Shown piece by piece: positions 1-64,000 of a stretch of 64,000 bases of DNA. The stretch covers positions 434,001 to 498,000 of the forward strand of contig NZ_FOMD01000002.1 in assembly GCF_900112525.1 (NCBI RefSeq). Reading direction: 5' to 3'. Source of the stretch: Klenkia taihuensis (GTDB taxonomy: Bacteria; Actinomycetota; Actinomycetes; Mycobacteriales; Geodermatophilaceae). The first letter of the stretch is position 1. Every line of letters starts with the position of its first letter. The translations under genes were made by a program, and so were the position numbers. Below the pieces are notes generated by a model. That model did no database searches, had not been told where the DNA came from, and saw only the letters and a program-made list of their open reading frames with translations.

Positions 1-1
1 G

Positions 2-382
2 CGCGAGTCGCTGCAGCGCTGGGTCGGCGCGGCGGTCACCGGCCAGGTCACGCTCCGGCTCCGGCGGGGCGAGGACTGGACGATCATGGACACCCAGGGC
101 CCGGCCTTCAGCTACCACCCGGACAAGCTGTCGATGGAGCGGACGACGGACTCCGCCTTCGGCCCGGTCGACCGGATCGGTCAGCTGACCATGCGCAACC
201 TCGACATCGCCGACTCCCGCGCCAAGCTCGAGCAGTACGCCGCCATCGGCATGCTCGGCTCGCACGCGGACCTGGTCGGCTCCCTGGAGGCCGGCGGCGC
301 CGACGCGATCGCCTCGCGCGGGGAGGCCAGCCCCGAGGACGAGCTGCTCGACCGGGCCGCCATGGAGGTCGGCACCGACTGA
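2..382 (+). CDS. argG: argininosuccinate synthase, C-terminal fragment
   Basis: The last 126 residues of a protein that begins before the window; the frame is open back to base 2. ArgG condenses citrulline and aspartate, using ATP, into argininosuccinate in the arginine pathway (cytosol). The visible tail carries family stretches such as [11 protein letters not shown] and [16 protein letters not shown], seen in ArgG C-termini. About 50 residues follow DIADSR, which suggests the longer ArgG subtype (inference). It ends 10 bases before the next gene on the same strand. No arginine pathway partner is in the window. Confidence 0.93.
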
Positions 383-392
383 TGGCCCGCGG

Positions 393-818
393 ATGAGCTG
401 GTGGCAGGTGCTGCTCGGCGTCCTCGCCGGGCTGGCACTGGTCTACGCCGTCCTGCTGGGTCTGCTGTGGGCCTACGCCCGCCGGCACCCGGAGACGGTG
501 CCGACCCGGGAGGCGTGGCGGCTGCTGCCCGACGTCGTCCGGCTGGTCAGGCGGCTGGCCGGGGACGGGTCGCTGCCCCGCGGCGTCCGGGTCCGGCTGG
601 TCCTGCTGCTGGTCTACCTGGCCTCGCCGGTCGACCTGGTCCCCGACGTGCTGCCGGTGGTCGGGTACGCCGACGACGCCGTGGTGGTGGCGCTGGTGCT
701 GCGCTCGGTGGTGCGGGCGGCCGGGCCCGGGGCGCTCACCCGGCACTGGCCGGGCAGCCCCGCGGGCCTGGCGCTGGTCCGCCGGCTGGCCGGGCTCAGC
801 GGCGCAGGGCCTGCTTGA
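393..818 (+). CDS. DUF1232 (YkvA-like) membrane protein
   Basis: 141 residues. The N-terminus is a membrane segment (about residues 4-28). The middle carries the DUF1232 signature: a hydrophobic stretch with YLASPVDLVPD followed by GYADDAVVVALVL. Family function is not established; members are small membrane proteins. The start is the first ATG after the argG stop, 10 bases away, so the two may be co-transcribed. The 3' end overlaps the end of the convergent aldo/keto reductase gene by 23 bases. Confidence 0.8.
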   Translation: MSWWQVLLGVLAGLALVYAVLLGLLWAYARRHPETVPTREAWRLLPDVVRLVRRLAGDGSLPRGVRVRLVLLLVYLASPVDLVPDVLPVVGYADDAVVVALVLRSVVRAAGPGALTRHWPGSPAGLALVRRLAGLSGAGPA

Positions 819-1818
819 CCTTGCCGAGCACGGGGGCGGCGCGCTGCAGCAGCGGCCCGGCCTCCTCCCGGGCCCGCTCGGCCAGGGTGCTCACCGCCGA
901 CTGCGGGTCGAAGGAGAGGGCCGCGGCGGTCAGCGCGGTGACCTCGTCGGCGGCCAGGTCGAGGTCGGCCGCGGCCGCGTTGAACTCCAGCTGCTCCACG
1001 CTGGACGCCCCGGGGATGGCCACCGTGCGCGGCTGGGCCAGCAACCAGGCCAGCGCGACCTGGGCGGGGGCGACGCCGTGGGCGTCGGCGACCTCGCGCA
1101 GCACCGCCAGCAGCGGCTCCACCCGGCGCAGGTTCTCGGTGCCGAACAGCTTGTTCATCGCCCGCACGCCACCGGGGCGGTTGTCCACGCCGTACTTCCC
1201 GCCCAGCAGGCCCTGCGCCAGCGGGCTGTAGGCGATGACCAGCCGGTCCTCGGCCTCGGCGAACGGCACCAGGTCGGCCAGCGGCCCGGCCGCGGCGAGG
1301 GAGAACTCGACCTGGTTGCTGACCACGGGCCGGCCGAGCGCGGCGTCGGCCTCCCGCCAGCGGTCGAGGGAGTAGTTGGAGACGCCGACGGCGCCGATGC
1401 GGCCCTCGTCGAGCAGCGCACCCATGCCCTTCATCGTCACGGTGTCGGGGACGACGGGGTTGGGCTGGTGCACCTGGTACAGCGGGATCCGGCGGACGCC
1501 GAGCCGCTGGGCGCTGCCCTGCCACGCCTTGCGCACCAGCTTCGGGAACGGCGCGACCGGCAGCACCTTGGAGGCGAGGACGACGTCGTCCCGCCGGTCG
1601 GCGAGCGCGGCGCCCAGGATGCGCTCGCTCTTGCCGGGGCCGTAGACCTCCGCGGTGTCGAAGAGCGTGATGCCCAGCTCGAGCGCGCGCCGGACGATCG
1701 CGGTGGCCCCGGCGTCGGCGTAGTCGTCGCCGTAGCCCCACTCGCGGGAGCCGAACTGCCAGGTGCCCAGCCCGATCCGGGAGACCTGACCGAGACCGTC
1801 GACGTCGAGGGAGCGCAT
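796..1818 (-). CDS. aldo/keto reductase
   Basis: 340 residues, the usual size for a cytosolic NADPH-dependent aldo/keto reductase with a TIM-barrel fold. The expected tetrad is visible: Asp and Tyr in FDTAEVYG, Lys in LASKVLP and His in YQVHQPN. The C-terminal barrel part (SPLAQGLLGGKY, then VAIPGASS) matches the cofactor-binding region. The substrate cannot be told from sequence. Start is an ATG 10 bases after the upstream Fic-like gene's stop, so the pair is likely one minus-strand transcript. The last 23 bases overlap the convergent DUF1232 gene. Confidence 0.9.
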   Translation of the reverse strand: MRSLDVDGLGQVSRIGLGTWQFGSREWGYGDDYADAGATAIVRRALELGITLFDTAEVYGPGKSERILGAALADRRDDVVLASKVLPVAPFPKLVRKAWQGSAQRLGVRRIPLYQVHQPNPVVPDTVTMKGMGALLDEGRIGAVGVSNYSLDRWREADAALGRPVVSNQVEFSLAAAGPLADLVPFAEAEDRLVIAYSPLAQGLLGGKYGVDNRPGGVRAMNKLFGTENLRRVEPLLAVLREVADAHGVAPAQVALAWLLAQPRTVAIPGASSVEQLEFNAAAADLDLAADEVTALTAAALSFDPQSAVSTLAERAREEAGPLLQRAAPVLGKVKQALRR

Positions 1819-1828
1819 TGCCCCAGTC

Positions 1829-2653
1829 TCAACCGCGCAGCAGGGACTCGCAGATCGCCAGGCCCTCGCGGGCGCCGAGCTCGGTGGCCCGCGCGCAGTG
1901 CACCAGCCAGCCCGCGACGCCCTCGGGGGTACCGCTGCGGTAGCCGGCCAGCGCGGCGGCGTGGGCCGGGGCGCCCAGCTCGGCGAACCCGACCTCGGGC
2001 ACCGACACCGCCTTGGGGTCCAGGCCGCGGGCGATGCCGGTCAGCCGGCCCGCGGCCCGGGCCACGACCCCGCTGCCGACGGCGAACGGCTCGACCGCGG
2101 CCAGCTCGCCGTGCACCACCGCGGCCACCAGGACGGCGGGCGCCGACGTCGCGCCGGTGACCAGCGCGAAGACCCCGCCCAGCCGCGGGCCGGCCTGCGC
2201 CGACGGGCGGCCCAGGTCGTCGGCCGGGGCCAGATCGGCGGCGGCGAGCACGTGCATCCGGGCCAGCACCTGGCCCGGCGCCCGGTCCCAGGTCTCCACC
2301 ATCGAGCCCAGCGCCACCGACACCCGCAGCGCGCCCTGCAGCGTCGGCTCCGAGACGTCGCCGGTGCGCACCTGGGCCAGCGGGACGTCCACGCCCTCCA
2401 GCGCCGCGGACGCCCGGGCCCCGCGCAGCGCGGACTCCGAGCTCACCCCGGCGGACTCCCGGCGCAGCACCTTGTGCCCGAGCAGCCGGTCGACGGCGGT
2501 GCGGGCGGCCTCGGCGGCGTCCCGCACCCCGGGCAGGTCCAGCAGCGGGGCGAGCGGGTCGGGGCCGGCCGGACGGCTCCGGGGGGCGCCGCGCCGGGCG
2601 CCGAGGGCGGCCGCGCCGGGGCCGTCGGTGGGTGGCCGCATCGGGATGGTCAC
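1829..2653 (-). CDS. degenerate Fic-fold protein, probably non-catalytic
   Basis: 274 residues, rich in Ala, Gly and Leu. Residues 81-87 (ASAALEG) resemble the (S/T)xxxE(G/N) inhibitory helix of class II Fic proteins. Residues 188-199 (EPFAVGSGVVAR) sit where Fic enzymes have HPFxDGNGRxxR. The catalytic His is Glu here, and the acidic, Asn and first Arg positions are Val, Ser and Val. I infer a Fic fold without AMP-transfer activity. Some databases label such actinobacterial proteins oxidoreductase; I see no nucleotide-binding motif to support that. A second in-frame ATG lies 12 bases downstream. It is divergent from the histidine phosphatase gene, with only 24 bases between. Confidence 0.6.
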   Translation of the reverse strand: MTIPMRPPTDGPGAAALGARRGAPRSRPAGPDPLAPLLDLPGVRDAAEAARTAVDRLLGHKVLRRESAGVSSESALRGARASAALEGVDVPLAQVRTGDVSEPTLQGALRVSVALGSMVETWDRAPGQVLARMHVLAAADLAPADDLGRPSAQAGPRLGGVFALVTGATSAPAVLVAAVVHGELAAVEPFAVGSGVVARAAGRLTGIARGLDPKAVSVPEVGFAELGAPAHAAALAGYRSGTPEGVAGWLVHCARATELGAREGLAICESLLRG

Positions 2654-2663
2654 TCCCCGACCC

Positions 2664-2669
2664 TAGGCT
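2664..2669 (+). promoter_or_regulatory. candidate -10 element of a leaderless promoter
   Basis: TAGGCT matches the actinobacterial TAnnnT -10 box and ends 8 bases before the ATG at 2678, the spacing expected when transcription starts at the start codon. No Shine-Dalgarno sequence is present before that ATG, which supports leaderless expression. No clear -35 box is visible. Confidence 0.35.
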
Positions 2670-2677
2670 CCCCCTCG

Positions 2678-3214
2678 ATGACCACCGTCCTGCTCGTCCG
2701 CCACGGACAGAGCACCTGGAACGCCGCGGGCCTGATGCAGGGCCAGACGGCGCACGTGCCGCTGTCCGAGCTCGGCCACGAGCAGGCCCGGGCCGCGGCC
2801 GCCGAGCTCCGGGAGCTGCGGCCCGGGGCGATGGTGGCCAGCGACCTGCACCGCGCCGTGCAGACGGCCGAGCACTGCATGGCCGCCACCGGGCGCCGGT
2901 TCACCACCACCCCGGCGCTGCGGGAGCAGGGCTACGGCGTGCTCGAGGGCCGGCCCTCCCGCGAGCTGTGGGACGTCGTCGACTGGACCGACGTGCACTG
3001 GGCGGCGCAGGGCGGGGAGTCCCTGGCCCAGCTGCACGCCCGGGTCGCCGGGTACCTGTCGGACCTGCAGGCCGCTCCCCCGGCCGACGTGGTCGCACTG
3101 GTCACCCACGGCGACACCATCCGGGCCGCGCAGGCCGTGGTCGCCGGGCACGGCCCCGAGGCGATGCCGCACACCACCCCGCACAACGGCTCGATCACCC
3201 GGCTCGAGCTGTGA
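2678..3214 (+). CDS. histidine phosphatase family protein, possible alpha-ribazole phosphatase
   Basis: 178 residues. The N-terminal LVRHGQSTWN is the phosphohistidine motif of the phosphoglycerate mutase/acid phosphatase superfamily, and VTHGDTIRA near the C-terminus supplies the second catalytic His. The stop overlaps the cobU start in GTGA, so translation is coupled to cobinamide kinase and cobalamin synthase. That context suggests it removes phosphate from alpha-ribazole-5'-phosphate or cobalamin-5'-phosphate (CobC-type role). This is inference; the family acts on many substrates. The ATG was chosen because the RHG motif starts only seven residues in. Confidence 0.8.
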   Translation: MTTVLLVRHGQSTWNAAGLMQGQTAHVPLSELGHEQARAAAAELRELRPGAMVASDLHRAVQTAEHCMAATGRRFTTTPALREQGYGVLEGRPSRELWDVVDWTDVHWAAQGGESLAQLHARVAGYLSDLQAAPPADVVALVTHGDTIRAAQAVVAGHGPEAMPHTTPHNGSITRLEL

Positions 3215-3732
3215 GCCGCACGCTGGTGCTGGGCGGCTCCCGGTCGGGGAAGTCCGCGCACGCCGAGTCGCTGCTCGAGGGCCGTGACGACGTCGTCTAC
3301 CTCGCGACGTCGGACCCCCGCCCCGGTGACGCCGACTGGGCGGCCCGCATCGCCGCGCACCAGGCCCGGCGTCCGGCGACCTGGACCACCAGGGAGACGA
3401 CCAACCCCGGCGAGCTGGTCGTGCCGGGCACCTACCTGGTCGACTCGGTGACCACCTGGGTGACGGCGATGATGGACGCCAGCGGGGTGTGGGACGGCGG
3501 CCAGCGCGCCCGCGACCGGCTCTCCCGGCGGGTGGACGAGCTGCTCGAGGCGTGGGTGATGACCCCGGCGCACGTGGTGGCGGTGAGCGACGAGGTCGGC
3601 CTGGGCGTCATCCCCGAGACCTCGTCGGGCCGGCTGTTCCGCGACACCCTCGGCACGGTGAACCAGCGGCTGGCCGCGACCGCCGACGAGGTCTGGTTCG
3701 TCGTCGCCGGGCTGCCCCAGCGCCTGCGGTGA
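3211..3732 (+). CDS. cobU: bifunctional adenosylcobinamide kinase / adenosylcobinamide-phosphate guanylyltransferase
   Basis: 173 residues from a GTG that overlaps the upstream stop. CobU (CobP in Pseudomonas naming) phosphorylates adenosylcobinamide and then transfers GMP to it, in the cytosol. A P-loop GGSRSGKS lies at residues 8-15. His50 in AAHQARRP is in the position of the guanylylated His of CobU. VSDEVGLGVIPETSSGR and LFRDTLGTVNQ are strongly conserved in the family. It is coupled on both sides by 4-base or 3-base overlaps, to the phosphatase and to cobS. Confidence 0.95.
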   Translation: MSRTLVLGGSRSGKSAHAESLLEGRDDVVYLATSDPRPGDADWAARIAAHQARRPATWTTRETTNPGELVVPGTYLVDSVTTWVTAMMDASGVWDGGQRARDRLSRRVDELLEAWVMTPAHVVAVSDEVGLGVIPETSSGRLFRDTLGTVNQRLAATADEVWFVVAGLPQRLR

Positions 3733-4478
3733 GGGCCGCCTTCGCCTGGCTGACGACCGCGCGGGTGCGGGGCAACCCGTCGCCGCGGGGCGTGCTCCCG
3801 TGGGCGCCGCTGGTCGGCCTGGTGCTCGGCGACCTGGCCTCCCTCACCGGCTGGCTCGGGGCGCGGTGGGCCTCCCCGCTGGTCGGCGCGGTGCTGGCGG
3901 TGGGCCTGCTGGCCTGGCTGACCCGCGGGCTGCACCTGGACGGGCTGGCCGACACCGCCGACGGCCTGGGTCCGCTGCGCGGCCGGGAGCGGGCCCTGGA
4001 GGTGATGCGGGCCGGCGACGTCGGGCCCTTCGGCGTCGCCACGCTGGTGCTCACCCTGCTGCTGCAGGTCGCCTGCCTGGCCTCGCTGCTGGCCCTCGAC
4101 GGCGGCTGGCTGGCGCTATGGACGGCGGTGGTCGCCGCCCGGCTGGCCATGTCCCGCTGCGGGCTGCCCGGCGTCCCGGTGGCGGCGGGCTCGTCGCTGG
4201 CCGCGGCGGTCGCCGGCACGGTGTCGCGGGTGTGGCTGGCCGGCTGCGCCGCCGTCGCCGTCCTGTGCGTGCTGGGGACGGCGGCCTGGCTGGGCGACCT
4301 CGCGCTCGGCGCCCGGCTGGTGGGTGCCGGCGTGCTGGGGCTGGCCGCGGGCGAGCTGCTGCACCGGCGGGCCCGCGCCCGGCTGGGAGGGGTGAACGGC
4401 GACGTCATGGGCGCCACCGGCGAGGTCGCCGCCACCGCCACCCTGCTGGCCGCGGCGGTCCTGCTGCCCCCCGGCTGA
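3729..4478 (+). CDS. cobS: adenosylcobinamide-GDP ribazoletransferase (cobalamin synthase)
   Basis: 249 residues, the normal size. CobS (CobV) joins adenosylcobinamide-GDP to alpha-ribazole or its phosphate in the membrane, the last assembly step of the lower loop. Several hydrophobic segments run through the protein. The acidic motif HLDGLADTADGL, needed for the metal-dependent transfer, is intact. The family's usual N-terminal LTRLPVP-like stretch is changed to LTTARVRG here. Start is a GTG overlapping the cobU stop. It ends 7 bases before the convergent FKBP gene's stop. Confidence 0.94.
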   Translation: MRAAFAWLTTARVRGNPSPRGVLPWAPLVGLVLGDLASLTGWLGARWASPLVGAVLAVGLLAWLTRGLHLDGLADTADGLGPLRGRERALEVMRAGDVGPFGVATLVLTLLLQVACLASLLALDGGWLALWTAVVAARLAMSRCGLPGVPVAAGSSLAAAVAGTVSRVWLAGCAAVAVLCVLGTAAWLGDLALGARLVGAGVLGLAAGELLHRRARARLGGVNGDVMGATGEVAATATLLAAAVLLPPG

Positions 4479-4485
4479 GGGTGGG

Positions 4486-5064
4486 TCAGCCGACGGAGAC
4501 CAGGTCCACCACGAAGACGAGGGTGGCGCCGCCGGGGATGGGGCCCTGGCCGGCCGGCCCGTAGCCCAGGTCGCTGGGGATGGTGATGACCCGCCGGCCG
4601 CCGACCGCCATGCCCTGCACGCCCTGGTCGAAGCCCTGGATGACCCGGCCGGCGCCCGCGGTGAAGGGCAGCGTGGAGTCCGCGCCGCGGTTCCAGGACG
4701 CGTCGAAGGTCTCGCCGGTGTCGTAGAACGCGCCCACGTACTTCACCTCGACGTCCGACCCGGACCCGGCCACCGGCCCGTCGCCGGCCACCACGTCGGA
4801 GACCACCAGCCCGCACGGCGGCGGGGCGTCGGTCCCGGTCACCTCCGGCTGCACCGACAGGTCCGCCGACACCGAGGCCGGCGCCTCCGCGGTCGCCGGC
4901 GCCCCGGTGCACGCCGCCGCACCGGTCGTCGGGCCCTGCACCGCCGGCGAGGACGCGGTCGCCGCACCGGACGAGGAGCCCCCACCGGAGGAGGTCGAGG
5001 ACCCGCACGCCGCCAGGAGCAGCGCGGCGGGCAGGACGAGCAGGGCGGAACGGCGGTGGGTCAC
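4486..5064 (-). CDS. FKBP-type peptidyl-prolyl cis-trans isomerase, lipoprotein
   Basis: 192 residues. The N-terminus is a lipoprotein signal: two Arg, a hydrophobic run and the lipobox LAAC, followed by a Ser/Gly/Ala linker. The C-terminal ~110 residues are an FKBP domain with VEVKYVGAFYDTGETFDAS, VIQGFDQGVQGM, YGPAGQGPIP and LVFVVDLVSV. It would fold exported proteins on the outer face of the membrane. Start is a GTG that overlaps the cobN stop in GTGA, so it is probably translated from the cobN message, perhaps under the same B12 control. No mechanistic link to cobalamin is known to me. Confidence 0.92.
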   Translation of the reverse strand: MTHRRSALLVLPAALLLAACGSSTSSGGGSSSGAATASSPAVQGPTTGAAACTGAPATAEAPASVSADLSVQPEVTGTDAPPPCGLVVSDVVAGDGPVAGSGSDVEVKYVGAFYDTGETFDASWNRGADSTLPFTAGAGRVIQGFDQGVQGMAVGGRRVITIPSDLGYGPAGQGPIPGGATLVFVVDLVSVG

Positions 5065-8000
5065 GAGGTCCTCTCGGCAGGGGTGCGGGGTCCGGCTTCG
5101 AGGTCGCCCTCGGTCTCCAGGTAGGCCTGCTGCAGCTGGGCCAGGACCTCCGGGTCCGGCTCGGCCCACAGCTCCCGGTCGACGGCCTCGAGCAGCCGCT
5201 CGGCGATGCCGTGCAGGGCCCAGGGGTTGGACTCCTCCAGGAACGCGCGGTTCTCCGGGTCGAGCACGTAGCTCTGGGTCAGCTTCTCGTACATCCAGTC
5301 GGCGACCACACCGGTGGTGGCGTCGTAGCCGAACAGGTAGTCCACGGTCGCGGCCATCTCGAAGGCGCCCTTGTAGCCGTGCCGGCGCATCGCGGCGATC
5401 CACTTCGGGTTGACCACCCGGGCGCGGAAGACCCGGGAGGTCTCCTCGACCAGCGACCGGGTGCGCACGTGCTCGGGCCGGGTGGAGTCGCCGATGTAGG
5501 CCTTCGGCGAGGCGCCGGTCAGCGCGCGGACCGTGGCGACCATCCCGCCGTGGTACTGGAAGTAGTCGTCGGAGTCGGCGATGTCGTGCTCGCGGGTGTC
5601 GATGTTCTTCGCCGCCACCGCGATCCGCCGGTACGCCGTCTCCATGTCGCCCCGCGCGGCGACGCCGTCCAGGTCGCGGCCGTAGGCGTAGCCGCCCCAC
5701 ACCGCGTAGACCTCGGCCAGGTCGGCGTCGGTGCGCCAGTCGCGGCTGTCGATCAGCGACAGCAGGCCCGCCCCGTAGGCGCCGGGCTTGGAGCCGAAGA
5801 CCCGGGTGGTGGCCCGGCGGCGGTCACCGTGGTCGGCGACGTCGGCGTCCACGTGCTTGCGGACGTAGTTGTCCTCGGGCGACTCGTCCAGGCCGGCGAC
5901 CAGGGTGACGGCGTCGTCGAGCATGGTCACCACGTGCGGGAAGGCGTCCCGGAAGAAGCCGGAGATGCGCACCGTGACGTCGATCCGCGGCCGCGCCAGC
6001 TCGGCCAGCGGGATCGGCTCGAGCTCCTTGACCCGGCGGGACGCCTCGTCCCAGACCGGCCGGACGCCGAGCAGGGCCAGCACCTGGGCGACGTCGTCAC
6101 CGCTGGTCCGCATCGCCGAGGTGCCCCACACCGACAGGCCCACCGACGCGGGCCACGAGCCCTCCTCGGACCGGTAGCGCTCCAGCAGCCCGTCGGCCAG
6201 GCCCTGCCCGGTCTCCCAAGCCAGCCGCGACGGGACGGCGCGCGGGTCGACGGAGTAGAAGTTCCGGCCGGTCGGCAGCACGTTGACCAGCCCGCGCAGC
6301 GGCGAGCCCGAGGGCCCGGCCGGCACGTAGCCGCCGTCCAGGGCGTGCAGCGCCATGTCGATCTCGTCGGTGGTGCGGGCCAGCCGCGGCACCAGCTCGT
6401 CGACGGCGAAGTGCAGCACCCGCTCCACCTCGGCGTGCGGGCCGCCCAGCACCTCGGCCACCACCGGCCCGACCGCCGAGGACACCCAGCCGGCGGCCTC
6501 CAGGCCCTCGACCAGCGCCAGCGCCCGGGCCTCGACGGCGTCGGTCTCCGCCAGGCCCGCCGTGCCGTCCTCGACCAGGCCGAGCGCCTCGCGCAGGCCC
6601 GGCATCGCGACCGCGCCGCCCCAGATCTGCCGGGCGCGCAGGATCGCCAGCACCAGGCCCACCCGGGCGTCGCCCTCGGGCGGGGAGCCGAAGACGTGCA
6701 GGCCGTCGCGGATCTGGGAGTCCTTGATGGCGCACAGCCAGCCGTCGACGTGCAGGATCATCTCGTCGAACTCGGCGTCGTGCGGCCGGTCCTCCAGGCC
6801 CAGGTCGTGGTCCATCTTCGCGGCCTGGATGAGCGTCCAGATCTGCTGGCGGATGGCCGGCAGCTTCGGCGGGTCCATCGCGGCGATGTTGGCGTGCTCG
6901 TCGAGCAGCTGCTCCAGCCGGGCGATGTCGCCGTAGGAGTCGGCGCGGGCCATCGGCGGCACCATGTGGTCGACCAGCACCGCGTGCGCCCGGCGCTTGG
7001 CCTGGCTGCCCTCGCCCGGGTCGTTGACCAGGAACGGGTAGACCACCGGCAGGTCGCCCAGCGCGGCGTCGGGCGCGCAGGAGGCGGACAGGCCCACGGT
7101 CTTGCCGGGCATCCACTCCAGGTTGCCGTGCTTGCCCACGTGCACCAGGGCGTGCGCGCCGAACTCCGAGCGCAGCCAGTGGTAGGCGGCCAGGTAGTGG
7201 TGCGAGGGCGGCAGGTCGGGGTCGTGGTAGATCGCGATGGGGTTCTCGCCGAACCCGCGCGGCGGCTGCACCATCACCACGACGTTGCCGGCCCGCAGCG
7301 CCGCGAACACGATGCAGTCGTCGGTGGGGTCGACGAACAGCTGCCCCGGCGGCGGGCCCCAGTGCTCGACCATGCGGTCGGTCAGCTCGGTCGGCAGGGT
7401 GTCGAAGTACGCGCGGTACGCCGCGGCCGGGATGCGCACCGGGTTGCCGCTCAGCTGCTCGGCGGTCAGCCAGTCGGGGTCCTGGCCGCCGGCCTCGATC
7501 AGCGCGTGCACCAGCGCGTCGCCGTCCAGGTCCGCGACGCCGGGCAGCGAGCCCGGCCCGTCGAACGGACCGGTGTCGTAGCCCTGCCCGGCCATCGCGG
7601 CCAGCAGCCGGACGACGGAGGCGGGCGTGTCCAGGCCCACCGCGTTGCCGATCCGGGCGTGCTTGGTCGGGTACGCCGACAGCATCACCACGACCTTGCG
7701 CTCGGCCGGCGGGGTGTGCCGCAGCCGGGCGTGCGCGACGGCGATGCCGGCGACCCGGGCGGCCCGCTCGGGGTCGGGCACGTAGGAGGTCAGGCCGTCG
7801 GCGTCGACCTCCTTGAAGGAGAAGGGCACGGTGATGATCCGGCCGTCGAACTCGGGGATGGCGACCTGGTTGCCGACGTCCAGCGGGGACAGGCCGTCGT
7901 CGTTGCCGGCCCAGGTCTCGCGGTCGCTGCCGAGCACCAGGCCCTGGACGACCGGGATGTCGAGCCGGGCGAGCTCGCCGACGTCCCAGGCGCCGTCGTC

Positions 8001-8675
8001 CCCGCCGGCCTGGGCGGTGGCCGGCCGTGAACCGCCGGCCGCCAGCACCGTGACGACCATGGCGTCGACGGTGCGCAGCACGTCGAGCATGGCGGGGTCC
8101 ACCGCGCGCAGCGAGGCGGTGTAGACCGGCACCGGCACCCCGCCGGCGGTCTCGACCGCCGCGCACAGGGTGTCGACGAAGGCGGTGTTCCCGGCCAGGT
8201 GGTGCGCCCGGTAGTACAGGACGGCGACGCGCGGCCCGGTCGCCGTGGTGGCCCGGTCGACCACTCCCCAGGCCGGTGCCTCGGCGGGGCGCTCGAAGCC
8301 CTCGCCGTCCAGCAGCACGGTGTCGGCGAGGAAGCGGTGCAGCTGCACGATGTTGTCCGGGCCGCCCTGCGCGAGGTAGGCGTGCGCCTCGGTGGCCACG
8401 CCCATCGGCACGGTCGAGAGCTCCATCAGCTCGGCGTCGGGCAGCTGCTCGCCGCCCAGCACCACGACCGGGACGCCGAGGCCCAGCAGCGGCGCGACCA
8501 TGTCCTCGTACTTGCGCCTCGACCCGAGGATCCGGAAGACCACCAGGTCGGTGCCGCGGGCGAACTCGACGAGGTCGCCGACGCGGTAGGGGTTGCCCAG
8601 CCGCCAGTCGGAGTCACTCGTGCGGGCGGCCAGCAGGTCGGTGTCGGACGTCGAGAGCAGCGTGAAGGTGCGCAC
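5061..8675 (-). CDS. cobN: cobaltochelatase large subunit CobN
   Basis: 1,204 residues, typical of CobN. It is the large subunit that binds hydrogenobyrinic acid a,c-diamide and inserts cobalt, in an ATP-driven complex with AAA+ subunits. Family motifs are present, including HVGKHGNLEWMPGK in the middle and LPTGRNFYSVDPR in the C-terminal third. The GTG at 8675 is taken as the start because it begins VRTFTLLSTSDTDLL, a typical CobN N-terminus, directly behind a cobalamin riboswitch. The frame stays open far upstream but that part is not CobN. The motor subunit is probably the ChlI/D-like protein at 49790. Confidence 0.96.
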   Translation of the reverse strand: MRTFTLLSTSDTDLLAARTSDSDWRLGNPYRVGDLVEFARGTDLVVFRILGSRRKYEDMVAPLLGLGVPVVVLGGEQLPDAELMELSTVPMGVATEAHAYLAQGGPDNIVQLHRFLADTVLLDGEGFERPAEAPAWGVVDRATTATGPRVAVLYYRAHHLAGNTAFVDTLCAAVETAGGVPVPVYTASLRAVDPAMLDVLRTVDAMVVTVLAAGGSRPATAQAGGDDGAWDVGELARLDIPVVQGLVLGSDRETWAGNDDGLSPLDVGNQVAIPEFDGRIITVPFSFKEVDADGLTSYVPDPERAARVAGIAVAHARLRHTPPAERKVVVMLSAYPTKHARIGNAVGLDTPASVVRLLAAMAGQGYDTGPFDGPGSLPGVADLDGDALVHALIEAGGQDPDWLTAEQLSGNPVRIPAAAYRAYFDTLPTELTDRMVEHWGPPPGQLFVDPTDDCIVFAALRAGNVVVMVQPPRGFGENPIAIYHDPDLPPSHHYLAAYHWLRSEFGAHALVHVGKHGNLEWMPGKTVGLSASCAPDAALGDLPVVYPFLVNDPGEGSQAKRRAHAVLVDHMVPPMARADSYGDIARLEQLLDEHANIAAMDPPKLPAIRQQIWTLIQAAKMDHDLGLEDRPHDAEFDEMILHVDGWLCAIKDSQIRDGLHVFGSPPEGDARVGLVLAILRARQIWGGAVAMPGLREALGLVEDGTAGLAETDAVEARALALVEGLEAAGWVSSAVGPVVAEVLGGPHAEVERVLHFAVDELVPRLARTTDEIDMALHALDGGYVPAGPSGSPLRGLVNVLPTGRNFYSVDPRAVPSRLAWETGQGLADGLLERYRSEEGSWPASVGLSVWGTSAMRTSGDDVAQVLALLGVRPVWDEASRRVKELEPIPLAELARPRIDVTVRISGFFRDAFPHVVTMLDDAVTLVAGLDESPEDNYVRKHVDADVADHGDRRRATTRVFGSKPGAYGAGLLSLIDSRDWRTDADLAEVYAVWGGYAYGRDLDGVAARGDMETAYRRIAVAAKNIDTREHDIADSDDYFQYHGGMVATVRALTGASPKAYIGDSTRPEHVRTRSLVEETSRVFRARVVNPKWIAAMRRHGYKGAFEMAATVDYLFGYDATTGVVADWMYEKLTQSYVLDPENRAFLEESNPWALHGIAERLLEAVDRELWAEPDPEVLAQLQQAYLETEGDLEAGPRTPAERTS

Positions 8676-8684
8676 CGTGAGCCT

Positions 8685-8815
8685 TCCCCCGGGTCCGCGC
8701 CCGGAGTTCGTGGGGCACGGCAGCCGCAGTGTCTGGCTCCCCCGAGGGGTCACAGTGGCGGGACCGCACCGGGATCGCACCGGTTTCCTCCGCACTGCCG
8801 TGGTTGGGCGCGACG
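8685..8815 (-). ncRNA. cobalamin riboswitch upstream of cobN
   Basis: Read on the minus strand this leader has the B12-element core: GGAAACCGGTGCGATCC, then CGGTCCCGCCACTGT (B12 box, 8753-8759 as cagtggc on the plus strand), then GAGCCAGACACTGC. A final hairpin at 8685-8706 (CTCCGGG paired with CCCGGGGG) covers the purine-rich stretch just before the cobN start. This suggests translational shut-off when cobalamin binds. The same platform sequence recurs in the second riboswitch at 49640-49780. Confidence 0.92.
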
Positions 8816-10552
8816 CTACCCGGCGGTGCTGGGCAGCTCGGGGACGGCGGACGGCCCGGCCTCCCGTGGGCGGGGCAGGTCCTCCGGGTGGGCGCGCAGC
8901 GCGATGAGCGCCACGTCGTCCTCCGGGTGCCGCGGCACGGTGGCCAGCACCCGGTCGCACAGCTCCTCCAGGCCCACCCCGGCCCGCACCAGCCGGCCCA
9001 CGGTCTGCACCAGCGTGGCCGTGCCGGCGTCCAGGTCGCTGCCGCGCCGCTCGACCAGGCCGTCGGTGTGCAGCAGCACCGTGCTGCCCGGGACCAGCGG
9101 GACCTCGTGGTCGTGCCGGTCGGCGGTGTGGTCGACGCCGACCAGCAGGTCCCGGCCCTCCAGCAGCACGACCTCGCCGTCGCCGTCCACGAGCAGGGGC
9201 GAGGGGTGGCCGGCGTTGGACCAGCGCAGCACCCGGCCGGCGCCGGCCTGCTCCACCCGGGCCACGAGCACGGTGGCCAGGGTGCCGACGTCGAGGCCGG
9301 TGACCGCGCGGTCCAGGGTGGTCAGCACCTGCGCCGGCGTGCCGCCCGAGGCCCACACGATGCCGCGCAGCAGGTTGCGCAGCTGGCCCATCGCGGCCGC
9401 GGCCTCCCGGTCGTGGCCGGTGACGTCGCCGATGACCAGGTGGGTGGCGCCGTCGGGGCCGAGGAAGGCGTCGTACCAGTCGCCGCCGACCTGCGCCTCG
9501 GCCGCGGCCGGCAGGTACCGCGGGACGACGTGCAGGTGGTCGGGCTCCGGCGGCGCGGTCAGCAGCGAGCGCTGCAGCGTCTCGGCCAGCCGGGCCACCG
9601 CCGACGCCGCCTCGGCCGCCGCGTCGGCGGAGGCGATCCGGGTGATCGTCTGCGCGGTCAGCGCACCGAGGGCGCCGACGAACTCCCGGTCGGCCGGCCG
9701 CCAGTGCCGGTCGGTCCGCTGGCCCAGGGCGAGGGACCCGATCAGCCGCCGCGACGAGCGCAGCGGCACCGAGCAGCCCGAGCGCACGCCCGACCGGCGC
9801 CAGACGCCGACCCCGCCGGGGAACTGCGCGGCCGCGGCCTCGAGGTCGGGGACGAAGTGCGACCGGCCGTGGACCGCGGAGTCGACCATCGGGAGCGGGA
9901 AGTCGGCGGGCAGCCGCCGGACGGTGTCCACCGTGGCGGCGTCCAGCGGGGCGTCGACGTAGGTGGTCACCGCCGAGCCGTCCTCCTCGGTCAGGCAGAG
10001 GATGACCCCGGTGGTGCCGAGCGTGGCGGCCGCGTGCCGGGTGACCACGGCCAGGGCGCCGCCCACGGTCTCGACCCGGCCCAGCTCCTCGGCGACGGTG
10101 ACCAGACCCGCCATCCGGGTCGCGTCGGCGAACTGCTGCTGCGCCGCCTCGCGGCCGTCGGTGACGTCGACGTTGGTGCCGACCATGCGCACCGGCGCGC
10201 CGGCGCCGTCCAGGAGCACCCGGCCCAGCGCGGCGACCCACCGCACCGCGCCGTCGGGGTGCACCACCCGGAACTCCACGTCGAGCAGGTCCCCGCCGAC
10301 GATCGCCTCGTCGAGCGCGCCCTGCACGACCGGCCGGTCGTCGGGGTGGATGGCCAGGTCGATGTCGGCGACGGTGCCGGTGAGCTCCACGCCGGTCAGG
10401 CCGAAGATCGCCCGGCTGCGGTCGTCCCAGACCAGCTCGTCGGTGTGCAGGTCCCAGTCCCACAGGCCCAGGCCCGCGGCGTCGGTCGCCACGGCGAGCC
10501 GGGCCAGGAGCACGTCCCGGTCGCCGTCGCCCTCACCACGCGTCGTGGCCAC
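8816..10552 (-). CDS. PAS/GAF-regulated PP2C (SpoIIE-type) serine/threonine phosphatase
   Basis: 578 residues from the GTG at 10552. Order: a PAS domain (GLWDWDLHTDELVW through FRVVHPDGAVRWV and a PAC-like end), a GAF-like domain (about residues 150-310) and a C-terminal SpoIIE phosphatase domain with GGDWYDAFLG, VIGDVTGHDREAAAAMG, NAGHPSPLLV, LLHTDGLVERRG and DDVALIAL. Such proteins usually sense signals and dephosphorylate anti-sigma-factor antagonists. An in-frame GTG at 10651 would add 33 residues without homology, and neither start has a strong ribosome site. It ends at the edge of the cobN riboswitch and is unlikely to be part of B12 metabolism. Confidence 0.88.
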   Translation of the reverse strand: MATTRGEGDGDRDVLLARLAVATDAAGLGLWDWDLHTDELVWDDRSRAIFGLTGVELTGTVADIDLAIHPDDRPVVQGALDEAIVGGDLLDVEFRVVHPDGAVRWVAALGRVLLDGAGAPVRMVGTNVDVTDGREAAQQQFADATRMAGLVTVAEELGRVETVGGALAVVTRHAAATLGTTGVILCLTEEDGSAVTTYVDAPLDAATVDTVRRLPADFPLPMVDSAVHGRSHFVPDLEAAAAQFPGGVGVWRRSGVRSGCSVPLRSSRRLIGSLALGQRTDRHWRPADREFVGALGALTAQTITRIASADAAAEAASAVARLAETLQRSLLTAPPEPDHLHVVPRYLPAAAEAQVGGDWYDAFLGPDGATHLVIGDVTGHDREAAAAMGQLRNLLRGIVWASGGTPAQVLTTLDRAVTGLDVGTLATVLVARVEQAGAGRVLRWSNAGHPSPLLVDGDGEVVLLEGRDLLVGVDHTADRHDHEVPLVPGSTVLLHTDGLVERRGSDLDAGTATLVQTVGRLVRAGVGLEELCDRVLATVPRHPEDDVALIALRAHPEDLPRPREAGPSAVPELPSTAG

Positions 10553-10565
10553 GTCGGCAGTATGC

Positions 10566-10610
10566 GGTACCCCACCGGCGGATCTCCACGGAACCGGCCG
10601 GTGGAGTACC
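10566..10610. other. hairpin in the divergent intergenic region
   Basis: GGTACCCCACCGGC (10566-10579) can pair with GCCGGTGGAGTACC (10597-10610) with one mismatch and a 17-base loop. It lies between the start of the PP2C phosphatase gene and the wall-protein gene, so it could be an operator or a leader structure. I see no known RNA family in it. Confidence 0.4.
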
Positions 10611-10692
10611 GGAAGTTCTCCTCGCGGAACCAGGAGGGCCGCACCCTGCACCGCGGCCCCGTCCCGTGGTCAACCCGGCCCGGGTCCTGCCG

Positions 10693-12233
10693 ATGACCAC
10701 GGCACGAGGCGTCTGCTGTCGACCCTGCTGGCCCTGCTCCTCGGCACCGCTGCGGTCGCCCTGGGCGCCGGCACCGCCCAGGCCGCGCCGTCGGAGGGCA
10801 CCCGTGACACCGCCTTCGCCCCGATCGGCATCGGTGGCCTGGTGCTCGACGCCGTCCTCGACCCCCAGGGCCGCCTCGTCGTCGTCGGCGGTCTGACCAG
10901 CGCGGAGGGCGTCAGCCGCAACGGCATCGCCCGCTACCTGCCCGACGGCACGCTGGACACCACCTTCACGACCACCGGGAGCGGGTTCGACGGCGCCGTG
11001 TCCAGCGTGGCGGTGGACAGCACCGGCAGGGTCCTCGTCGGCGGCAACTTCACCCACTACGACGGCGTCCCCGCCCCCCGCATCGCCCGCCTCACCCCCA
11101 CCGGCGCCCTCGACACCACCTTCACCACCGGGAGCGGGTTCGACGGCAGCGCGTTCTACCCGGCGATCGACAGCACCGGCAGGATCGTCGTCGCCGGCGA
11201 CTTCACCACCTACGGCGGCGCCCCCGCCCGCCAGGTCGCCCGTCTCAGCAGCACCGGCGCCCTCGACACCACCTTCACCACGGGCAGCGGCGTCGACGAC
11301 GACATCTACGACCTGGCGATCGACAGCACCGACGAGGTCCTCGTCGGTGGCAGGTTCACCACCTACGACGGCGTGCCCACCCCGCACCTCGCCCGCCTGA
11401 CCACCACCGGCGCGCTCGACACCACCCTCCGCACCGGCACCGGTCCCGACGCCGGCGTGAACGTCGTGGTGAGCGGTACCGACGGCGACGTCTACGTCCT
11501 CGGTGACTTCACGACCTACGACGGAGCGACCGCGAACCGGGTCCTCCGGCTGGCTGCGGCTCCGGAGTCCCTGACCTACGACCCCAACGGCGGCACCGGC
11601 ACCGTCCCGGCCACCCAGACCGCGCGCACCGGCGGCACGGTCACCGTCGCCGACGGCACCGGGCTCACCCGCGCCGGCTACAGGTTCAGCGGCTGGAACA
11701 CCGCCGCCGACGGCAGCGGCACCGCCAGGGCCGCCGGCGCCACGACCACCCTCACCGCCAGCGTCACCCTCTACGCCCAGTGGGCCGCCGTCCCCACCAC
11801 CGACCCCGTCCCGGGTGCGGGCGCCGCCTCGATCACCCTGGTCGGCGGCGCCGGCAGCGTGGCCGCCCGTGCGCCCTTCACGGTGGCGGCCACCGGCCTC
11901 GAGCCCGGCAGCACCTACACCGTCACCCTGCACTCCACCCCGGTCGTCCTGCTCACCGGGTCCGCGCCCGCGGACGGCACCGTGCAGGTCAGTGCCACCC
12001 TCCCCGCGCACGTCCCCGCCGGCGCCCACCGTCTCGTCCTCGAGGCCACCGCCGCCGACGGCACCCCCCTGCTCGTCGAGACCGCGTTCACCGTCGACGC
12101 CGACGGGCGGATCACCACCGGCGCCCTCGCCGCCACCGGCGACGACACCGCCCTCCCCCTCACCGCCCTGGGCACCGTCCTCCTGCTGGCCGGCACCGGC
12201 GCCGTCCTGGTCGGCCGCCGCCGCCAGCACTGA
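10693..12233 (+). CDS. secreted delta-60-repeat protein with LAxTG wall-sorting signal; N-terminal frameshift suspected
   Basis: About 510 residues. A signal peptide core (LLSTLLALLLGTAAVALG, ending AQAAP) is followed by four to five delta-60 repeats (PDGTLDTTF-type units, a propeller-like fold), one InlB/Listeria-Bacteroides repeat (YDPNGGTGTVP to TLYAQW), an Ig-like domain, and a C-terminal LAATG with hydrophobic span and GRRRQH tail. That is a class E sortase signal. The only good start, ATG 10693, is in the +1 frame relative to the signal peptide. One base is missing around 10705-10709, or initiation is non-standard. Without a fix the next in-frame start would be the GTG at 10842, which loses the signal peptide. 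Confidence 0.75.
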
Positions 12234-12238
12234 CCCCC

Positions 12239-12281
12239 GCACGCGGGCCCCGGAACCACCGCGGTCCCGGGGCCCGCGTGC
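12239..12281. terminator. bidirectional hairpin terminator
   Basis: A perfect 15-base stem: GCACGCGGGCCCCGG (12239-12253) and its complement (12267-12281), with a 13-base loop. It lies exactly between the convergent stops of the wall protein and the acyl-CoA ligase. There is no U-tract, as is common in high-GC actinobacteria. Confidence 0.8.
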
Positions 12282-12282
12282 G

Positions 12283-13938
12283 TCAGTTCCGGGCGCGCAG
12301 CTCGCGCCGGAGGATCTTGCCGGTGGTGGTCTTGGGGAGTTCCTCGACCACCTCGACGTGGCGCGGGTACTTGTAGGCGGCCATCCGCTCCTTGGCCCAG
12401 GCGATGACCTCGTCGGGGTCCACGGTGGCCCCCGGCTTGGTCGAGACGTAGGCCTTCACCGTCTCGCCGCGCACCTCGTCGGGGATGCCGACCACGGCGA
12501 CCTCGCGGACGGCGGGGTGCCCGTAGAGCACGTCCTCCACCTCGCGCGGCCACACCTTGTAGCCGGCCGCGTTGATCATGTCCTTCTTGCGGTCGACCAG
12601 GAAGAACCAGCCCTGGGCGTCCATGAACCCGACGTCGCCGGTGCGCAGCTCACCGCCGGGGATGGACTCCGCGGTGGCGTCGGGCCGCTCCCAGTAGCCG
12701 GGCACGACCTGGGGACCTGCGGTGGCGAACTCCCCCACCTCGCCGACCGGCACCTCCTCGCCGTCCTCGCCGAGCACCCGGACCACGGTGTCGTAGACCG
12801 GCACCCCGACGCTCAGCGCGCCGGAGTTCTCGTCGACCGGGGCCTTCACGCCCATCGGCACGCCGTGCGAGGGGCTGTTGGTCTCGGTGAGCCCGTAGAT
12901 GTTGTGCACGTAGACGCCGAGCTTCTCCTCCAGCTGGTCGGTCACCGCCGGCGCGATCGGCGCGCCGCCGGAGTAGACCGCCCGCAGCGAGGAGAAGTCC
13001 TCCCGGGTGGCGCCCTCGGCGTTGCCCAGCGCGATGAACACCGCGATGGCGCCGACGGTGAAGGTCGGCCGGTGCTCCCGGATGGCCTCGAGCACCACGT
13101 CGGGGTGGAACCGGTGCGCGATGACCAGCGGGCAGCCGACCAGCACGGCGATGGCCACGTGCCCGATCAGCCCGGTGATGTGGAACAGCGGGGCCACGCC
13201 GAGCACCACGTCGTCCGGGCCCAGCCGCATCCACTCGCGGTAGGTGTAGGCGTTGAACGTCATGGTCGAGTGCGTGTTCATCGCACCCTTGGGCCGGCCG
13301 GTGGTGCCCGAGGTGTAGGTCAGCACCCCGATGTCGTCGCCGGACAGCTCCACCGGCGGCGGCTGCTGACCGGCGAACCGGGCGACCAGCTCGTCGAGGT
13401 CGGTGGTGCCCTCCGGGGTGGACTTCGTCGTCCCGTCGAACAGCCGGGGGTCGGCACGGGTCTGGTGGTCCAGCCCCGAGCAGGTGATGACCGTGCGGAC
13501 CTGCGTCCCCGGCAGCACGCCGCGGGCCACGGTGTCGTACAGCTCGTCCAGGCACAGCAGCGCCGTGGCCCCGGAGTCGGTGAGCAGGTAGGTCAGCTCG
13601 GCGGCCTTGTTCATCGGGTTGATCGCGACCGCGGCCCCGCCGGCCTTCCACGCGCCGAGCAGCCCGATGACGAAGGCCGGGTCGTTCTGCACGTAGAGGC
13701 CCATCCGGTCGCCGTGGGCGAAACCGCCCTCCAGCAGCCCCAGGGCGAGGGCGTCGGAGGCGGCGTCGAGGTCGGCGTAGGTCAGCGAGCCGTCGAAGTA
13801 CCTGATCGCGACCGCGTCGGGGGTCGCTCCCACCGTGGCCCGGAAGACGTCGAGCAGCGTGGCGTGCTCGGGCGTGATCGAGGCCGGCTGACCCTCCCCG
13901 TAGAGGGCCAGCCACGGCTTGTCGGTGTAGACGCTCAC
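12283..13938 (-). CDS. acyl-CoA synthetase (AMP-binding, class I adenylate-forming)
   Basis: 551 residues. It activates a carboxylic acid to an acyl-adenylate and then a CoA thioester. The ATP loop YTSGTTGRPKGA, the core YGLTETNSPSH, the hinge region DVGFMDAQGWFFLVDRKKDM and the C-terminal catalytic Lys in KTTTGKILRREL are all present, so it should be active. The substrate (fatty or aromatic acid) cannot be told. The GTG start overlaps the stop of the cyclase-family gene in GTGA, so the two are translationally coupled. An acyl-CoA dehydrogenase and a regulator nearby suggest a catabolic unit. Confidence 0.92.
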   Translation of the reverse strand: MSVYTDKPWLALYGEGQPASITPEHATLLDVFRATVGATPDAVAIRYFDGSLTYADLDAASDALALGLLEGGFAHGDRMGLYVQNDPAFVIGLLGAWKAGGAAVAINPMNKAAELTYLLTDSGATALLCLDELYDTVARGVLPGTQVRTVITCSGLDHQTRADPRLFDGTTKSTPEGTTDLDELVARFAGQQPPPVELSGDDIGVLTYTSGTTGRPKGAMNTHSTMTFNAYTYREWMRLGPDDVVLGVAPLFHITGLIGHVAIAVLVGCPLVIAHRFHPDVVLEAIREHRPTFTVGAIAVFIALGNAEGATREDFSSLRAVYSGGAPIAPAVTDQLEEKLGVYVHNIYGLTETNSPSHGVPMGVKAPVDENSGALSVGVPVYDTVVRVLGEDGEEVPVGEVGEFATAGPQVVPGYWERPDATAESIPGGELRTGDVGFMDAQGWFFLVDRKKDMINAAGYKVWPREVEDVLYGHPAVREVAVVGIPDEVRGETVKAYVSTKPGATVDPDEVIAWAKERMAAYKYPRHVEVVEELPKTTTGKILRRELRARN

Positions 13939-14903
13939 TTGATCGCCAGGGGGTTCACCGGCGACCCCGAGCCCAGGTGCACCTTGAGCGGGGCGGCGGC
14001 GTAGAGGAACGTGTACTGGCCGTCCTCGGCGCAGCTGTCGGCGAGGGTCTCCAGGTCGGCGATCTCGGTGAGGGTGACCCCGAGGTTGCGCATCAGCGCG
14101 CTGTGCAGCGGCAGCGCCGTCCCGTTGTTGGGGTCGAAGGTGACCTCGTTGGCGATCGTGTCGGTGACCAGGTTGGGGATCTCCATCTCCTGGAACCACT
14201 GCACCAGCTCGGGGCTGTACACCAGGCCCGGCTCGCAGAAGCCCTCGTAGAACGCCTCGCCCTGGTCGTGGAACAGCTGCAGGAAGTTGGTCCGGATCAC
14301 CAGCACGTCGCGCTTCTGGATCTCCGCACCCTGCGCCCGCGCGCACTCCTCGAGGTCGGTGTGGGTGAAGGTCTCGGCCTTGTCCAGCGTCCGCTTGCCG
14401 CGGAAGCGGGCCATGTCCAGCAGGATGCCGCGACCGACCACGCCCTTCTGCGCGATCGGCTCGACGCTGGCCTTCTGCAGGCCGCCGACGGTGGTGCGGG
14501 CGTCGTAGCCGTTCCAGATCTTGCCGCCGTACCAGACGTGGCCCAGCGCGTCGTACTGCGTGGAGCCCTGCAGGAACGCGTTGATCTTGTCGTCGGCGTA
14601 GTGCAGGCCGCCGGGGTAGGACGGGGCGTCGGAGCCGTCCCAGCTGGACTCGTCGAGGATCTGCGTGCGCTCCGCCGGGGTGCGACCGGGCCACACCGGG
14701 TCGCCCTTCGGGTCACCGATCAGGCGCTGCAGCGTGTGCACCTCGCCCTTCTTCACGTGCGCGATGCCGCGCAGCACCTCGTCGGCGGTGAGGTAGTTCA
14801 GCGCGCCCACCTCGTCGTCGGGGCCCCACTTGCCCCAGTTGGTCGGCGAGTCGGCGAGCAGGTCGGTCAGGTCGGGGACCTCGGGCTTCTCGGTGCTGGT
14901 CAT
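13935..14903 (-). CDS. cyclase-family (kynurenine formamidase-like) metal-dependent hydrolase
   Basis: 322 residues. This COG1878 family contains kynurenine formamidase, isatin hydrolase and polyketide cyclase relatives. Metal ligands are expected around QGSTQYDALGHVWYGG (Gln-x-x-T-x-x-D-x-x-x-H), which is visible near residue 115. GVVGRGILLDM and DVLVIRTNF are also family-like. The longer N-terminus (WGKWGPDDEVGALNYLT) is typical of the subgroup found in catabolic clusters. ATG is preceded by GAGGAGAC, a good ribosome site. It heads an operon with the acyl-CoA ligase and has a strong palindrome upstream (14937-14956). Confidence 0.88.
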   Translation of the reverse strand: MTSTEKPEVPDLTDLLADSPTNWGKWGPDDEVGALNYLTADEVLRGIAHVKKGEVHTLQRLIGDPKGDPVWPGRTPAERTQILDESSWDGSDAPSYPGGLHYADDKINAFLQGSTQYDALGHVWYGGKIWNGYDARTTVGGLQKASVEPIAQKGVVGRGILLDMARFRGKRTLDKAETFTHTDLEECARAQGAEIQKRDVLVIRTNFLQLFHDQGEAFYEGFCEPGLVYSPELVQWFQEMEIPNLVTDTIANEVTFDPNNGTALPLHSALMRNLGVTLTEIADLETLADSCAEDGQYTFLYAAAPLKVHLGSGSPVNPLAIK

Positions 14904-14936
14904 GTCGTCTCCTCGTCGAGCGGCAGGGACCCGCAC

Positions 14937-14956
14937 GACCGGACGCTCGTCCGGTC
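14937..14956. promoter_or_regulatory. operator-like palindrome upstream of the cyclase/ligase operon
   Basis: GACCGGACG-CT-CGTCCGGTC is a perfect inverted repeat of 9-base arms with a 2-base spacer, about 34 bases before the cyclase start. The size and symmetry fit a TetR-family dimer site. The XRE-TetR gene next door (14983-15879) is the natural candidate binder, which is inference. Confidence 0.55.
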
Positions 14957-14982
14957 CGCGCTGGCGTGCAGGATGATGCAGG

Positions 14983-15879
14983 TCACAGGCGAGGGGGGTC
15001 AAGGTCGTCGCCACGGTCGCGCAACGCTGCCCCGCCGAGCAGCCGCAGGGCGTAGTCGACGTACTGCTCGGCGACGTCCTCGGGCGTCAGCGGGCCGTCC
15101 GGCCGGAACCACTGCGGGATCGCGGTGCACAGCGTGACGACGGCGCGGGCGGCCGCCCGGGGGTCGCCGACCGACAGCTGACCCGCGGCGACCGCGGCGG
15201 CCACCTCCTCGTCGACGGCCTGCTGCTGGGCGCGGCGGACCGCGGCCACCCGCTGGTAGTCGGCGAGGGCGAGGCTGCGCATCTCGCTGGCCCCGAGGAA
15301 CGCGGTGGCCCGCCGGTGGGAGTGGAACAGCGCCAGGCACTCGACCAGCAACGCGACCCGCTGCACCGGGTCGGCACCCTCCGCGCGGGCGGCGCGGACC
15401 CGGGTGTCGAGGTCGGCCATCGTGCGGTCGAGCAGCGCGACGAGCATGTCGTACTTGCTCTCGTAGTAGTGGTAGAGACCGGAGACCGACAACCCCGCGC
15501 GCGCGGCGATCGTGCGGATGGTGGAGCCGTGGTAGCCGACCTCGACGAACCCGACCAGGGCCGCGGTCAGCGCCGGGTCCAGCTGCAGCGGTCCGTAGTG
15601 CCGCCAGTCGCCGTCGGCGGGTGCCGGCGGGCCGGGGGCCGGCAGCCCGGTGAGGACGTCGGGGCCCGGACCGCGGCCGTCGGGGTCGAACACCCGGGCC
15701 ACCGGGACGCCGAGCAGCTCGGCGATGGCCGCCACCCGGACGGCGCTGACCCCCGTGTGGCCGTTCTCCACCGCGCTCAGCGTCGCCGGGCTGACGCCGA
15801 GGCCGGCCGCCAGCGCGCGCAGGCTGATCCCGCGCGCGGTGCGCAGCCGCCGGATCGAGGCCCCGATGCCCGCCGCCAC
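14983..15879 (-). CDS. transcriptional regulator with fused XRE and TetR DNA-binding domains
   Basis: 298 residues. Residues 5-62 are an XRE/HTH_3 domain (RRLRTARGISLRALAAGLGV, then SPATLSAVENG). A Gly/Pro linker follows. Residues 103-150 are a TetR HTH (GSTIRTIAARAGLSVSGLYH, then YYESKYDMLVALL), and the rest is a TetR ligand-binding domain. It most likely represses the neighbouring acyl-CoA ligase/cyclase operon and the divergent acyl-CoA dehydrogenase, with an acyl-CoA as effector (inference from context). Two different HTH domains in one chain is uncommon but known in actinobacteria. Confidence 0.88.
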   Translation of the reverse strand: MAAGIGASIRRLRTARGISLRALAAGLGVSPATLSAVENGHTGVSAVRVAAIAELLGVPVARVFDPDGRGPGPDVLTGLPAPGPPAPADGDWRHYGPLQLDPALTAALVGFVEVGYHGSTIRTIAARAGLSVSGLYHYYESKYDMLVALLDRTMADLDTRVRAARAEGADPVQRVALLVECLALFHSHRRATAFLGASEMRSLALADYQRVAAVRRAQQQAVDEEVAAAVAAGQLSVGDPRAAARAVVTLCTAIPQWFRPDGPLTPEDVAEQYVDYALRLLGGAALRDRGDDLDPPRL

Positions 15880-15916
15880 GTCGCCCTCCTCGCCCGGGAC
15901 CGTCGGACCCCGCTGC

Positions 15917-15945
15917 TAGCGTGCCGCCACCGTGCAGCGGCGCAC
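15917..15945 (+). promoter_or_regulatory. candidate promoter and operator of the acyl-CoA dehydrogenase gene
   Basis: TAGCGT (15917-15922) fits a -10 box. An imperfect inverted repeat, GTGCCGC (15921-15927) and GCGGCGCAC (37-45 of the same line), overlaps it. It sits in the 86-base gap between the divergent XRE-TetR regulator and the dehydrogenase, where a repressor site is expected. Confidence 0.3.
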
Positions 15946-15964
15946 GTGTTCAGGAAGGCTGATC

Positions 15965-17200
15965 ATGACCCACTCCCTCGCCACCCCGTCAAGCCGTGCG
16001 ACCGAGCTGCACGCCCGGATGGTGGACTTCCTGCGCGACCAGGTGCTGCCCGCCGAGGCGGAGTACGAGCAGTCCCGCCGCGAGGCCGGCCCGCACGGGC
16101 ACGACGTGCCCCCGGTGGTGGAGAGGCTCAAGACCGAGGCGAAGGCGCAGGGGCTGTGGAACCTGTTCCTGCCCAGCGAGTCCGGGCTGACCCAGCTGGA
16201 GTACGCGCCGCTGGCCGAGCTGACCGGCTGGAGCCTGGACCTCTTCCCCGAGGCCACCAACTGCGCGGCGCCCGACACCGGGAACATGGAGCTGCTGCAC
16301 CTGCTCGGCACGCCCGAGCAGAAGCAGCAGTGGCTCGAACCCCTGCTGGCCGGGGAGATCCGCTCCGCGTTCGCCATGACCGAGCCCGCGGTGGCCAGCA
16401 GCGACGCCACCAACATCGAGACCCGCATCGAGCGCGACGGCGGCGACTACGTGGTCAACGGCCGCAAGTGGTGGACCTCGGGCGTGCTCGACCCGCGGTG
16501 CGCCGTCCTGGTGGTCATGGGCAAGACCGACCCGCAGGCCCCCACGCACCGGCAGCAGTCGATGCTGGTCGTGCCGCGCGACACCCCGGGCATCACCGTC
16601 GAGCGCGACCTGCCGGTCTTCGGCCAGCACGACCAGCACGGGCACGGCGTGGTGCGCTTCGACGACGTCCGGGTCCCGGTGTCGGCGGTGATCGGCGAGG
16701 AGGGCGGCGGGTTCGCCGCCGCGCAGGCCCGGCTCGGGCCCGGTCGCATCCACCACTGCATGCGCGCCCTGGGGGCGGCCGAGCGGGCCCTGGCGATGAT
16801 GGTCGCCCGGGTGCGGGAGCGGGTCGCGTTCGGCAGGCCGCTGGCCGAGCAGGGCGTGGTGCAGCACCAGATCGCCGAGAGCCGCATCGAGCTCGACCAG
16901 GCCCGGCTGATCTGCCACCAGGCCTGCCAGGTCATCGACACGGAGGGCAACAAGGCGGCCAAGGACCTGGTCGCGATGGCCAAGGTCGCGGTGCCGCGGG
17001 CGGCGTCCTCGGTGATCGACCGGGCCATCCAGACCCACGGCGGCGCGGGGGTCACCGACGTCACCCCGCTGGCCGCGATGGCCGGCTGGCACCGGGCGAT
17101 GCGGCTGTTCGACGGGCCCGACGAGGTGCACCTGCGGTCGCTGGCCAGGAGCGAGCTGGGCCGCGAGCCCCTGGTCCCGCTGGCCCGGGTCACCGTCTGA
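15965..17200 (+). CDS. acyl-CoA dehydrogenase family protein
   Basis: 411 residues, a full-length FAD-dependent acyl-CoA dehydrogenase. [16 protein letters not shown] and [12 protein letters not shown] are the flavin-binding and family signature regions. [19 protein letters not shown] and [10 protein letters not shown] are typical of the C-terminal helical domain. It introduces a 2,3 double bond into an acyl-CoA. The ATG at 15965 has AGGAAGG upstream; an in-frame GTG at 15932 would add 11 residues and could be used on a leaderless message. It is divergent from the XRE-TetR regulator and probably acts with the acyl-CoA ligase at 12283. Confidence 0.93.
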
Positions 17201-17274
17201 GGGTCGCGTCGACGGTTTGCCGGATCGGCACGGATCGTTGCGGTACCGGCGCGGTGGGCCGCATCGTCGTCGGC

Positions 17275-18186
17275 ATGGATGCGGACGTGGTGGTCATCGG
17301 TGGGGGTCCGGCGGGGCTGAGCGGGGCTAAGGCGCTGGCCCGCTCGCTGCGGTCGGTGGTGGTCGTGGACGACGACCGGCCGCGCAACGCCCCGGCGGAC
17401 GGGGCGCACAACGTGCTGGGCCACGAGGGCATCGCGCCCCGTGACCTGCTGGCGATCGGCCGGCGCGAGCTCGAGGGCTACGGCGGCCGGGTGGTGGACG
17501 GGCGGGTGGTCGACGCCCGGCGCACCGACGGCGGGTTCGTGGTGGAGCTGGCCGACGGCGGGGCGCTGACCGCGCGGCGGCTGCTGCTGGCCGGCGGCGG
17601 GGTGGACGAGCTGCCCGACGTCCCCGGCCTGGCCCAGCGGTGGGGCCGCGACGTCCTGCACTGCCCCTACTGCCACGGCTACGAGGTGCGCGGCCAGGCG
17701 ATCGGGGTGCTGGCCACCAGCCCGGTGTCGGTGCACTCGACGCTGATGTTCTCCCAGCTCAGCCCGGACGTCGTCCTCTTCGCGCACGGGTACTCCCCGA
17801 CCGCGGAGGAGCGGGCGACGCTGGACGCGCGCGGCGTGCAGGTGGTCGAGGGCGCGGTGGCCGGGGTCGAGGTGACCGACGACCGCCTCTCCGGGGTCCG
17901 GCTGGCCTCGGGCGAGGTGGTCGCCCGCGAGGCGCTGGTCGTCACCTCCTTCGTGCGGGCCCGCACCGACCACCTGGCCGGGCTGGACCTGCCGGTCGAG
18001 GAGCTGCGGATGGGCGACCTGGTGCTGGGCACCAAGATCGTCGCCGAGCCCACCGGGAGGACGCCGGTGACGGGGGTGTGGGCGGCGGGCAACGCGGTCG
18101 AGCCGATGGGCCAGGTGGTCGCCTCGATGGCCGCCGGGCTGATGGCCGGCGCCCAGCTGAACATGGACCTGATCACGAACCCCTGA
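17275..18186 (+). CDS. NAD(P)/FAD-dependent oxidoreductase, thioredoxin reductase-like
   Basis: 303 residues. An FAD Rossmann motif, VVVIGGGPAGLSGAKAL, opens the protein. HCPYCHGYE supplies a CxxC pair in the place of the redox-active disulfide of thioredoxin reductases. GVWAAGNAVEPMGQVVASMA is the C-terminal FAD motif. The second dinucleotide-binding motif is weak (GVLATSPVSVHS in place of GGGDSA), so the partner and pyridine nucleotide are uncertain. Proteins of this type are common in actinobacteria and poorly studied. The final 14 bases overlap the convergent methyltransferase gene. Confidence 0.85.
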   Translation: MDADVVVIGGGPAGLSGAKALARSLRSVVVVDDDRPRNAPADGAHNVLGHEGIAPRDLLAIGRRELEGYGGRVVDGRVVDARRTDGGFVVELADGGALTARRLLLAGGGVDELPDVPGLAQRWGRDVLHCPYCHGYEVRGQAIGVLATSPVSVHSTLMFSQLSPDVVLFAHGYSPTAEERATLDARGVQVVEGAVAGVEVTDDRLSGVRLASGEVVAREALVVTSFVRARTDHLAGLDLPVEELRMGDLVLGTKIVAEPTGRTPVTGVWAAGNAVEPMGQVVASMAAGLMAGAQLNMDLITNP

Positions 18187-18922
18187 CCCGGGTGCCGACG
18201 ACGACCGCGGCACCGCGGTCGTCGTCGGTGACCAGCCGGGCGGCCAGCCCGCCGGCGGTCACCGCGGCCAGCGTGCCGGGCGCCTGCCGCCGGCTGGTCT
18301 CCAGCAGCAGGGAGCCGCCCGGGGCCAGCCAGCCCCGGGCGCCGGCGGCCACCCGGCGGTGCAGGTCCAGCCCGTCCGCCCCGCCGTCCAGCGCCGTGGC
18401 CGGCTCGTGGTCGCGGGCCTCCGGCGGCATGTCGGCGATCGCGTCGGTGGGCACGTAGGGGGCGTTCACGCAGAGCAGGTCCACCCGCCCGCGCAGGTGC
18501 TCCGGCAGGGCGTCGAACAGGTCCCCGGCCCGGGCACCCACGCCGTTGCGCCGGGCGCAGGCGACCGCGGCGGGGTCGACGTCCGCGCCGACCAGCTCGG
18601 CGTCCGGGAGCCCCGCGGCCACCGCGAGGCCGACCGCACCGGAGCCGCAGCAGAGGTCCACGACCACCCGGCCGCCCAGCGCGACCGCCTCCTCGACCAG
18701 CAGCGCGGTGCGCTGGCGCGGCACGAAGACGCCGGGGTCCAGGAGCACCCGGAGGCCGCAGAAGGCGACCCAGCCGAGCACCTGCTCCAGCGGCTCCCCG
18801 GCCACCCGCCGGGCGACCAGGGCGTCGAGGTCGCGGCCGTCGGCGGCCAGCAACGCGGCCTCCTCCTCGGCGAACACGCACCCGGCGGCGCGCAGCCGCG
18901 CGACGACCTCGGCCGGGTTCAC
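18173..18922 (-). CDS. HemK-like class I methyltransferase (putative protein N5-glutamine methyltransferase)
   Basis: 249 residues. It resembles the release-factor glutamine methyltransferase PrmC/HemK: an N-terminal helical part, FVPRQRTALLVEEAV, the SAM motif VVDLCCGSGAVGLAVA and the catalytic NPPY motif here as NAPY in VNAPYVPTDAI. That substitution and its shorter length mark the actinobacterial paralogue group, so the target is uncertain. The GTG start overlaps the stop of the DUF2254 gene by 4 bases, so the two form a coupled operon. Confidence 0.82.
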   Translation of the reverse strand: MNPAEVVARLRAAGCVFAEEEAALLAADGRDLDALVARRVAGEPLEQVLGWVAFCGLRVLLDPGVFVPRQRTALLVEEAVALGGRVVVDLCCGSGAVGLAVAAGLPDAELVGADVDPAAVACARRNGVGARAGDLFDALPEHLRGRVDLLCVNAPYVPTDAIADMPPEARDHEPATALDGGADGLDLHRRVAAGARGWLAPGGSLLLETSRRQAPGTLAAVTAGGLAARLVTDDDRGAAVVVGTRVRGS

Positions 18923-20289
18923 CCCTGGAGTGTGCGCTCCGTGGCGGCCGCCCCCTCCGGCCAGGCCCGCCGCCAGCGCCCGGCCAGCGCGTCCTCCACG
19001 TCGGTCCGCCAGCCCCGTACCTCCTCGGCGTCCAGGTCCGCCGTCCGCCCGGCCACCGCGCAGACCCGGTCGAGCCAGGTGCGCAGCACCGTGTCCAGCC
19101 GCCCGTCGGGCGCGCGCCAGGCCAGCTCGCGCAGCACCCCGGCCAGCCGGCGCAGCACCGCGGGCGAGCCCTCCGCGTACTGCACCGGTTCCTCCAGGCC
19201 CAGCCGGACCAGCGACTCCAGGGACCGCTGCGGCACCACCAGCCGGGTGCCGCCCTGCTCGTCGACGGTGACCGCCGGCCCCAGCGGGCGGTGGGCCAGG
19301 TCCCCGAGCAGGGCCGAGACGTGGCTGAGGGCGTGGACCGCCGTCGTCGGGTCGTTCACACCCGGGCTCAGCGCGCGGGCGGCGATGTCGACCACCTTGC
19401 GCAGGCTGTAGGCGACGTCCCGGTCGGCGGAGCGTTCGTGGTGCAGCCGCAGGCCGGCCTCGACCGCCACCCGGACCGGGGTGAGGTCGCTGCCGGGCGG
19501 GGCCCAGACGTGCGCGACCGGCACGCCGGCCAGCACGGGATCACCGATGCACGGCTCGAGCAGCACCACCGCGCCCGCCTGCTCCGCCGCCCGGGCCACC
19601 ACCCGGTCGTCGACGTCGACGAGGAACCCGCTGGAGCCGACGACCACCGGCTCCGGCCGCCCCCCGGGCAGCACCGGGCCCGGGCCGTCGGGGTCGCTGC
19701 CGAGCTCCTCGTCGTAGGTCCGCATGGCCTCGTCGTGGACGTCGCGCAGCATGGTCTCGACCCGCAGCGACCGGGCGAGGTGGCCGAGGAACAGCAGCAG
19801 CGCGACCACCGCGCCGAGGGTCAGCACGTAGGCCACGGTGATCGACAGCCGCGGCACGAAGGCCTGCGCCGACGTCCCGGCGTCCTCGGTCCGCACCGTG
19901 CGCAGCACCGACAGGGCGTAGACGAAGGTGAGCACCAGCTGGCCGAGCGTCAGCTGCACCACCCGGTCGGTCACGAACGTCTGCAGCACCCGCGGGCTGT
20001 ACTGGCTGCTGCTCAGCTGCAGGGCCACGACGGTCAGCGAGAAGACCAGCCCGGTGACGGAGATGAGCGACCCGGAGATGGCGGCCAGCACGTCCCGGGC
20101 CGCGGACGGCCCGCCGCCGAAGACGAAGGTGAGCGGGCTGCTCCCGTCGGCTCCCTCCAGCGCCTCGTCCAGGGCCGGGAGGGCGACGCCGAGCCCGATG
20201 GCGACCACCACCCCGACCACCGGGAGGGGCCACAGCGACCCGCGGGCGGCGCGCCACAGGCGGCGCGGCCAGGACGTCCGGCGCTTCAC
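18919..20289 (-). CDS. DUF2254 family membrane protein
   Basis: 456 residues. The N-terminal half has several membrane spans (about residues 18-40, 65-90, 110-135, 145-170) with the family stretches SGSLISVTGLVFSLTVVALQ and SSSQYSPRVLQTF. A cytosolic half follows with SPGVNDPTTAVHALSHV. Function of DUF2254 is unknown. The GTG at 20289 starts VKRRTSWPRRLW, a basic stretch before the first span. It is first in an operon with the HemK-like gene and is divergent from the sigma-like membrane protein, 62 bases away. Confidence 0.85.
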   Translation of the reverse strand: MKRRTSWPRRLWRAARGSLWPLPVVGVVVAIGLGVALPALDEALEGADGSSPLTFVFGGGPSAARDVLAAISGSLISVTGLVFSLTVVALQLSSSQYSPRVLQTFVTDRVVQLTLGQLVLTFVYALSVLRTVRTEDAGTSAQAFVPRLSITVAYVLTLGAVVALLLFLGHLARSLRVETMLRDVHDEAMRTYDEELGSDPDGPGPVLPGGRPEPVVVGSSGFLVDVDDRVVARAAEQAGAVVLLEPCIGDPVLAGVPVAHVWAPPGSDLTPVRVAVEAGLRLHHERSADRDVAYSLRKVVDIAARALSPGVNDPTTAVHALSHVSALLGDLAHRPLGPAVTVDEQGGTRLVVPQRSLESLVRLGLEEPVQYAEGSPAVLRRLAGVLRELAWRAPDGRLDTVLRTWLDRVCAVAGRTADLDAEEVRGWRTDVEDALAGRWRRAWPEGAAATERTLQG

Positions 20290-20351
20290 GTGGTGATCAC
20301 CGCGGCACCGTGCCCCGCCGGGCACCGGACGAACCCGATCGGGGGTTCACT

Positions 20352-22004
20352 GTGCCGGTGACCGACGACTGGCGGGAGCTGCTGCCGACGGCGTTCCTGC
20401 TGGCCGGCAGCGACGCGGGTGCCCGCGACCTGCTGGCGCGCGCCCTGGCCCGCGGGGGCGGGGTCGACGCGCTCGTGCGCGCCCACCTGCGCCGCCGGGT
20501 GGGCCGCGAGGTGGTCCTCAGCGGCTCCCCGGGGACGCCGTGGTGGGTCTCCCCCGCCGACGCCGCGGCCGCGGCCGAGCTGTCCGCCGGGCTCGCCGGG
20601 CTGACCCGCGCCGAGCGCGCGGCGGTGGTGCTGCGCTGGTTCGAGGACCGCCCGGCCGACGAGGTCGCGCGGCGGGTGCCCGGCGTGGACCTGGCGGGCC
20701 TGCCGGGCCGGCTCGGGGTGCCGGCGGAGCAGCTGCCGGCCCGGCTGGAGGTGCTGGCCGGGACCGCGCAGCTGGCCGACCTGGACGACGCCGCCGTCGC
20801 CGACGGGGTGCGCGCCGTGCGCCGGGGCCGGTGGGCGATCGCGGGCGCCGCCGTCGCGGTGGTCGCCGTCCTCGCCGTCGGCGTCACCGCCCTGCCCGAC
20901 CTGGTGCGCCCCGCGGAGCCCCCGGCGACCGGCGCGCCCCCGGTCCCGCTGGGCCCGGCGCGGGGGTCGCTGGCCGGGGACACGGAGTTCGTCGCCGACC
21001 TGCGCGACCAGATGGCGCCGGCACCGGACCGGGCCCGGCTGCTCTACGCCGGCGACGCGGTCGGCCACCGCTGGGCGCTGCTGGTGCAGGTCGAGGACGG
21101 CGGGACGACGGCCACCTGGTTCACCGGCCCGACCGGGTCCCCCGCGGCGGCGATGAGCTCCCAGGTCACGGCCCGCAGCAGCGCCTCCTCGACCGTCTTC
21201 TCGGCCACCGTCGAGGACGACCGCGGCGCGGCCCTGCTGCTGGTCGCCGCGCCCGGGGACGAGGTCGAGGTGTCCGCCGGGTTCGACGTGGCCGCCGACG
21301 GCACGGCGGCGCGCACCTCCCGGCCGGTGGGCACCGCCGACGGGGTGTCGGCCGTGCGGCTGGACCGCGCCGGCGGCGGCGGGGTGGTGGCCCGGGTCAG
21401 CCGGGACGGCACCCCGGTGACCACCGACCGGCCGGTGCTGCTGCAGACGTCGGCCAGCTGGGCGGGGACGCCGCTGGCCGCCCGTTCGGGAACCGACCCG
21501 GTCGACCCGTTCGCCTACCGCGTCGCGGTCGAGCAGGTCACCGGTCCGACCGGACGCCGGCCGCAGGACCTGGCGGTGACGGTGCTCGGGTCGGGCACCT
21601 TCCCGGCCCCCGGTGGGACGACCGCGCAGGCGGTGACCGTCGCGGTCGTGCTGCCCACCGGCGCGGTGGCCACCAGCACCGTCGCCGGGACGGGCTTCGC
21701 CGCCCAGCCCTGCGGCACGTCGACCCACCCGGCCGGCACCGACCCGGCCACCCTGGTGGTCGTGGCCCGCTGCGCCTCCTACGCCGGTGACTCCTCCACC
21801 TTCGGGGCCACGCTGGTGGTCGCCGCGCCACCGGGGACCCCGGTCGAGCTGAACACCGGCGCCGGCGGAGCGCTGACGGTCCCGGCGCTGGACGCCGGCT
21901 GGGGCTTCCAGGTCGACGGCGCCGACGACCTCTCCGTGTTCCGGGCCGGCGCCGCGTCGGGGGCCGTGGCCCGGGCCGGCGACGGGCCCCTCGAGGACTT
22001 CTGA
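20352..22004 (+). CDS. membrane-anchored protein with sigma-factor-like N-terminus
   Basis: 550 residues from a GTG behind GGGGG. Residues 9-50 (LLPTAFLLAGSDAGARDLLA and onward) resemble region 2 of SigE-type ECF factors. Residues 81-137 (LAGLTRAERAAVVLRWFEDR, then ADEVARR) resemble region 4. A charged stretch RAVRRGRW and one membrane span (about 161-182) follow, then a ~365-residue outer part rich in Ala, Gly, Thr and Val with no domain I recognise. Key promoter-contact residues look degenerate, so it may be a sigma-derived anchor and not a working sigma factor. No anti-sigma gene is adjacent. Confidence 0.65.
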   Translation: MPVTDDWRELLPTAFLLAGSDAGARDLLARALARGGGVDALVRAHLRRRVGREVVLSGSPGTPWWVSPADAAAAAELSAGLAGLTRAERAAVVLRWFEDRPADEVARRVPGVDLAGLPGRLGVPAEQLPARLEVLAGTAQLADLDDAAVADGVRAVRRGRWAIAGAAVAVVAVLAVGVTALPDLVRPAEPPATGAPPVPLGPARGSLAGDTEFVADLRDQMAPAPDRARLLYAGDAVGHRWALLVQVEDGGTTATWFTGPTGSPAAAMSSQVTARSSASSTVFSATVEDDRGAALLLVAAPGDEVEVSAGFDVAADGTAARTSRPVGTADGVSAVRLDRAGGGGVVARVSRDGTPVTTDRPVLLQTSASWAGTPLAARSGTDPVDPFAYRVAVEQVTGPTGRRPQDLAVTVLGSGTFPAPGGTTAQAVTVAVVLPTGAVATSTVAGTGFAAQPCGTSTHPAGTDPATLVVVARCASYAGDSSTFGATLVVAAPPGTPVELNTGAGGALTVPALDAGWGFQVDGADDLSVFRAGAASGAVARAGDGPLEDF

Positions 22005-22061
22005 CAACACGCGGGATGAAGTTGCCAACAACCGGAACGCGCACGTATCAGGTCGCGCCGT

Positions 22062-22090
22062 GGTGACCAGCTGGTACATGGCCCTAGGTT
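22062..22090 (+). promoter_or_regulatory. candidate promoter of the 95-residue protein gene
   Basis: GTGACC (22063-22068) and TAGGTT (22085-22090) are separated by 16 bases and match -35 and -10 boxes moderately. The leader that follows can fold GGTTG/CAACC, then reaches GGAAGG before the ATG at 22129. Confidence 0.35.
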
Positions 22091-22128
22091 CGGTTGCACC
22101 CAACCCAGGGCTCCCCGGAAGGCCTCCC

Positions 22129-22416
22129 ATGACCGCAGCGCTCTCCCCCGCCGACGGCCACGACCACGACCGGCCCGCGCTGCGCCTGGTCCCCCCGAGG
22201 CTGACCCTGAGCCTGCTCGAGGCCGCCCGGCTGTGCCCGGTCTCGACCAAGGTCCTGTGGGTCGAGTACCTGACCCTGGGCGGGGAGCAGCGCTACGAGG
22301 AGTTCTGCGACCACCTGGCCGACCCGGCCGACGGCGACCCCACCGAGCACGGCCTGGTCGTGCAGACCGTCGCCGAGCTGCTCGCCGACGAGGGCGTGGA
22401 CGTCGACATCGCCTGA
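22129..22416 (+). CDS. hypothetical 95-residue protein
   Basis: I do not recognise this protein. It has a His/Asp-rich N-terminus (SPADGHDHDRPALRLV) and then LEAARLCPVSTKVLWVEYLT and GGEQRYEEFCDHLADPADG. It ends acidic (ADEGVDVDIA). No membrane span is seen. It is probably cytosolic, soluble and helical. The ATG has GGAAGG eight bases upstream, which decides the start. Its stop TGA abuts the stop of the convergent AraC gene, so that the six bases TGATCA encode both. Confidence 0.65.
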   Translation: MTAALSPADGHDHDRPALRLVPPRLTLSLLEAARLCPVSTKVLWVEYLTLGGEQRYEEFCDHLADPADGDPTEHGLVVQTVAELLADEGVDVDIA

Positions 22417-23247
22417 TCAGCCCGGACGGCGGTGCTCCGCGGCGAACCGCCCCGGCGGGGTGCCGACCACCGCGGCCCAGTCACGGGTGAAGTGCGCCTG
22501 GTCGGCGTAGCCCAGCAGAGTCGCGGTCTCCGCGAGCGATCCGTCCCCGGCCCGCAGCCGCTCGGCCGCCTCGTGCAGCCGGCGCCGCTGCACCAACCAC
22601 TTCGGCGTGAGCCCCAGCCGGCGCGCGACCAACCGCTGCAGCGCCCGCTCGCCCAGCCCGGTCGCCGCGCACAGCTGGGCCACCCGCACCAGGTCCGGGC
22701 GCGACTCGACCAGCCCGACCACCCGGTCCACCAGCTCGCCCTCGGCGTCCACCGGCAGGGACGGGCGCAGCAGGTCGGCGAAGGCCTGCACCGCCACGGC
22801 GTGCGCCGCCGGGGCGCGCGGGTCGGGGCCCATCGCCGTCCGCACCCGGTCGGCCAGCTCCCTCCCGGGGTCGCCGAGCAGCTCGCCGATGTCGACATGG
22901 CGGTCGGTGAGGGTCGACATGTCGACACCGGACACCAGCGACCCGGCCGCCGGCGTCAGCATCACCCCGACCGCCCACCCGTCGCCGGCGAGCACGGTCT
23001 CCGACAGCCCGGTGACGACGCCGTAGAACCGGGCGTAGTCGGGGCTGACGACGACGAGCCCGACCGGGTACTGCAGCACCCGCTGCACCGACTCCTGCCC
23101 CGGCGGCACCGACCACACGGGGATCCAGAACCGCTGCACCAGCGGGACGAGGTCCGGCGGGGGCGCGTACCGGAACATGGTGTGCGAGCGGTCGTCCGGG
23201 GCCCGCAGGTGCGCCCGCTCCACCGCGTCGGTCGTGTCGGGTTCCAT
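22417..23247 (-). CDS. AraC family transcriptional regulator
   Basis: 276 residues. The N-terminal part (PPPDLVPLVQRFWIPVW, YPVGLVVVSPDYARFYG) matches the DUF6597-like sensor domain of actinobacterial AraC proteins. The C-terminal ~90 residues hold a two-HTH AraC domain: DLVRVAQLCAATGLGERALQ, then RLGLTPKWLVQRRRLHEAAE and ETATLLGYADQAHFTRDWA. The target is unknown; the 95-residue gene and the DinB-fold gene are its neighbours. ATG at 23247 was chosen; upstream sequence in frame is basic low-complexity without homology. Confidence 0.9.
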   Translation of the reverse strand: MEPDTTDAVERAHLRAPDDRSHTMFRYAPPPDLVPLVQRFWIPVWSVPPGQESVQRVLQYPVGLVVVSPDYARFYGVVTGLSETVLAGDGWAVGVMLTPAAGSLVSGVDMSTLTDRHVDIGELLGDPGRELADRVRTAMGPDPRAPAAHAVAVQAFADLLRPSLPVDAEGELVDRVVGLVESRPDLVRVAQLCAATGLGERALQRLVARRLGLTPKWLVQRRRLHEAAERLRAGDGSLAETATLLGYADQAHFTRDWAAVVGTPPGRFAAEHRRPG

Positions 23248-23285
23248 CAAGACCCACCCTGCCGCACCCCGCCAGGGTGGTGGGC

Positions 23286-23828
23286 ATGCACCGGACCGCC
23301 GCCGCCCACCGGGCCGCCGCCGCAGCCCTGACCGCCGTCCTCGACGCCGTCCCCGCCGACCGGTGGGACCGGCCCTCCCCATGCGAGGGCTGGACGGCCC
23401 GCGACGTCGTCGCGCACGTCGTGGACACCCAGCGCGAGCTGCTCACCACGCACGGCGCGGACGTCGGCCCCCGCCCCGACCTCGCCGACCCGGCCACTGC
23501 CTTCCGCGCGCACACCGGCACCGTCCGGGACCTGCTCACCGACGGGCTGCTCGACACCGCCTACGACGGCTTCTTCGGCCCCACGACCGTCGGCGCCACG
23601 CTGGAGCAGTTCTACGTGTGGGACCTGGTCGTGCACCGCTGGGACGTCGCCCGGGCCACCGGCGGCGACGAGACCCTCGCCGACGCCGAGCTGGACCGCA
23701 TCGAGGCCGGCGCCGACTCCTTCGGGGACGCGCTGCACATGGACGGCATCTGCGGGCCGGCACTGCCGGTCGGCGCGGACGCCGACCGGCAGACGGCCCT
23801 GCTGGCCCGGCTCGGTCGCCGGGCCTGA
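23286..23828 (+). CDS. TIGR03086-type DinB-fold protein (mycothiol-dependent maleylpyruvate isomerase-like)
   Basis: 180 residues. PADRWDRPSPCEGWTARDVV with HVVDTQRELL is the hallmark N-terminal half of the MDMPI/TIGR03086 family, whose His residues bind a divalent metal. VWDLVVHRWDVARATG near residue 115 supplies the second His region. Members may use mycothiol, and many have unknown substrates. An in-frame GTG at 23277 would add three residues. It is divergent from the AraC gene, about 38 bases apart, so the two may be functionally linked. Confidence 0.8.
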   Translation: MHRTAAAHRAAAAALTAVLDAVPADRWDRPSPCEGWTARDVVAHVVDTQRELLTTHGADVGPRPDLADPATAFRAHTGTVRDLLTDGLLDTAYDGFFGPTTVGATLEQFYVWDLVVHRWDVARATGGDETLADAELDRIEAGADSFGDALHMDGICGPALPVGADADRQTALLARLGRRA

Positions 23829-23829
23829 C

Positions 23830-24153
23830 TCAGCTCGCCGCGCCCAGGGCGTCGGCCACCCGGTGGTGGGTGGCCGCCTCGGCGGGGCGGTGCTGCCGCT
23901 CCAGCGTGCGGGCCAGCGCGCGGCGGGCCCAGCCGTCGGCGGGGGCCAGCTCGACCAGCTGGCCGAACGCCTCCTCGGCGCGGGCGAGCTGCGCGGACTC
24001 GAAACAGGCCCGGCCGAGCAGCTCGAGCACCGCGATGTCCTGCGGGTAGGCCGCCACGACCGGGGCCAGGATCGCCACGGCCTCGGTCGGCTGCCCGCTG
24101 ATCAGGAACAGCTCGGCGCGGAGGAACTCGGAGTGCAGGTCGATGGTGGTCAT
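23830..24153 (-). CDS. small tetratricopeptide-repeat protein
   Basis: 107 residues forming about three TPR units: [40 protein letters not shown] and [23 protein letters not shown] proteins bind partners and have no activity of their own. No membrane segment or signal is seen. The ATG is preceded by AGGAGGCC, a strong ribosome site. It is divergent from cobG and ends 2 bases from the convergent DinB-fold gene's stop. Its partner is unknown. Confidence 0.8.
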
Positions 24154-24168
24154 CGTGGCCTCCTCTCA

Positions 24169-24258
24169 GGCGGCCGGTGGAACGCACGGGCACCTCTCGT
24201 GCTTCCCGGCCGCCCAGGTGCAGGATCCGCCCCCGCGCGGCCCACGTCGAGGTGGGCC
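24169..24258 (+). other. two hairpins in the cobG leader
   Basis: GGCGGCCGG (24169-24177) pairs with CCGGCCGCC (24206-24214), with further pairing of GCACG and CGTGC inside. Downstream, GGCCCAC (24239-24245) pairs with GTGGGCC (24252-24258) over a 6-base loop. Both lie before the cobG start at 24279. I do not see a B12 box (GCCACTG) here, so this is not the known cobalamin riboswitch. Confidence 0.4.
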
Positions 24259-24278
24259 GCACGTAACCTCGGGCCGCC

Positions 24279-25427
24279 ATGACTCCCCGCGACCGTGCCG
24301 ACGCCTGCCCGGGTGCGGTGCAGACGCACCTGGCCGCCGACGGCCGGCTGGCCCGGGTCCGGGTGCCCGGCGGGCTGCTGACCGGTGCGCAGCTGCTGGT
24401 GCTCGCGCAGGCCGCGGTCGACCTGGCCGACGGCGCGCTGGAGCTGACCAGCCGCGGCAACGTGCAGCTGCGCGGCCTGGCCGACGACGCCCCGCCCGAG
24501 CTGGCCCGCCGGCTGCACGACGCCGGGCTGCTGCCCTCGGAGGCCCACGAGACCGCCCGCAACGTGGTGGCCAGCGTGCTGTCCGGGCGGTCCGGCGGGC
24601 TGGTCGACGTCCGGCCGGTGGTGCAGGCCCTGGACGCCGGGCTGGTCGCCGACCCGTCGCTGGCCGCGCTGCCCGGCCGCTTCCTGGTCACCGTGGACGA
24701 CGGCCGCGGCGACGTGCACGGCCTCGCGGGGGACGCCGGCCTGGTCGCGGTGGCGCCCGACGCCCTCGCGCTGGTCCTCGCCGGGCACGGCTCCGGGCTC
24801 CGCGCGGCCCCGGCGCAGGCGCACGACCTTCTGCTGCGCGCGGCCCGCGCGTTCCTCGACGAGCGGGCCGCCCAGGGCTCGCAGGCCTGGCGGGTGCACG
24901 AGCTGGACGACGGCCCGGCGCGGGTGGCCGCCCGCCTCGGGAGCTCGGTGGTGCCGCTGGCGGTGCCCGCCGCGGACCCGCCGGTCGGCTCCCTCGAGCA
25001 GGGCGACGGCCGGGTGGCGCTGGTCGGGCTGGTGCCGCTGGGCCGGCTGACCACCGCCGCCCTCGACGTCCTCGTGCAGGTCACCGCGGCGCTGGGCAGC
25101 GAGGTGCAGCTGACGCCGTGGCGCAGCGTCGCCGTCCCCGACCTGCCCGACGAGTACGTCGACGACGTCGCCACCGCGCTGCACTCCGCGGGCCTGGTCT
25201 TCGACGCGGCGAGCCCCTGGGCGCAGGTCACCGCGTGCGCCGGGCTGCCCGGGTGCGCCAAGTCGCGGGCCGACGTCCGGGCCGACGCCGCGCGGGCGGT
25301 GGCCACCGGCACGCTGCCGGTCCCCGGCCCCCAGCACTGGGCCGGGTGCGAGCGGCGCTGCGGGCGCCCGGCAGGATCGGTCGACGTCCTGGCCACCGGT
25401 CAGGGCTACGAGATCGGAGCAGGGTGA
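24279..25427 (+). CDS. cobG: precorrin-3B synthase CobG
   Basis: 382 residues, related to sulfite/nitrite reductases. CobG uses a 4Fe-4S cluster and oxygen to hydroxylate precorrin-3A to precorrin-3B, the step that defines the aerobic B12 route. The half-domain [12 protein letters not shown] and the cluster Cys motifs [11 protein letters not shown] and GCERRCGRP near the C-terminus are present. It opens a coupled operon cobG-cobH-cobIJ. The leader has two hairpins but no recognisable cobalamin riboswitch. Confidence 0.92.
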
Positions 25428-26047
25428 GCTACGAGTACGAGCACGACGGCGCCGAGATCTACCGGCAGTCCTTCGCGACGATCCGCCGCGAGGCCGCGCT
25501 GGACCGGCTGCCGGCCGACGTCGCGCAGGTGACGGTGCGGATGATCCACGCCTGCGGCCAGGTCGACCTGGTGGACGACGTCGCCTGGTCCGAGGGCGTG
25601 GTCGGCAAGGCCCGCGCGGCGCTCGAGCGCGGCGCCCCGGTGCTCTGCGACGCCCAGATGGTGGCCGCCGGCGTCACCCGCAAGCGGCTGCCCGCCTACA
25701 ACGAGGTGGTCTGCACGCTCAACGACCCGCGGACGCCGGACCTCGCCGCGGCCCTGGGCACCACCCGGACGGCGGCCGCCCTGCAGCTGTGGGGCGACAA
25801 GCTGGACGGCGCCGTCGTCGCCATCGGCAACGCCCCGACCGCGCTGTTCCACCTGCTGGAGATGGTCGCCGCCGGCGCCCCGCGCCCCGCCGCGGTGGTC
25901 GGCATCCCGGTGGGCTTCATCGGCGCGGTGGAGAGCAAGGACGCCCTCGCCGCCTCCGACCTGGACTTCCTGGTCGTCCGCGGCCGCCGGGGCGGCTCCG
26001 CGATCACCGCCGCCGCGGTCAACGCGCTGGCGAGCACCGCCGAATGA
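25424..26047 (+). CDS. cobH: precorrin-8X methylmutase CobH
   Basis: 207 residues. CobH moves the methyl group from C11 to C12 of precorrin-8X, giving hydrogenobyrinate. The catalytic His region [14 protein letters not shown] is intact, and [15 protein letters not shown] and [15 protein letters not shown] are typical. The GTG start overlaps the cobG stop by GTGA, and its own stop overlaps the cobIJ start by ATGA. Confidence 0.95.
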
Positions 26048-27576
26048 CCGGGCGGCTGTACGGGGTCGGGCTGGGGCCCGGCGACCCGGAGCTGGTGACG
26101 GTCAAGGCGGCCCGGCTCATCGGCGCGGCCGACGTCGTCGCCTTCCACGCCGCGCGGCACGGGCGCTCGGTCGCCCGCGGGCTGGCCGAGCCCTACCTGC
26201 GGGCGGGCCAGGTCGAGGAGCTGCTGGTCTACCCGGTGACCACCGAGGCCACCGACCACCCCGGTGGCTACCAGGGCGCGATCGACGAGTTCTACGCCGC
26301 GGCCGCCGAGCGGCTGGCCGCGCACCTGGACGCCGGCCGCGACGTCGTCGTCCTCGCCGAGGGCGACCCGTTCTTCTACGGCTCCTACATGCACATGCAC
26401 AAGCGGCTGGCGCACCGGTACCCGACCGAGGTCGTGCCCGGGGTGACCAGCGTGAGCGGGGCCGCCGCGGTGCTGGGCCGGCCGCTGGTCGAGCGCGACG
26501 AGGTGCTGACCGTGCTGCCCGGCACGCTGCCCACCGAGGAGCTCGCCGCCTGGCTGGAGACCGCCGACTCGGCCGCGGTGATGAAGCTGGGCCGCACCTT
26601 CCCCGCCGTCCGGGACGCCTTCTCCGTCGCGGGCGTGCTGGACCGCGCCTGGTACGTGGAGCGGGCGACCACCGACCGGCAGCGGGTGCTCCCGCTGGCC
26701 GATGTCGACCCGGAGACGGTGCCCTACTTCTCCCTCGCGTTGCTGCCCTCGGAGCTGACCGGGCCGGGCAACGACGCCGCCGACCTCCAGCTCCCGGTAC
26801 CGGAGGCCGCGGTGACCGGGGTGGAGCCCCCGCCACCTGCCCCTCAGGGCGGCTCGGTGACCGTCGTCGGGCTCGGGCCCGGCGCCCGCTGGTGGACGAC
26901 GCCCGAGGCGGCCACCGCGCTCGCCGAGGCCGACGACCTGGTGGGCTACGGCCCCTACCTGGACCGGGTGCCGGCCAACCCTCGGCAGGTCAAGCACCCC
27001 AGCGACAACCGGGTGGAGGCCGAGCGCGCGGCCGCGGCGCTGGCGATGGCCCGGTCCGGGCGCCGGGTGGCGGTGGTGTCCAGCGGCGACCCCGGCGTCT
27101 TCGCGATGGCCGCCGCGGTGCTCGAGGTGGCCGCGGCGGACTTCCCCGACGTCCCGGTGCGGGTGCTCCCCGGCATCACCGCCGCGCAGGCCGTGGCGTC
27201 GAAGGTGGGGGCGCCGCTGGGGCACGACTTCTGCATCCTGTCGCTGTCGGACGTGCTCAAGCCGTGGGACGTCGTCCTCGACCGGCTCCGCCACGCCGCC
27301 GCCGCCGACCTGGTGGTCGCGCTCTACAACCCCCGGTCCAAGGCGCGCCCGCACCAGCTGTTCGCCGCGCGCGAGGCGCTGCTCGAGGTGCGGGACCCGG
27401 GGACGGTGGTGGTGGTCGGCCGCGACGTCGGCGGGCCGGAGGAGTCGCTGACCGTGACCACGCTGGGCGACCTCAACCCCGGCACCGTGGACATGCGCTG
27501 CCTGGTGATCATCGGCAGCACCCGGACCCGGGTGACCCCGTCCGGCCAGGTCTACACCAGCCGCACCTACCCCTGA
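26044..27576 (+). CDS. cobIJ: fused precorrin-2 C20-methyltransferase / precorrin-3B C17-methyltransferase
   Basis: 510 residues, two complete tetrapyrrole methyltransferase domains. Residues 1-240 are CobI ([39 protein letters not shown]) and about 265-510 are CobJ ([45 protein letters not shown]). A Pro-rich linker joins them. CobI methylates C20; CobJ methylates C17 and contracts the ring. The fusion is common in actinobacteria. It ends 3 bases before the hairpin that begins the DUF559 region. Confidence 0.95.
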
Positions 27577-27578
27577 CC

Positions 27579-27625
27579 GTGCAGCTGGCGCCCCTGGACG
27601 GCCGTTCTGGGGACGCTGGCTGCAC
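27579..27625. repeat. hairpin H1, left bracket of the DUF559 gene
   Basis: GTGCAGCTGGCGCCCC (27579-27594) pairs, imperfectly, with GGGGACGCTGGCTGCAC (27609-27625). Its right part continues to 27640 and is about 80% identical to the right part of hairpin H2 at 28665-28696. It may end cobIJ transcription. The DUF559 stop codon (27632-27634) lies inside the shared right part. Confidence 0.65.
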
Positions 27626-27631
27626 ACTCGA

Positions 27632-28573
27632 TCAGCCGAGCGGCACGCCCAGCTCCGCGGACCGTGCCAGCAGTGCGGCACCGATGCGGTCGACGAGGCC
27701 GGTCATGTCGTGGTGGTCCGGCGCGGTGACGTAGAAGAGCTGCCAGCCGAGCCCCTGCACCTCGTTCAGCACCCGCCGGTCCTTCGGCAGCCGGAACCCG
27801 GCCTCCGGTCGGAGCGACGTCGCGACGTGCGGCGCACCGTCGTACTCGACGGCGAACCGCAGGTGCGGCCACGCGAAGTCCAGCTCCTTGACCCGCCGGC
27901 CGTCGGCGCGCACCAGGCGGTACTGCGCGACCGGCCGCGGCCACGGGCCGGCGTACAGACCCAGCCGCAACCTGGTCTCCGGTGGCGAGCCCGCAAGGCC
28001 GTCGGCATCGCGCAGCGCAGCCTGCATGCCCCGGCTGCCACGTCCGGTCCACCAGCGCGCGGCCGACCGCAGCGAGCTGAGGCTGGTGAGGCCAGCGGCG
28101 CAGAACTGGTCGAGCACGACGACCGACTCGACCAGGCCGCGGCGCGGGTCGGACGCCAGGTCCAGCGCGGCGTGGTCGGGCCACAGCGTCGGGACGTCAC
28201 GCAGCCAGGGCGGGCAGCCGATCTGGTGGTCGGCGAACGACCGTCGGCGCACGACCAGGCCGGGTGTGCGCACGCTGCGGTTCGACGGGACGGAGACCTC
28301 GACCTCCTCGGCGGCGGCCGCGCCGTCCGGGCCGTCGACGTCGACCCGCCACAGCCAGGCCCCGCTCCGGCCGGTCACCACCCCTTCGGGGAGCAGGACG
28401 GCGGCAGCGCGGGCCCGCAGCTCGTGGTCCAGCGGCGCGGCCGCGGGTGCGTAGACGTCGCGGAGCACGCGCCGCCAGCGGGGGCCGCGCAGCTGCTTGG
28501 GCGTGAGCAGCCCGTGGGCCACGGCGTCGGACCCCCGGAAGGGGACGGCGAGGAGCTCGTCGGTGGCCAGCAC
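27632..28573 (-). CDS. AbiEi-N / DUF559 endonuclease-like protein
   Basis: 313 residues. The N-terminal part (AVAHGLLTPKQLRGPRWRRV, then LRDVYAP) resembles the AbiEi-antitoxin-type winged-helix N-domain found on these proteins. The C-terminal ~110 residues are DUF559, a Vsr-related PD-(D/E)xK-like fold: KELDFAWPHLRFAVEYDGAP with a later DRRVLNEVQGLGWQLF. Nuclease activity is unproven for most members. GTG start chosen where the domain begins. It is the only gene between two related hairpins (27579 and 28627). No toxin partner is adjacent. Confidence 0.8.
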   Translation of the reverse strand: MLATDELLAVPFRGSDAVAHGLLTPKQLRGPRWRRVLRDVYAPAAAPLDHELRARAAAVLLPEGVVTGRSGAWLWRVDVDGPDGAAAAEEVEVSVPSNRSVRTPGLVVRRRSFADHQIGCPPWLRDVPTLWPDHAALDLASDPRRGLVESVVVLDQFCAAGLTSLSSLRSAARWWTGRGSRGMQAALRDADGLAGSPPETRLRLGLYAGPWPRPVAQYRLVRADGRRVKELDFAWPHLRFAVEYDGAPHVATSLRPEAGFRLPKDRRVLNEVQGLGWQLFYVTAPDHHDMTGLVDRIGAALLARSAELGVPLG

Positions 28574-28626
28574 GCCCGCAGGCTGCCCGACGGGACGGCA
28601 TCGCGCTGACGCCGTCCACAGGCTGC

Positions 28627-28690
28627 GTCGACTGTGCACCCATGGCCCTCCGGAGCACCTCATCGGGGCCGTGGCTGCACAGTCGACCAG
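28627..28690. repeat. hairpin H2, right bracket of the DUF559 gene
   Basis: GTCGACTGTGCA (28627-28638) and TGCACAGTCGAC (28676-28687) are exact complements, and the inner CCCATGGCCC pairs with GGGGCCGTGG. The right part (28665-28696) is alike in sequence and direction to hairpin H1. It lies between the DUF559 start and the MFS gene, so it may also act as an operator or leader for the latter. Confidence 0.65.
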
Positions 28691-28732
28691 GCGGAGGGCC
28701 GCGACGGCGGGGCGGCCGCGGGAACAGGTGGG

Positions 28733-29953
28733 GTGCGCAACGACTTGTCGCCTGCTGTGCGCACACTCTCGCGGCCGGCGGCGTTCTGGTCGGTGGCGGT
28801 GCTGCTGGTCCTGGTGCTCGCCGCCTCCGGCGTCCCCTCCCCGCTCTACCGGGTCTACGCCGAGGAGTTCGGGTTCGGCACCGGCACGCTGACCCTGGTC
28901 TTCGCCGTCTACGCCTTCGCGCTGCTGCTGGCGCTGCTCACCGTCGGCGCGCTCAGCGACCACGTCGGACGCCGGCCGGTGCTGGCGGTGGCGCTGCTGG
29001 TCGAGGCCGCCGCGATGGGCCTGTTCGTCCTCGCCGACGGGGTGGCCTGGCTGATCGCCGCGCGCGTGGTGCAGGGCCTGGCCACCGGCGCGATGACCGG
29101 GGCGTTCGGGGCCGCGCTGCTGGACCTGCAGCGGCCGGCCAAGCCGCTCGGCCCGCTGATCAACTCCGCCTCGCCCGGCCTCGGCCTGTCGGCGGGTGCG
29201 CTCGGGGCGTCGGTCGCCGTCCAGGTCCTGGTGCAGCCGGGTGAGTGGGTGTTCGGCGTCCTGGGCGCGGTGTTCGTCGTGGCCGGCGTCGTCACCTGGG
29301 TGGCGCTGCCGGAGTCCTCGCCGCGGGTGCCGGGCGCGCTGGCGTCGCTGCGCCCCAGCGTGCACGTGCCGCGCGCCAGTCGGCGGGCGTTCCTCGTCGC
29401 CCTCCCCTGCCTGGCCGCGACCTGGGCCCTCGGCGGGCTGTACGCCTCGCTCGGCCCGTCACTGGTGGCCGGGGTGTTCGGGGTGGAGAACCACGTGGCC
29501 GGGGGGCTGCTCATCCTGGCGCTGAACGGCACCGGCCTGGTCGGCTCGCTGGTCACCCGCGGGCTGGCCCCCGCGACCGGGATGGTCGCCGGCGCACTGG
29601 TCTTCGTCGTCGGCGTGGGCGGCACGGTCGCCGCGCTGGCCGCCGGGTCGCTGGGCCTGTTCTACGTCGCCGCGGTGGTCAGCGGGTTCGGCTTCGGCTC
29701 GGCGTTCCTGGGCGCGATGGCCACCGTCACCACCGGGGTCGACCCGGCGCAGCGCGCCGGCCTGCTGTCGGCGGTGTTCACCGTCAGCTACCTGGCCTTC
29801 AGCCTGCCGGCGATCGCCGCCGGGCTCGCCGCCGGCCCGCTCGGGCTGACGACGACGGCCGAGGTCTACGGCGCGGTGGTCGTGCTGCTGGCGCTGACCG
29901 CGGTGGCCGGGCTGGTGCGCGACCGCCGGCCGGTGCCGGTCACAGCAGACTGA
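28733..29953 (+). CDS. major facilitator superfamily transporter
   Basis: 406 residues with about twelve hydrophobic spans. The MFS loop motif between spans 2 and 3 is clear: GALSDHVGRRPVLAVAL. The second half begins after the charged loop near residue 205 (VPRASRRAFLVAL). The substrate is unknown; the family includes drug and sugar exporters. The GTG start is preceded by GGAACAGGTGGG. Its 3' end overlaps the convergent PilZ gene by 14 bases. Confidence 0.88.
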   Translation: MRNDLSPAVRTLSRPAAFWSVAVLLVLVLAASGVPSPLYRVYAEEFGFGTGTLTLVFAVYAFALLLALLTVGALSDHVGRRPVLAVALLVEAAAMGLFVLADGVAWLIAARVVQGLATGAMTGAFGAALLDLQRPAKPLGPLINSASPGLGLSAGALGASVAVQVLVQPGEWVFGVLGAVFVVAGVVTWVALPESSPRVPGALASLRPSVHVPRASRRAFLVALPCLAATWALGGLYASLGPSLVAGVFGVENHVAGGLLILALNGTGLVGSLVTRGLAPATGMVAGALVFVVGVGGTVAALAAGSLGLFYVAAVVSGFGFGSAFLGAMATVTTGVDPAQRAGLLSAVFTVSYLAFSLPAIAAGLAAGPLGLTTTAEVYGAVVVLLALTAVAGLVRDRRPVPVTAD

Positions 29954-30554
29954 GCCGCCGCTGCTCGCGGAGCGCGGCGAACACCTGCGCGCGGATGAGG
30001 TCCTGCAGGCTCTCGGCGAGGTCGACGAAGGCGACGGTCACGTCCCAGCCGGTCTCGTCGCCGATGGCGGTCTGCAGCGTCCCCGGGAGCGGGAAGACCG
30101 CGCCGCGCAGCAGCAGGCCGACGTCGACCTCCGCGCCCTCGACGGGCGCGGTGGGGCCCGGCTCCAGCCGGCCGCGCAGGCCCGCCTCGCTCAGGTCGGT
30201 GGTGCGGCCCCGGAAGACCGACCGGGTGCCCCGCTGGGCGAGCTGCATCCGCAGCCGCAGCGGCGCCCGGACGGCGTCCCGGCGGTTGCCCCGCTCGGCG
30301 GCGCCGACGGGCACCAGCTGCCAGCGGACGCCGGTGCGGACCGGCCAGCGCATGGCCACCCGGGCCAGCACGGTGTGCACGCCCTCGGGCGCGGTCCAGT
30401 AGAGGCGCAGCGGCTCGGTGGCCGCGGGGGCGACCGGGAGCTCGACGACGACGCCGTCGGCGTGCCGCTGGGCGACCCGCCCGGTGACCACCTCGGCCCC
30501 CGCGACGACGTCGACCAGCGCCCCCGGCACCGGCAGCTCCACGGCCACGTCCAC
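29940..30554 (-). CDS. PilZ domain protein, c-di-GMP binding
   Basis: 204 residues. A YcgR-like N-domain is followed by a PilZ domain that holds both ligand motifs: RRDAVR (RxxxR) near residue 91 and DLSEAGLRG (DxSxxG) near 125. It should bind cyclic di-GMP and relay it to an unknown partner in the cytosol. No flagellar or cellulose genes are in the window. It is separated by 100 bases from the HAD gene on the same strand. That gap holds short palindromes (such as GGGTGATCACCC) but no clear promoter. Confidence 0.85.
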   Translation of the reverse strand: MDVAVELPVPGALVDVVAGAEVVTGRVAQRHADGVVVELPVAPAATEPLRLYWTAPEGVHTVLARVAMRWPVRTGVRWQLVPVGAAERGNRRDAVRAPLRLRMQLAQRGTRSVFRGRTTDLSEAGLRGRLEPGPTAPVEGAEVDVGLLLRGAVFPLPGTLQTAIGDETGWDVTVAFVDLAESLQDLIRAQVFAALREQRRLSLL

Positions 30555-30654
30555 TCCTCGTCCGTCCGTGCGGCGCTGGTGCGCCGTCTGAGCAGGGTGA
30601 TCGGCCGGGGTGGTCTCCCTGATGAGCCCTCGGGAGGGTGATCACCCGCCCGGG

Positions 30655-31302
30655 TCAGCTGCGCAGCCGCGCCAGCGCCGCCGGCACCTCGCCCGGGTGC
30701 CCGACCACGACGGCCGCCCCGGCCTGCTCCAGCTCGCCCGGCCGGGCCGGGCCCCACCCTGCGCCGACGCACGGCAGGTGGTGCACCCGTGCGCCGACGA
30801 CGTCCTGCGCGCGGTCGCCGACCAGCACGGGCCGCTCCCCCGGGTGGGCGGCCAGCGCGAGGCCGACGACCTGCTGCTTGTGCCGGACCCGGCCGTCCAG
30901 CGTCGCGCCGTGCACGCCGGCGAAGGCGGCCAGCAGCCCGGCGTGCCCGAGGATCCGCTCGGCGAACGTCGCGGGCTTGGAGGTGGCGACGGCGAGCAGC
31001 TGGCCGTCCTCCTGCAGTGCCGTCAGCAGCTCCGGGACGCCGGCGTACACGGGCGCGTCGAGCATCGAGCCGGCCGTGTAGTGCGCGCGGTAGGCGGCCA
31101 CCGCGCGGTCGACGTCGGCACCCTCGAGCCCGAAGAGGGAGGCGAAGCCGTCCTGCAGGGGCGGGCCGACCATGGCGGTGAGCTGGTCGGCGGTGGGCTC
31201 GGGCAGGCCCAGCTCGGCGGCGGCGACCCGGATCGAGGCGTGGATGCCGGGCGCGGAGTCGACGAGGGTGCCGTCCAGGTCGAAGAGGGTCAGGACAGCC
31301 AC
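30655..31302 (-). CDS. HAD family hydrolase, phosphoglycolate phosphatase-like
   Basis: 215 residues. The HAD motifs are in order: FDLDGTLVDS with the nucleophile Asp, VATSKPATFAERIL, a Lys in VRHKQQVV, and LVGDRAQDVVGA. The helical cap lies between motifs I and II, as in the Gph group. The true substrate is unknown. The GTG start overlaps the 3' end of cobK by 13 bases, so it is the last gene of the def-cobL-cobM-cobK transcript. It could serve B12 metabolism or general phosphate removal; context alone does not decide. Confidence 0.85.
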   Translation of the reverse strand: MAVLTLFDLDGTLVDSAPGIHASIRVAAAELGLPEPTADQLTAMVGPPLQDGFASLFGLEGADVDRAVAAYRAHYTAGSMLDAPVYAGVPELLTALQEDGQLLAVATSKPATFAERILGHAGLLAAFAGVHGATLDGRVRHKQQVVGLALAAHPGERPVLVGDRAQDVVGARVHHLPCVGAGWGPARPGELEQAGAAVVVGHPGEVPAALARLRS

Positions 31303-32000
31303 GCGACCGCCGCCGCCACGGTGCCGACGACGGGGACGCCGGCGGGCAGCGGGGGCCGGCGGACCAGCACCACCGGGATGCCGAGCTCCCGCGCGGCGAC
31401 CAGCTTGGCCGCTGTCATGTGCCCTCCCGAATCCTTGCTGACGACGACGTCGACGGCGTGCTCCCGCATCAGGGCGAGCTCGTCGGCCACGGTGAACGGC
31501 CCCCGGGCGAGCACGAGGGTGGCGCCCGGGGGCAGTGGCTCGGTCGGCGGGTCGACGCAGCGCACCAGCACCCGGCCCGGCAGCGCGGCGAAGGCCCCGA
31601 CCCCCTGCCGCCCGGTGGTGAGGAACGCGGTGCCCCGGACCACCGCGGCCGCCTCCGCCAGGTCGGCGACCCACCGCCAGTCGTCGCCGGGCCCGGGCGT
31701 CCAGCCGGGCCGCTGCAGCCGGAGGAGCGGGGTGGCCGCCCGGGCGCAGGCGGCCGCCGCGTTCGCGGTGATCCCGGCGGCGAAGGGGTGCGTGGCGTCG
31801 ACGACCGCGGTCGGCCGGTGCCCGGCCAGCCAGGCGGTGAGCCCGGGGACGCCGCCGAACCCGCCCACGCGGACCTCGCCGTCCGGGAGCACGGGGTCGG
31901 CCAGCCGGCCGGCGAGGGAGGACACCACGTGCTCGCCCCGGGCGGTGAGGACGGCGGCCAGCTCGCGCGCCTCCCCGGTCCCGCCCAGGACCAGGATCAT
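31290..32000 (-). CDS. cobK: precorrin-6A reductase CobK
   Basis: 236 residues. CobK reduces precorrin-6A to precorrin-6B with NADPH. The nucleotide site ILVLGGTGEARELA starts the protein, ATHPFAAGITANAA is the family's conserved central motif, and VVVSKDSGGHMTAAKLVAAR lies near the C-terminus. The ATG overlaps the cobM stop by ATGA. The gene is third of the cob genes in the minus-strand operon. Confidence 0.94.
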   Translation of the reverse strand: MILVLGGTGEARELAAVLTARGEHVVSSLAGRLADPVLPDGEVRVGGFGGVPGLTAWLAGHRPTAVVDATHPFAAGITANAAAACARAATPLLRLQRPGWTPGPGDDWRWVADLAEAAAVVRGTAFLTTGRQGVGAFAALPGRVLVRCVDPPTEPLPPGATLVLARGPFTVADELALMREHAVDVVVSKDSGGHMTAAKLVAARELGIPVVLVRRPPLPAGVPVVGTVAAAVAWLS

Positions 32001-32737
32001 CGCGGTCGGGCGGTCGAGTACAGGTGGCTGTCGGGGAAGGCGGCGGCGGTGAGCACCGGGCCGACCACCACCACGGCGGTGCGGACGACGCCGGCCGCGG
32101 CGACCTGGTCGGCGATGTCGGCGAGGGTGCCGCGCAGCACCAGCTCGTCGTCCCGGGACGCGCGGGCGACCACCGCGACCGGGCCGTCGGCGCCGTAGTG
32201 CTCGGCCAGCTGCGGGGCCAGCTCGGCGATCCGCTGCACGGCCAGGTGCAGCACGATCGTCGCGCCGGTGGCGGCGTAGGCGGCGAGCTCCTCCCCGGGC
32301 GGCATGGGCGTGGAGCGGGCCGACGTCCGGGTGAGCACCACGGTCTGGCCGACGCCGGGGACGGTGAGCTCCCGCTTGAGCGAGGCGGCCGCGGCGGCGA
32401 AGGCCGGCACCCCGGGGACGACGTCGTAGGGCACCCCGGCGGCGTCCAGCCGACGCATCTGCTCGGCCACCGCGCTCCACACCGAGGGGTCGCCGGAGTG
32501 CAGCCGGGCGACGTCGTGGCCGGCCTCGTGCGCGGCGACGAGCTCGCCGGTGATGGCGTCCAGGTCGAGGTCGGCGGTGTCGACCAGCCGGGCGTCGGCG
32601 CGGGCGGTGTCCAGCAGCTCGCGCGGCACCAGCGCGCCGGCGTAGAGCACCACGGGGCACGCGGCCAGCAGCCGGGCCCCGCGCAGGGTCATCAGGTCGG
32701 CGGCGCCCGGGCCGGCGCCGATGAAGTGGACGGTCAC
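31997..32737 (-). CDS. cobM: precorrin-4 C11-methyltransferase CobM
   Basis: 246 residues with the tetrapyrrole methyltransferase fold. VHFIGAGPGAADLMTLRGAR binds SAM. YAGALVPRELL, LHSGDPSVWSAVAEQ and VPGVPAFAAAAASLKRELT match CobM/CbiF. It methylates C11 of precorrin-4. GTG start in a GTGA overlap with cobL. Confidence 0.95.
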   Translation of the reverse strand: MTVHFIGAGPGAADLMTLRGARLLAACPVVLYAGALVPRELLDTARADARLVDTADLDLDAITGELVAAHEAGHDVARLHSGDPSVWSAVAEQMRRLDAAGVPYDVVPGVPAFAAAAASLKRELTVPGVGQTVVLTRTSARSTPMPPGEELAAYAATGATIVLHLAVQRIAELAPQLAEHYGADGPVAVVARASRDDELVLRGTLADIADQVAAAGVVRTAVVVVGPVLTAAAFPDSHLYSTARPR

Positions 32738-33927
32738 CGGGTGCCGCTCCAGATGGTCACCGGCATGGCCGGCTTCCAGCCGAGGAACCCGCCGACCGGC
32801 TCGGCCCGCTGCACCGCCAGGCGCACCATCGAGCCGCCGAACCGGGACTGCCAGTCGGCCAGCTCGGCCTCGCTCTGCACGGTCACCGCGTTGACCACCA
32901 TCCGCCCGCCGGGGGGCAGGGCGTCCCAGCAGGCGTCCAGCAGCAGCGGGGTGGTGGCGCCGCCGCCGACGAACACCGCGTCGGGCTGCGGCAGCCGGCC
33001 GAACACCTCGGGGGCGCTGCCGTGCACGACGCGCAGGTAGGGCACGCCCAGCCGCGAGGCGTTGCGGGCGATCCGCTCCGCCCGCTCGGCGACCGCCTCG
33101 ACGGCGACCGCGCGGCAGCCCGGGTGGGCGCGCATCCACTCGATGCCGATGGAGCCCGAGCCCGCGCCGACGTCCCACAGCAGCTGGCCGGGCACCGGGG
33201 CGAGCCGGGCCAGGGTGACCGCGCGGACCTCGTTCTTGGTCAGCTGGCCGTCGTGCTCGTAGGCGTCGTCGGGCAGGCCGGGGGTGGTCGGCAGCGGCGC
33301 GGTGCCGCTGACCGCGCGGCACTCCACCGCGGTGACCACCAGTGGCTGCGGCTGCGCGCCCCAGTCGGCCGCCGTCCCGGAGGTGATGCTCTCCTCGGGT
33401 CCGCCGAGGGAGGCCAGCGCGGTGACCACCGACTCGCCGTAGCCCCGGGCGGTGAGCAGCCCGGCCACGGCGGCGGGGGTGCCGCCGTCCGACCCGAGGA
33501 CCAGCAGCCGGCGGCCGGGGTGCACGTGCGGGTGCAGCAGCTCCAGCGGCCGGCCGACCAGGGAGACCACCTGGGTGTCCTCCACCGCCCAGCCCAGCCG
33601 GGCGCAGGCCAGCGACACCGAGGACGGCGCCGGCAGCACCCGGACGGCGTCGGTGCCCAGCTCGCGCACCAGCGTCGTCCCCACGCCCGAGAGCATCGGG
33701 TCGCCCGAGGCCAGGACGACGACGGAGCGGCCGGCGAGCTCGGCGAACAGGCCCGGGACGGCCGGGACCAGCGGGGAGGGCCACGGCCGGCGCTCGGCGT
33801 CCACCGGGACGAGCTCGAGCTGGCGGGGGCTGCCGACCAGCACGTCGGCGGCCTCGACCGCGGCGCGGGACAGCGGCGGGAGGCCGTCCCACCCGTCGGC
33901 GCCGATGCCGACCACGACGACGGTCAC
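32734..33927 (-). CDS. cobL: precorrin-6Y C5,15-methyltransferase (decarboxylating) CobL
   Basis: 397 residues, a CbiE-CbiT fusion. The N-terminal CbiE domain (VVVVGIGADGWDGLPP; LASGDPMLSGVGTTLV) methylates C5. The C-terminal CbiT domain (LTKNEVRAVTLARLAP; DVGAGSGSIGIEWMRAHPG) methylates C15 and decarboxylates the C12 acetate. Product is precorrin-8X. GTG start overlaps the def stop. Confidence 0.95.
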   Translation of the reverse strand: MTVVVVGIGADGWDGLPPLSRAAVEAADVLVGSPRQLELVPVDAERRPWPSPLVPAVPGLFAELAGRSVVVLASGDPMLSGVGTTLVRELGTDAVRVLPAPSSVSLACARLGWAVEDTQVVSLVGRPLELLHPHVHPGRRLLVLGSDGGTPAAVAGLLTARGYGESVVTALASLGGPEESITSGTAADWGAQPQPLVVTAVECRAVSGTAPLPTTPGLPDDAYEHDGQLTKNEVRAVTLARLAPVPGQLLWDVGAGSGSIGIEWMRAHPGCRAVAVEAVAERAERIARNASRLGVPYLRVVHGSAPEVFGRLPQPDAVFVGGGATTPLLLDACWDALPPGGRMVVNAVTVQSEAELADWQSRFGGSMVRLAVQRAEPVGGFLGWKPAMPVTIWSGTR

Positions 33928-34481
33928 GCGGGGAGGTCCCCCTGCGGCCCGGCGGCCTCGGCCAGCAGCTGCTCGCGCTGCTCGGCGGGCAGCCGGTCGA
34001 CGTAGACGGTGCCCTCGAGGTGGTCGCACTCGTGCTGCAGGCAGCGGGCGGCCATGCCGGTGGCCTCGATGGAGGTGGGGTCGCCGTGCACGTCGACGCC
34101 GTCCACCCGGGCGCGGAAGGCGCGGTCGAGCTCGGCGTAGGGGCCGGGGACGGACAGGCAGCCCTCCTCGGTGCGCTCGATCTCGGGCTCGCCCTCCAGC
34201 GGCTCGAGCACGGTGAGCTTGGGGTTGACCACGTAGCCGACCACGTCGTTGCCCTCGGCGTCCGGGCAGTCGATGACGAACACCTGGGCGTCGACGCCGA
34301 TCTGGTTGGCGGCCAGGCCCACGCCGTCGGCGGCCTGCATCGAGGCGAACATGTCCAGCACCAGGTGCCGCAGCTCGCGGTCGAAGGTGGTCACGTCGGC
34401 GCAGCGCCGGTGCAGGACCGGGTTGCTGCCGTAGGTGACGATCGGCCGGGCGACGCCGTCGTAACGGCCGGGCAGGCGCAT
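33924..34481 (-). CDS. def: peptide deformylase
   Basis: 185 residues. It removes the formyl group from new proteins. All three metal-site motifs are present: GVGLAANQIG, EGCLSVPG and HECDHLEG, the last with both His ligands and the catalytic Glu region. It is a deformylase of the actinobacterial type with a longer N-terminus. It is the first gene of the minus-strand operon def-cobL-cobM-cobK-HAD, so B12 genes here share an essential gene's promoter. The start is 33 bases from the divergent cobD start. Confidence 0.95.
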   Translation of the reverse strand: MRLPGRYDGVARPIVTYGSNPVLHRRCADVTTFDRELRHLVLDMFASMQAADGVGLAANQIGVDAQVFVIDCPDAEGNDVVGYVVNPKLTVLEPLEGEPEIERTEEGCLSVPGPYAELDRAFRARVDGVDVHGDPTSIEATGMAARCLQHECDHLEGTVYVDRLPAEQREQLLAEAAGPQGDLPA

Positions 34482-34514
34482 GGGGGCCGATCGTAGTTGG
34501 CACCATCAGGCCCC

Positions 34515-35420
34515 GTGGACGTCGCGGGAGCAGCCGGGATCGCGCTGGGCGCGGCCGCCGACCTGGTGTTCGCCGACCCGCGGCGCGGGCACCCGGTCGC
34601 CGGCTTCGGCCGGGCGGCCGCGGCGCTGGAGCAGAGGACCTACCGCGACAGCCGGACGGCGGGGGCCCTGCACTGGGCGGCCTGCGTGGTCCCGGTCGCC
34701 GCGCTGGGGGTGGTCCTCCCGCACCGGGTGCTGGTCACCGCGGTGGCGACCTGGGCGGTGCTCGGGGGCACCTCGCTGGGCCGTGCGGGGACGCGGATGG
34801 ACGACCTGCTCGACGACCTGCCCGCGGCCCGCGCGCACCTGCCCACCCTGGCCGGCCGGGACCCGTCGTCGCTGGGCGGGGCCGAGCTGGTGCGGGCCAC
34901 CGTGGAGTCGGTCGCGGAGAACACCTCCGACGCCGCGGTGGCGCCGCTGGTGTGGGGCGCGGTGGCCGGGGTCCCGGGTCTGCTGGCCTACCGCGCGGTG
35001 AACACCCTCGACGCGATGGTCGGCTACCGGTCCGAGCGCTACGCCCGCTTCGGCTGGGCGTCGGCGCGGGCGGACGACGTCGCCAACTGGGTGCCGGCCC
35101 GGCTCACCGCCGCGCTGACCGTGGCGGTCGCCCCGCTGGTGGGCGGGTCGGCGTCCGGCGCGCTGGCCGCGTGGCGGCGGGACGGCGGCGCCCACCCCAG
35201 CCCGAACTCCGGCCGCTGCGAGGCCGCGGCCGCGGGCGCGCTCGGCGTCCGGCTGGGCGGGCGCAACGTCTACGGCACCCGGGTGGAGGACCGGCCCACG
35301 ATGGGCGACGGCGAGCCACCGGTCCGCGCCGACATCGGCCGGGCGGTCGCGCTGTCGCGGGCGGTGTGGACGGCGGCTGCCGCCCTCGCGGTCACCGCCC
35401 GCCTCCTCCGCCGCCGGTAG
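34515..35420 (+). CDS. cobD: adenosylcobinamide-phosphate synthase CobD/CbiB
   Basis: 301 residues, membrane protein. It attaches aminopropanol (or its phosphate) to adenosylcobyric acid. Family motifs VESVAENTSDAAVAPLVWGA, NTLDAMVGYRSERYARFGW, HPSPNSGRCEAAAAGAL and RPTMGD are all visible. The GTG at 34515 starts VDVAGAAGIALGAAADLVFAD; a TTG six codons upstream is an alternative. A decayed palindromic repeat follows the stop by 11 bases. Confidence 0.94.
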   Translation: MDVAGAAGIALGAAADLVFADPRRGHPVAGFGRAAAALEQRTYRDSRTAGALHWAACVVPVAALGVVLPHRVLVTAVATWAVLGGTSLGRAGTRMDDLLDDLPAARAHLPTLAGRDPSSLGGAELVRATVESVAENTSDAAVAPLVWGAVAGVPGLLAYRAVNTLDAMVGYRSERYARFGWASARADDVANWVPARLTAALTVAVAPLVGGSASGALAAWRRDGGAHPSPNSGRCEAAAAGALGVRLGGRNVYGTRVEDRPTMGDGEPPVRADIGRAVALSRAVWTAAAALAVTARLLRRR

Positions 35421-35431
35421 GGCCCAGCGTC

Positions 35432-35515
35432 GATCAGGTCCCCTGGTCGAACTCCGTCCTCCCTCACCAGATCTGGTGCAGGAGGCCGGACGTGGATCAG
35501 GGGGGTTGATCGACG
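35432..35515. repeat. palindromic repeat, copy A (decayed)
   Basis: About 84 bases centred on AGATCT (35469-35474). In reverse complement it reads CGTCCGGCCTCCTGCACCAG, then ATCTGGTG, GGAGGACGGAGTTCGACCAG and CCTGATCGACG. That closely matches copy B at 53814-53893. The arms have lost perfect pairing by small changes. It lies between the cobD stop and the small membrane protein gene. Confidence 0.8.
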
Positions 35516-35534
35516 TCCGGGCCGGCTGGGCTGG

Positions 35535-35759
35535 TCAGTGCCGGACCGGGCGGAGGCGGTGCAGGGTCACCGGCCGCCGCGGGGTGCGGGCGGGTGCGGC
35601 GCCGCGGCGGTGCAGGACGCCGCGGGGTGCGGGCCAGCCGGCGCCCGGGTGGCTGCGCGGCGGGTCGGCCGGGCCGCGCCCACCGCGCAGGGTGACCACC
35701 AGCGTCGCGACCAGCAGCGCGAGCAGGACCAGCAGGACGAGGACTCCACCGGGGTTCAT
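35535..35759 (-). CDS. hypothetical small single-span membrane protein
   Basis: 74 residues. One strongly hydrophobic span (VLVLLVLLALLVATLVVTL) at the N-terminus is followed by a basic, Pro- and Arg-rich tail. No family is recognised. It is divergent from the MocR regulator gene with about 50-60 bases between. That layout often means regulator and target, but this is inference. Coding status is moderately supported by the clean N-terminal span after a Met. Confidence 0.5.
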   Translation of the reverse strand: MNPGGVLVLLVLLALLVATLVVTLRGGRGPADPPRSHPGAGWPAPRGVLHRRGAAPARTPRRPVTLHRLRPVRH

Positions 35760-35780
35760 GGCACCACCGTGGCAGCGGGT

Positions 35781-35802
35781 GGTCTGGTGCAGAACGGTCC
35801 AG
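35781..35802. promoter_or_regulatory. candidate MocR binding half-sites
   Basis: GGTCTGG (35781-35787) and GGTCCAG (35796-35802) are similar half-sites 15 bases apart in the divergent gap before the MocR gene. MocR regulators often bind such repeats in their own promoter. Confidence 0.3.
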
Positions 35803-35820
35803 TCGGGCATGGTGGACCGC

Positions 35821-37263
35821 ATGCCAGTGTCCACCGACCAGTCCACCCGGGCGCACGAGCTCGCCGCGCTGCTGGGCGCGCCGGGCGGCACCGGCCCCCG
35901 CTACGCCGCGCTGGCCGCCCGGGTGCAGGAGCTGCTGGGCACCGGCGCGCTCCCGGTGGGCACCCGGCTGCCGGCCGAGCGCGAGCTCGCCGAGGCCCTG
36001 GGTGTCAGCCGGGTGACCGTCGCCAGCGCCTACCGGACGCTCCGCGAGGAGGGCTACGCCCGCACCCGGCACGGCTCGGGCACCGTCACCGAGCTGCCGC
36101 ACGGCCCGGGCGTGGAGTGGCCGCTGCCCCGCGACGGCGACGGCGTGGTCAACCTGGCGCACGCCGCTCCCCCGGCGTCCCCGCACCTGCTGCCGGCCTA
36201 CACCCGCGCGCTGGAGCTGCTGCCCGGCGCGCTGGGCGACTCCGGCTACCACCCCGACGGGCTGCCGGCGCTGCGCCAGGCGGTCGCCGACCGGTTCAGC
36301 GCCCGCGGCCTGCCCACCGAGCCCGACCAGGTCGTCGTCACCGCCGGGGTGATGGACGCCGTCGGGCTGATCACCACCGCGCTGCTGTCCCCCGGCGACC
36401 GGGTGCTCATGGAGCACCCCACCTACCCCGGCGCCGTCCAGCTGGTCACCGACCTGGGCGCGGTCCCCGTGCCGGTGCCGGTCGACCCGGCCGACCCCGA
36501 CGCGCTGGTGCAGGCCGCGCACACCGCCGCCCGGCAGAGCGCGCCGCGGCTGGCGTACCTGATGCCCGACCACTCCAACCCCAGCGGCGCGACGCTGTCG
36601 GCCACCGGCCGCCGCAAGCTGGCCGCGACGCTGTGGCAGCAGGGCACGCTCACCCTGGTCGACGAGGTCACCACCGGCCTGCACCTGGACGAGGACGCCG
36701 CCGCCCCGCCGCCGTTCGCCGCCGGGGTGCCCGACGCCGCCACCGTCACCGTCGGCGGGCTGTCCAAGTCGGTCTGGGGTGGGCTGCGGGTGGGCTGGCT
36801 GCGCACGGACGCCGCCCTGGCCGCCCGGCTGGCCGACACCTACGGCCAGCGCCAGCTCACCGTCGGCGTGCTGGACCAGCTGACCGCCACCTTCCTCGTC
36901 GCCGACCTCGACCGGGTGCTCGCCGACCGCCGCACGGAGCTGCGCGCCGGCCACGACGTGCTGACCGCGGCGCTGGCCGAGCTGCTGCCGGACTGGTCGC
37001 CCTACCCGGCCACCGGCGGGCTGGCGACCTGGTGCCGGCTGCCGGCCGGGCTGAGCTCGGCGGCGCTGACCCGGGCCGCGCTGGTCGAGGGCGTCCGGGT
37101 CGCCGAGGGCCGGGCGTTCGGCACCGGCGCGGCCTTCGACGACCACCTGCGCCTGCCGTTCACCCGCCCGGCCGCGGAGGTCCGCGCCGCACTGGCCGTG
37201 CTGGCCCGGGTCGCCGACCGGCTGGCCGGCCGCGGCGGGTCGGCCCCGGTGCGGGCCGTCTGA
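35821..37263 (+). CDS. MocR-type regulator: GntR HTH fused to aminotransferase fold
   Basis: 480 residues. A winged GntR HTH comes first ([20 protein letters not shown], then [17 protein letters not shown]). A fold-type I PLP domain follows, with [40 protein letters not shown] and the PLP Lys in [15 protein letters not shown]. MocR proteins sense PLP or amino compounds and regulate neighbours. An in-frame ATG at 35809 would add four residues; neither has a clear ribosome site. Likely targets are its own promoter and the divergent small membrane protein. Confidence 0.9.
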
Positions 37264-37337
37264 GCCCCCCGTCCGGGCGGGGCGGTGCCGCCGGGGGATG
37301 ATGCCCCGGTCGTCGGGTCCCGAGGGAGGAGCGCAGG

Positions 37338-37982
37338 GTGTTCTACTTCCTCGCCAGGTTCGTGCTGCGGCCGCTGTTCGTGCTGACCTGCCGGCCGACG
37401 GTGATCGGCAAGGACCGGGTGCCCCGCACCGGGCCGGTGCTGCTGGCCAGCAACCACCTGTCCTTCATCGACTCCATCGCGATCCCGCTGATGGCCCCGC
37501 GCAAGGTGGGCTACCTGGCGAAGTCCGAGTACTTCACCGGCACCGGGCCCAAGGGCTGGCTGACCAAGGTGCTGTTCACCGCGCTGGGCGCGCGGCCGGT
37601 CGAGCGGCAGGCCCAGCGCGCGGCGCAGGCCGGGCTGGACACCGTGCTGCACGCGCTCAACGACGGCGACGCCTTCGGCATCTACCCCGAGGGCACCCGC
37701 TCCCGCGACGGCAAGCTCGCCCGCGGCAAGACCGGTGTCGCGTGGCTCGCGCTGACCGCCGACTGCCCCGTCGTCCCGGTCGCCGTCCACGGCACCGACC
37801 GGGTGCAGCCGGTCGGCGCACCCTGGCCCCGCCCGGCCAAGGTCACCATCACCTTCGGCGAGCCGCTGACCTTCCCCGCGCACCGCGGCCTGGCCGGCAA
37901 GGGCAAGGCCCGCCGCGAGGTCACCGACGCGATCATGACGGCGATCCACGGGCTCAGCGGCCAGGAGAAGACCGGCTGGTGA
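37338..37982 (+). CDS. plsC: 1-acyl-sn-glycerol-3-phosphate acyltransferase (PlsC family)
   Basis: 214 residues. The acyltransferase block I is NHLSFID, where the His and Asp are catalytic, and block III is [13 protein letters not shown] hydrophobic N-terminus (residues 1-20) anchors it to the membrane. It would form phosphatidic acid from lysophosphatidic acid. GTG start behind GGGAGGAGCGCAG. Its stop overlaps the cobQ start by GTGA, an odd pairing of lipid and B12 genes. Confidence 0.9.
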
Positions 37983-39475
37983 GCGCGCTGCTGGTCGCCG
38001 GCACCACGTCCGACGCCGGCAAGTCCGTCGTCACCGCCGGCATCTGCCGCTGGCTGGCCCGCGAGGGCGTGTCGGTCGCGCCGTTCAAGGCGCAGAACAT
38101 GAGCAACAACTCCTGGGTCACCGCCGACGGCGCGGAGATCGGCCGGGCGCAGGTGTTCCAGGCCGCGGCCGCGCGGGTGGAGCCCGAGGCGGCGATGAAC
38201 CCGGTGCTGCTCAAGCCCGGCGGCGAGCGGTCCAGCCAGGTCGTCGTGCTCGGCAGGGCGGTCACCGACGTGACGGCGATGAGCTACCGCGGCCTGAAGG
38301 CGCAGCTGTTCGAGCAGGTGCTGGCCTCCCTCGCCGACCTGCGGAGCCGATTCGACGTGGTGGTCTGCGAGGGTGCCGGCTCCCCCACCGAGATCAACCT
38401 GCGCGACACCGACATCGCCAACATGGGCCTGGCCACCGCGGCGCAGCTGCCCGTCGTGGTGGTGGGCGACATCGACCGCGGCGGCGTCTTCCCCGCCCTC
38501 TACGGCACGGTCGCGCTGATGCCGCCGGCCGACCAGGCGCTGGTCGCCGGGTTCGTGGTCAACAAGTTCCGCGGCGACCCCCGGCTGCTGGCCCCCGGCC
38601 TGGACCAGCTGCGCGACCTCACCGGCCGGCCCACCCTCGGCGTCCTCCCGTGGGTGCCCGGGCTCTGGCTGGACGTCGAGGACTCCCTCGACCTGGACGG
38701 CGACCGCGGCCAGGCGCTGCCCCCGGTCGGCGAGGACGTGCTGCGGGTGTCGGTGGTCCGCCTCCCCCGGCTGTCGAACTTCACCGACCTGGACGCCCTC
38801 GCCGCCGAGCCCGGCGTCCTGGTCCGGTACGCGACGAGCCCGGCGGAGCTCGCCGACGCCGACCTGGTCGTGCTGCCCGGTACCCGGTCGACGGTGGCCG
38901 ACCTGGCCTGGCTGCGGGAGCAGGGCCTGGCCACCGCGATCGCCCGCCGGGCCGCGGAGGGCCGGCCGGTGCTGGGCATCTGCGGCGGCCACCAGATGCT
39001 CGCCCGCACCATCACCGACGACGTCGAGTCCCGGGCCGGCGCGATCGAGGGGCTGGGCCTGCTGCCCACCGACGTCGTGTTCGGGGCCGTCAAGGTGCTG
39101 GCCCGGCCGACCGGGGCCTGGCGCGGGCACGCGGTGCACGCCTACGAGATCCACCACGGCGTGGTCACCCCCGATTCCGGCGAGCCGTTCCTGGACGGTG
39201 TCCGGGTGGGGTCGGTCAGCGGGACGACGTGGCACGGCGCGCTGGAGAACGACGGGTTCCGCCGGGCGTTCCTCGCCGACGTCGCGGCGACCACGGGACG
39301 GCGGTTCACCGTCGCGCCGGACACCGACTTCGCCGCGGTGCGGGAGCGCCGGCTCGACGCCCTGGGCGACCTGGTCGCCGAGCACGCCGACACCGCCGCG
39401 CTGTGGCGGCTGCTGGAGCAGGGCGCGCCGCCCGGGTTGCCGCTGCTGCCACCCGGGGCAGGCTGGGGGGCATGA
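37979..39475 (+). CDS. cobQ: cobyric acid synthase CobQ
   Basis: 498 residues. CobQ amidates four side chains of adenosylcobyrinic acid a,c-diamide using glutamine and ATP. The P-loop-like N-domain has [20 protein letters not shown] and [13 protein letters not shown]. The C-terminal GATase has the nucleophile Cys in [13 protein letters not shown] and a partner His in YEIHHG. All motifs look intact. Coupled upstream to plsC and downstream to DUF1810 by 4-base overlaps. Confidence 0.96.
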
Positions 39476-39879
39476 CGCTGGAGCGGTTCGTCCAGGCGCA
39501 GGACGAGGTGTGGGACGACGTCCTCGCGGAGCTGCGCGCCGGTCGCAAGCGCACGCACTGGATGTGGTTCGTCTTCCCGCAGGTCGCCGGGCTGGGGCGC
39601 TCGTCGACCGCGCAGCACTACGCCGTCGCCGACCTGGCCGAGGCCCGCGCCTACCTCGAGCACCCGGTGCTCGGTGCGCGGCTGCGGCAGGCCTGCGACC
39701 TGCTGCTCGAGCTGGAGGGGACGACGGCGCACGCGGTGCTCGGCTCCCCGGACGACGTGAAGCTGCGCTCGTCGATGACGCTGTTCGCCGCCGCGGACCC
39801 GGTCGAGCCGCGGTTCCCCGCCGTCCTCACCCAGTGGTACGACGGCCCCGACGACCGCACCGTCCGGTTGCTCACCTGA
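39472..39879 (+). CDS. DUF1810 family protein
   Basis: 135 residues. [38 protein letters not shown], the AQHYAVAD motif and [17 protein letters not shown] are typical of DUF1810. The function is unknown. It is soluble, with no signal. ATG overlaps the cobQ stop (ATGA), but I infer no B12 role because DUF1810 occurs in many unrelated places. A strong terminator follows. Confidence 0.88.
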
Positions 39880-39902
39880 CCCACCGGGACGGGGTGGCCC
39901 GG

Positions 39903-39952
39903 CATCCCTGACGGTGGCCGGCCGGCGCCACGGCCGGCCACCGTCGGGGATG
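39903..39952. terminator. bidirectional hairpin terminator
   Basis: A 22-base stem with one mismatch: CATCCCTGACGGTGGCCGG (from 39903) pairs with the complementary strand ending at 39952, over a 6-base loop GCGCCA. It lies between the convergent stops of the DUF1810 gene and the lamin-tail wall protein. No U-tract is present. Confidence 0.8.
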
Positions 39953-39966
39953 GACGGCGACCCGGG

Positions 39967-42468
39967 TCAGGCGTGCCGGCGCCGCCCCACGATGAGCGCA
40001 GCACCGCCGGCGACCAGCAGGCCGGCGGCCAGCGCCGTCCAGCTGCCGACCTCGGCGCCGGTCTGCGCCAGCGCCGTCCGGGTCGGCTGCGTCCCGCCCG
40101 CGGAACCGCCGCCGGCGCCCGGACCGGCGACCGGCTGGGTGCCCGGGTGCGTCCCCTGCCCACCGGTGCCGGGGCCCGGCGCACCGGTGCCGGGGCCCGG
40201 CCCGGTGCCGGGCCCGGGGTCGGTGCCGTCCTCGGCGCAGGGGAAGGTCCCGGTGCGCAGGGAGAAGCCGTCGGTGTCGTTGTCGTCGGCGTAGAAGGTC
40301 GCCCGGTACCCGTCGACGCAGGTCGCCCCGGTGTCGATCGCGAACCCCTCGTTGGCGAAGGTCGGGTCGGCACCGGCGGGCGGCAGGAAGGTGTCCACCG
40401 CGGCGAAGGTCCCTGATGCGTCGAGGGCGAACAGCGCCGTCTGGCCCCCGCAGACCTCGTCGCAGACCACCCAGAGCGCGCCCAGGTCGGCGTCGAACTG
40501 GACGTCGGCGACCACCGGCTCGTCGTCGGTACCGAACGGGGTGAACAGGTCGACCGGGACGGTCGCGACGCGGGCGAACCCGCCGTCCTCGGCCAGCGCG
40601 TAGGCGTGGACGCTCGAGGTGCCCTCCACGCCGACGAGGAACAGGCCGTCGCCGTGGCCCGGGTAGCCGGCCGGGTCGTAGGCGCGCCCGGTCCGCTCGT
40701 CGACGAACCCGCCGTCGAGCAGGTAGCCGTCGGGCACCCAGGTGATGCCCTCGAGGCCGGAGTTCGCGCCCAGTCCCGGGAAGTCCGCCGCCAGGTCCCA
40801 CTCCGTGGTGGCGGTCAGCGTGCCGCCGGTGCCGGTCGGGAGGTAGCGCAGCACCGAGGGGCGGCTGACGTCGTCGGCACGGTCGTCGCGTTCGCTGGAG
40901 ACGTAGACCCCGCCCGCGGAGTCGTCACCGGCCACGGTGACGCCCTCGGCGTCCACGACGCCGCCGGGCCCGCCCGGGTAGTCCAGCGTCCACTCCCCCG
41001 CGACCGTGCGGCCACCGGCCCCGTCGTCGACCAGCCGGTACAGCAGGCCGTCGCCGTTCTGCACCGCCCACAGCGTCCCGGGCGCCGAGGTACCCGAGGG
41101 CTCGACGTCCAGCCCGCTCAGGTCACCGGTGAAGGTGGCCTCGTCGTCGACCGCGGTCTCGTCCGGGCCGCCGGGCCACGGAGCGGGGACCGGGTGGCCG
41201 GCGCACGCGTTCCACGAGCCCCTGGTCGGCTCGGACGTGGTGGTCAGGTCCCCCACGCCGTTCGGGCAGCGCCCGTACGTCGTGCTCGCGTGCTGGGTCC
41301 AGCTGTGGCTGTCGTAGGCCACGCCCCCGGGCGAGCTCAGGGTGACGGTGTCCGCGCCGCCGAGGCCGAAGCCGAACTGCGCCTCGTCGAGCACCAGGTA
41401 GCCGCGGCCGGGCACCTCGCTGCCGGCGGGCAGGGTCCAGCTGCCGCCGCCGGCGTCGGCCAGGACCGCACCGGTCAGGTCGACGGGGGTGGTGCCGACG
41501 TTGAACAGCTCCACCCAGTCACCCGGGGTGCCGCCCTGCGACTCCACCTCGTTCACCACCACCGGGGGCAGGCAGTTGTTCGCCGTCCCCTTGGTCGAGC
41601 GGGTGGTGTCGGTGAACTCCCCCGTCCCGTCGGGGCAGCGGCCCCAGGTGACGGTGGCGTGCTCCGCCCAGGCGTACTCGGCGACGAGTGCGCCCGAGGG
41701 GTCGGACAGCCGGACGGCGTCCGCGCCGCCCAGGCCGAAGGTGAAGCCGGGCTGGCCGCCCTGGGCCTGGTCGACGACGTAGAAGCCCCCGGCGGGGACG
41801 ACGGCCCCGGCCGGCAGCGTGTACGCCGGGTTGGTCGGGTCGGAGTCGCGGAAGGTCCAGCCGCCGACCGGCACGTCCGCGGTGCCGGTGTTGTGGAGCT
41901 CGGCCCAGTCGGTGTCGTCGCCGTTGCTCTCGACCTCGTTGACCACGACCGTGGACGCGACCGGGACCGGGTCGGGGTCCGGGGTGGAGCAGTCGTTCGC
42001 GGTGCCCCGGGTCGGCGTCGTCGTGGTGGCGAAGGCGCCGGCCGCGTCCGGGCAGCGGCCGTAGGTGGTGGCGGCGTGGGAGGTCCACGCGTGCTCGTCG
42101 ACGACGGTGCCGTCCGCGCGCAGCAGCCGGACGGCGTCGGACCCGCCCAGGCCGAACGTGAAGTCCGCACCCTTGTCCAGCACGAGGTACCCACCGGCCG
42201 GGATGGTGGTCCCGGCGGGCAGCTCGTAGCGGTCGGCCGGGTCGTCGTCGGTGAGCACGAGGCCCCCGACGTCGACGGCGGTGGTGCCGGCGTTGGCGAG
42301 CTCCACCCAGTCGTCGGGGTCGCCGCCCTGGGACTCGACCTCGTTGACCCGGATCGAGGACAGGTCGGCGTCGGCGGCCGAGGCGGAGGGGGCCAGCAGC
42401 AGCGTGCCGGCGGCGGCGCAGGCCGCGGCGAGCACGAGGGCGCCGAGGCGGGCGGTGGACGAGCGCAT
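39967..42468 (-). CDS. secreted protein with three lamin-tail domains, a propeller-like domain and an LAxTG sorting signal
   Basis: 833 residues. A signal peptide (MRSSTARLGALVLAAACAA, then LLLAPSASAAD) is followed by three lamin-tail domains, each starting VNEVES and carrying WVEL or WAEL, FGLGG(A/S)D and TYGRCP or TWGRCP. An esterase/phytase-like beta-propeller region follows (SGLEGITWVPDGYLLDGGF; WVVCDEVCGG). The C-terminus is Pro/Gly-rich, then LAQTG, a hydrophobic span and GRRRHA, a class E sortase signal. It is probably a large wall-anchored protein, perhaps a nuclease-associated or adhesive one. Start chosen at the Met that begins the signal peptide. Confidence 0.85.
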   Translation of the reverse strand: MRSSTARLGALVLAAACAAAGTLLLAPSASAADADLSSIRVNEVESQGGDPDDWVELANAGTTAVDVGGLVLTDDDPADRYELPAGTTIPAGGYLVLDKGADFTFGLGGSDAVRLLRADGTVVDEHAWTSHAATTYGRCPDAAGAFATTTTPTRGTANDCSTPDPDPVPVASTVVVNEVESNGDDTDWAELHNTGTADVPVGGWTFRDSDPTNPAYTLPAGAVVPAGGFYVVDQAQGGQPGFTFGLGGADAVRLSDPSGALVAEYAWAEHATVTWGRCPDGTGEFTDTTRSTKGTANNCLPPVVVNEVESQGGTPGDWVELFNVGTTPVDLTGAVLADAGGGSWTLPAGSEVPGRGYLVLDEAQFGFGLGGADTVTLSSPGGVAYDSHSWTQHASTTYGRCPNGVGDLTTTSEPTRGSWNACAGHPVPAPWPGGPDETAVDDEATFTGDLSGLDVEPSGTSAPGTLWAVQNGDGLLYRLVDDGAGGRTVAGEWTLDYPGGPGGVVDAEGVTVAGDDSAGGVYVSSERDDRADDVSRPSVLRYLPTGTGGTLTATTEWDLAADFPGLGANSGLEGITWVPDGYLLDGGFVDERTGRAYDPAGYPGHGDGLFLVGVEGTSSVHAYALAEDGGFARVATVPVDLFTPFGTDDEPVVADVQFDADLGALWVVCDEVCGGQTALFALDASGTFAAVDTFLPPAGADPTFANEGFAIDTGATCVDGYRATFYADDNDTDGFSLRTGTFPCAEDGTDPGPGTGPGPGTGAPGPGTGGQGTHPGTQPVAGPGAGGGSAGGTQPTRTALAQTGAEVGSWTALAAGLLVAGGAALIVGRRRHA

Positions 42469-42617
42469 GGGGGCGGGGGATCCGTTCGCCGGGGTCAGGA
42501 CCGGGCGACGGAAGCGCGGTCCGACGACCCGGAGGTGAACGGGAAGCGACCAGGACCCGCCGACCCCCGACACGCCGGAGCCTGGGCGCACCCGGGCGAC
42601 CGAACGGTGACGCTGCG

Positions 42618-43001
42618 TCAGGAGACGGCGGCACGGACCTCGTCCGGCCACGGCACGGGCACGCCGTCCCGGGTGGCCACGTAGGTCGACCGCACGGTGC
42701 AGCACAGCCGGTCACCGACCCGGACCTCGAAGACCAGGGTCAGGCTGGTGCGGCCCAGCTCCGCCAGGTCGCAGACGACGTCGACGGTGTCGCCCCACAC
42801 CGCGGACGACGACCACTCCAGGTTCGACGCCTTGACCAGCGGCTGCACCCCGCACACGCCGTCGGGGTCCCAGCGCAGCCCCACCGAGGGCCACCACGCG
42901 TTGGATGCCTCGTCGGCCCACACCAGGTAGTGGGCGTTGAAGACCACGCGCTGGTCGTCGCACTCGCTGTACCGGACCGCCGAGCTCCAGGTGACCGACA
43001 C
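42618..43001 (-). CDS. acyl-CoA thioesterase, hotdog fold (4HBT/YbgC-like)
   Basis: 127 residues, the normal size for a single hotdog. YSECDDQRVVFNAHYLVWAD is the active-site region; the Asp and the segment before the long helix match YbgC/FcbC. It would hydrolyse acyl-CoA in the cytosol. The substrate is unknown. Start ATG, 29 bases from the divergent flavoprotein gene. The 149 bases before the next minus-strand gene (42469-42617) show no gene or clear structure. Confidence 0.88.
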   Translation of the reverse strand: MSVTWSSAVRYSECDDQRVVFNAHYLVWADEASNAWWPSVGLRWDPDGVCGVQPLVKASNLEWSSSAVWGDTVDVVCDLAELGRTSLTLVFEVRVGDRLCCTVRSTYVATRDGVPVPWPDEVRAAVS

Positions 43002-43030
43002 GGGCGCGATCGTAGGGGAGGCTGGGGGGC

Positions 43031-43621
43031 ATGGACGGCACCCTGGACCACTACCGCGGACCCAACGCCCGGGCCGTCGACAAGGTGATCGACCACGTCG
43101 ACCACCACTGCGCGGCCTTCATCGGGCTCTCCCCGTTCGCGGTGCTGTCCACCGCCGACGCCGCCGGGTCCCCCGACGTCTCGCCCCGCGGCGGCGTGCC
43201 CGGGTTCGTGCGGGTGCTCGACCCGCGCACGCTGGTGCTGCCCGACCGGGAGGGCAACTACCGGCTCGACAGCCTGCACAACCTGCAGGCCAACCCGCAG
43301 GCGGCGCTGATGTTCCTGGTGCCGGGCATCGACGAGGTGCTGCGGGTGTACGGCCGCGCCCGGCTGGCGCCCACCACCGACGTCGACCTGGACCTGGTGG
43401 AGTTCGGCAAGCCGCCGCTGTCGGTGCTGCTCGTCGACGTCGAGCGGGCCTACTTCCACTGCGCGAAGGCGGTCATGCGCTCGCGGCTGTGGGACCCCGA
43501 CGGCCGGGTGGAGCGGTCGGTCTTCCCGCCCATGGGCCAGGTGTGGCGCGAGCACACCGCCGCGGACACCCCCGCCCAGCCCGACGACGAGATGCGCACC
43601 GAGCTGGCGGGCGAGCTCTAG
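43031..43621 (+). CDS. FMN-dependent PPOX-type flavoprotein (MSMEG_1061-like pyridoxamine oxidase family)
   Basis: 196 residues with a split-barrel FMN fold. FAVLSTADAAGSPDVSPRGG is the family's flavin-binding stretch, and LPDREGNYRLDSLHNLQANP and AYFHCAKAVMRSRLW are typical of the MSMEG_1061 subgroup. The physiological substrate is unknown. ATG behind GGGGAGGCTGGGGGGC. It shares four bases (CTAG) with the convergent methyltransferase gene's end. Confidence 0.85.
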   Translation: MDGTLDHYRGPNARAVDKVIDHVDHHCAAFIGLSPFAVLSTADAAGSPDVSPRGGVPGFVRVLDPRTLVLPDREGNYRLDSLHNLQANPQAALMFLVPGIDEVLRVYGRARLAPTTDVDLDLVEFGKPPLSVLLVDVERAYFHCAKAVMRSRLWDPDGRVERSVFPPMGQVWREHTAADTPAQPDDEMRTELAGEL

Positions 43622-44127
43622 CCGGTGCGGCGCTCGTAGACCCCGACGACCTCGCCGCGGAAGAAGTCGGTGATCCCCGGGAAGGCGGCGAGCACCTTGT
43701 CGTGGTCCCAGTCGTCGACCACGTGGATCTCGTGGTGGTTGTGCTCCAGCTCGCCCTGCGGGTAGTGCACGATCGGGATCGACATGTAGACCGCGCGCCC
43801 GGCGGCCTCGCCGGCCCGCCGCCACAGGTCCTGCGCCTCCTCGACCGTCATGTGCTCGGCCACGTCCCCCAGGACGACGACGTCGGCGGCGGGCAGCTCG
43901 GTCGTCCGGGCGTCGCCGAGCACGACCTCGTCGTAGAGGTCGCGCAGGCCGTAGGTCTCCACGTAGGGCTCGAACACCTCGAGCGCGGTCAGCCGCGCCG
44001 GCCGGTCGCCGGCCAGCAGCTTGGCGTAGGTGCCGGCCCCAGCCCCGACGTCCAGCAGCGACCCCGGCGCCAGGTCGACGATCTTCTTGCGGGTCCAGTC
44101 CTTGCCCTCGGGCGAGCTGATCGGCAC
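43618..44127 (-). CDS. class I SAM-dependent methyltransferase
   Basis: 169 residues, short. LLDVGAGAGTYAKLL is motif I for SAM binding, VVLGDARTTELPAADVVVLG are motifs II-III and HMTVEEAQDLWRRAGEAAG follows. The substrate is not apparent; HNHHEIHVVDDWDHD is an unusual His/Asp-rich stretch. It could be a sugar- or small-molecule methyltransferase. The ATG was chosen because MPISSPEGKDWTRKK leads directly into motif I. Confidence 0.8.
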   Translation of the reverse strand: MPISSPEGKDWTRKKIVDLAPGSLLDVGAGAGTYAKLLAGDRPARLTALEVFEPYVETYGLRDLYDEVVLGDARTTELPAADVVVLGDVAEHMTVEEAQDLWRRAGEAAGRAVYMSIPIVHYPQGELEHNHHEIHVVDDWDHDKVLAAFPGITDFFRGEVVGVYERRTG

Positions 44128-44182
44128 CGTCGGGAACCTACTGGTGGTCCGCGGCTGCCGCAGAACTGTCGGGCCCCGGGCC

Positions 44183-44188
44183 TAGCGT
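44183..44188 (+). promoter_or_regulatory. candidate -10 box, leaderless start of the VOC gene
   Basis: TAGCGT ends 6 bases before the ATG at 44195, the spacing of leaderless actinobacterial messages. There is no ribosome-binding site before the ATG. Confidence 0.35.
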
Positions 44189-44194
44189 GCCGCC

Positions 44195-44620
44195 ATGGCG
44201 CACACCTTCCAGGTCACCGTCGACTGCACCGACCCGCACCCGCTCGCCGACTGGTGGGCCGAGGCCCTGGGCTGGCGGCGCGAGCCCAGTGACGAGGCGT
44301 TCATCCGCCGGATGGTCGCCGAGGGCCACGCGAGCGGGTCCGACACCACCACCCACCGCGGCGAGCTGGTCTGGGCCGAGGGCGCGGCGATCGTGCACCC
44401 CGACGGCACGATGCCGCGGATGCTCTTCCAGCGGGTGCCCGAGGCCAAGACGGTGAAGAACCGGGTGCACCTCGACCTCCGGGTGGCCCCGGCCGACGTC
44501 GAGGCCGAGGTCGCCCGGCTGGTCGCCGCCGGCGCGACGGAACTGCACCGGGCCAGCCAGGGGCCGCACCGGTGGGTGACGCTCGCCGACCCGGAGGGCA
44601 ACGAGCTCTGCGTCAGCTGA
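44195..44620 (+). CDS. VOC/glyoxalase-like domain protein
   Basis: 141 residues, a two-module vicinal-oxygen-chelate fold. FQVTVDCTDPHPLADWWAEA opens the first module, and NRVHLDLRVAPADVEAEVAR and WVTLADPEGNELCV form the second. Members include glyoxalases, dioxygenases and resistance proteins; the function here is unknown. A possible leaderless promoter precedes it. Its last 8 bases overlap the convergent 73-residue protein gene. Confidence 0.85.
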   Translation: MAHTFQVTVDCTDPHPLADWWAEALGWRREPSDEAFIRRMVAEGHASGSDTTTHRGELVWAEGAAIVHPDGTMPRMLFQRVPEAKTVKNRVHLDLRVAPADVEAEVARLVAAGATELHRASQGPHRWVTLADPEGNELCVS

Positions 44621-44834
44621 CCGGGTCGTCCCGGCCGAACTCCAGGGCCACCCGGCGCGCGGCCACGGCCTGCTCGTTGCGGGCGCGGGCGCGCTGCCGC
44701 TTGCGCACGTGCTCGGGCGTGCGGTCCCGGGCGTCCTCCACCAGCTGGTAGGAGGCCAGGGCGCTGGCGCGGACCCTCGAGGTCCCGAACAGGCCGTTGG
44801 TGGTCGCCGGTCGGACCGGCTCCGCACTGGTCAT
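44613..44834 (-). CDS. hypothetical 73-residue basic protein
   Basis: I do not recognise it. The C-terminal half is helical and very basic (EHVRKRQRARARNEQAVAAR), the N-terminal half is plain. The ATG has GGGAGGTG seven bases upstream, a strong ribosome site. A possible promoter is TTGCAA (44898-44903, minus strand) with TGGAAT 17 bases on. It is divergent from the PemK-like gene 171 bases away, so I considered it as an unusual antitoxin candidate, without direct support. Confidence 0.6.
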   Translation of the reverse strand: MTSAEPVRPATTNGLFGTSRVRASALASYQLVEDARDRTPEHVRKRQRARARNEQAVAARRVALEFGRDDPVS

Positions 44835-45005
44835 GTGGCACCTCCCCGTGCGGGCGCTCGCCGCGCCCGGACCCATTCCATGACCCGAACGGCCGAATTG
44901 CAACCGTGTCATCACCCATGGTCGTCCCACCGGGTGACAGCCGCAACGCAGGTCACGGGCGAGGCGGCGTGTCGGCACGGCGCGCCGGAGCTCTACGGTG
45001 GCCCC

Positions 45006-45572
45006 GTGGCGAGCGGCTGGAAGTCCCTGCTGTCCCAGGTGGTGTCGACCGTGGTGCGGGAGGCCACCCGGACGGCGTCCCGACCCGCGCGCCGACGCCC
45101 CGCGGCGGCCGAGACCACCCCCCGGCGGTCGCCGCTGCCGCCCTCGCCGGCACCCGCCCGCCGGTCCGCGGCCGGCGAGTTCACCGGCCGCGGCGAGATC
45201 TCCTACGCCCCCCGCGACGACGGCCGCCCCGACCCGGGCGAGGTCGTCTGGGCCTGGGTGCCCTTCGAGGAGGGCGACGGACGCGGCAAGGACCGGCCGG
45301 TGCTGGTGGTCGGCCGGCACGGCGACGACCTGCTCGGGCTGATGCTCACCAGCAAGGACCACGACCGGGACGCCGCCGACGAGGCGCGCCACGGCCGGGT
45401 CTGGGTGGACATCGGCAGCGGCGACTGGGACCGGCAGGGCCGGCCCAGCGAGGTCCGCGTCGACCGCGTGCTGCTCATGGGCACCGACGACATCCGCCGC
45501 GAGGGCGCCGTCCTCGACCGGCGCCGGTTCGACCGGGTCGCCACCGAGGCCCACCGCGTCCTGGGCTGGTGA
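45006..45572 (+). CDS. PemK/MazF-family toxin-like protein with N-terminal extension
   Basis: 188 residues. The C-terminal ~120 residues match PemK/MazF: PGEVVWAWVPFEEGDGRGKD, then RPVLVVGR, a central LGLMLTSKDHD and VRVDRVLLM. MazF toxins cut RNA. The first ~65 residues are basic and Pro-rich (amphipathic helix, then RRRPAAAETTPRR) and unlike the classical ~110-residue toxin. No classical antitoxin gene is adjacent. It may be a solitary, non-toxic member, as is frequent in actinobacteria. Confidence 0.78.
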   Translation: MASGWKSLLSQVVSTVVREATRTASRPARRRPAAAETTPRRSPLPPSPAPARRSAAGEFTGRGEISYAPRDDGRPDPGEVVWAWVPFEEGDGRGKDRPVLVVGRHGDDLLGLMLTSKDHDRDAADEARHGRVWVDIGSGDWDRQGRPSEVRVDRVLLMGTDDIRREGAVLDRRRFDRVATEAHRVLGW

Positions 45573-45576
45573 GGCC

Positions 45577-46296
45577 TCAGGCCGCGGTGCGCCGCCGCAC
45601 CGCCGCCTGACGCCGACCCTCCCGCCGGTACCAGCCGGCGAGCACGACGACCGCGAGCGCGGCGTCGACCAGGTGACCCCCGGTGGCCAGCAGCTCCGCG
45701 CCGGCCCGGGCGGACCCGCTGTCGGCCCGCGCCCAGGCGAGGCGGGCGACCAGGTCGTGCCCGGCGCCGGTGGCCACCACCACCGCCAGCCGCGCCGGCA
45801 CGGACAGGTCGCGGCGCACCGGGTCGACCCCGGTGACGACCGCGGCCAGCAGGAACCCGGTGGCCACCATGTGCGCGTGCCACACCGCGTGCCAGGCGTG
45901 CGGCAGCGGCACCAGCCACGCCACCGCGGTCCCGACCACCGCCAGCACGGCGACCACCGGCGCCCGCACGAGCAGCCGGACCGGCACCGAGTGCAGTCCG
46001 CGCACCAGCCTGCGGCGCGGCGACCGGGGCAGTGCGCGCAGCGCCACGGTGAGCGGCGCACCCAGGGCGAGGAGCAGCGGCCCGGCCATCGTGGCCAGCA
46101 GGTGCCCGGTGACCGCGGCCGGGGTGGGCGCCCCGTGGCCGGCCCACGCCGGTGCCGACCCGGCGACCACCAGGGCCACCCCGAGCACCGTGGCCAGCAC
46201 CCGCCCCGGGGTGGGCGGCACCCCGCGCCGGGCCAGTCGCAGGACGCCGGCGAGGTACCCGGCCGCCAGCAGCACCGCAGCGGCGGCGGTGATCAC
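45577..46296 (-). CDS. cytochrome c oxidase assembly protein, CtaG/caa3 family
   Basis: 239 residues with about six or seven membrane spans. HAWHAVWHAHMVATGFLLAA and GHLLATMAGPLLLALGAPLT carry the His-rich signatures of the Caa3_CtaG family, which helps insert copper into terminal oxidases. It may be a shorter paralogue of CtaG. The ATG overlaps the DUF2243 stop by ATGA; both are membrane proteins probably made together. No oxidase genes are nearby. Confidence 0.88.
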   Translation of the reverse strand: MITAAAAVLLAAGYLAGVLRLARRGVPPTPGRVLATVLGVALVVAGSAPAWAGHGAPTPAAVTGHLLATMAGPLLLALGAPLTVALRALPRSPRRRLVRGLHSVPVRLLVRAPVVAVLAVVGTAVAWLVPLPHAWHAVWHAHMVATGFLLAAVVTGVDPVRRDLSVPARLAVVVATGAGHDLVARLAWARADSGSARAGAELLATGGHLVDAALAVVVLAGWYRREGRRQAAVRRRTAA

Positions 46297-46736
46297 CGGC
46301 GCAGCAGGAGCAGGGCGCCGACCACCGCAAGCAGCGCGCCGAGCCCGTTCCAGACCAGGTCGTAGGCCAGCAGGTCGACGTCGTAGCGGATCTGGTGCAG
46401 GCCCAGCAGCTTGTGCTGCACCAGCCCGTCGTAGACCTGGAACACCCCGCCGCCCAGCAGCACCCCCGCCCAGGCCCGCCGCGGCACGCCGTCCCCCCGC
46501 CGGCGCAGGTCGGCGAGCAGGAAGACCCCGGCCACCAGCGCGACGGTCCCGAAGGCGTGGAAGACCCCGTCGGAGACCAGCCCCGCCGACGACGTCCCCC
46601 GGTCGTAGAAGTGGTGCCAGTGCAGCAGCTGGTGGAACACCACCTCGTCGACGGTGGCGGTCAGGCCGGTGCCGACCAGCAGACCGGCGCCGAGTGACCG
46701 GCCGGCGGCGGGTGCGGTGCGCGGTTCCGACGTCAC
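46293..46736 (-). CDS. DUF2243 family membrane protein
   Basis: 147 residues with four spans. LVGTGLTATVDEVVFHQLLH, then WHHFYD, and GGVFQVYDGLVQHKLLGLHQ carry the family's conserved His residues and suggest metal or haem contact. The function is unknown; DUF2243 is often next to CtaG-family genes, as here. GTG at 46736 has CGGGAG eight bases upstream; an in-frame GTG at 46760 would add eight residues. Confidence 0.85.
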   Translation of the reverse strand: MTSEPRTAPAAGRSLGAGLLVGTGLTATVDEVVFHQLLHWHHFYDRGTSSAGLVSDGVFHAFGTVALVAGVFLLADLRRRGDGVPRRAWAGVLLGGGVFQVYDGLVQHKLLGLHQIRYDVDLLAYDLVWNGLGALLAVVGALLLLRR

Positions 46737-46836
46737 GGGGCGACTCCCGGGGTCGGCCACGGACCTGGACCGGGGCTCGACCGGTCGGTGGCCGCCCGGG
46801 CCTACCCGGGCACGGCCCGGGCCCACACCCCGGGGC

Positions 46837-47880
46837 TCAGCCGGCGCGGCGCAGCCAGCGCGACAGCAGCGGCGCGGTGAGCAGCATGACGAACAGCCGC
46901 AGCACCTGGACGGCGAGGACCACCGTGGCGTCGGCACCGCTGCCGGTGGCGGTGGCGAGCACCGCGTAGAGCCCGCCCGGGGTGGTGGCCAGGTAGGCGG
47001 TGAGCGGGCTGACGTCGGCGGTGGCCGAGAGCACCAGGCCCAGGCCCGCCGAGGCGACGACCAGCGCGACGATGAGCAGCAGGGCCAGCGGCAGGGCCCG
47101 GCCGACCACCCGCAGGCTGTCCCGGGTGAAGGAGAGCCCCACCTGCAGGCCGATGACCAGGAACGCCGCGGCCTCCAGCAGGGCCGGCACCGAGGCCCCG
47201 CGCGACAGCCCGGTGAGGTCCAGGGTGGCCGCGACGAGCATGGGGCCGAGCAGCGCGGCCACCGGGAGCCGGGCCAGACGCGCCAACGGGTAGCCCACCG
47301 CGGCGCTGACCAGGGTGAACAGCAGCCCGGCCCACAGCCCCGGCCCGGTGTCGGCCGGGGCCGTCCCGCCGCCGGAGGCGCCGAACGCGACGGCGGCGAC
47401 CACCGGCATCGTGACCACGATCAGCAGGACCCGCAGGTACTGCAGGACGGCGACCATCCGGGCATCGGCGCCCAGTTCGCGCGCCATCACCGTGATCCCG
47501 GAGGCGCCGCCGGCGATCATCGCGAAGGCCCCGGTCACCCGGCTGACCCCGGGCTGCAGGGCCATCAGCCGGCCGGCGAGGACGCTGAGCAGCAGCGTCC
47601 CGACCGTCACCGCGACCACCGGCAGCCAGTCGGCGGCGATGGTCTCCAGGGTCGACAGCGACACCAGCGCGCCGATCGACACCCCGACCACGGCCTGGGC
47701 GCCGGTCATCGCCTGCTTGGGCGCCCCGAGCGGGCGGGCCACCAGCAGCGCCCGGCCCAGCCCGGCGACGAGCCCGGCGAACAGCGTGGCCGAGGGAACC
47801 GACAGCAGCTCCAGCCCCACCGACAGGAGGACGGCGACGGCCAGCACCGCCAGCCAGTCGAGGAGCAGCCGCCGGTTCAT
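46837..47880 (-). CDS. AbrB family membrane transporter (AmoA-regulator-like permease)
   Basis: 347 residues with about ten to eleven spans in two halves. GVSIGALVSLSTLETIAADW, GAFAMIAGGASGITVMAREL and PLTAYLATTPGGLYAVLATA are typical of the AbrB/YjeH-like permease family (Pfam AbrB, once called ammonia monooxygenase regulators). The substrate is unknown. It is divergent from the DUF1990 gene, 52 bases apart, with a 13-base palindrome between. Confidence 0.85.
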   Translation of the reverse strand: MNRRLLLDWLAVLAVAVLLSVGLELLSVPSATLFAGLVAGLGRALLVARPLGAPKQAMTGAQAVVGVSIGALVSLSTLETIAADWLPVVAVTVGTLLLSVLAGRLMALQPGVSRVTGAFAMIAGGASGITVMARELGADARMVAVLQYLRVLLIVVTMPVVAAVAFGASGGGTAPADTGPGLWAGLLFTLVSAAVGYPLARLARLPVAALLGPMLVAATLDLTGLSRGASVPALLEAAAFLVIGLQVGLSFTRDSLRVVGRALPLALLLIVALVVASAGLGLVLSATADVSPLTAYLATTPGGLYAVLATATGSGADATVVLAVQVLRLFVMLLTAPLLSRWLRRAG

Positions 47881-47932
47881 CGGGGCCCACTCTGCTCCTG
47901 GGTCCCAGGTCACGTCGGTGCACGATGGCGAC

Positions 47933-48469
47933 GTGGCCACCCCGTCCCTCCCGCCGGGCACGACCCGGCCCGCCGACGCCGACTGGTCCGCCGCGCTCCC
48001 GGGCTGGCGGGTGCACGCCGAGACCGTGCCGATCGGCCGGGGGCCGGACGCGTGGGTGCGGGCCGGGGCCGTGCTGGAGTGGGCGGTGAAGACCCGCAGC
48101 GGCTTCGCCGTCCGTCCGCCCGGCCGGGTCCGCGAGGGCGCGGACCTCGAGCTGGTCGCGGCGGTCGGCCCGCTGCGGATCACCGAACCGGTGCGCGTCG
48201 TGGCCGTCGTCGACACCGCCGACCGGCGGGGCTTCGCCTACGCGACCCGGCCGGGCCACCCCGTCAGCGGCGAGGAGGCCTTCGTCGTCCACCGGGACCC
48301 CGACGGCGCGGTGTGGCTGACGCTGAGGTCGCTGACCCGGCCCGGCAGCGGGGTGTGGCGCCCGTTGTTCCCGGGGCTGCTGGTGGCCCAGCGGCTCTAC
48401 CGGCACCGCTACCGGCGGGCGCTGGTCACAGACCCGCGATCCGGCGGAGCTCGGCGACGTGGGCGGTGA
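47933..48469 (+). CDS. DUF1990 family protein
   Basis: 178 residues. AVLEWAVKTRSGFAVRPPGR and RRGFAYATRPGHPVSGEEAF, followed by LTLRSLTRPGSGVWR, match DUF1990. The function is unknown; members are small soluble proteins. GTG start. The C-terminal tail (DPRSGGARRRGR) extends into the end of the convergent HTH gene by 44 bases, so the tail may be poorly conserved. Confidence 0.85.
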   Translation: MATPSLPPGTTRPADADWSAALPGWRVHAETVPIGRGPDAWVRAGAVLEWAVKTRSGFAVRPPGRVREGADLELVAAVGPLRITEPVRVVAVVDTADRRGFAYATRPGHPVSGEEAFVVHRDPDGAVWLTLRSLTRPGSGVWRPLFPGLLVAQRLYRHRYRRALVTDPRSGGARRRGR

Positions 48470-48719
48470 ACGCCGCGCGGCCGGCCCGGGTCAGCGACAG
48501 CGACGTGCGCTGCCGCGAGGCGACGGTGGCCTTGCTGACGCGTACGTAGCCGGCGTCCTCCAGCTGCTTGACGTGCTTGGACAGCACCGAGTCGCTGACC
48601 CCGACGGTGTCGCGGACGGCGGCGAAGTCCATCGTGTCGACCGCGGCGAGCAGGCCGCAGACCTGCAGCCGGGGCGGGGCGTGGACGACCTGGTCGAACC
48701 TGGGCTCGACGGTGGTCAC
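48426..48719 (-). CDS. small winged-helix regulator (ArsR/MarR-like, HTH_34 type)
   Basis: 97 residues, a single winged helix. RLQVCGLLAAVDTMDFAAVR is followed by the recognition region GVSDSVLSKHVKQLEDAGYV and the wing RQRTSLSLTRAGRAAFTAHV. It is the last gene of an operon with two paralogous membrane proteins and probably represses that operon through the GACTTTCC/GGAAAGTC sites at 49581-49617 (inference). GTG start overlaps the membrane gene's stop by GTGA. Confidence 0.88.
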   Translation of the reverse strand: MTTVEPRFDQVVHAPPRLQVCGLLAAVDTMDFAAVRDTVGVSDSVLSKHVKQLEDAGYVRVSKATVASRQRTSLSLTRAGRAAFTAHVAELRRIAGL

Positions 48720-49141
48720 ACGCCCTCCCGCAGCTCCCGCTGCCAGGCCCTGGTCCACCGGTCGCACAGGACGGCGACCGCCACCCCGAGCACCGCGCCG
48801 GCCACCAGGAACGCCGCCGGCCGGTCGACCACGTAGGCCGGCACCAGCACGACCACCACGAACACCGCCCACCCGGCGAGCTGCCGGGGCGGCGTGGTCG
48901 CCCAGACCCCGGTGGAGCGGCGGTAGCCCCGCACGAGCAGGGCCAGGCCGACGGCGAACACCAGCAGCGCAACGCCGCTCACCCACGAGGAGTCCGCCGC
49001 GTTCGAAGCGATGAAGCAGAACAGCAGCAGCCCGAGCGCGGGGCCGAACCAGCGGGGCGGGGCGACCCGGTCGGCCAGCGCGGCCCGGTCGGCGGACAGC
49101 GCGGCGAGGTCGGCGGCGGCCCGCTCGCGGTCGGCGGTCAC
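48716..49141 (-). CDS. hypothetical membrane protein, tandem paralogue 2
   Basis: 141 residues. A charged helical N-terminus (DLAALSADRAALADRVAPP) is followed by four spans in two pairs and a basic end RWTRAWQRELREG. It is a paralogue of the gene just upstream, sharing the ADRAALADRV, WYDPALG/WFGPALG and RW-T-Q-R-L-R patterns. The function is unknown; such proteins sit with small winged-helix regulators in many actinobacteria and may sense a membrane signal. GTG start overlaps the upstream stop. Confidence 0.8.
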   Translation of the reverse strand: MTADRERAAADLAALSADRAALADRVAPPRWFGPALGLLLFCFIASNAADSSWVSGVALLVFAVGLALLVRGYRRSTGVWATTPPRQLAGWAVFVVVVLVPAYVVDRPAAFLVAGAVLGVAVAVLCDRWTRAWQRELREGV

Positions 49142-49590
49142 CGCCCGCTCCGCAGGTCGCGCTGGTAGGCCGTCGTCCACCGGGAGCTGAGCACCGCGGC
49201 CCCGGCGCCGAGCAGGGCGCCGGCCCCGACCATCGCGTACCGGACGTCGAGCACCAGCTCGGCGACCAGGCCCACGACCAGCACGACGGCGCAGGCCAGC
49301 GCCCAGGCGCGGACCAGCGGCTTGGTCGACGGGCTGCCGTGGAAGCCGCTCACCCAGAGCCCGGTGTGCCGGCGGTAGGCGGCCACCAGCAGGCCGACGC
49401 CGATCGCGAACACCGGCGCCGCGGCGAGGGTGGCCCAGGGGAAGGCGAAGGAGTAGCTGGCGAAGAAGCCGGCGACCAGCACGCCCAGCGCGGGGTCGTA
49501 CCAGCCGGGCTGCCGGACGCGGTCGGCGAGCGCCGCACGGTCGGTGTCCAGCGCGGCCAGCGAGGCCGCGACGTCGTCTCGACTTTCCAT
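49138..49590 (-). CDS. hypothetical membrane protein, tandem paralogue 1
   Basis: 150 residues. DVAASLAALDTDRAALADRV leads into four predicted spans (GVLVAGFFASYSFAFPW; LAAAPVFAIGVGLLVAAY; ALACAVVLVVGLVAELVL; AMVGAGALLGAGAAVL) and the end RWTTAYQRDLRSG. It is the first gene of the operon with its paralogue and the HTH regulator. The ATG lies inside an operator-like palindrome, so binding there would block both promoter and start codon. Confidence 0.82.
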   Translation of the reverse strand: MESRDDVAASLAALDTDRAALADRVRQPGWYDPALGVLVAGFFASYSFAFPWATLAAAPVFAIGVGLLVAAYRRHTGLWVSGFHGSPSTKPLVRAWALACAVVLVVGLVAELVLDVRYAMVGAGALLGAGAAVLSSRWTTAYQRDLRSGR

Positions 49591-49617
49591 GTCGGAAAGT
49601 CTGCGGGACGACTTTCC
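49581..49617. promoter_or_regulatory. three operator half-sites over the start of the membrane-protein operon
   Basis: GACTTTCC (49581-49588), GGAAAGTC (49594-49601) and GACTTTCC (49610-49617) alternate in direction, giving two overlapping palindromes. The first spans the ATG of the 49138-49590 gene and the second covers its promoter. The winged-helix protein at the operon's end is the likely binder. Confidence 0.6.
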
Positions 49618-49627
49618 GATCCGTCAA
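49599..49627 (-). promoter_or_regulatory. candidate promoter of the membrane-protein/HTH operon
   Basis: On the minus strand TTGACG (49622-49627) is a good -35 box, with CAGACT (49599-49604) as a weak -10 box 17 bases on. The operator half-site at 49610-49617 lies between the two. Confidence 0.4.
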
Positions 49628-49639
49628 GTCGCGGGCGTG

Positions 49640-49780
49640 GTGAGATGGTCCCGAACTGCGACGGCAGTGCAGGAAGCCGGTGCGACTCCGGCGCGGTCCC
49701 GCCACTGTCAGCCCCCCGGGGCGAGCCAGGAACTGCCGCCGTCGCCACCTGCCACCTCCGGGCGCGGACACCCGGGGAGA
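49640..49780 (+). ncRNA. cobalamin riboswitch upstream of the chelatase-cobOB operon
   Basis: The B12-element core is clear: GGAAGCCGGTGCGACTCC, GCGGTCCCGCCACTGTCAG (B12 box) and GCGAGCCAGGAACTGCC. A last hairpin, CTCCGGG (49756-49762) with CCCGGGGAG (49771-49779), covers the GGGGAGAGG ribosome site of the chelatase gene starting at 49790. This implies translational control by cobalamin. The platform is nearly identical to that of the cobN riboswitch. Confidence 0.93.
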
Positions 49781-49789
49781 GGAACCAGC

Positions 49790-51820
49790 GTGGTCTACCC
49801 CTTCAGCGCCGTGGTCGGCATGGACGACATGCGCCTGGCCCTCCTGCTCAACGCCGTCTCCCCCGCCGTCGGCGGGGTGCTGGTGCGCGGGGAGAAGGGC
49901 ACGGCCAAGTCCACCGCGGTGCGCGCGCTGGCCGCCGTCCTGCCCGCGGTGGACGTCGTCCCCGGCTGCCGGTTCGGCTGCGACCCCGCCGCCCCCGACC
50001 CCGCCTGCCCCGACGGCCCGCACCCGGCCGACGGCCCCGCGGCGCAGCGGCCGGCCCGCCTGGTCGAGCTGCCGGTCGGCGCCTCGGAGGACCGGCTGGT
50101 GGGCTCGCTGGACATCGAGCGGGCGCTCACCGAAGGCGTGAAGAGCTTCGAGCCCGGCCTGCTGGCCGCCGCCCACCGCGGCGTCCTCTACGTCGACGAG
50201 GTCAACCTGCTGCACGACCACCTCGTCGACCTGCTGCTGGACGCCGCCGCGCTGGGCCGGGCCTACGTCGAGCGCGAGGGCGTCTCGGTGCAGCACGCCG
50301 CCCGGTTCCTGCTGGTGGGCACGATGAACCCCGAGGAGGGCGAGCTCCGACCGCAGCTGCTGGACCGCTTCGGGCTCACCGTCGAGGTCGCCGCCCCCCG
50401 CGACGCCGCGCTGCGCGCGGAGGTGGTGCGCCGCCGGTTCGCCGCCGACGCCGACCCCGCCGGCTTCGGGGCCCGCTGGGCTGACGAGGAGCGCGAGCTC
50501 GCCGACCGGATCGCCGCCGCCCGCGCCCTGCTGCCCGGTGTCGTGCTCGGCGACGCAGCACTCGCCCAGGTCACCGCGGTGTGCGCCGCCTTCGGCGTCG
50601 ACGGCCTGCGCGCCGACATCGTCACCGCCCGCGCCGCCATCGCGCACGCCGCGTGGTCCGGCCGCGCGGAGGTCACCGAGGACGACGTCCGGGTGGCCGC
50701 CCGCTTGGCGCTCCCCCACCGCCGCCGGCGCAACCCCTTCGACGCCCCCGGCCTGGACGAGGAGACCCTCGAGCAGGCGCTGGACGACGCCCGCCCCGAC
50801 CCCGAGGACGACCCCACGCCCCCCGAGGGCGGCTCCCGCGGCCCGGCCGACGACGGCGGCGCGGACGACGGCGCCCCGGACGGCCCACCCCGCGACGGCG
50901 CGGGATCCCCTCCCCCGGGGTCCGGGCCGCCGAGCGGTGGAGGGGATCCCCGGCCCCCGTCGGACGAGGCGGACGGCGGGGAGCCCACCGGCGCCGCGCC
51001 CGAGCGGGCCGCCGTCGCCCCCGACCCGGCCTTCCGGGCCCGTCGGCTGGAGGTGCCCGGCATCGGCGCGGGCGTGGCCGGCCGGCGGTCCAAGGCGCGC
51101 AGCGAACGCGGCCGCGTGGTCGGCTCCCGCCGTCCCGAGGGCACGGTGACCCGGCTGCACCTGGTCGACACCGTCGTGGCGGCCGCGCCGCACCAGCGCG
51201 GGCGCGGGCGCACCGGCCCCGGGTTGCGGCTGGAGCGCGACGACCTGCGCCAGGCCGAGCTGGAGGGCCGCGAGGGCAACCTGGTGCTGTTCGTGCTCGA
51301 CGCGTCGGGCTCCATGGGCTCGCGCAGCCGGGTGGCCGCGGTCAAGGGTGCGGTCCTCTCGCTGCTCACCGACGCCTACCAGCGGCGGGACAAGGTGGGC
51401 CTGGTGACCTTCCGCGGCGCCGGGGCCGAGGTGGCGCTGCCGCCGACCTGGTCGGTGGAGGCCGCCGCAGCCCGGCTGACCGACCTGCCCACCGGGGGCC
51501 GGTCGCCGGTCGCCGCCGGGCTGCTGCGGGCGCACGAGGTGCTCCGGGTGGAGCGGGTGCGCGACCCGCGTCGCCGTCCGCTGCTGGTCGTGGTGACCGA
51601 CGGCCGGGCGACCGGTGAGCGCGGCACCGACCACCTCGGCCAGGCGCACCGCGCGGCCGCGCTGCTGCAGGCCGCCGGCACGGCGTCGGTGGTCGTGGAC
51701 TGCGAGACCGGCTTCGTGAAGCTCGGCCTCGCGCAGGTCCTGGGCGCGCACCTGGGCGGGCAGGTGCTCCGCATGGAGGACCTCGGCGCCCTGGTGCAGG
51801 ACGTGAAGGCGGCTGCCTGA
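49790..51820 (+). CDS. fused ChlI/ChlD-type chelatase subunit, putative cobaltochelatase motor
   Basis: 676 residues. An N-terminal AAA+ ATPase (Walker A GEKGTAKSTAV; Walker B VLYVDEVNLL; sensor LLVGTMNPEEGE) is joined by an acidic Pro/Gly-rich linker (about residues 330-415) to a C-terminal von Willebrand A domain with the MIDAS motif DASGSMGSRS. The architecture is that of a BchI-BchD fusion. In B12 context it replaces CobS and CobT of proteobacteria as the motor for CobN. A cobalamin riboswitch precedes it and cobO follows with a TGATG junction, which supports this role. Confidence 0.92.
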   Translation: MVYPFSAVVGMDDMRLALLLNAVSPAVGGVLVRGEKGTAKSTAVRALAAVLPAVDVVPGCRFGCDPAAPDPACPDGPHPADGPAAQRPARLVELPVGASEDRLVGSLDIERALTEGVKSFEPGLLAAAHRGVLYVDEVNLLHDHLVDLLLDAAALGRAYVEREGVSVQHAARFLLVGTMNPEEGELRPQLLDRFGLTVEVAAPRDAALRAEVVRRRFAADADPAGFGARWADEERELADRIAAARALLPGVVLGDAALAQVTAVCAAFGVDGLRADIVTARAAIAHAAWSGRAEVTEDDVRVAARLALPHRRRRNPFDAPGLDEETLEQALDDARPDPEDDPTPPEGGSRGPADDGGADDGAPDGPPRDGAGSPPPGSGPPSGGGDPRPPSDEADGGEPTGAAPERAAVAPDPAFRARRLEVPGIGAGVAGRRSKARSERGRVVGSRRPEGTVTRLHLVDTVVAAAPHQRGRGRTGPGLRLERDDLRQAELEGREGNLVLFVLDASGSMGSRSRVAAVKGAVLSLLTDAYQRRDKVGLVTFRGAGAEVALPPTWSVEAAAARLTDLPTGGRSPVAAGLLRAHEVLRVERVRDPRRRPLLVVVTDGRATGERGTDHLGQAHRAAALLQAAGTASVVVDCETGFVKLGLAQVLGAHLGGQVLRMEDLGALVQDVKAAA

Positions 51821-52434
51821 TGCCGCAGGGACAGGTCACCGCGGTCCCGGTCGACGGGCTGACCACCAAGCAGCGCCGCAACCGGCCGCTGCTGGCGGTG
51901 CACACCGGGACGATGAAGGGCAAGTCCACCGCCGCGTTCGGGATGGCGCTGCGCGCGTGGAACCAGGGCTGGTCGATCGCGGTCTACCAGTTCGTCAAGA
52001 GCGCGAAGTGGAAGGTCGGCGAGGAGAACGTGCTGACCACCCTGGGCCGGGTGCACACCGAGACCGGTGAGGGCGGGCCGGTGGTCTGGCACAAGATGGG
52101 CTCGGGCTGGTCCTGGTCGCGCAAGCAGGGCGACGAGACCGACCACGCCGCCGACGCCGCCGAGGGCTGGGCCCAGATCAAGCGGGACCTCGCCGCGGAG
52201 GCGCACCGCTTCTACGTGCTCGACGAGTTCACCTACCCGATGAAGTGGGGCTGGGTCGACGTCGAGGACGTGGTCGAGACGATGCGCACCCGGCCGGGCA
52301 ACCAGCACGTGGTGATCACCGGGCGCGACGCCCACCCGGCGCTGGTCGAGGCGGCGGACCTGGTCGTGGAGATGACCAAGGTCAAGCACCCGATGGACGC
52401 CGGCCAGAAGGGCCAGCGGGGCATCGAGTGGTGA
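51820..52434 (+). CDS. cobO: cob(I)yrinic acid a,c-diamide adenosyltransferase CobO
   Basis: 204 residues, CobA/CobO/BtuR type. It transfers the adenosyl group of ATP to cob(I)yrinate. The reversed P-loop GTMKGKSTAAFGMALRAW and the Walker B-like VLDEFTYPMKWGWVD are present, as is the C-terminal MTKVKHPMDAGQKGQRGIEW. The first ~25 residues cover the corrin. The ATG shares a base with the chelatase stop, and its own stop overlaps cobB by GTGA. Confidence 0.96.
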   Translation: MPQGQVTAVPVDGLTTKQRRNRPLLAVHTGTMKGKSTAAFGMALRAWNQGWSIAVYQFVKSAKWKVGEENVLTTLGRVHTETGEGGPVVWHKMGSGWSWSRKQGDETDHAADAAEGWAQIKRDLAAEAHRFYVLDEFTYPMKWGWVDVEDVVETMRTRPGNQHVVITGRDAHPALVEAADLVVEMTKVKHPMDAGQKGQRGIEW

Positions 52435-53801
52435 GCATCCCGCGCGTCGTGCTGGCCGCGCCGTCGTCGAGCGCGGGCAAGACGTCGATCGCCACCGGGC
52501 TGATCGCCGCGCTCACCGACCGCGGGCTGGCGGTCTCCCCGCACAAGGTGGGCCCGGACTACATCGACCCGGGCTACCACTCGCTGGCCGCCGGGCGCCC
52601 GGGCCGCAACCTCGACAACTGGCTGGTCGGCGAGGAACGGATCGCGCCGCTGTTCCTGCACGGCGCCCGCGGCGCCGACGTCGCCGTGGTCGAGGGCGTG
52701 ATGGGCCTGTTCGACGGCGCCAGCCACCCCTCGGTCGAGCCCGGCTTCGGGTCCACCGCGCACGTGGCCACCCAGCTGCGGGCGCCGGTGGTCCTGGTGG
52801 TCGACGCCTCCGCGCAGGCCCGGAGCGTCGCCGCCGTCGTGCACGGGTTCGCCACCTTCGACCCCACCGTGCGGCTGGGCGGGGTGGTCCTCAACCGGGT
52901 CGGGTCCGACCGGCACGAGGCGATCCTGCGCGAGGCGCTGGGGTCGGCGGGGGTGCCGGTGCTGGGCGCGGTCCGCCGGATCGCCGACCTGGAGACGCCG
53001 TCCCGCCACCTCGGGCTGGTGCCCGCCGCCGAGCGGTCGGCCGAGGCGGTGCGCACCGTGCGCGCGCTGGGCGCCGTCGTCGGCTCGTCCGTCGACCTGG
53101 ACGCCGTCCTGCGGCTGGCCCGCAGCGCCCCCGACCTGGACGCGCAGCCGTGGGACCCGGCCGCGGAGGTCGAGCGGGTCGAGGGCCGGCCGGTGGTCGC
53201 CGTCGCCGGGGGACCCGCGTTCACCTTCGGCTACGCCGAGACCGCCGAGCTGCTGGCCGCCGCGGGCGCCGACGTCGTCACCGTGGACCCGCTGCGCGAC
53301 TCCGCGCTGCCCGCCGGCACCGCGGGCCTGGTGGTCGGCGGGGGCTTCCCCGAGGTGCACGCGTCGGCGCTGGCGGCCAACGTCGGGCTGCGGACGGCGA
53401 TCGCCGAGCTCGCGGCCTCGGGGGCGCCGGTCGCGGCCGAGTGCGCCGGGCTGCTCTACCTGGCCGGCGCGCTGGACGGCGAGCCGATGTGCGGGGTCCT
53501 CGACGCGCAGGCGGCGATGCACCCGCGGCTGACGCTGGGCTACCGCGCCGCGGTGGCGATGACCGACAGCGTGCTGGCCCCCGCGGGCACCCGGGTGCGC
53601 GGGCACGAGTTCCACCGCACCCGCACCTCCCCCGGCGCCGGGCCGACGCCGGCGTGGCAGTGGAGCGCCGACGGGCCGGAGGGGTTCGTGCAGGGCGGGG
53701 TGCACGCCTCCTACCTGCACCTGAACTGGGCCGGGTCGCCGCAGATGGCTTCGCGCTTCGTCGCCGCCGCGGCCCGGGCGCGTGCCGGGGTGCCCTCGTG
53801 A
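52431..53801 (+). CDS. cobB: hydrogenobyrinate/cobyrinate a,c-diamide synthase CobB
   Basis: 456 residues. It amidates carboxylates a and c with glutamine and ATP. The N-domain has APSSSAGKTSIATGLIAAL, VGPDYIDPGYHS and VEGVMGLFDGAS. The C-terminal GATase carries the Cys in AAECAGLLYLAGAL, and RGHEFHRT holds a conserved His. GTG start overlaps cobO; the stop overlaps the cobE start by GTGA. Confidence 0.95.
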   Translation: MSIPRVVLAAPSSSAGKTSIATGLIAALTDRGLAVSPHKVGPDYIDPGYHSLAAGRPGRNLDNWLVGEERIAPLFLHGARGADVAVVEGVMGLFDGASHPSVEPGFGSTAHVATQLRAPVVLVVDASAQARSVAAVVHGFATFDPTVRLGGVVLNRVGSDRHEAILREALGSAGVPVLGAVRRIADLETPSRHLGLVPAAERSAEAVRTVRALGAVVGSSVDLDAVLRLARSAPDLDAQPWDPAAEVERVEGRPVVAVAGGPAFTFGYAETAELLAAAGADVVTVDPLRDSALPAGTAGLVVGGGFPEVHASALAANVGLRTAIAELAASGAPVAAECAGLLYLAGALDGEPMCGVLDAQAAMHPRLTLGYRAAVAMTDSVLAPAGTRVRGHEFHRTRTSPGAGPTPAWQWSADGPEGFVQGGVHASYLHLNWAGSPQMASRFVAAAARARAGVPS

Positions 53802-54253
53802 CCGCGCAGCCTGGATCAGGGGACCTGATCGACGTCCGTCCTCCTGCACCAGATCTGGTGCAGGAGGACGGAGTTCGACCAACCTCCCTGATCAACGCTG
53901 AGCAGGAGGTCGTGGTCGGGGTCGGGGCGCGGCCGGGGGTGAGCGCCGACCTCGTGCTGGCCGCCGTCGACGCCGTGCTGCCGGCCGGCGCCCGGGTGCG
54001 GGCGCTGGCCACCGTGGACCGGCGCGCGGCCGAGCCCGGGGTGCGCGACGCCGCCGCCGCGCGGGGCTGGCCGCTGGTCGCGTTCCCGGTCGAGGCGCTC
54101 GCCGCGGTCCCCGTGCCGTCGGTCTCGGCCCGGGTCGCCGCCGCGCTGGGCACGCCCTCGGTCGCCGAGGCCGCCGCGCTCGCCGACGGCGGCCGGCTGG
54201 TGGTGCCCAAGACCGTCCGCGGTCCGGTCACCGTGGCCGTCGCGGCGCCGTGA
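53798..54253 (+). CDS. cobE: cobalamin biosynthesis protein CobE (CbiG C-terminal domain) with a repeat-derived N-terminus
   Basis: 151 residues. From about residue 39 on it is a CobE/CbiG-C domain: VVGVGARPGVSADLVLAAVD, AGARVRALATVDRRAAEPGV, ARGWPLVAFPVEAL and VAEAAALADGGRLVVPKTV. CobE is needed in aerobic B12 synthesis but its step is unclear; it may assist at the CobJ/CobM stage. Residues 6-32 (GSGDLIDVRPPAPDL and onward) are the translation of palindromic repeat copy B. The GTG at 53798 overlaps the cobB stop; an in-frame GTG at 53912 lies past the repeat but only 2 bases from AGGAGG. Confidence 0.82.
   Translation: MTAQPGSGDLIDVRPPAPDLVQEDGVRPTSLINAEQEVVVGVGARPGVSADLVLAAVDAVLPAGARVRALATVDRRAAEPGVRDAAAARGWPLVAFPVEALAAVPVPSVSARVAAALGTPSVAEAAALADGGRLVVPKTVRGPVTVAVAAP
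53814..53893. repeat. palindromic repeat, copy B, read in frame inside cobE
   Basis: An 80-base element with a perfect 38-base palindrome at its core (53835-53872, centred on AGATCT, arms TCCGTCCTCCTGCACCAGA). The outer parts, GATCAGG...CTGATCGACG and GTTCGACC...CTGATC, also mirror each other loosely. It closely matches copy A at 35432-35515. It falls after the fifth codon of cobE and keeps the frame open. Confidence 0.88.
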
Positions 54254-55254
54254 CCACGGACCTGCACCACCACGGGGACGTCGAGGCCACCCCCGGCCTG
54301 GTCGACCTCGCGGTCAACGTGCGCGCCGACGCGCCCCCCGCGTGGCTGCGCGAGGTGCTGCACGCCGCGGTGGACGGCAGCGCGGCCTACCCCGACCCCA
54401 CCCGCGCCCGGGCCGCCGTCGCCGCCGCGCACGGCCGGCCGGTCGAGGAGGTGCTGCTCACCGCCGGCGCCGCGGAGACGTTCACCCTGGTTGCCCGGGC
54501 CCTGCGGCCCGCGCACGCGGTCGTGGTCCACCCGTCCTTCACCGAGCCCGAGGCGGCGCTGCGCGCGCACGGCCACGCGGTGCACCGGCACCTGCTCGTG
54601 CCGCCGTCCTACCGGCTCACCCCGCCGCCCGAGGACGCCGACCTGGTGGTGCTGGGCAACCCGACCAACCCGACCTCGGTGCTGCACCCCGCCGCCGACG
54701 TCGCCGCGCTGTGCCGGCCCGGCCGCACCGTGGTGCTCGACGAGGCCTTCGCCGACACCGACCCCGGCGAGCCGCAGTCGCTGGCCGCCCGCCGCGACCT
54801 GCCGGGCCTGCTGGTGGTGCGCAGCCTGACCAAGACCTGGGGGCTGGCGGGCCTGCGGGTCGGCTACGCCCTGGGCCCCGCCGACCTGGTCGCCGCGCTG
54901 GCCGCCGCCCAGCCGCACTGGCCGGTCTCCACCCCGGCGCTGGCCGCGCTGGAGGCCTGCGCGGGCGCGGACACGACCGGCTGGGCCCACGAGCTCGCCG
55001 CCGACCGGGCCGCCCTGCTGGGCCTGCTCCCCCCCGGGGTCACCCCCGTGGGCACCCCGGCGTCGTCGTTCGTGCTGCTGCGGGTGCCCGGCGCCGAGGC
55101 GGTCCGGCTGCGGCTGCGCGAGGCCGGGTTCGCCGTCCGCCGCGGCGACACCTTCCCCGGGCTGGACCCGGACCACCTGCGGGTCGCCGTCCGCGACCCG
55201 GCGACCTCCGCCGCCTTCGCCGCGGCCCTGGCTGCGATCCTGGAGCGACCATGA
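54250..55254 (+). CDS. cobC: Rv2231c-type PLP-dependent aminotransferase-fold protein CobC
   Basis: 334 residues, fold-type I PLP enzyme close to histidinol-phosphate aminotransferase and to threonine-phosphate decarboxylase (CobC/CobD). Evidence: LTAGAAETFTLVARAL, the pyridine-ring motif VVLGNPTNPTSVLHP, VVLDEAFADTDPGE and the PLP Lys in VRSLTKTWGLAGLRVGY. It likely makes the (R)-1-aminopropan-2-ol phosphate used by CobD. The GTG start overlaps cobE and the stop overlaps cobT. Confidence 0.88.
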   Translation: MTTDLHHHGDVEATPGLVDLAVNVRADAPPAWLREVLHAAVDGSAAYPDPTRARAAVAAAHGRPVEEVLLTAGAAETFTLVARALRPAHAVVVHPSFTEPEAALRAHGHAVHRHLLVPPSYRLTPPPEDADLVVLGNPTNPTSVLHPAADVAALCRPGRTVVLDEAFADTDPGEPQSLAARRDLPGLLVVRSLTKTWGLAGLRVGYALGPADLVAALAAAQPHWPVSTPALAALEACAGADTTGWAHELAADRAALLGLLPPGVTPVGTPASSFVLLRVPGAEAVRLRLREAGFAVRRGDTFPGLDPDHLRVAVRDPATSAAFAAALAAILERP

Positions 55255-56303
55255 CCCTGCTGGACCAGACCGTCGCCGCGATCACCCCGCGCGACCACGC
55301 CGCCGAGCACGCCGCCCGCGAGCGGCTGGACCGGATGACCAAGCCGCCGGGCTCCCTCGGCGTCCTGGAGGACGTCGCCGCGCAGCTGGCCGGCACCGCC
55401 GGGGCCTGCCCGCCGCCGCTGCCGGTCCCCGCCGCCGTCGCGGTGTTCGCCGGCGACCACGGCGTGCACGCCCAGGGCGTCACCCCGTGGCCGCAGGAGG
55501 TCACCGCGCAGATGGTGGCCAACTTCGCCGCAGGCGGCGCCGTGGTCAACGCGTTCGCCGCGCAGCTGGGCGCCGACGTCGTCGTGGTCGACGTGGGGGT
55601 GGCGTCGCCGTCCGCGCCCGCCCCCGGGTTCCTCGACCGCAACGTCCGGCGCGGCACCGCCGACCTCGCCGAGGGGCCCGCCATGACCCTCGACGAGGCC
55701 CGCCGGGCCGTGGAGGTCGGCATCGGGGTGGCCGCGGAGCTCGCCGCCGACCACGGCTGCCTGGTCACCGGCGACATGGGCATCACCAACACCACCGCCT
55801 CGGCCGCGCTGGTCTGCGCGTTCACCGGTGCCGCCCCCGCCGAGGCCACCGGCCGCGGCACCGGCGTCGACGACCCCACGCTGGCCCGCAAGGTCGCCGT
55901 CGTCGAGCGCGCGCTGGCCCGGCTGGACGGCGGGCGCGACCCGCTCACCGTGCTGGCGGAGGTCGGCGGGCTGGAGCACGCCGCGCTGGCCGGCTTCGTG
56001 CTGGGCGCCGCGGCCGCGCGGGTGCCGGTGGTGCTCGACGGCGTCATCGCCGGGTCCGCCGCGCTGGTGGCGGCGGCGCTGTGCCCGGCCGCGGTGGAGC
56101 ACGCGCTGGCCGGTCACGTGTCCGCCGAGCCCGGCCACGCCCTCGCGCTGCGGCACCTGGGCCTGCGCCCGCTCCTGGGGCTCGACCTGCGCCTGGGCGA
56201 AGGCACCGGCGCGCTGCTGGCCTCGCCGCTGGTCGCCGCGGCCGCCCGCGCGCTGGCCGACGTCGCCACCTTCGACTCCGCCGGCGTCACCGAGAAGTCC
56301 TGA
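55251..56303 (+). CDS. cobT: nicotinate-nucleotide-dimethylbenzimidazole phosphoribosyltransferase
   Basis: 350 residues, full length. CobT (CobU in Pseudomonas) makes alpha-ribazole-5'-phosphate from dimethylbenzimidazole and nicotinate mononucleotide. FAGDHGVHAQGVTPWPQEVT and TGDMGITNTTASAALV are typical, and the proposed general base Glu lies in LRLGEGTGALLA near the C-terminus. It is fed by an external or BluB-made base; bluB is not seen. The stop joins the cobA start by TGATG. Confidence 0.95.
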   Translation: MTLLDQTVAAITPRDHAAEHAARERLDRMTKPPGSLGVLEDVAAQLAGTAGACPPPLPVPAAVAVFAGDHGVHAQGVTPWPQEVTAQMVANFAAGGAVVNAFAAQLGADVVVVDVGVASPSAPAPGFLDRNVRRGTADLAEGPAMTLDEARRAVEVGIGVAAELAADHGCLVTGDMGITNTTASAALVCAFTGAAPAEATGRGTGVDDPTLARKVAVVERALARLDGGRDPLTVLAEVGGLEHAALAGFVLGAAAARVPVVLDGVIAGSAALVAAALCPAAVEHALAGHVSAEPGHALALRHLGLRPLLGLDLRLGEGTGALLASPLVAAAARALADVATFDSAGVTEKS

Positions 56304-57538
56304 TGCCCGCCACCCCCGTCGACCCGGCGACCGGGTCGGTCTACCCGGTGGGCCTGCGGCTCACCGGCAAGCGCGTCGTGGTCGTCGGCGGCGGCCAGGT
56401 CGCCCACCGCCGGGTGGCCGGGCTGCTGGACGCCCGCGCCGTCGTCACCGTGGTCAGCCCGGAGCTCACCCCCGCCCTCGAGGCGCTGGTCGAGCCCGGC
56501 TCGGTCACCTGGGAGCGGCGCCGGTACGCCGACGGCGACCTCGCCGACGCCTGGTACGCCGTCGCCGCCACCGACGACCCCGACGTCAACGCCGCGGTCA
56601 CCGCCGAGGCGGAGTCCCGCCGGATCTTCTGCGCCCGCGCCGACGACCGCTCCCGGTCCAGCGTCTGGACCCCGGCGGTCGGCCGGGTCGGCGACGTCGT
56701 GGTGAGCGTGCACGGGGGCGGCGACCCCCAGCGCGCCGTCGGCATCCGGGACGCCGTGCTGGCCGGGCTGACCGACGGGACGGTGGCCGACACGGTCTCC
56801 CGGCCGCGGGACGGGCAGGGCAGCGTCGTGCTGGTCGGCGGCGGCCCCGGTGACCCCGGCCTGATGACCGTGCGCGGCCGGCAGGCGCTGGCCACCGCCG
56901 ACGTCGTGCTCGCCGACCACCTGGCACCGCAGTCGCTGCTGGCCTCGCTGCCGCCGCACGTCGAGGTCGTCGACGCCTCGAAGCTGCCCCGCGGCCGGTC
57001 GATGGCCCAGGAGCAGATCAACGCGCTGCTGGTGGAGCACGCCCGGGCCGGCAAGCGGGTGGTCCGGCTCAAGGGCGGCGACCCGTTCGTCTTCGGCCGC
57101 GGCTTCGAGGAGCTCGAGGCCTGCGCCGCCGCCGGGGTGCCCGTCGAGGTGGTGCCCGGGGTGACCAGCGCGATCGGCGTCCCCGGCCTGGCCGGCGTCC
57201 CGGTGACCCACCGCGGGATGACCCACGAGTTCGTCGTGGTCTCCGGGCACGTGCCGCCCGACCACCCCGCGTCGCTGGTCGACTGGGCCGCGCTGGGCCG
57301 GCTCCGGGGCACGCTGGTGGTGCTCATGGGCGTGGAGACCGCACCGGCCATCGCCGCCGCGCTGGTCGAGCACGGCCGCGCCGCCGACACCCCGGTCGCC
57401 GTGGTCGTCGACGGCGCGAGCCCGGCCCAGCGGCTGTACCGGACCACGCTGGCCGGCCTGGGCGCGACCATCGCCGAGGAAGGCGTCCGCCCGCCCGCCG
57501 TCTGGGTGGTCGGCGACGTCGTCGGCCTGGGTGCCTAG
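56303..57538 (+). CDS. cobA: uroporphyrinogen-III C-methyltransferase with N-terminal SirC/CysG dehydrogenase domain
   Basis: 411 residues. Residues 15-150 are a precorrin-2 dehydrogenase-like domain with the NAD motif VVVVGGGQVAHRRV. Residues 170-410 are SUMT: VGGGPGDPGLMTVRGRQALA, RLKGGDPFVFGRGFEEL, VPGVTSAIGVPGLAGVPVTH. SUMT makes precorrin-2 for B12 and sirohaem; the N-domain would oxidise it to sirohydrochlorin. No C-terminal extra domain is seen. It is the last gene in the chelatase-cobOBECT operon; its end overlaps the convergent sortase gene by 4 bases. Confidence 0.93.
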   Translation: MPATPVDPATGSVYPVGLRLTGKRVVVVGGGQVAHRRVAGLLDARAVVTVVSPELTPALEALVEPGSVTWERRRYADGDLADAWYAVAATDDPDVNAAVTAEAESRRIFCARADDRSRSSVWTPAVGRVGDVVVSVHGGGDPQRAVGIRDAVLAGLTDGTVADTVSRPRDGQGSVVLVGGGPGDPGLMTVRGRQALATADVVLADHLAPQSLLASLPPHVEVVDASKLPRGRSMAQEQINALLVEHARAGKRVVRLKGGDPFVFGRGFEELEACAAAGVPVEVVPGVTSAIGVPGLAGVPVTHRGMTHEFVVVSGHVPPDHPASLVDWAALGRLRGTLVVLMGVETAPAIAAALVEHGRAADTPVAVVVDGASPAQRLYRTTLAGLGATIAEEGVRPPAVWVVGDVVGLGA

Positions 57539-58158
57539 GCCACCGAGGCGAAGACCACCACGTTCTCCTCGCTCGCACCGGCCGAGGAGTCGTACTCCCC
57601 GCCGCAGGTGACCAGCGCGACGTCGGCGCCCTCGGGGTGGCCGTTCAGCGCGTCGGACAGGTCGGAGGTCGACTTGTCCAGGCCGGTCAGCGGCGCCTCG
57701 ATCACCTGCAGCTGCAGCTCGGTGCCGTCGGCCGAGGTGAGGACGACGGGGTCGCCCACCTGCAGCTCGGCGAGCCGGTCGAACACGCCCGGGTCGTCAC
57801 CGGGGACGTCGTGCCCGAGCACCACCGCCATCTGCCCCGAGCCCGGTTCGGGCCCGTCGGACCACCAGGACGTCACCGCCATGTCCTCGGGCACGCCGTA
57901 GCCGGCGACCTGCTGGCCGGTGAACGGGTTGGTGTACTCGACCGTGCCCCGCTGCTCGACCGGCGCCTGCACGCCGATGGAGGGCACGCTCAGCGCAGCC
58001 GGGACCAGCGGCACCTCGGCCGCCGACGTGGCGGGCACCGCCGGGGTGTCGTCGCGGCCGTAGCCGTACCACCAGCCGCCGGCCAGCAGGGTGACCAGGA
58101 CCAGCAGGACGACCAGGCCGGACGACGACCCGGCGGCGCGGTCAGCCGGCGACGCCAC
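57535..58158 (-). CDS. class F sortase
   Basis: 207 residues. One N-terminal span (GLVVLLVLVTLLAGGWWYGY) anchors it outside the cell. The sortase core has LSVPSIGVQAPVEQRGTV, the catalytic His in MAVVLGHDVPGDD and Cys in ALVTCGGEYDSS. The end reads EENVVVFA; I do not see a clear catalytic Arg where sortases have it. Class F sortases are actinobacterial and poorly known. GTG start overlaps the end of the secreted protein gene by 17 bases, so the two are co-expressed. Possible substrates include that neighbour. Confidence 0.87.
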   Translation of the reverse strand: MASPADRAAGSSSGLVVLLVLVTLLAGGWWYGYGRDDTPAVPATSAAEVPLVPAALSVPSIGVQAPVEQRGTVEYTNPFTGQQVAGYGVPEDMAVTSWWSDGPEPGSGQMAVVLGHDVPGDDPGVFDRLAELQVGDPVVLTSADGTELQLQVIEAPLTGLDKSTSDLSDALNGHPEGADVALVTCGGEYDSSAGASEENVVVFASVA

Positions 58159-58987
58159 GGCGGGCCCGCAGCCACAGCGCGCCGCCCCCGCTCGCGGCGA
58201 CCAGCGCACCCAGGCCGATGAGCCCGGCCGGGGAGGAGTCGTCGGACGGGGCACCGCCGGTCGGCGCGTAGCCGGGGTAGGCCACGGCCTGGGTCGGCGC
58301 GGCGCTGGTCGTGACCGCCGGGGCGCTGGACACCGGAGCCGTCGAGGGCGGCGGCGTGGTGGTGGTCGGCGCCGCGGGGGCCGGGGTCGGGATCAGCGCG
58401 GCCAGGCAGTCGACGAAGTCCAGGACCACCTGCACGGTCTTCGTGACGCCGTCGACGACGACCTGGACGGCCATGGTCAGCGACTCCTGGCCGTTCTCGA
58501 ACAGGTCGGCCAGCTGCTCGGGGCTCAGGTCGAGCAGGTCCAGCAGCTGGGCCTGGGTGACCGGGATCGTCGTGGTCGCCTCGCCGCCCTCGACAGGTGC
58601 CGTGCTGGTACCGCCGCCCAGCAGACCAATGAGGGCCTCGGTCAGCCCGGTCGCCAGGCCCGTCACCGACACCTGGATGCCGGTGACCAGCCCCTGCACG
58701 CAGGCCGCCCCGCCCGAGATGATCTCCGTCGGGTCCGGGGTCGACCCACCGCCGGGGGCGCCCGGGATGCTGGGCAGGCCACCGGGGAAGCCGGGGACGA
58801 CCGAGGACGGCGCGCTCGACCCCGAACTGCCGGAACCGGGCACCAGGCTGCCGATCACCGGGACGTCGGAGAGCGGGTTGTCCTCCGCGGAGGCGACGGC
58901 CGGGGTGCCGAGGACGGCGACGGCGGCGATCGCGCCGGTGGCGAGCAGCCGCCGGCCGGTGCGGCGGGACAGGTGGAGCTGGGGCAC
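58142..58987 (-). CDS. secreted protein, probable sortase partner
   Basis: 281 residues. A signal peptide (RRTGRRLLATGAIAAVAVLG, then TPAVASAED) leads into a Ser/Gly/Pro-rich stretch, a helical domain (residues ~85-190: GGAACVQGLVTGIQVSVTGL, LLDLLDLSPEQLADLFENGQ and VQVVLDFVDCLAAL with two Cys), a Thr/Pro-rich spacer and an anchor-like C-terminus: YAPTG, a hydrophobic span and WLRARRG. That resembles a sorting signal with an atypical motif. GTG start has GGAGG nine bases upstream. No known family. Confidence 0.75.
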   Translation of the reverse strand: MPQLHLSRRTGRRLLATGAIAAVAVLGTPAVASAEDNPLSDVPVIGSLVPGSGSSGSSAPSSVVPGFPGGLPSIPGAPGGGSTPDPTEIISGGAACVQGLVTGIQVSVTGLATGLTEALIGLLGGGTSTAPVEGGEATTTIPVTQAQLLDLLDLSPEQLADLFENGQESLTMAVQVVVDGVTKTVQVVLDFVDCLAALIPTPAPAAPTTTTPPPSTAPVSSAPAVTTSAAPTQAVAYPGYAPTGGAPSDDSSPAGLIGLGALVAASGGGALWLRARRGVAG

Positions 58988-59150
58988 GGCGGCGACCTCC
59001 GTTGGTCGTGCTGGCGGGAGCGGGTGACCGGACAACGACACCCGTGACGGGAGGTTACGGGTAGGCGTGACGGACCGTTCCCGGCTCGACCGGACGGCTA
59101 TGGTCGGAGGGGCACGCCGTCGCCGGGTGTGCTCGAGGCGGAGGTGCCCC

Positions 59151-59726
59151 GTGGAGTTCGTGCTCACCCTGGTCGTGGTGCTGGCGGTCCTCGCCGGCCT
59201 GGTCACCACGGTGCTGGTGCTGGCCACCCGGCGCGCGGTGCGCGCCGTGCAGGGCAGCCGGGCGGTGCGGCACGGCCGCGAGCTGTCGCAGTTCGCCGGC
59301 ACCGCGGTCGCCGTCGTCCGCAACCCCGCCCGGGCCGACCGCACCGCCGCCGCGCTGGCCGCCCGGCTCACCGCCGCGTCGATGACCCTGCAGCGCGAGG
59401 TCGACGCGGCCCGCCGGGCCGGGGTGCACCTGGGCGAGGTGCCCGACGTGCTGCCCCAGCTCGTCGGCGAGGGATCGGCGCTGTCGCGGGCGCTGCGCGC
59501 CGAGGTGCGCGCGCCGTCGGCCCAGGGCCCGCGGCTGGCCGACGCCGCCCGGGCCCACCTGGCGGCGGTCGGCGAGGTGACCGCCGCGGTGCGGGCCAGC
59601 GCCGCGCTGCCGGCCGCGCACGGGTCCGTCGCCGCCGAGGCGTCGCGGGTCGCGGCCGGTCTGCAGTGCTACAGCGACGCCTACCTGGAGATCGTCGAGC
59701 GCGATCCCTCACGACGCACCGGCTGA
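59151..59726 (+). CDS. hypothetical single-span protein with helical cytosolic part
   Basis: 191 residues. One span at the N-terminus (VEFVLTLVVVLAVLAGLVTT, then VLVLATRR) and a long Ala-, Arg- and Val-rich helical, possibly coiled-coil, region with no domain I recognise. GTG start with GAGGTG seven bases upstream. Upstream in-frame residues are basic low complexity. It lies between the sortase partner (divergent) and the lower-GC orphan gene, 5 bases away on the same strand. Confidence 0.65.
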   Translation: MEFVLTLVVVLAVLAGLVTTVLVLATRRAVRAVQGSRAVRHGRELSQFAGTAVAVVRNPARADRTAAALAARLTAASMTLQREVDAARRAGVHLGEVPDVLPQLVGEGSALSRALRAEVRAPSAQGPRLADAARAHLAAVGEVTAAVRASAALPAAHGSVAAEASRVAAGLQCYSDAYLEIVERDPSRRTG

Positions 59727-59730
59727 TCCC

Positions 59731-60195
59731 ATGGGGCAGGAGCTTCTTGCAGCCTCGACGATCACCGCGCGGCGCCTACTGGTCGAGCCCGTCGAGGTCG
59801 ATGTGCGTGCCTACCCCTATGACTGCCACAGATGCGGAGCACCCCAGATCGTGCCCGCTGTATTGAACCGGACCGAACAGTTCGACCCGTTCAGCGTTTT
59901 CGACGCTGCGGAGGGGCACCTTGCCTCGGTGGTTGCTGAACTGCTTGCCATCGGTTTTCATCCCGCTGCGAGCTCCATCCGCGTACGCCGCAGCGCCGGA
60001 TCGCAGTCCTCGTACCTGTCACACGGGTGCCAGACGTGCGATGCGCTGTTCGGGGCCTTCTACCTCCACGACCAGTTTTCGGATCATGCAGTCCAGCAGG
60101 ACTTCCATCAGCTACCTCTCGTGATGAGGACCTCGATGACGGAACTCGACTGGGTGCTGACCGAGGTCGTGCACAACAACTCCGGCCTGCGCTGA
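59731..60195 (+). CDS. orphan protein with two CxxC pairs, lower-GC gene
   Basis: 154 residues. It has no family I recognise. CHRCG at residues 32-36 and CQTC near residue 101 suggest a zinc-ribbon-like fold. No signal or span. Codon use differs from its neighbours: many A- or T-ending codons (GCA, TAT, TTT, CTT, TGT), and hand counts of six lines give about 62% GC where the neighbours are in the mid-70s. This suggests recent transfer. ATG at 59731, 5 bases after the previous stop; a weak GGGGCAGGAG lies within the gene, so its start has no clear ribosome site. Confidence 0.7.
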
Positions 60196-60337
60196 GCCCA
60201 GGGCGCGCGCAGAAGGGGTTGCGCCCGCGCTGCGCCCGGGGAGACGGGGGTCACGGCGGTCACTAGGGTCGTGCGCGAGGCAGCGTCGCCGGTCCCCGCC
60301 GGCCGACGCCCGACCCGTCGACCGATGCGAGGAAGCG

Positions 60338-62299
60338 ATGAGCGACGCCCAGAGCCTGACCGACGAGATCCCCGCCGGCGGCGTGTTCGAGCCGCCCGCC
60401 GAGCTCGCCCAGCACGCCAACGTCACGGCCGACACCTACCGGAGGGCCGAGGAGGACCGGCTGGGCTTCTGGGCCGAGGCGGCCCGGCGGCTGGAGTGGT
60501 CCAGGCCCTGGGACGAGGTCCTGGACTGGAGCAACCCGCCCTTCGCGAAGTGGTTCGTGGGCGGCGAGCTCAACGTCGCGGCCAACTGCGTGGACCGCCA
60601 CGTCGCCGCCGGCAACGGCGAGAAGGTCGCCTACCACTGGGTGGGCGAGCCCGGTGACACCCGCACCATCACCTACGCCCAGCTCAAGGACGAGGTCAGC
60701 AAGGCCGCGAACGCGCTGCTCTCCCTCGGCGTGCAGGCCGGCGACCGGGTGGCGATCTACCTGCCGATGATCCCCGAGGCGGTCATCTCGATGCTGGCCT
60801 GCGCCCGCATCGGCGCCGTCCACATGGTCGTGTTCGGCGGCTTCTCCCCCGACGCGCTGGCCTCCCGCATCGAGGACGCCGGCGCGCGCGTGGTCGTCAC
60901 GGCCGACGGCGGGTTCCGCCGGGGCGCTCCGAGCGCGCTCAAGCCCGCCGTCGACGAGGCGCTGACCAAGGTCGGCGGCGTCGAGCACGTCCTGGTGGTC
61001 AAGCGCACCGAGCAGGACGTCGACTGGACCGGGGGCCGCGACCAGTGGTGGCACGACCTGGTCGACGGGCAGTCCACCGAGCACGAGGCGCAGCCCTTCG
61101 ACGCCGAGCACCCGCTCTACATCATGTACACCTCGGGCACGACGGCGAAGCCCAAGGGCATCCTGCACACCTCGGGCGGCTACCTGACCCAGGTGTCGTA
61201 CACCCACTGGGGCACCTTCGACCTCAAGGCCGACACCGACGTCTTCTGGTGCGCCGCCGACGTGGCCTGGGTGACCGGCCACTCCTACATCGTCTACGGC
61301 CCGCTCTCCAACGGCGCCACCTCGGTGATGTACGAGGGCACCCCGGAGACCCCGCACCGCGGCCGCTGGTGGGAGATCGTCCAGCAGTACGGCGTGACGA
61401 TCCTCTACGCCGCCCCGACCGTCGTCCGCACCTTCATGAAGTGGGGCGCCCAGGAGCTGGAGCCCTTCGACACCTCGACCCTGCGGGTGCTCGGCTCGGT
61501 CGGCGAGCCGATCAACCCCGAGGCGTGGCTCTGGTACCGCAAGAACGTCGGCGGCGGGACGGCGACGGTCGTGGACACCTGGTGGCAGACCGAGACCGGC
61601 GCGCACATGATCGCCCCGATGCCCGGCGTGGTGGCCACCAAGCCCGGCTCGGCGCAGCGCGCGGTGCCCGGCATCTCGGCGTCCGTGGTCGACGAGGAGG
61701 GCAAGCCGGTCGAGCCCGGCGCCACCGGCTACCTGGTGCTCACCGAGCCGTGGCCGTCGATGCTGCGCACGATCTGGGGCTCCGACGAGCGGTACGTGGA
61801 CACCTACTGGTCCCGGTACGGCAAGGAGGTCTACTTCGCCGGCGACGGCGCCAAGCTCGACGAGGACGGCGACATCTGGCTGCTGGGCCGGGTGGACGAC
61901 GTGATGAACGTGTCCGGGCACCGCATCTCCACCACCGAGGTGGAGTCCGCGCTGGTCAGCCACCCGACCGTCGCCGAGGCCGCGGTGGTCGGCGCCACCG
62001 ACCCCACCACCGGGCAGGGCATCGTCGCCTTCGTCATCCTGCGCGGCGGGGCCGAGGACTCCGGCGACGACCTGGTCAAGGAGCTGCGCCAGCACGTGCG
62101 CAAGGAGATCGGCCCGATCGCCAGCCCGCGGCAGATCATGGTGGTGGCCGAGCTGCCCAAGACCCGCTCGGGCAAGATCATGCGCCGCCTGCTCCGGGAC
62201 GTCGCCGAGAACCGCGAGCTGGGCGACGTCTCCACCCTCACCGACTCCTCGGTGATGGACCTCATCGGGCAGCGGATGCCCGCCTCCTCCGAGGACTGA
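60338..62299 (+). CDS. acs: acetate-CoA ligase
   Basis: 653 residues, full length. It turns acetate, ATP and CoA into acetyl-CoA. [57 protein letters not shown] and the C-terminal Lys in [12 protein letters not shown] (the site of regulation by acetylation in other Acs proteins) are all present. ATG behind GAGGAAGC. A TAGGGT at 60264-60269 may be its -10 box. A hairpin terminator follows. The order acs - membrane protein - epoxide hydrolase-like - marP is as in Mycobacterium. Confidence 0.96.
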
Positions 62300-62306
62300 C
62301 GCGGGG

Positions 62307-62335
62307 GCGCAGGGGCAGCATTCCTGCCCCTGCGC
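62307..62335 (+). terminator. hairpin terminator after acs
   Basis: A perfect 12-base stem, GCGCAGGGGCAG (62307-62318) with CTGCCCCTGCGC (62324-62335), and a 5-base loop CATTC, 8 bases after the acs stop. There is no U-tract. Confidence 0.85.
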
Positions 62336-62423
62336 ACTCCACGTCGGGCCGGTGGGGGCCGGATGAGGCACGATCATGGTTCGAGAGCGCGGTCCCGCCG
62401 CGTCGCACCACCGAGGAGAACCC

Positions 62424-62927
62424 GTGGCCCACAGCGCCCCCACCACTCGCCTGTCCGGTCAGCCGGCCGGCCCCGTGGAGCCCTCCGTCGGCTCGCTGGT
62501 GCAGAGCGCCATGTCCGACGTCTCCACGCTGATCCGCAACGAGGTCGAGCTGGCCAAGGCCGAGATCGGCGGCTCGGTCAAGAAGGTCGGCATCGGCGGC
62601 GGGCTCATCGCCGTCGGCGGCGTCATGGCCCTGTACTGCTCGATCTTCCTGTTCATCGGCATCGCCGAGCTGCTCACCTGGCTGGGGCTGCCCCGCTTCG
62701 TGTCCTACTTCATCGTGTTCGGGGCGCTGCTCCTGCTGGCGGGCCTGCTGGTGCTGGTCGGCATCCGGTTCACCAAGAAGTTCCGCAAGCCCGAGCGCAC
62801 CATCGAGACGCTCAAGGACCTGCCCGACGTCATGCGCCGCGAGGCCCCGGGCCAGCGCCAGCACGACCTGCCGGTGGTCCGCGACGGGCACATCGAGCGC
62901 GCCGCCCCGCACGCCCGGCTGGGGTGA
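62424..62927 (+). CDS. phage-holin-like (Phage_holin_3_6/DUF1469) membrane protein
   Basis: 167 residues. VGSLVQSAMSDVSTLIRNEV with ELAKAEI is the amphipathic family stretch, followed by two spans (IAVGGVMALYCSIFLFIGIA; FVSYFIVFGALLLLAGLLVL) and a charged tail with FRKPERTIETLKDLPDVMRR. Despite the family name it is a chromosomal actinobacterial protein of unknown function. GTG start behind GAGGAGAA. Its stop overlaps the next gene's start by GTGA. Confidence 0.87.
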   Translation: MAHSAPTTRLSGQPAGPVEPSVGSLVQSAMSDVSTLIRNEVELAKAEIGGSVKKVGIGGGLIAVGGVMALYCSIFLFIGIAELLTWLGLPRFVSYFIVFGALLLLAGLLVLVGIRFTKKFRKPERTIETLKDLPDVMRREAPGQRQHDLPVVRDGHIERAAPHARLG

Positions 62928-63835
62928 GCGCACCGGACGCGACCAGCGCGCTGGTCCCGGGGCCGTGGCGGCACCGGGACATCTCCGCCAACGGCGTCCG
63001 GCTGCACGCCGCCGAGGCCGGTGAGGGCCCGCTGGTGCTGCTCGTGCACGGCTACCCGCAGTTCTGGTGGGCCTGGCGGCACCAGCTCACCGCCCTGGCC
63101 GAGGCCGGTTTCCGCGCGGTGGCCGTGGACCTGCGCGGCTACGGCGGCAGCGACAAGCCACCCCGCGGGTACGACCTGCCCACCCTGTCGGCCGACGTCG
63201 CCGCGGTGGTGCGCGCCCTGGGCGAGCCCGACGCCGTCGTCGTCGGCCACGACTGGGGCGGGCTGGTGGCCTGGACGATGGCCGCGCTGCACCCCCGCAC
63301 CGTCCGCGGCCTGGTCGTGGTGTCCTCCGCGCACCCCCGGGAGCTGCGCGCGGGCATGACCGACGCCGCGCAGCGGCACGCCTCCCGCTACGCGCTGCGC
63401 TACCAGCTGCCCCGCCTCCCCGAGCGCCGCCTCACGCGCGACGACGACGACCCGGTGGCCGACCTGCTGCGCCGCTGGGCCGGGCCCTCGTGGGTGCACA
63501 CCACCGACTTCGCCGACGCGGTGGCCCGCTACCGCGACGCCGCCCGCATCCCGCAGGCCGCCTACGGCGCGATGGAGTTCCACCGCTGGGCCTTCCGCTC
63601 GCAGTTCCGGCCCGACGGGCTGCGCTACGCCCGCCGGATGACCGCGCCGGTCACCGCACCCACCCTGCAGCTGCACGGCACCCTCGACCCGTGCGTGCTG
63701 CCCCGCACCGCAGCCGGGTCCGGCCGCTACGTGGCCGGGGCGTACGAGTGGCGCGAGCTGGCCGGCGTGGGCCACTTCCCGCACGAGGAGACCCCCGACG
63801 TCGTCAGCGAGGCCATCGCCGCCTGGGCCCGTTGA
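62924..63835 (+). CDS. alpha/beta hydrolase, epoxide hydrolase (EphE)-like
   Basis: 303 residues. The oxyanion HGYP motif occurs in LVHGYPQFWWAWRHQ; the nucleophile Asp is in VVGHDWGGLVAW, which favours epoxide hydrolase over esterase; the His is in GVGHFPHEETP. The place next to marP and after acs is the same as that of ephE in Mycobacterium tuberculosis, so a common origin is likely. Substrate unknown. Coupled by GTGA to the holin-like gene; its stop abuts the convergent marP stop. Confidence 0.88.
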   Translation: MSAPDATSALVPGPWRHRDISANGVRLHAAEAGEGPLVLLVHGYPQFWWAWRHQLTALAEAGFRAVAVDLRGYGGSDKPPRGYDLPTLSADVAAVVRALGEPDAVVVGHDWGGLVAWTMAALHPRTVRGLVVVSSAHPRELRAGMTDAAQRHASRYALRYQLPRLPERRLTRDDDDPVADLLRRWAGPSWVHTTDFADAVARYRDAARIPQAAYGAMEFHRWAFRSQFRPDGLRYARRMTAPVTAPTLQLHGTLDPCVLPRTAAGSGRYVAGAYEWRELAGVGHFPHEETPDVVSEAIAAWAR

Positions 63836-64000
63836 TCACTCGCAGGGGCCGGTGTCGACCGGGGTGCTGGCGCCCGAGCCCTGGGTGACGGCGTCGGCCA
63901 CCTCGGCGTCGGTCAGCGCGTAGCCGGTGTCGGGGTCGTCGACCGCGGAGGCGAAGACGACGCCCAGCACCGACCCGTCCGACGCCAGCAGCGGACCGCC
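63836..64000 (-). CDS. marP: MarP-type membrane serine protease, C-terminal fragment
   Basis: The final 54 residues only; the gene continues beyond the window. GGPLLASDGSVLGVVFASAV matches the end of the protease domain of MarP, where the catalytic Ser lies just before GGP. DDPDTGYALTDAEVADAV and the C-terminal VDTGPC are also typical. MarP helps resist acid and oxidative stress in Mycobacterium. Its position next to an EphE-like gene supports the call. Confidence 0.85.
   Translation of the reverse strand, partial: GGPLLASDGSVLGVVFASAVDDPDTGYALTDAEVADAVTQGSGASTPVDTGPCE

Follow-up and report, generated by a model that had tools for sequence, protein, structure and literature searches.

The cobB/cobE junction of Klenkia taihuensis

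In the window, that is, the whole 64,000-nucleotide stretch of K. taihuensis DNA that was analysed, cobE follows cobB so closely that the stop codon of the one overlaps the GTG start codon of the other (Table 1). A palindromic element lies immediately behind this overlap and, in the cobE frame, spans 31 codons. A preliminary description of this DNA had already pointed to the stop-start overlap and to a perfect 38-base palindrome behind it, and both were confirmed. The element around the palindrome is also real, but it is 94 bp long and not the 80 bases (53814-53893) first assigned to it; it is in frame, yet it begins at codon 4 and not after codon 5. The earlier estimate of about 27 extra residues has to be replaced, since the element alone covers 31 codons and the whole N-terminal extension ahead of the Pfam CbiG_C domain amounts to 37 residues. 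The CobE sequences found with solved structures (PDB 3by5, 2w6k and 2w6l) can be aligned only from residue 38 onward.

The symmetry axis of the element falls between positions 53853 and 53854, and Watson-Crick pairs are formed at 38 of 47 positions. Its two ends also pair with each other across the 94 bp, so that they constitute terminal inverted repeats. The covariance model matches it once on each strand, with scores of 95.0 and 87.9 bits, this copy being one of the 28 from which the model was built. As RNA, the element is predicted to fold with -64.5 kcal/mol against -30.7 +/- 3.1 in shuffled sequences (z = -10.8), and none of 200 shuffles folded as well. No Rfam family reaches its gathering score over the element; a known structured RNA was rejected as its identity, the 29 sub-threshold matches consisting of 28 microRNA hairpins and one mraW match below the cut-off. 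An intrinsic terminator with a U-tract was likewise rejected: the G+C-rich hairpin is present, but no terminator-like site is found in 53600-54100. Elsewhere in the window, a cobalamin riboswitch (RF00174, 43.3 bits) lies at 49629-49757 on the forward strand, upstream of the cob genes.

Table 1. Features of the cobB/cobE junction and a second copy of the repeat, in window coordinates
Feature	Position	Strand	Basis and remarks
Palindromic element, A-core-A' form, 94 bp	53807..53900	none	Sequence and covariance-model match; cobE codons 4-34
Perfect 38-bp palindrome around core CTGCACCAGATCTGGTGCAG	53835..53872	none	Sequence
cobB	52431..53801	+	CbiA and GATase_3 domains; start at 52431 assumed
GTGA overlap of cobE GTG and cobB stop	53798..53801	+	cobB TGA at 53799-53801; NTGA overlaps also in relatives
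cobE open frame	53798..54253	+	GTG start, 151 aa, stop at 54251-54253
GGA codon, arm positions 7-9	53813..53815	+	TGA here in 39/58 other type-1 arms
CobE domain CbiG_C (PF01890), residues 38-149	53909..54244	+	Pfam
Alternative in-frame GTG, residue 39	53912..53914	+	AGGAGG at 53904-53909, 2 nt upstream
Second copy of the repeat family	35425..35518	none	Covariance model; adjoins + ORF ending at 35420 and - ORF 35535-35891

A dispersed palindromic repeat in Klenkia

The suspicion that the palindrome is a repeat was borne out. With up to three mismatches allowed, the core CTGCACCAGATCTGGTGCAG occurs at 30 places in the 4.3-Mb genome, against none for the reversed control, and the covariance model gives 81 strand matches, which merge into 41 sites of a dispersed family. 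A weak match of 37.5 bits defines one of these sites (L296), whose assignment to a position between convergent genes is doubtful. One of the 30 core matches (L026) lies inside a coding frame, has no covariance-model match and was excluded from the 41 sites; its 20-mer also recurs in other genera. When 150 candidates per genome were scored, matches to the model were found in all nine Klenkia genomes, at 27 to 88 strand matches each. Each copy is built from modules: first an outer arm A (CAGCGTTGATCAGGG...TTGATCGA in the consensus), then the core hairpin, and last a half-core repeat or, in copies such as that of cobE, another A arm. A sister core, type 2, has the form GTCCTGGCTCACC-GNCGNC-GGTGAGCCAGGAC and is embedded in the same architecture as type 1. 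In an order-wide draw of genomes, the type-2 core was found in 22 of 51 Geodermatophilaceae, and outside the family in only 1 of 247, at a single site. The type-1 core was searched for within Geodermatophilaceae, where outside Klenkia it is mostly no commoner than its reversed control; a few genomes have more, up to six places in G084. The only mobilising enzyme sought was the Y1 transposase (RAYT, Y1_Tnp, PF01797), and it was found in none of the nine Klenkia genomes, while 5 of 14 control genomes were positive. The family is thus REP-like, seen almost only in Geodermatophilaceae, and without a RAYT.

Gene contexts were assigned with a codon score devised for this analysis, for which long open reading frames of the window served as the training set. 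By this score, 25 of the 41 sites of this genome are between convergent genes, seven are between co-directional genes (cobE among them), eight are unclear and one is gene-interior; these are raw counts. Among 30 sampled sites in other genera, 12 are between convergent genes. Copies between convergent genes would probably act as two-way hairpins at the 3' ends of both transcripts. At three sites (L018:1150-1243, L009:1106-1199 and L286:1022-1115) the frame on the upstream side ends at a TGA of the A arm, 41 nt short of the centre of the copy, so that the repeat seems to supply the stop codon of the upstream gene. The second copy in the window has a context scored as unclear (0.31 and 0.25); the forward frame ending just before it resembles CobD/CbiB by eye.

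Protein-internal copies make up 2 of the 41 sites. The one besides cobE (L028:1073-1166, genome position G000:C7:841572-841665) is placed in frame within an open frame of 546 aa (L028:724-2361), whose product matches no Pfam family at E <= 1. The two genes read the element in different frames, frame 0 in cobE and frame 2 in this gene. The insertion is shared with G081, and the gene is found without it in G076, G078, G079, G080 and G083, the comparison covering neither G077 (best match 39% identical) nor G082 (partial match). In the alignment the empty site corresponds to a gap of about 70 nt. Inspection of the empty site in G076, where the orthologous proteins are 86% identical, gave no clear target-site duplication by eye. 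In the cobB tree, the branching order of this genome, G076 and G081 is not firm. Since empty sites of this insertion survive in relatives, the birth, choice of frame and fate of such an insertion can be studied within one genus.

Several known systems resemble this family. Rickettsia palindromic elements (RPE) are described in two papers as in-frame fusions within protein genes (PMC2229807, PMC10969869), and protein-coding palindromes of Wolbachia appear as a cited title in the same papers. Like an RPE as portrayed there, the Klenkia repeat is a dispersed palindrome of about 100 bp found both between genes and in frame in unrelated protein genes, and the copies in cobE and in the L028 gene are absent from orthologues. 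The likeness to Rickettsia proposed in the preliminary description is strengthened by this second in-frame insertion, as a likeness of description. The Klenkia repeat differs from the RPE in its actinobacterial host, in being mostly intergenic, with 2 of 41 sites inside proteins, and in the use of two reading frames. REP sequences are reported to be frequent between convergent genes and at the 3' ends of genes (PMC1525189), and those of Escherichia coli to measure 14-40 nt (PMC12306157). The Klenkia palindromes are dispersed in the same kinds of places as REP or BIME sequences; however, the element is 94 bp long, it has coding copies, and a RAYT-driven REP is ruled out by the lack of PF01797 in the nine genomes. 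With MITEs, for which in-frame fusions are on record (PMC10969869), the element shares its short length and long terminal inverted repeats, whereas no target-site duplication was recognised and no parent transposase identified (PF01797 being what was sought). No earlier description of such a repeat in Geodermatophilaceae was found by title or abstract opening in the open-licence literature, and in the accessible part of a family-level genome paper (PMC9686282) the string 'palindrom' occurs only within the name CRISPR. If the tail of CobE is translated, an actinobacterial genus would harbour a family of protein-inserted palindromes, and the incorporation of repeat DNA into proteins would then seem to extend beyond the bacteria in which it was originally noticed.

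The cobE copy in related genomes

Among 112 genomes of the family, 95 yielded a cobE; 93 loci were read and 89 could be classified. In 77 of the 89 no more than 20 nt separate the upstream stop codon from the CobE domain, and the usual arrangement is an NTGA overlap. The element is present in six of the 89, all from Klenkia (this genome, G076, G077, G078, G081 and G083), and the other 83 are without it. Among these loci the extra residues are confined to the carriers of the palindrome, so that the case named in the preliminary description as refuting it, in which all close homologues have the residues but no palindrome in their DNA, does not occur. An alignment of 17 CobE proteins, in which G077 and G081 are not included, has the extension in four Klenkia rows and lacks it in 13 others. 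Because the insertion is common to six Klenkia species, it is not recent. Altogether, the evidence supports the view that a palindromic repeat of Geodermatophilaceae entered cobE in frame long ago, as one of two protein insertions among the 41 sites.

Three different repeat families occur at the cobE junction. Of the six remaining classifiable loci, L041, L231 and L227 have a different spacer at the junction, with a sequence that resembles TGACCGAGC..GCGAGGTCACGCA, a repeat dispersed in other genera; this repeat is found in 73 of the 112 family genomes, and some of its copies stand in arrays with a spacing of 74-77 nt. In G079, G080 and G082 (L060, L061 and L063) the overlap is kept, and the frame before cobE has a C-terminus made by yet another dispersed hairpin, GGAAGCTCTACACCCCCT. 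The stop-start overlap of cobE in L208 (G034) is part of a tandem repeat with the unit gccgacatgacggt. Two further loci, L186 and L193, were judged to be doubtful frame calls because an overlap-like start is visible beside the domain. At seven loci (L049, L052, L058, L048, L053, L037 and L056) the open frame of cobE extends to about 460-530 aa, which may reflect fusion to a downstream gene or merely a long frame.

The length and frame of the element are strictly kept among its carriers. In all six species it is exactly 94 nt long and open in the same frame (frame 0), while the distance from the start codon to the VVG of the domain is 114, 114, 123, 108, 153 and 108 nt. By parsimony, and counted by eye, at least six length changes occurred in the flanks, at least two on the 5' side and four on the 3' side, and all are multiples of three. 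Around orthologous intergenic copies the spacing differs in 20 comparisons, and only 5 of these differences are divisible by three (Fisher p = 0.002 against cobE), a control that was transcribed by hand and in which several changes come from one locus and are not independent. Stop codons give a further indication. In the frame used by cobE, arm positions 7-9 read TGA in 39 of 58 other type-1 arms as compared with 2 of 38 type-2 arms; none of the six cobE 5' arms has it, and the unread 3' arms of cobE in this genome, G076 and G081 do. As type-2 arms rarely carry TGA, its lack in the 5' arms may reflect ancestry.

The amino-acid sequence itself seems to be free to vary. Between this genome and G076, substitutions at the first, second and third codon positions number 5/4/4 in the element and 3/2/24 in the domain; between this genome and G078 the element has 11/10/10. 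The divergence of the cobE element, 13 of 94 positions (ungapped), is like that of intergenic copies, which show 3-26 differences in ten others. This lack of codon-position bias means that the tail is tolerated rather than selected, or else untranslated.

Matched arms and the reading of the CobE tail

The two arms of a copy resemble each other more than they resemble the arms of other copies. The comparison took in 113 copies of six genomes and left aside three that are off-centre or weak (L307:1020 of G083, and L293 and L296 of this genome). Inner arms belonging to the same copy have an identity of 90.3%, compared with 78.3% (sd 1.0) for shuffled partners and 85.5% (sd 0.6) for partners shuffled inside a genome. 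Pairing holds for 82.6% of cells in the cobE set, compared with 79.2 (sd 1.4) in shuffles, and 18 cells of the hairpin are doubly changed against 12.2 (sd 2.4); counted as pairs with a double change there is no excess (9, and 9.6 in shuffles). Core types also differ between species at orthologous places, for example at L012 and L015 with respect to G077 and at L009:1501 with respect to G081. The cobE copies behave alike: the core is of type 2, CCTGG(C/T)TC(A/G)CC-type, in G077, G078 and G083, and of type 1, CCTCCTGCACC, in this genome, and the arms are mixed in G076 and G081. A template-switch model offers a route to matched palindrome arms. Both the matching of arms and the changes of core type would be accounted for by template switching inside single copies or by conversion of one copy by another. 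On this basis it is conceivable, though we hold it only tentatively, that the tail of CobE is written by DNA mechanics, the arms being kept matched and rewritten in place between subfamily types, several codons together, with selection acting on the frame only. Because the core differs between species at the same loci, even in coding sequence, a direct test of how palindromes stay perfect is at hand.

Taken together, these observations make it probable that a non-autonomous repeat of Geodermatophilaceae was inserted just after the start codon of cobE in an ancestor of the six Klenkia species, and that it is now read as an unconstrained tail of CobE. As the inserted copy was free of stops in the cobE frame, its arrival would have left the gene intact and lengthened the product by about 31 residues. 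After completing cobB, ribosomes may start again at the overlapping GTG and pass through the hairpin, which would give a product made up of an N-terminal tail and the normal domain. What would be kept is the frame, since any frameshift or stop codon would sever CobE from the start to which it is coupled, and not the amino-acid sequence; the palindrome would persist because the two arms of each copy stay matched at the DNA level, a pattern that is seen here and whose mechanism we infer.

The main rival is that the element is an untranslated intercistronic spacer, that CobE is made from GTG 53912, and that the hairpin acts on processing, stability or termination of the mRNA. Such a spacer would fit with the absence of codon-position bias, with the AGGAGG just 5' of that GTG, with an in-frame GTG at or soon after the end of the element in all six species, and with a repeat family that is mostly intergenic. 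Against it, frame and openness have been retained in six species through several length changes; moreover, by eye no consistent Shine-Dalgarno sequence precedes the later GTG (the spacing here is 2 nt), this GTG overlaps the hairpin end in G078, and the usual start of cobE in the family is the stop-start overlap. We therefore regard the spacer as unlikely. Judged from these genomic comparisons, translation of the tail from the overlap GTG 53798 rather than from 53912 is likely, favoured by the conserved and open frame, by length changes in threes and by the missing TGA in the 5' arms; the absent codon-position bias and a divergence like that of intergenic copies count against it, and we read the tail as probably translated yet unconstrained.

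The hairpin could also be a selected regulatory device, either one through whose translation the level of CobE is set relative to CobB or one whose translation prevents a terminator from acting on the downstream cob genes. The very stable fold, the cobalamin riboswitch in the cob region, the retention of the palindrome in six species and the different dispersed hairpin at the same boundary in G079, G080 and G082 are consistent with such a role. Nevertheless, the cobE element has no U-tract terminator, the matching of arms is general to dispersed copies, and 83 of 89 classifiable loci manage without the element, all of which makes this role improbable. That the palindrome arose by chance or by convergent evolution of the CobE N-terminus, with no insertion of a repeat, is scarcely credible in the face of 41 family sites in the genome, a reversed control of zero and the empty junctions of other genera.
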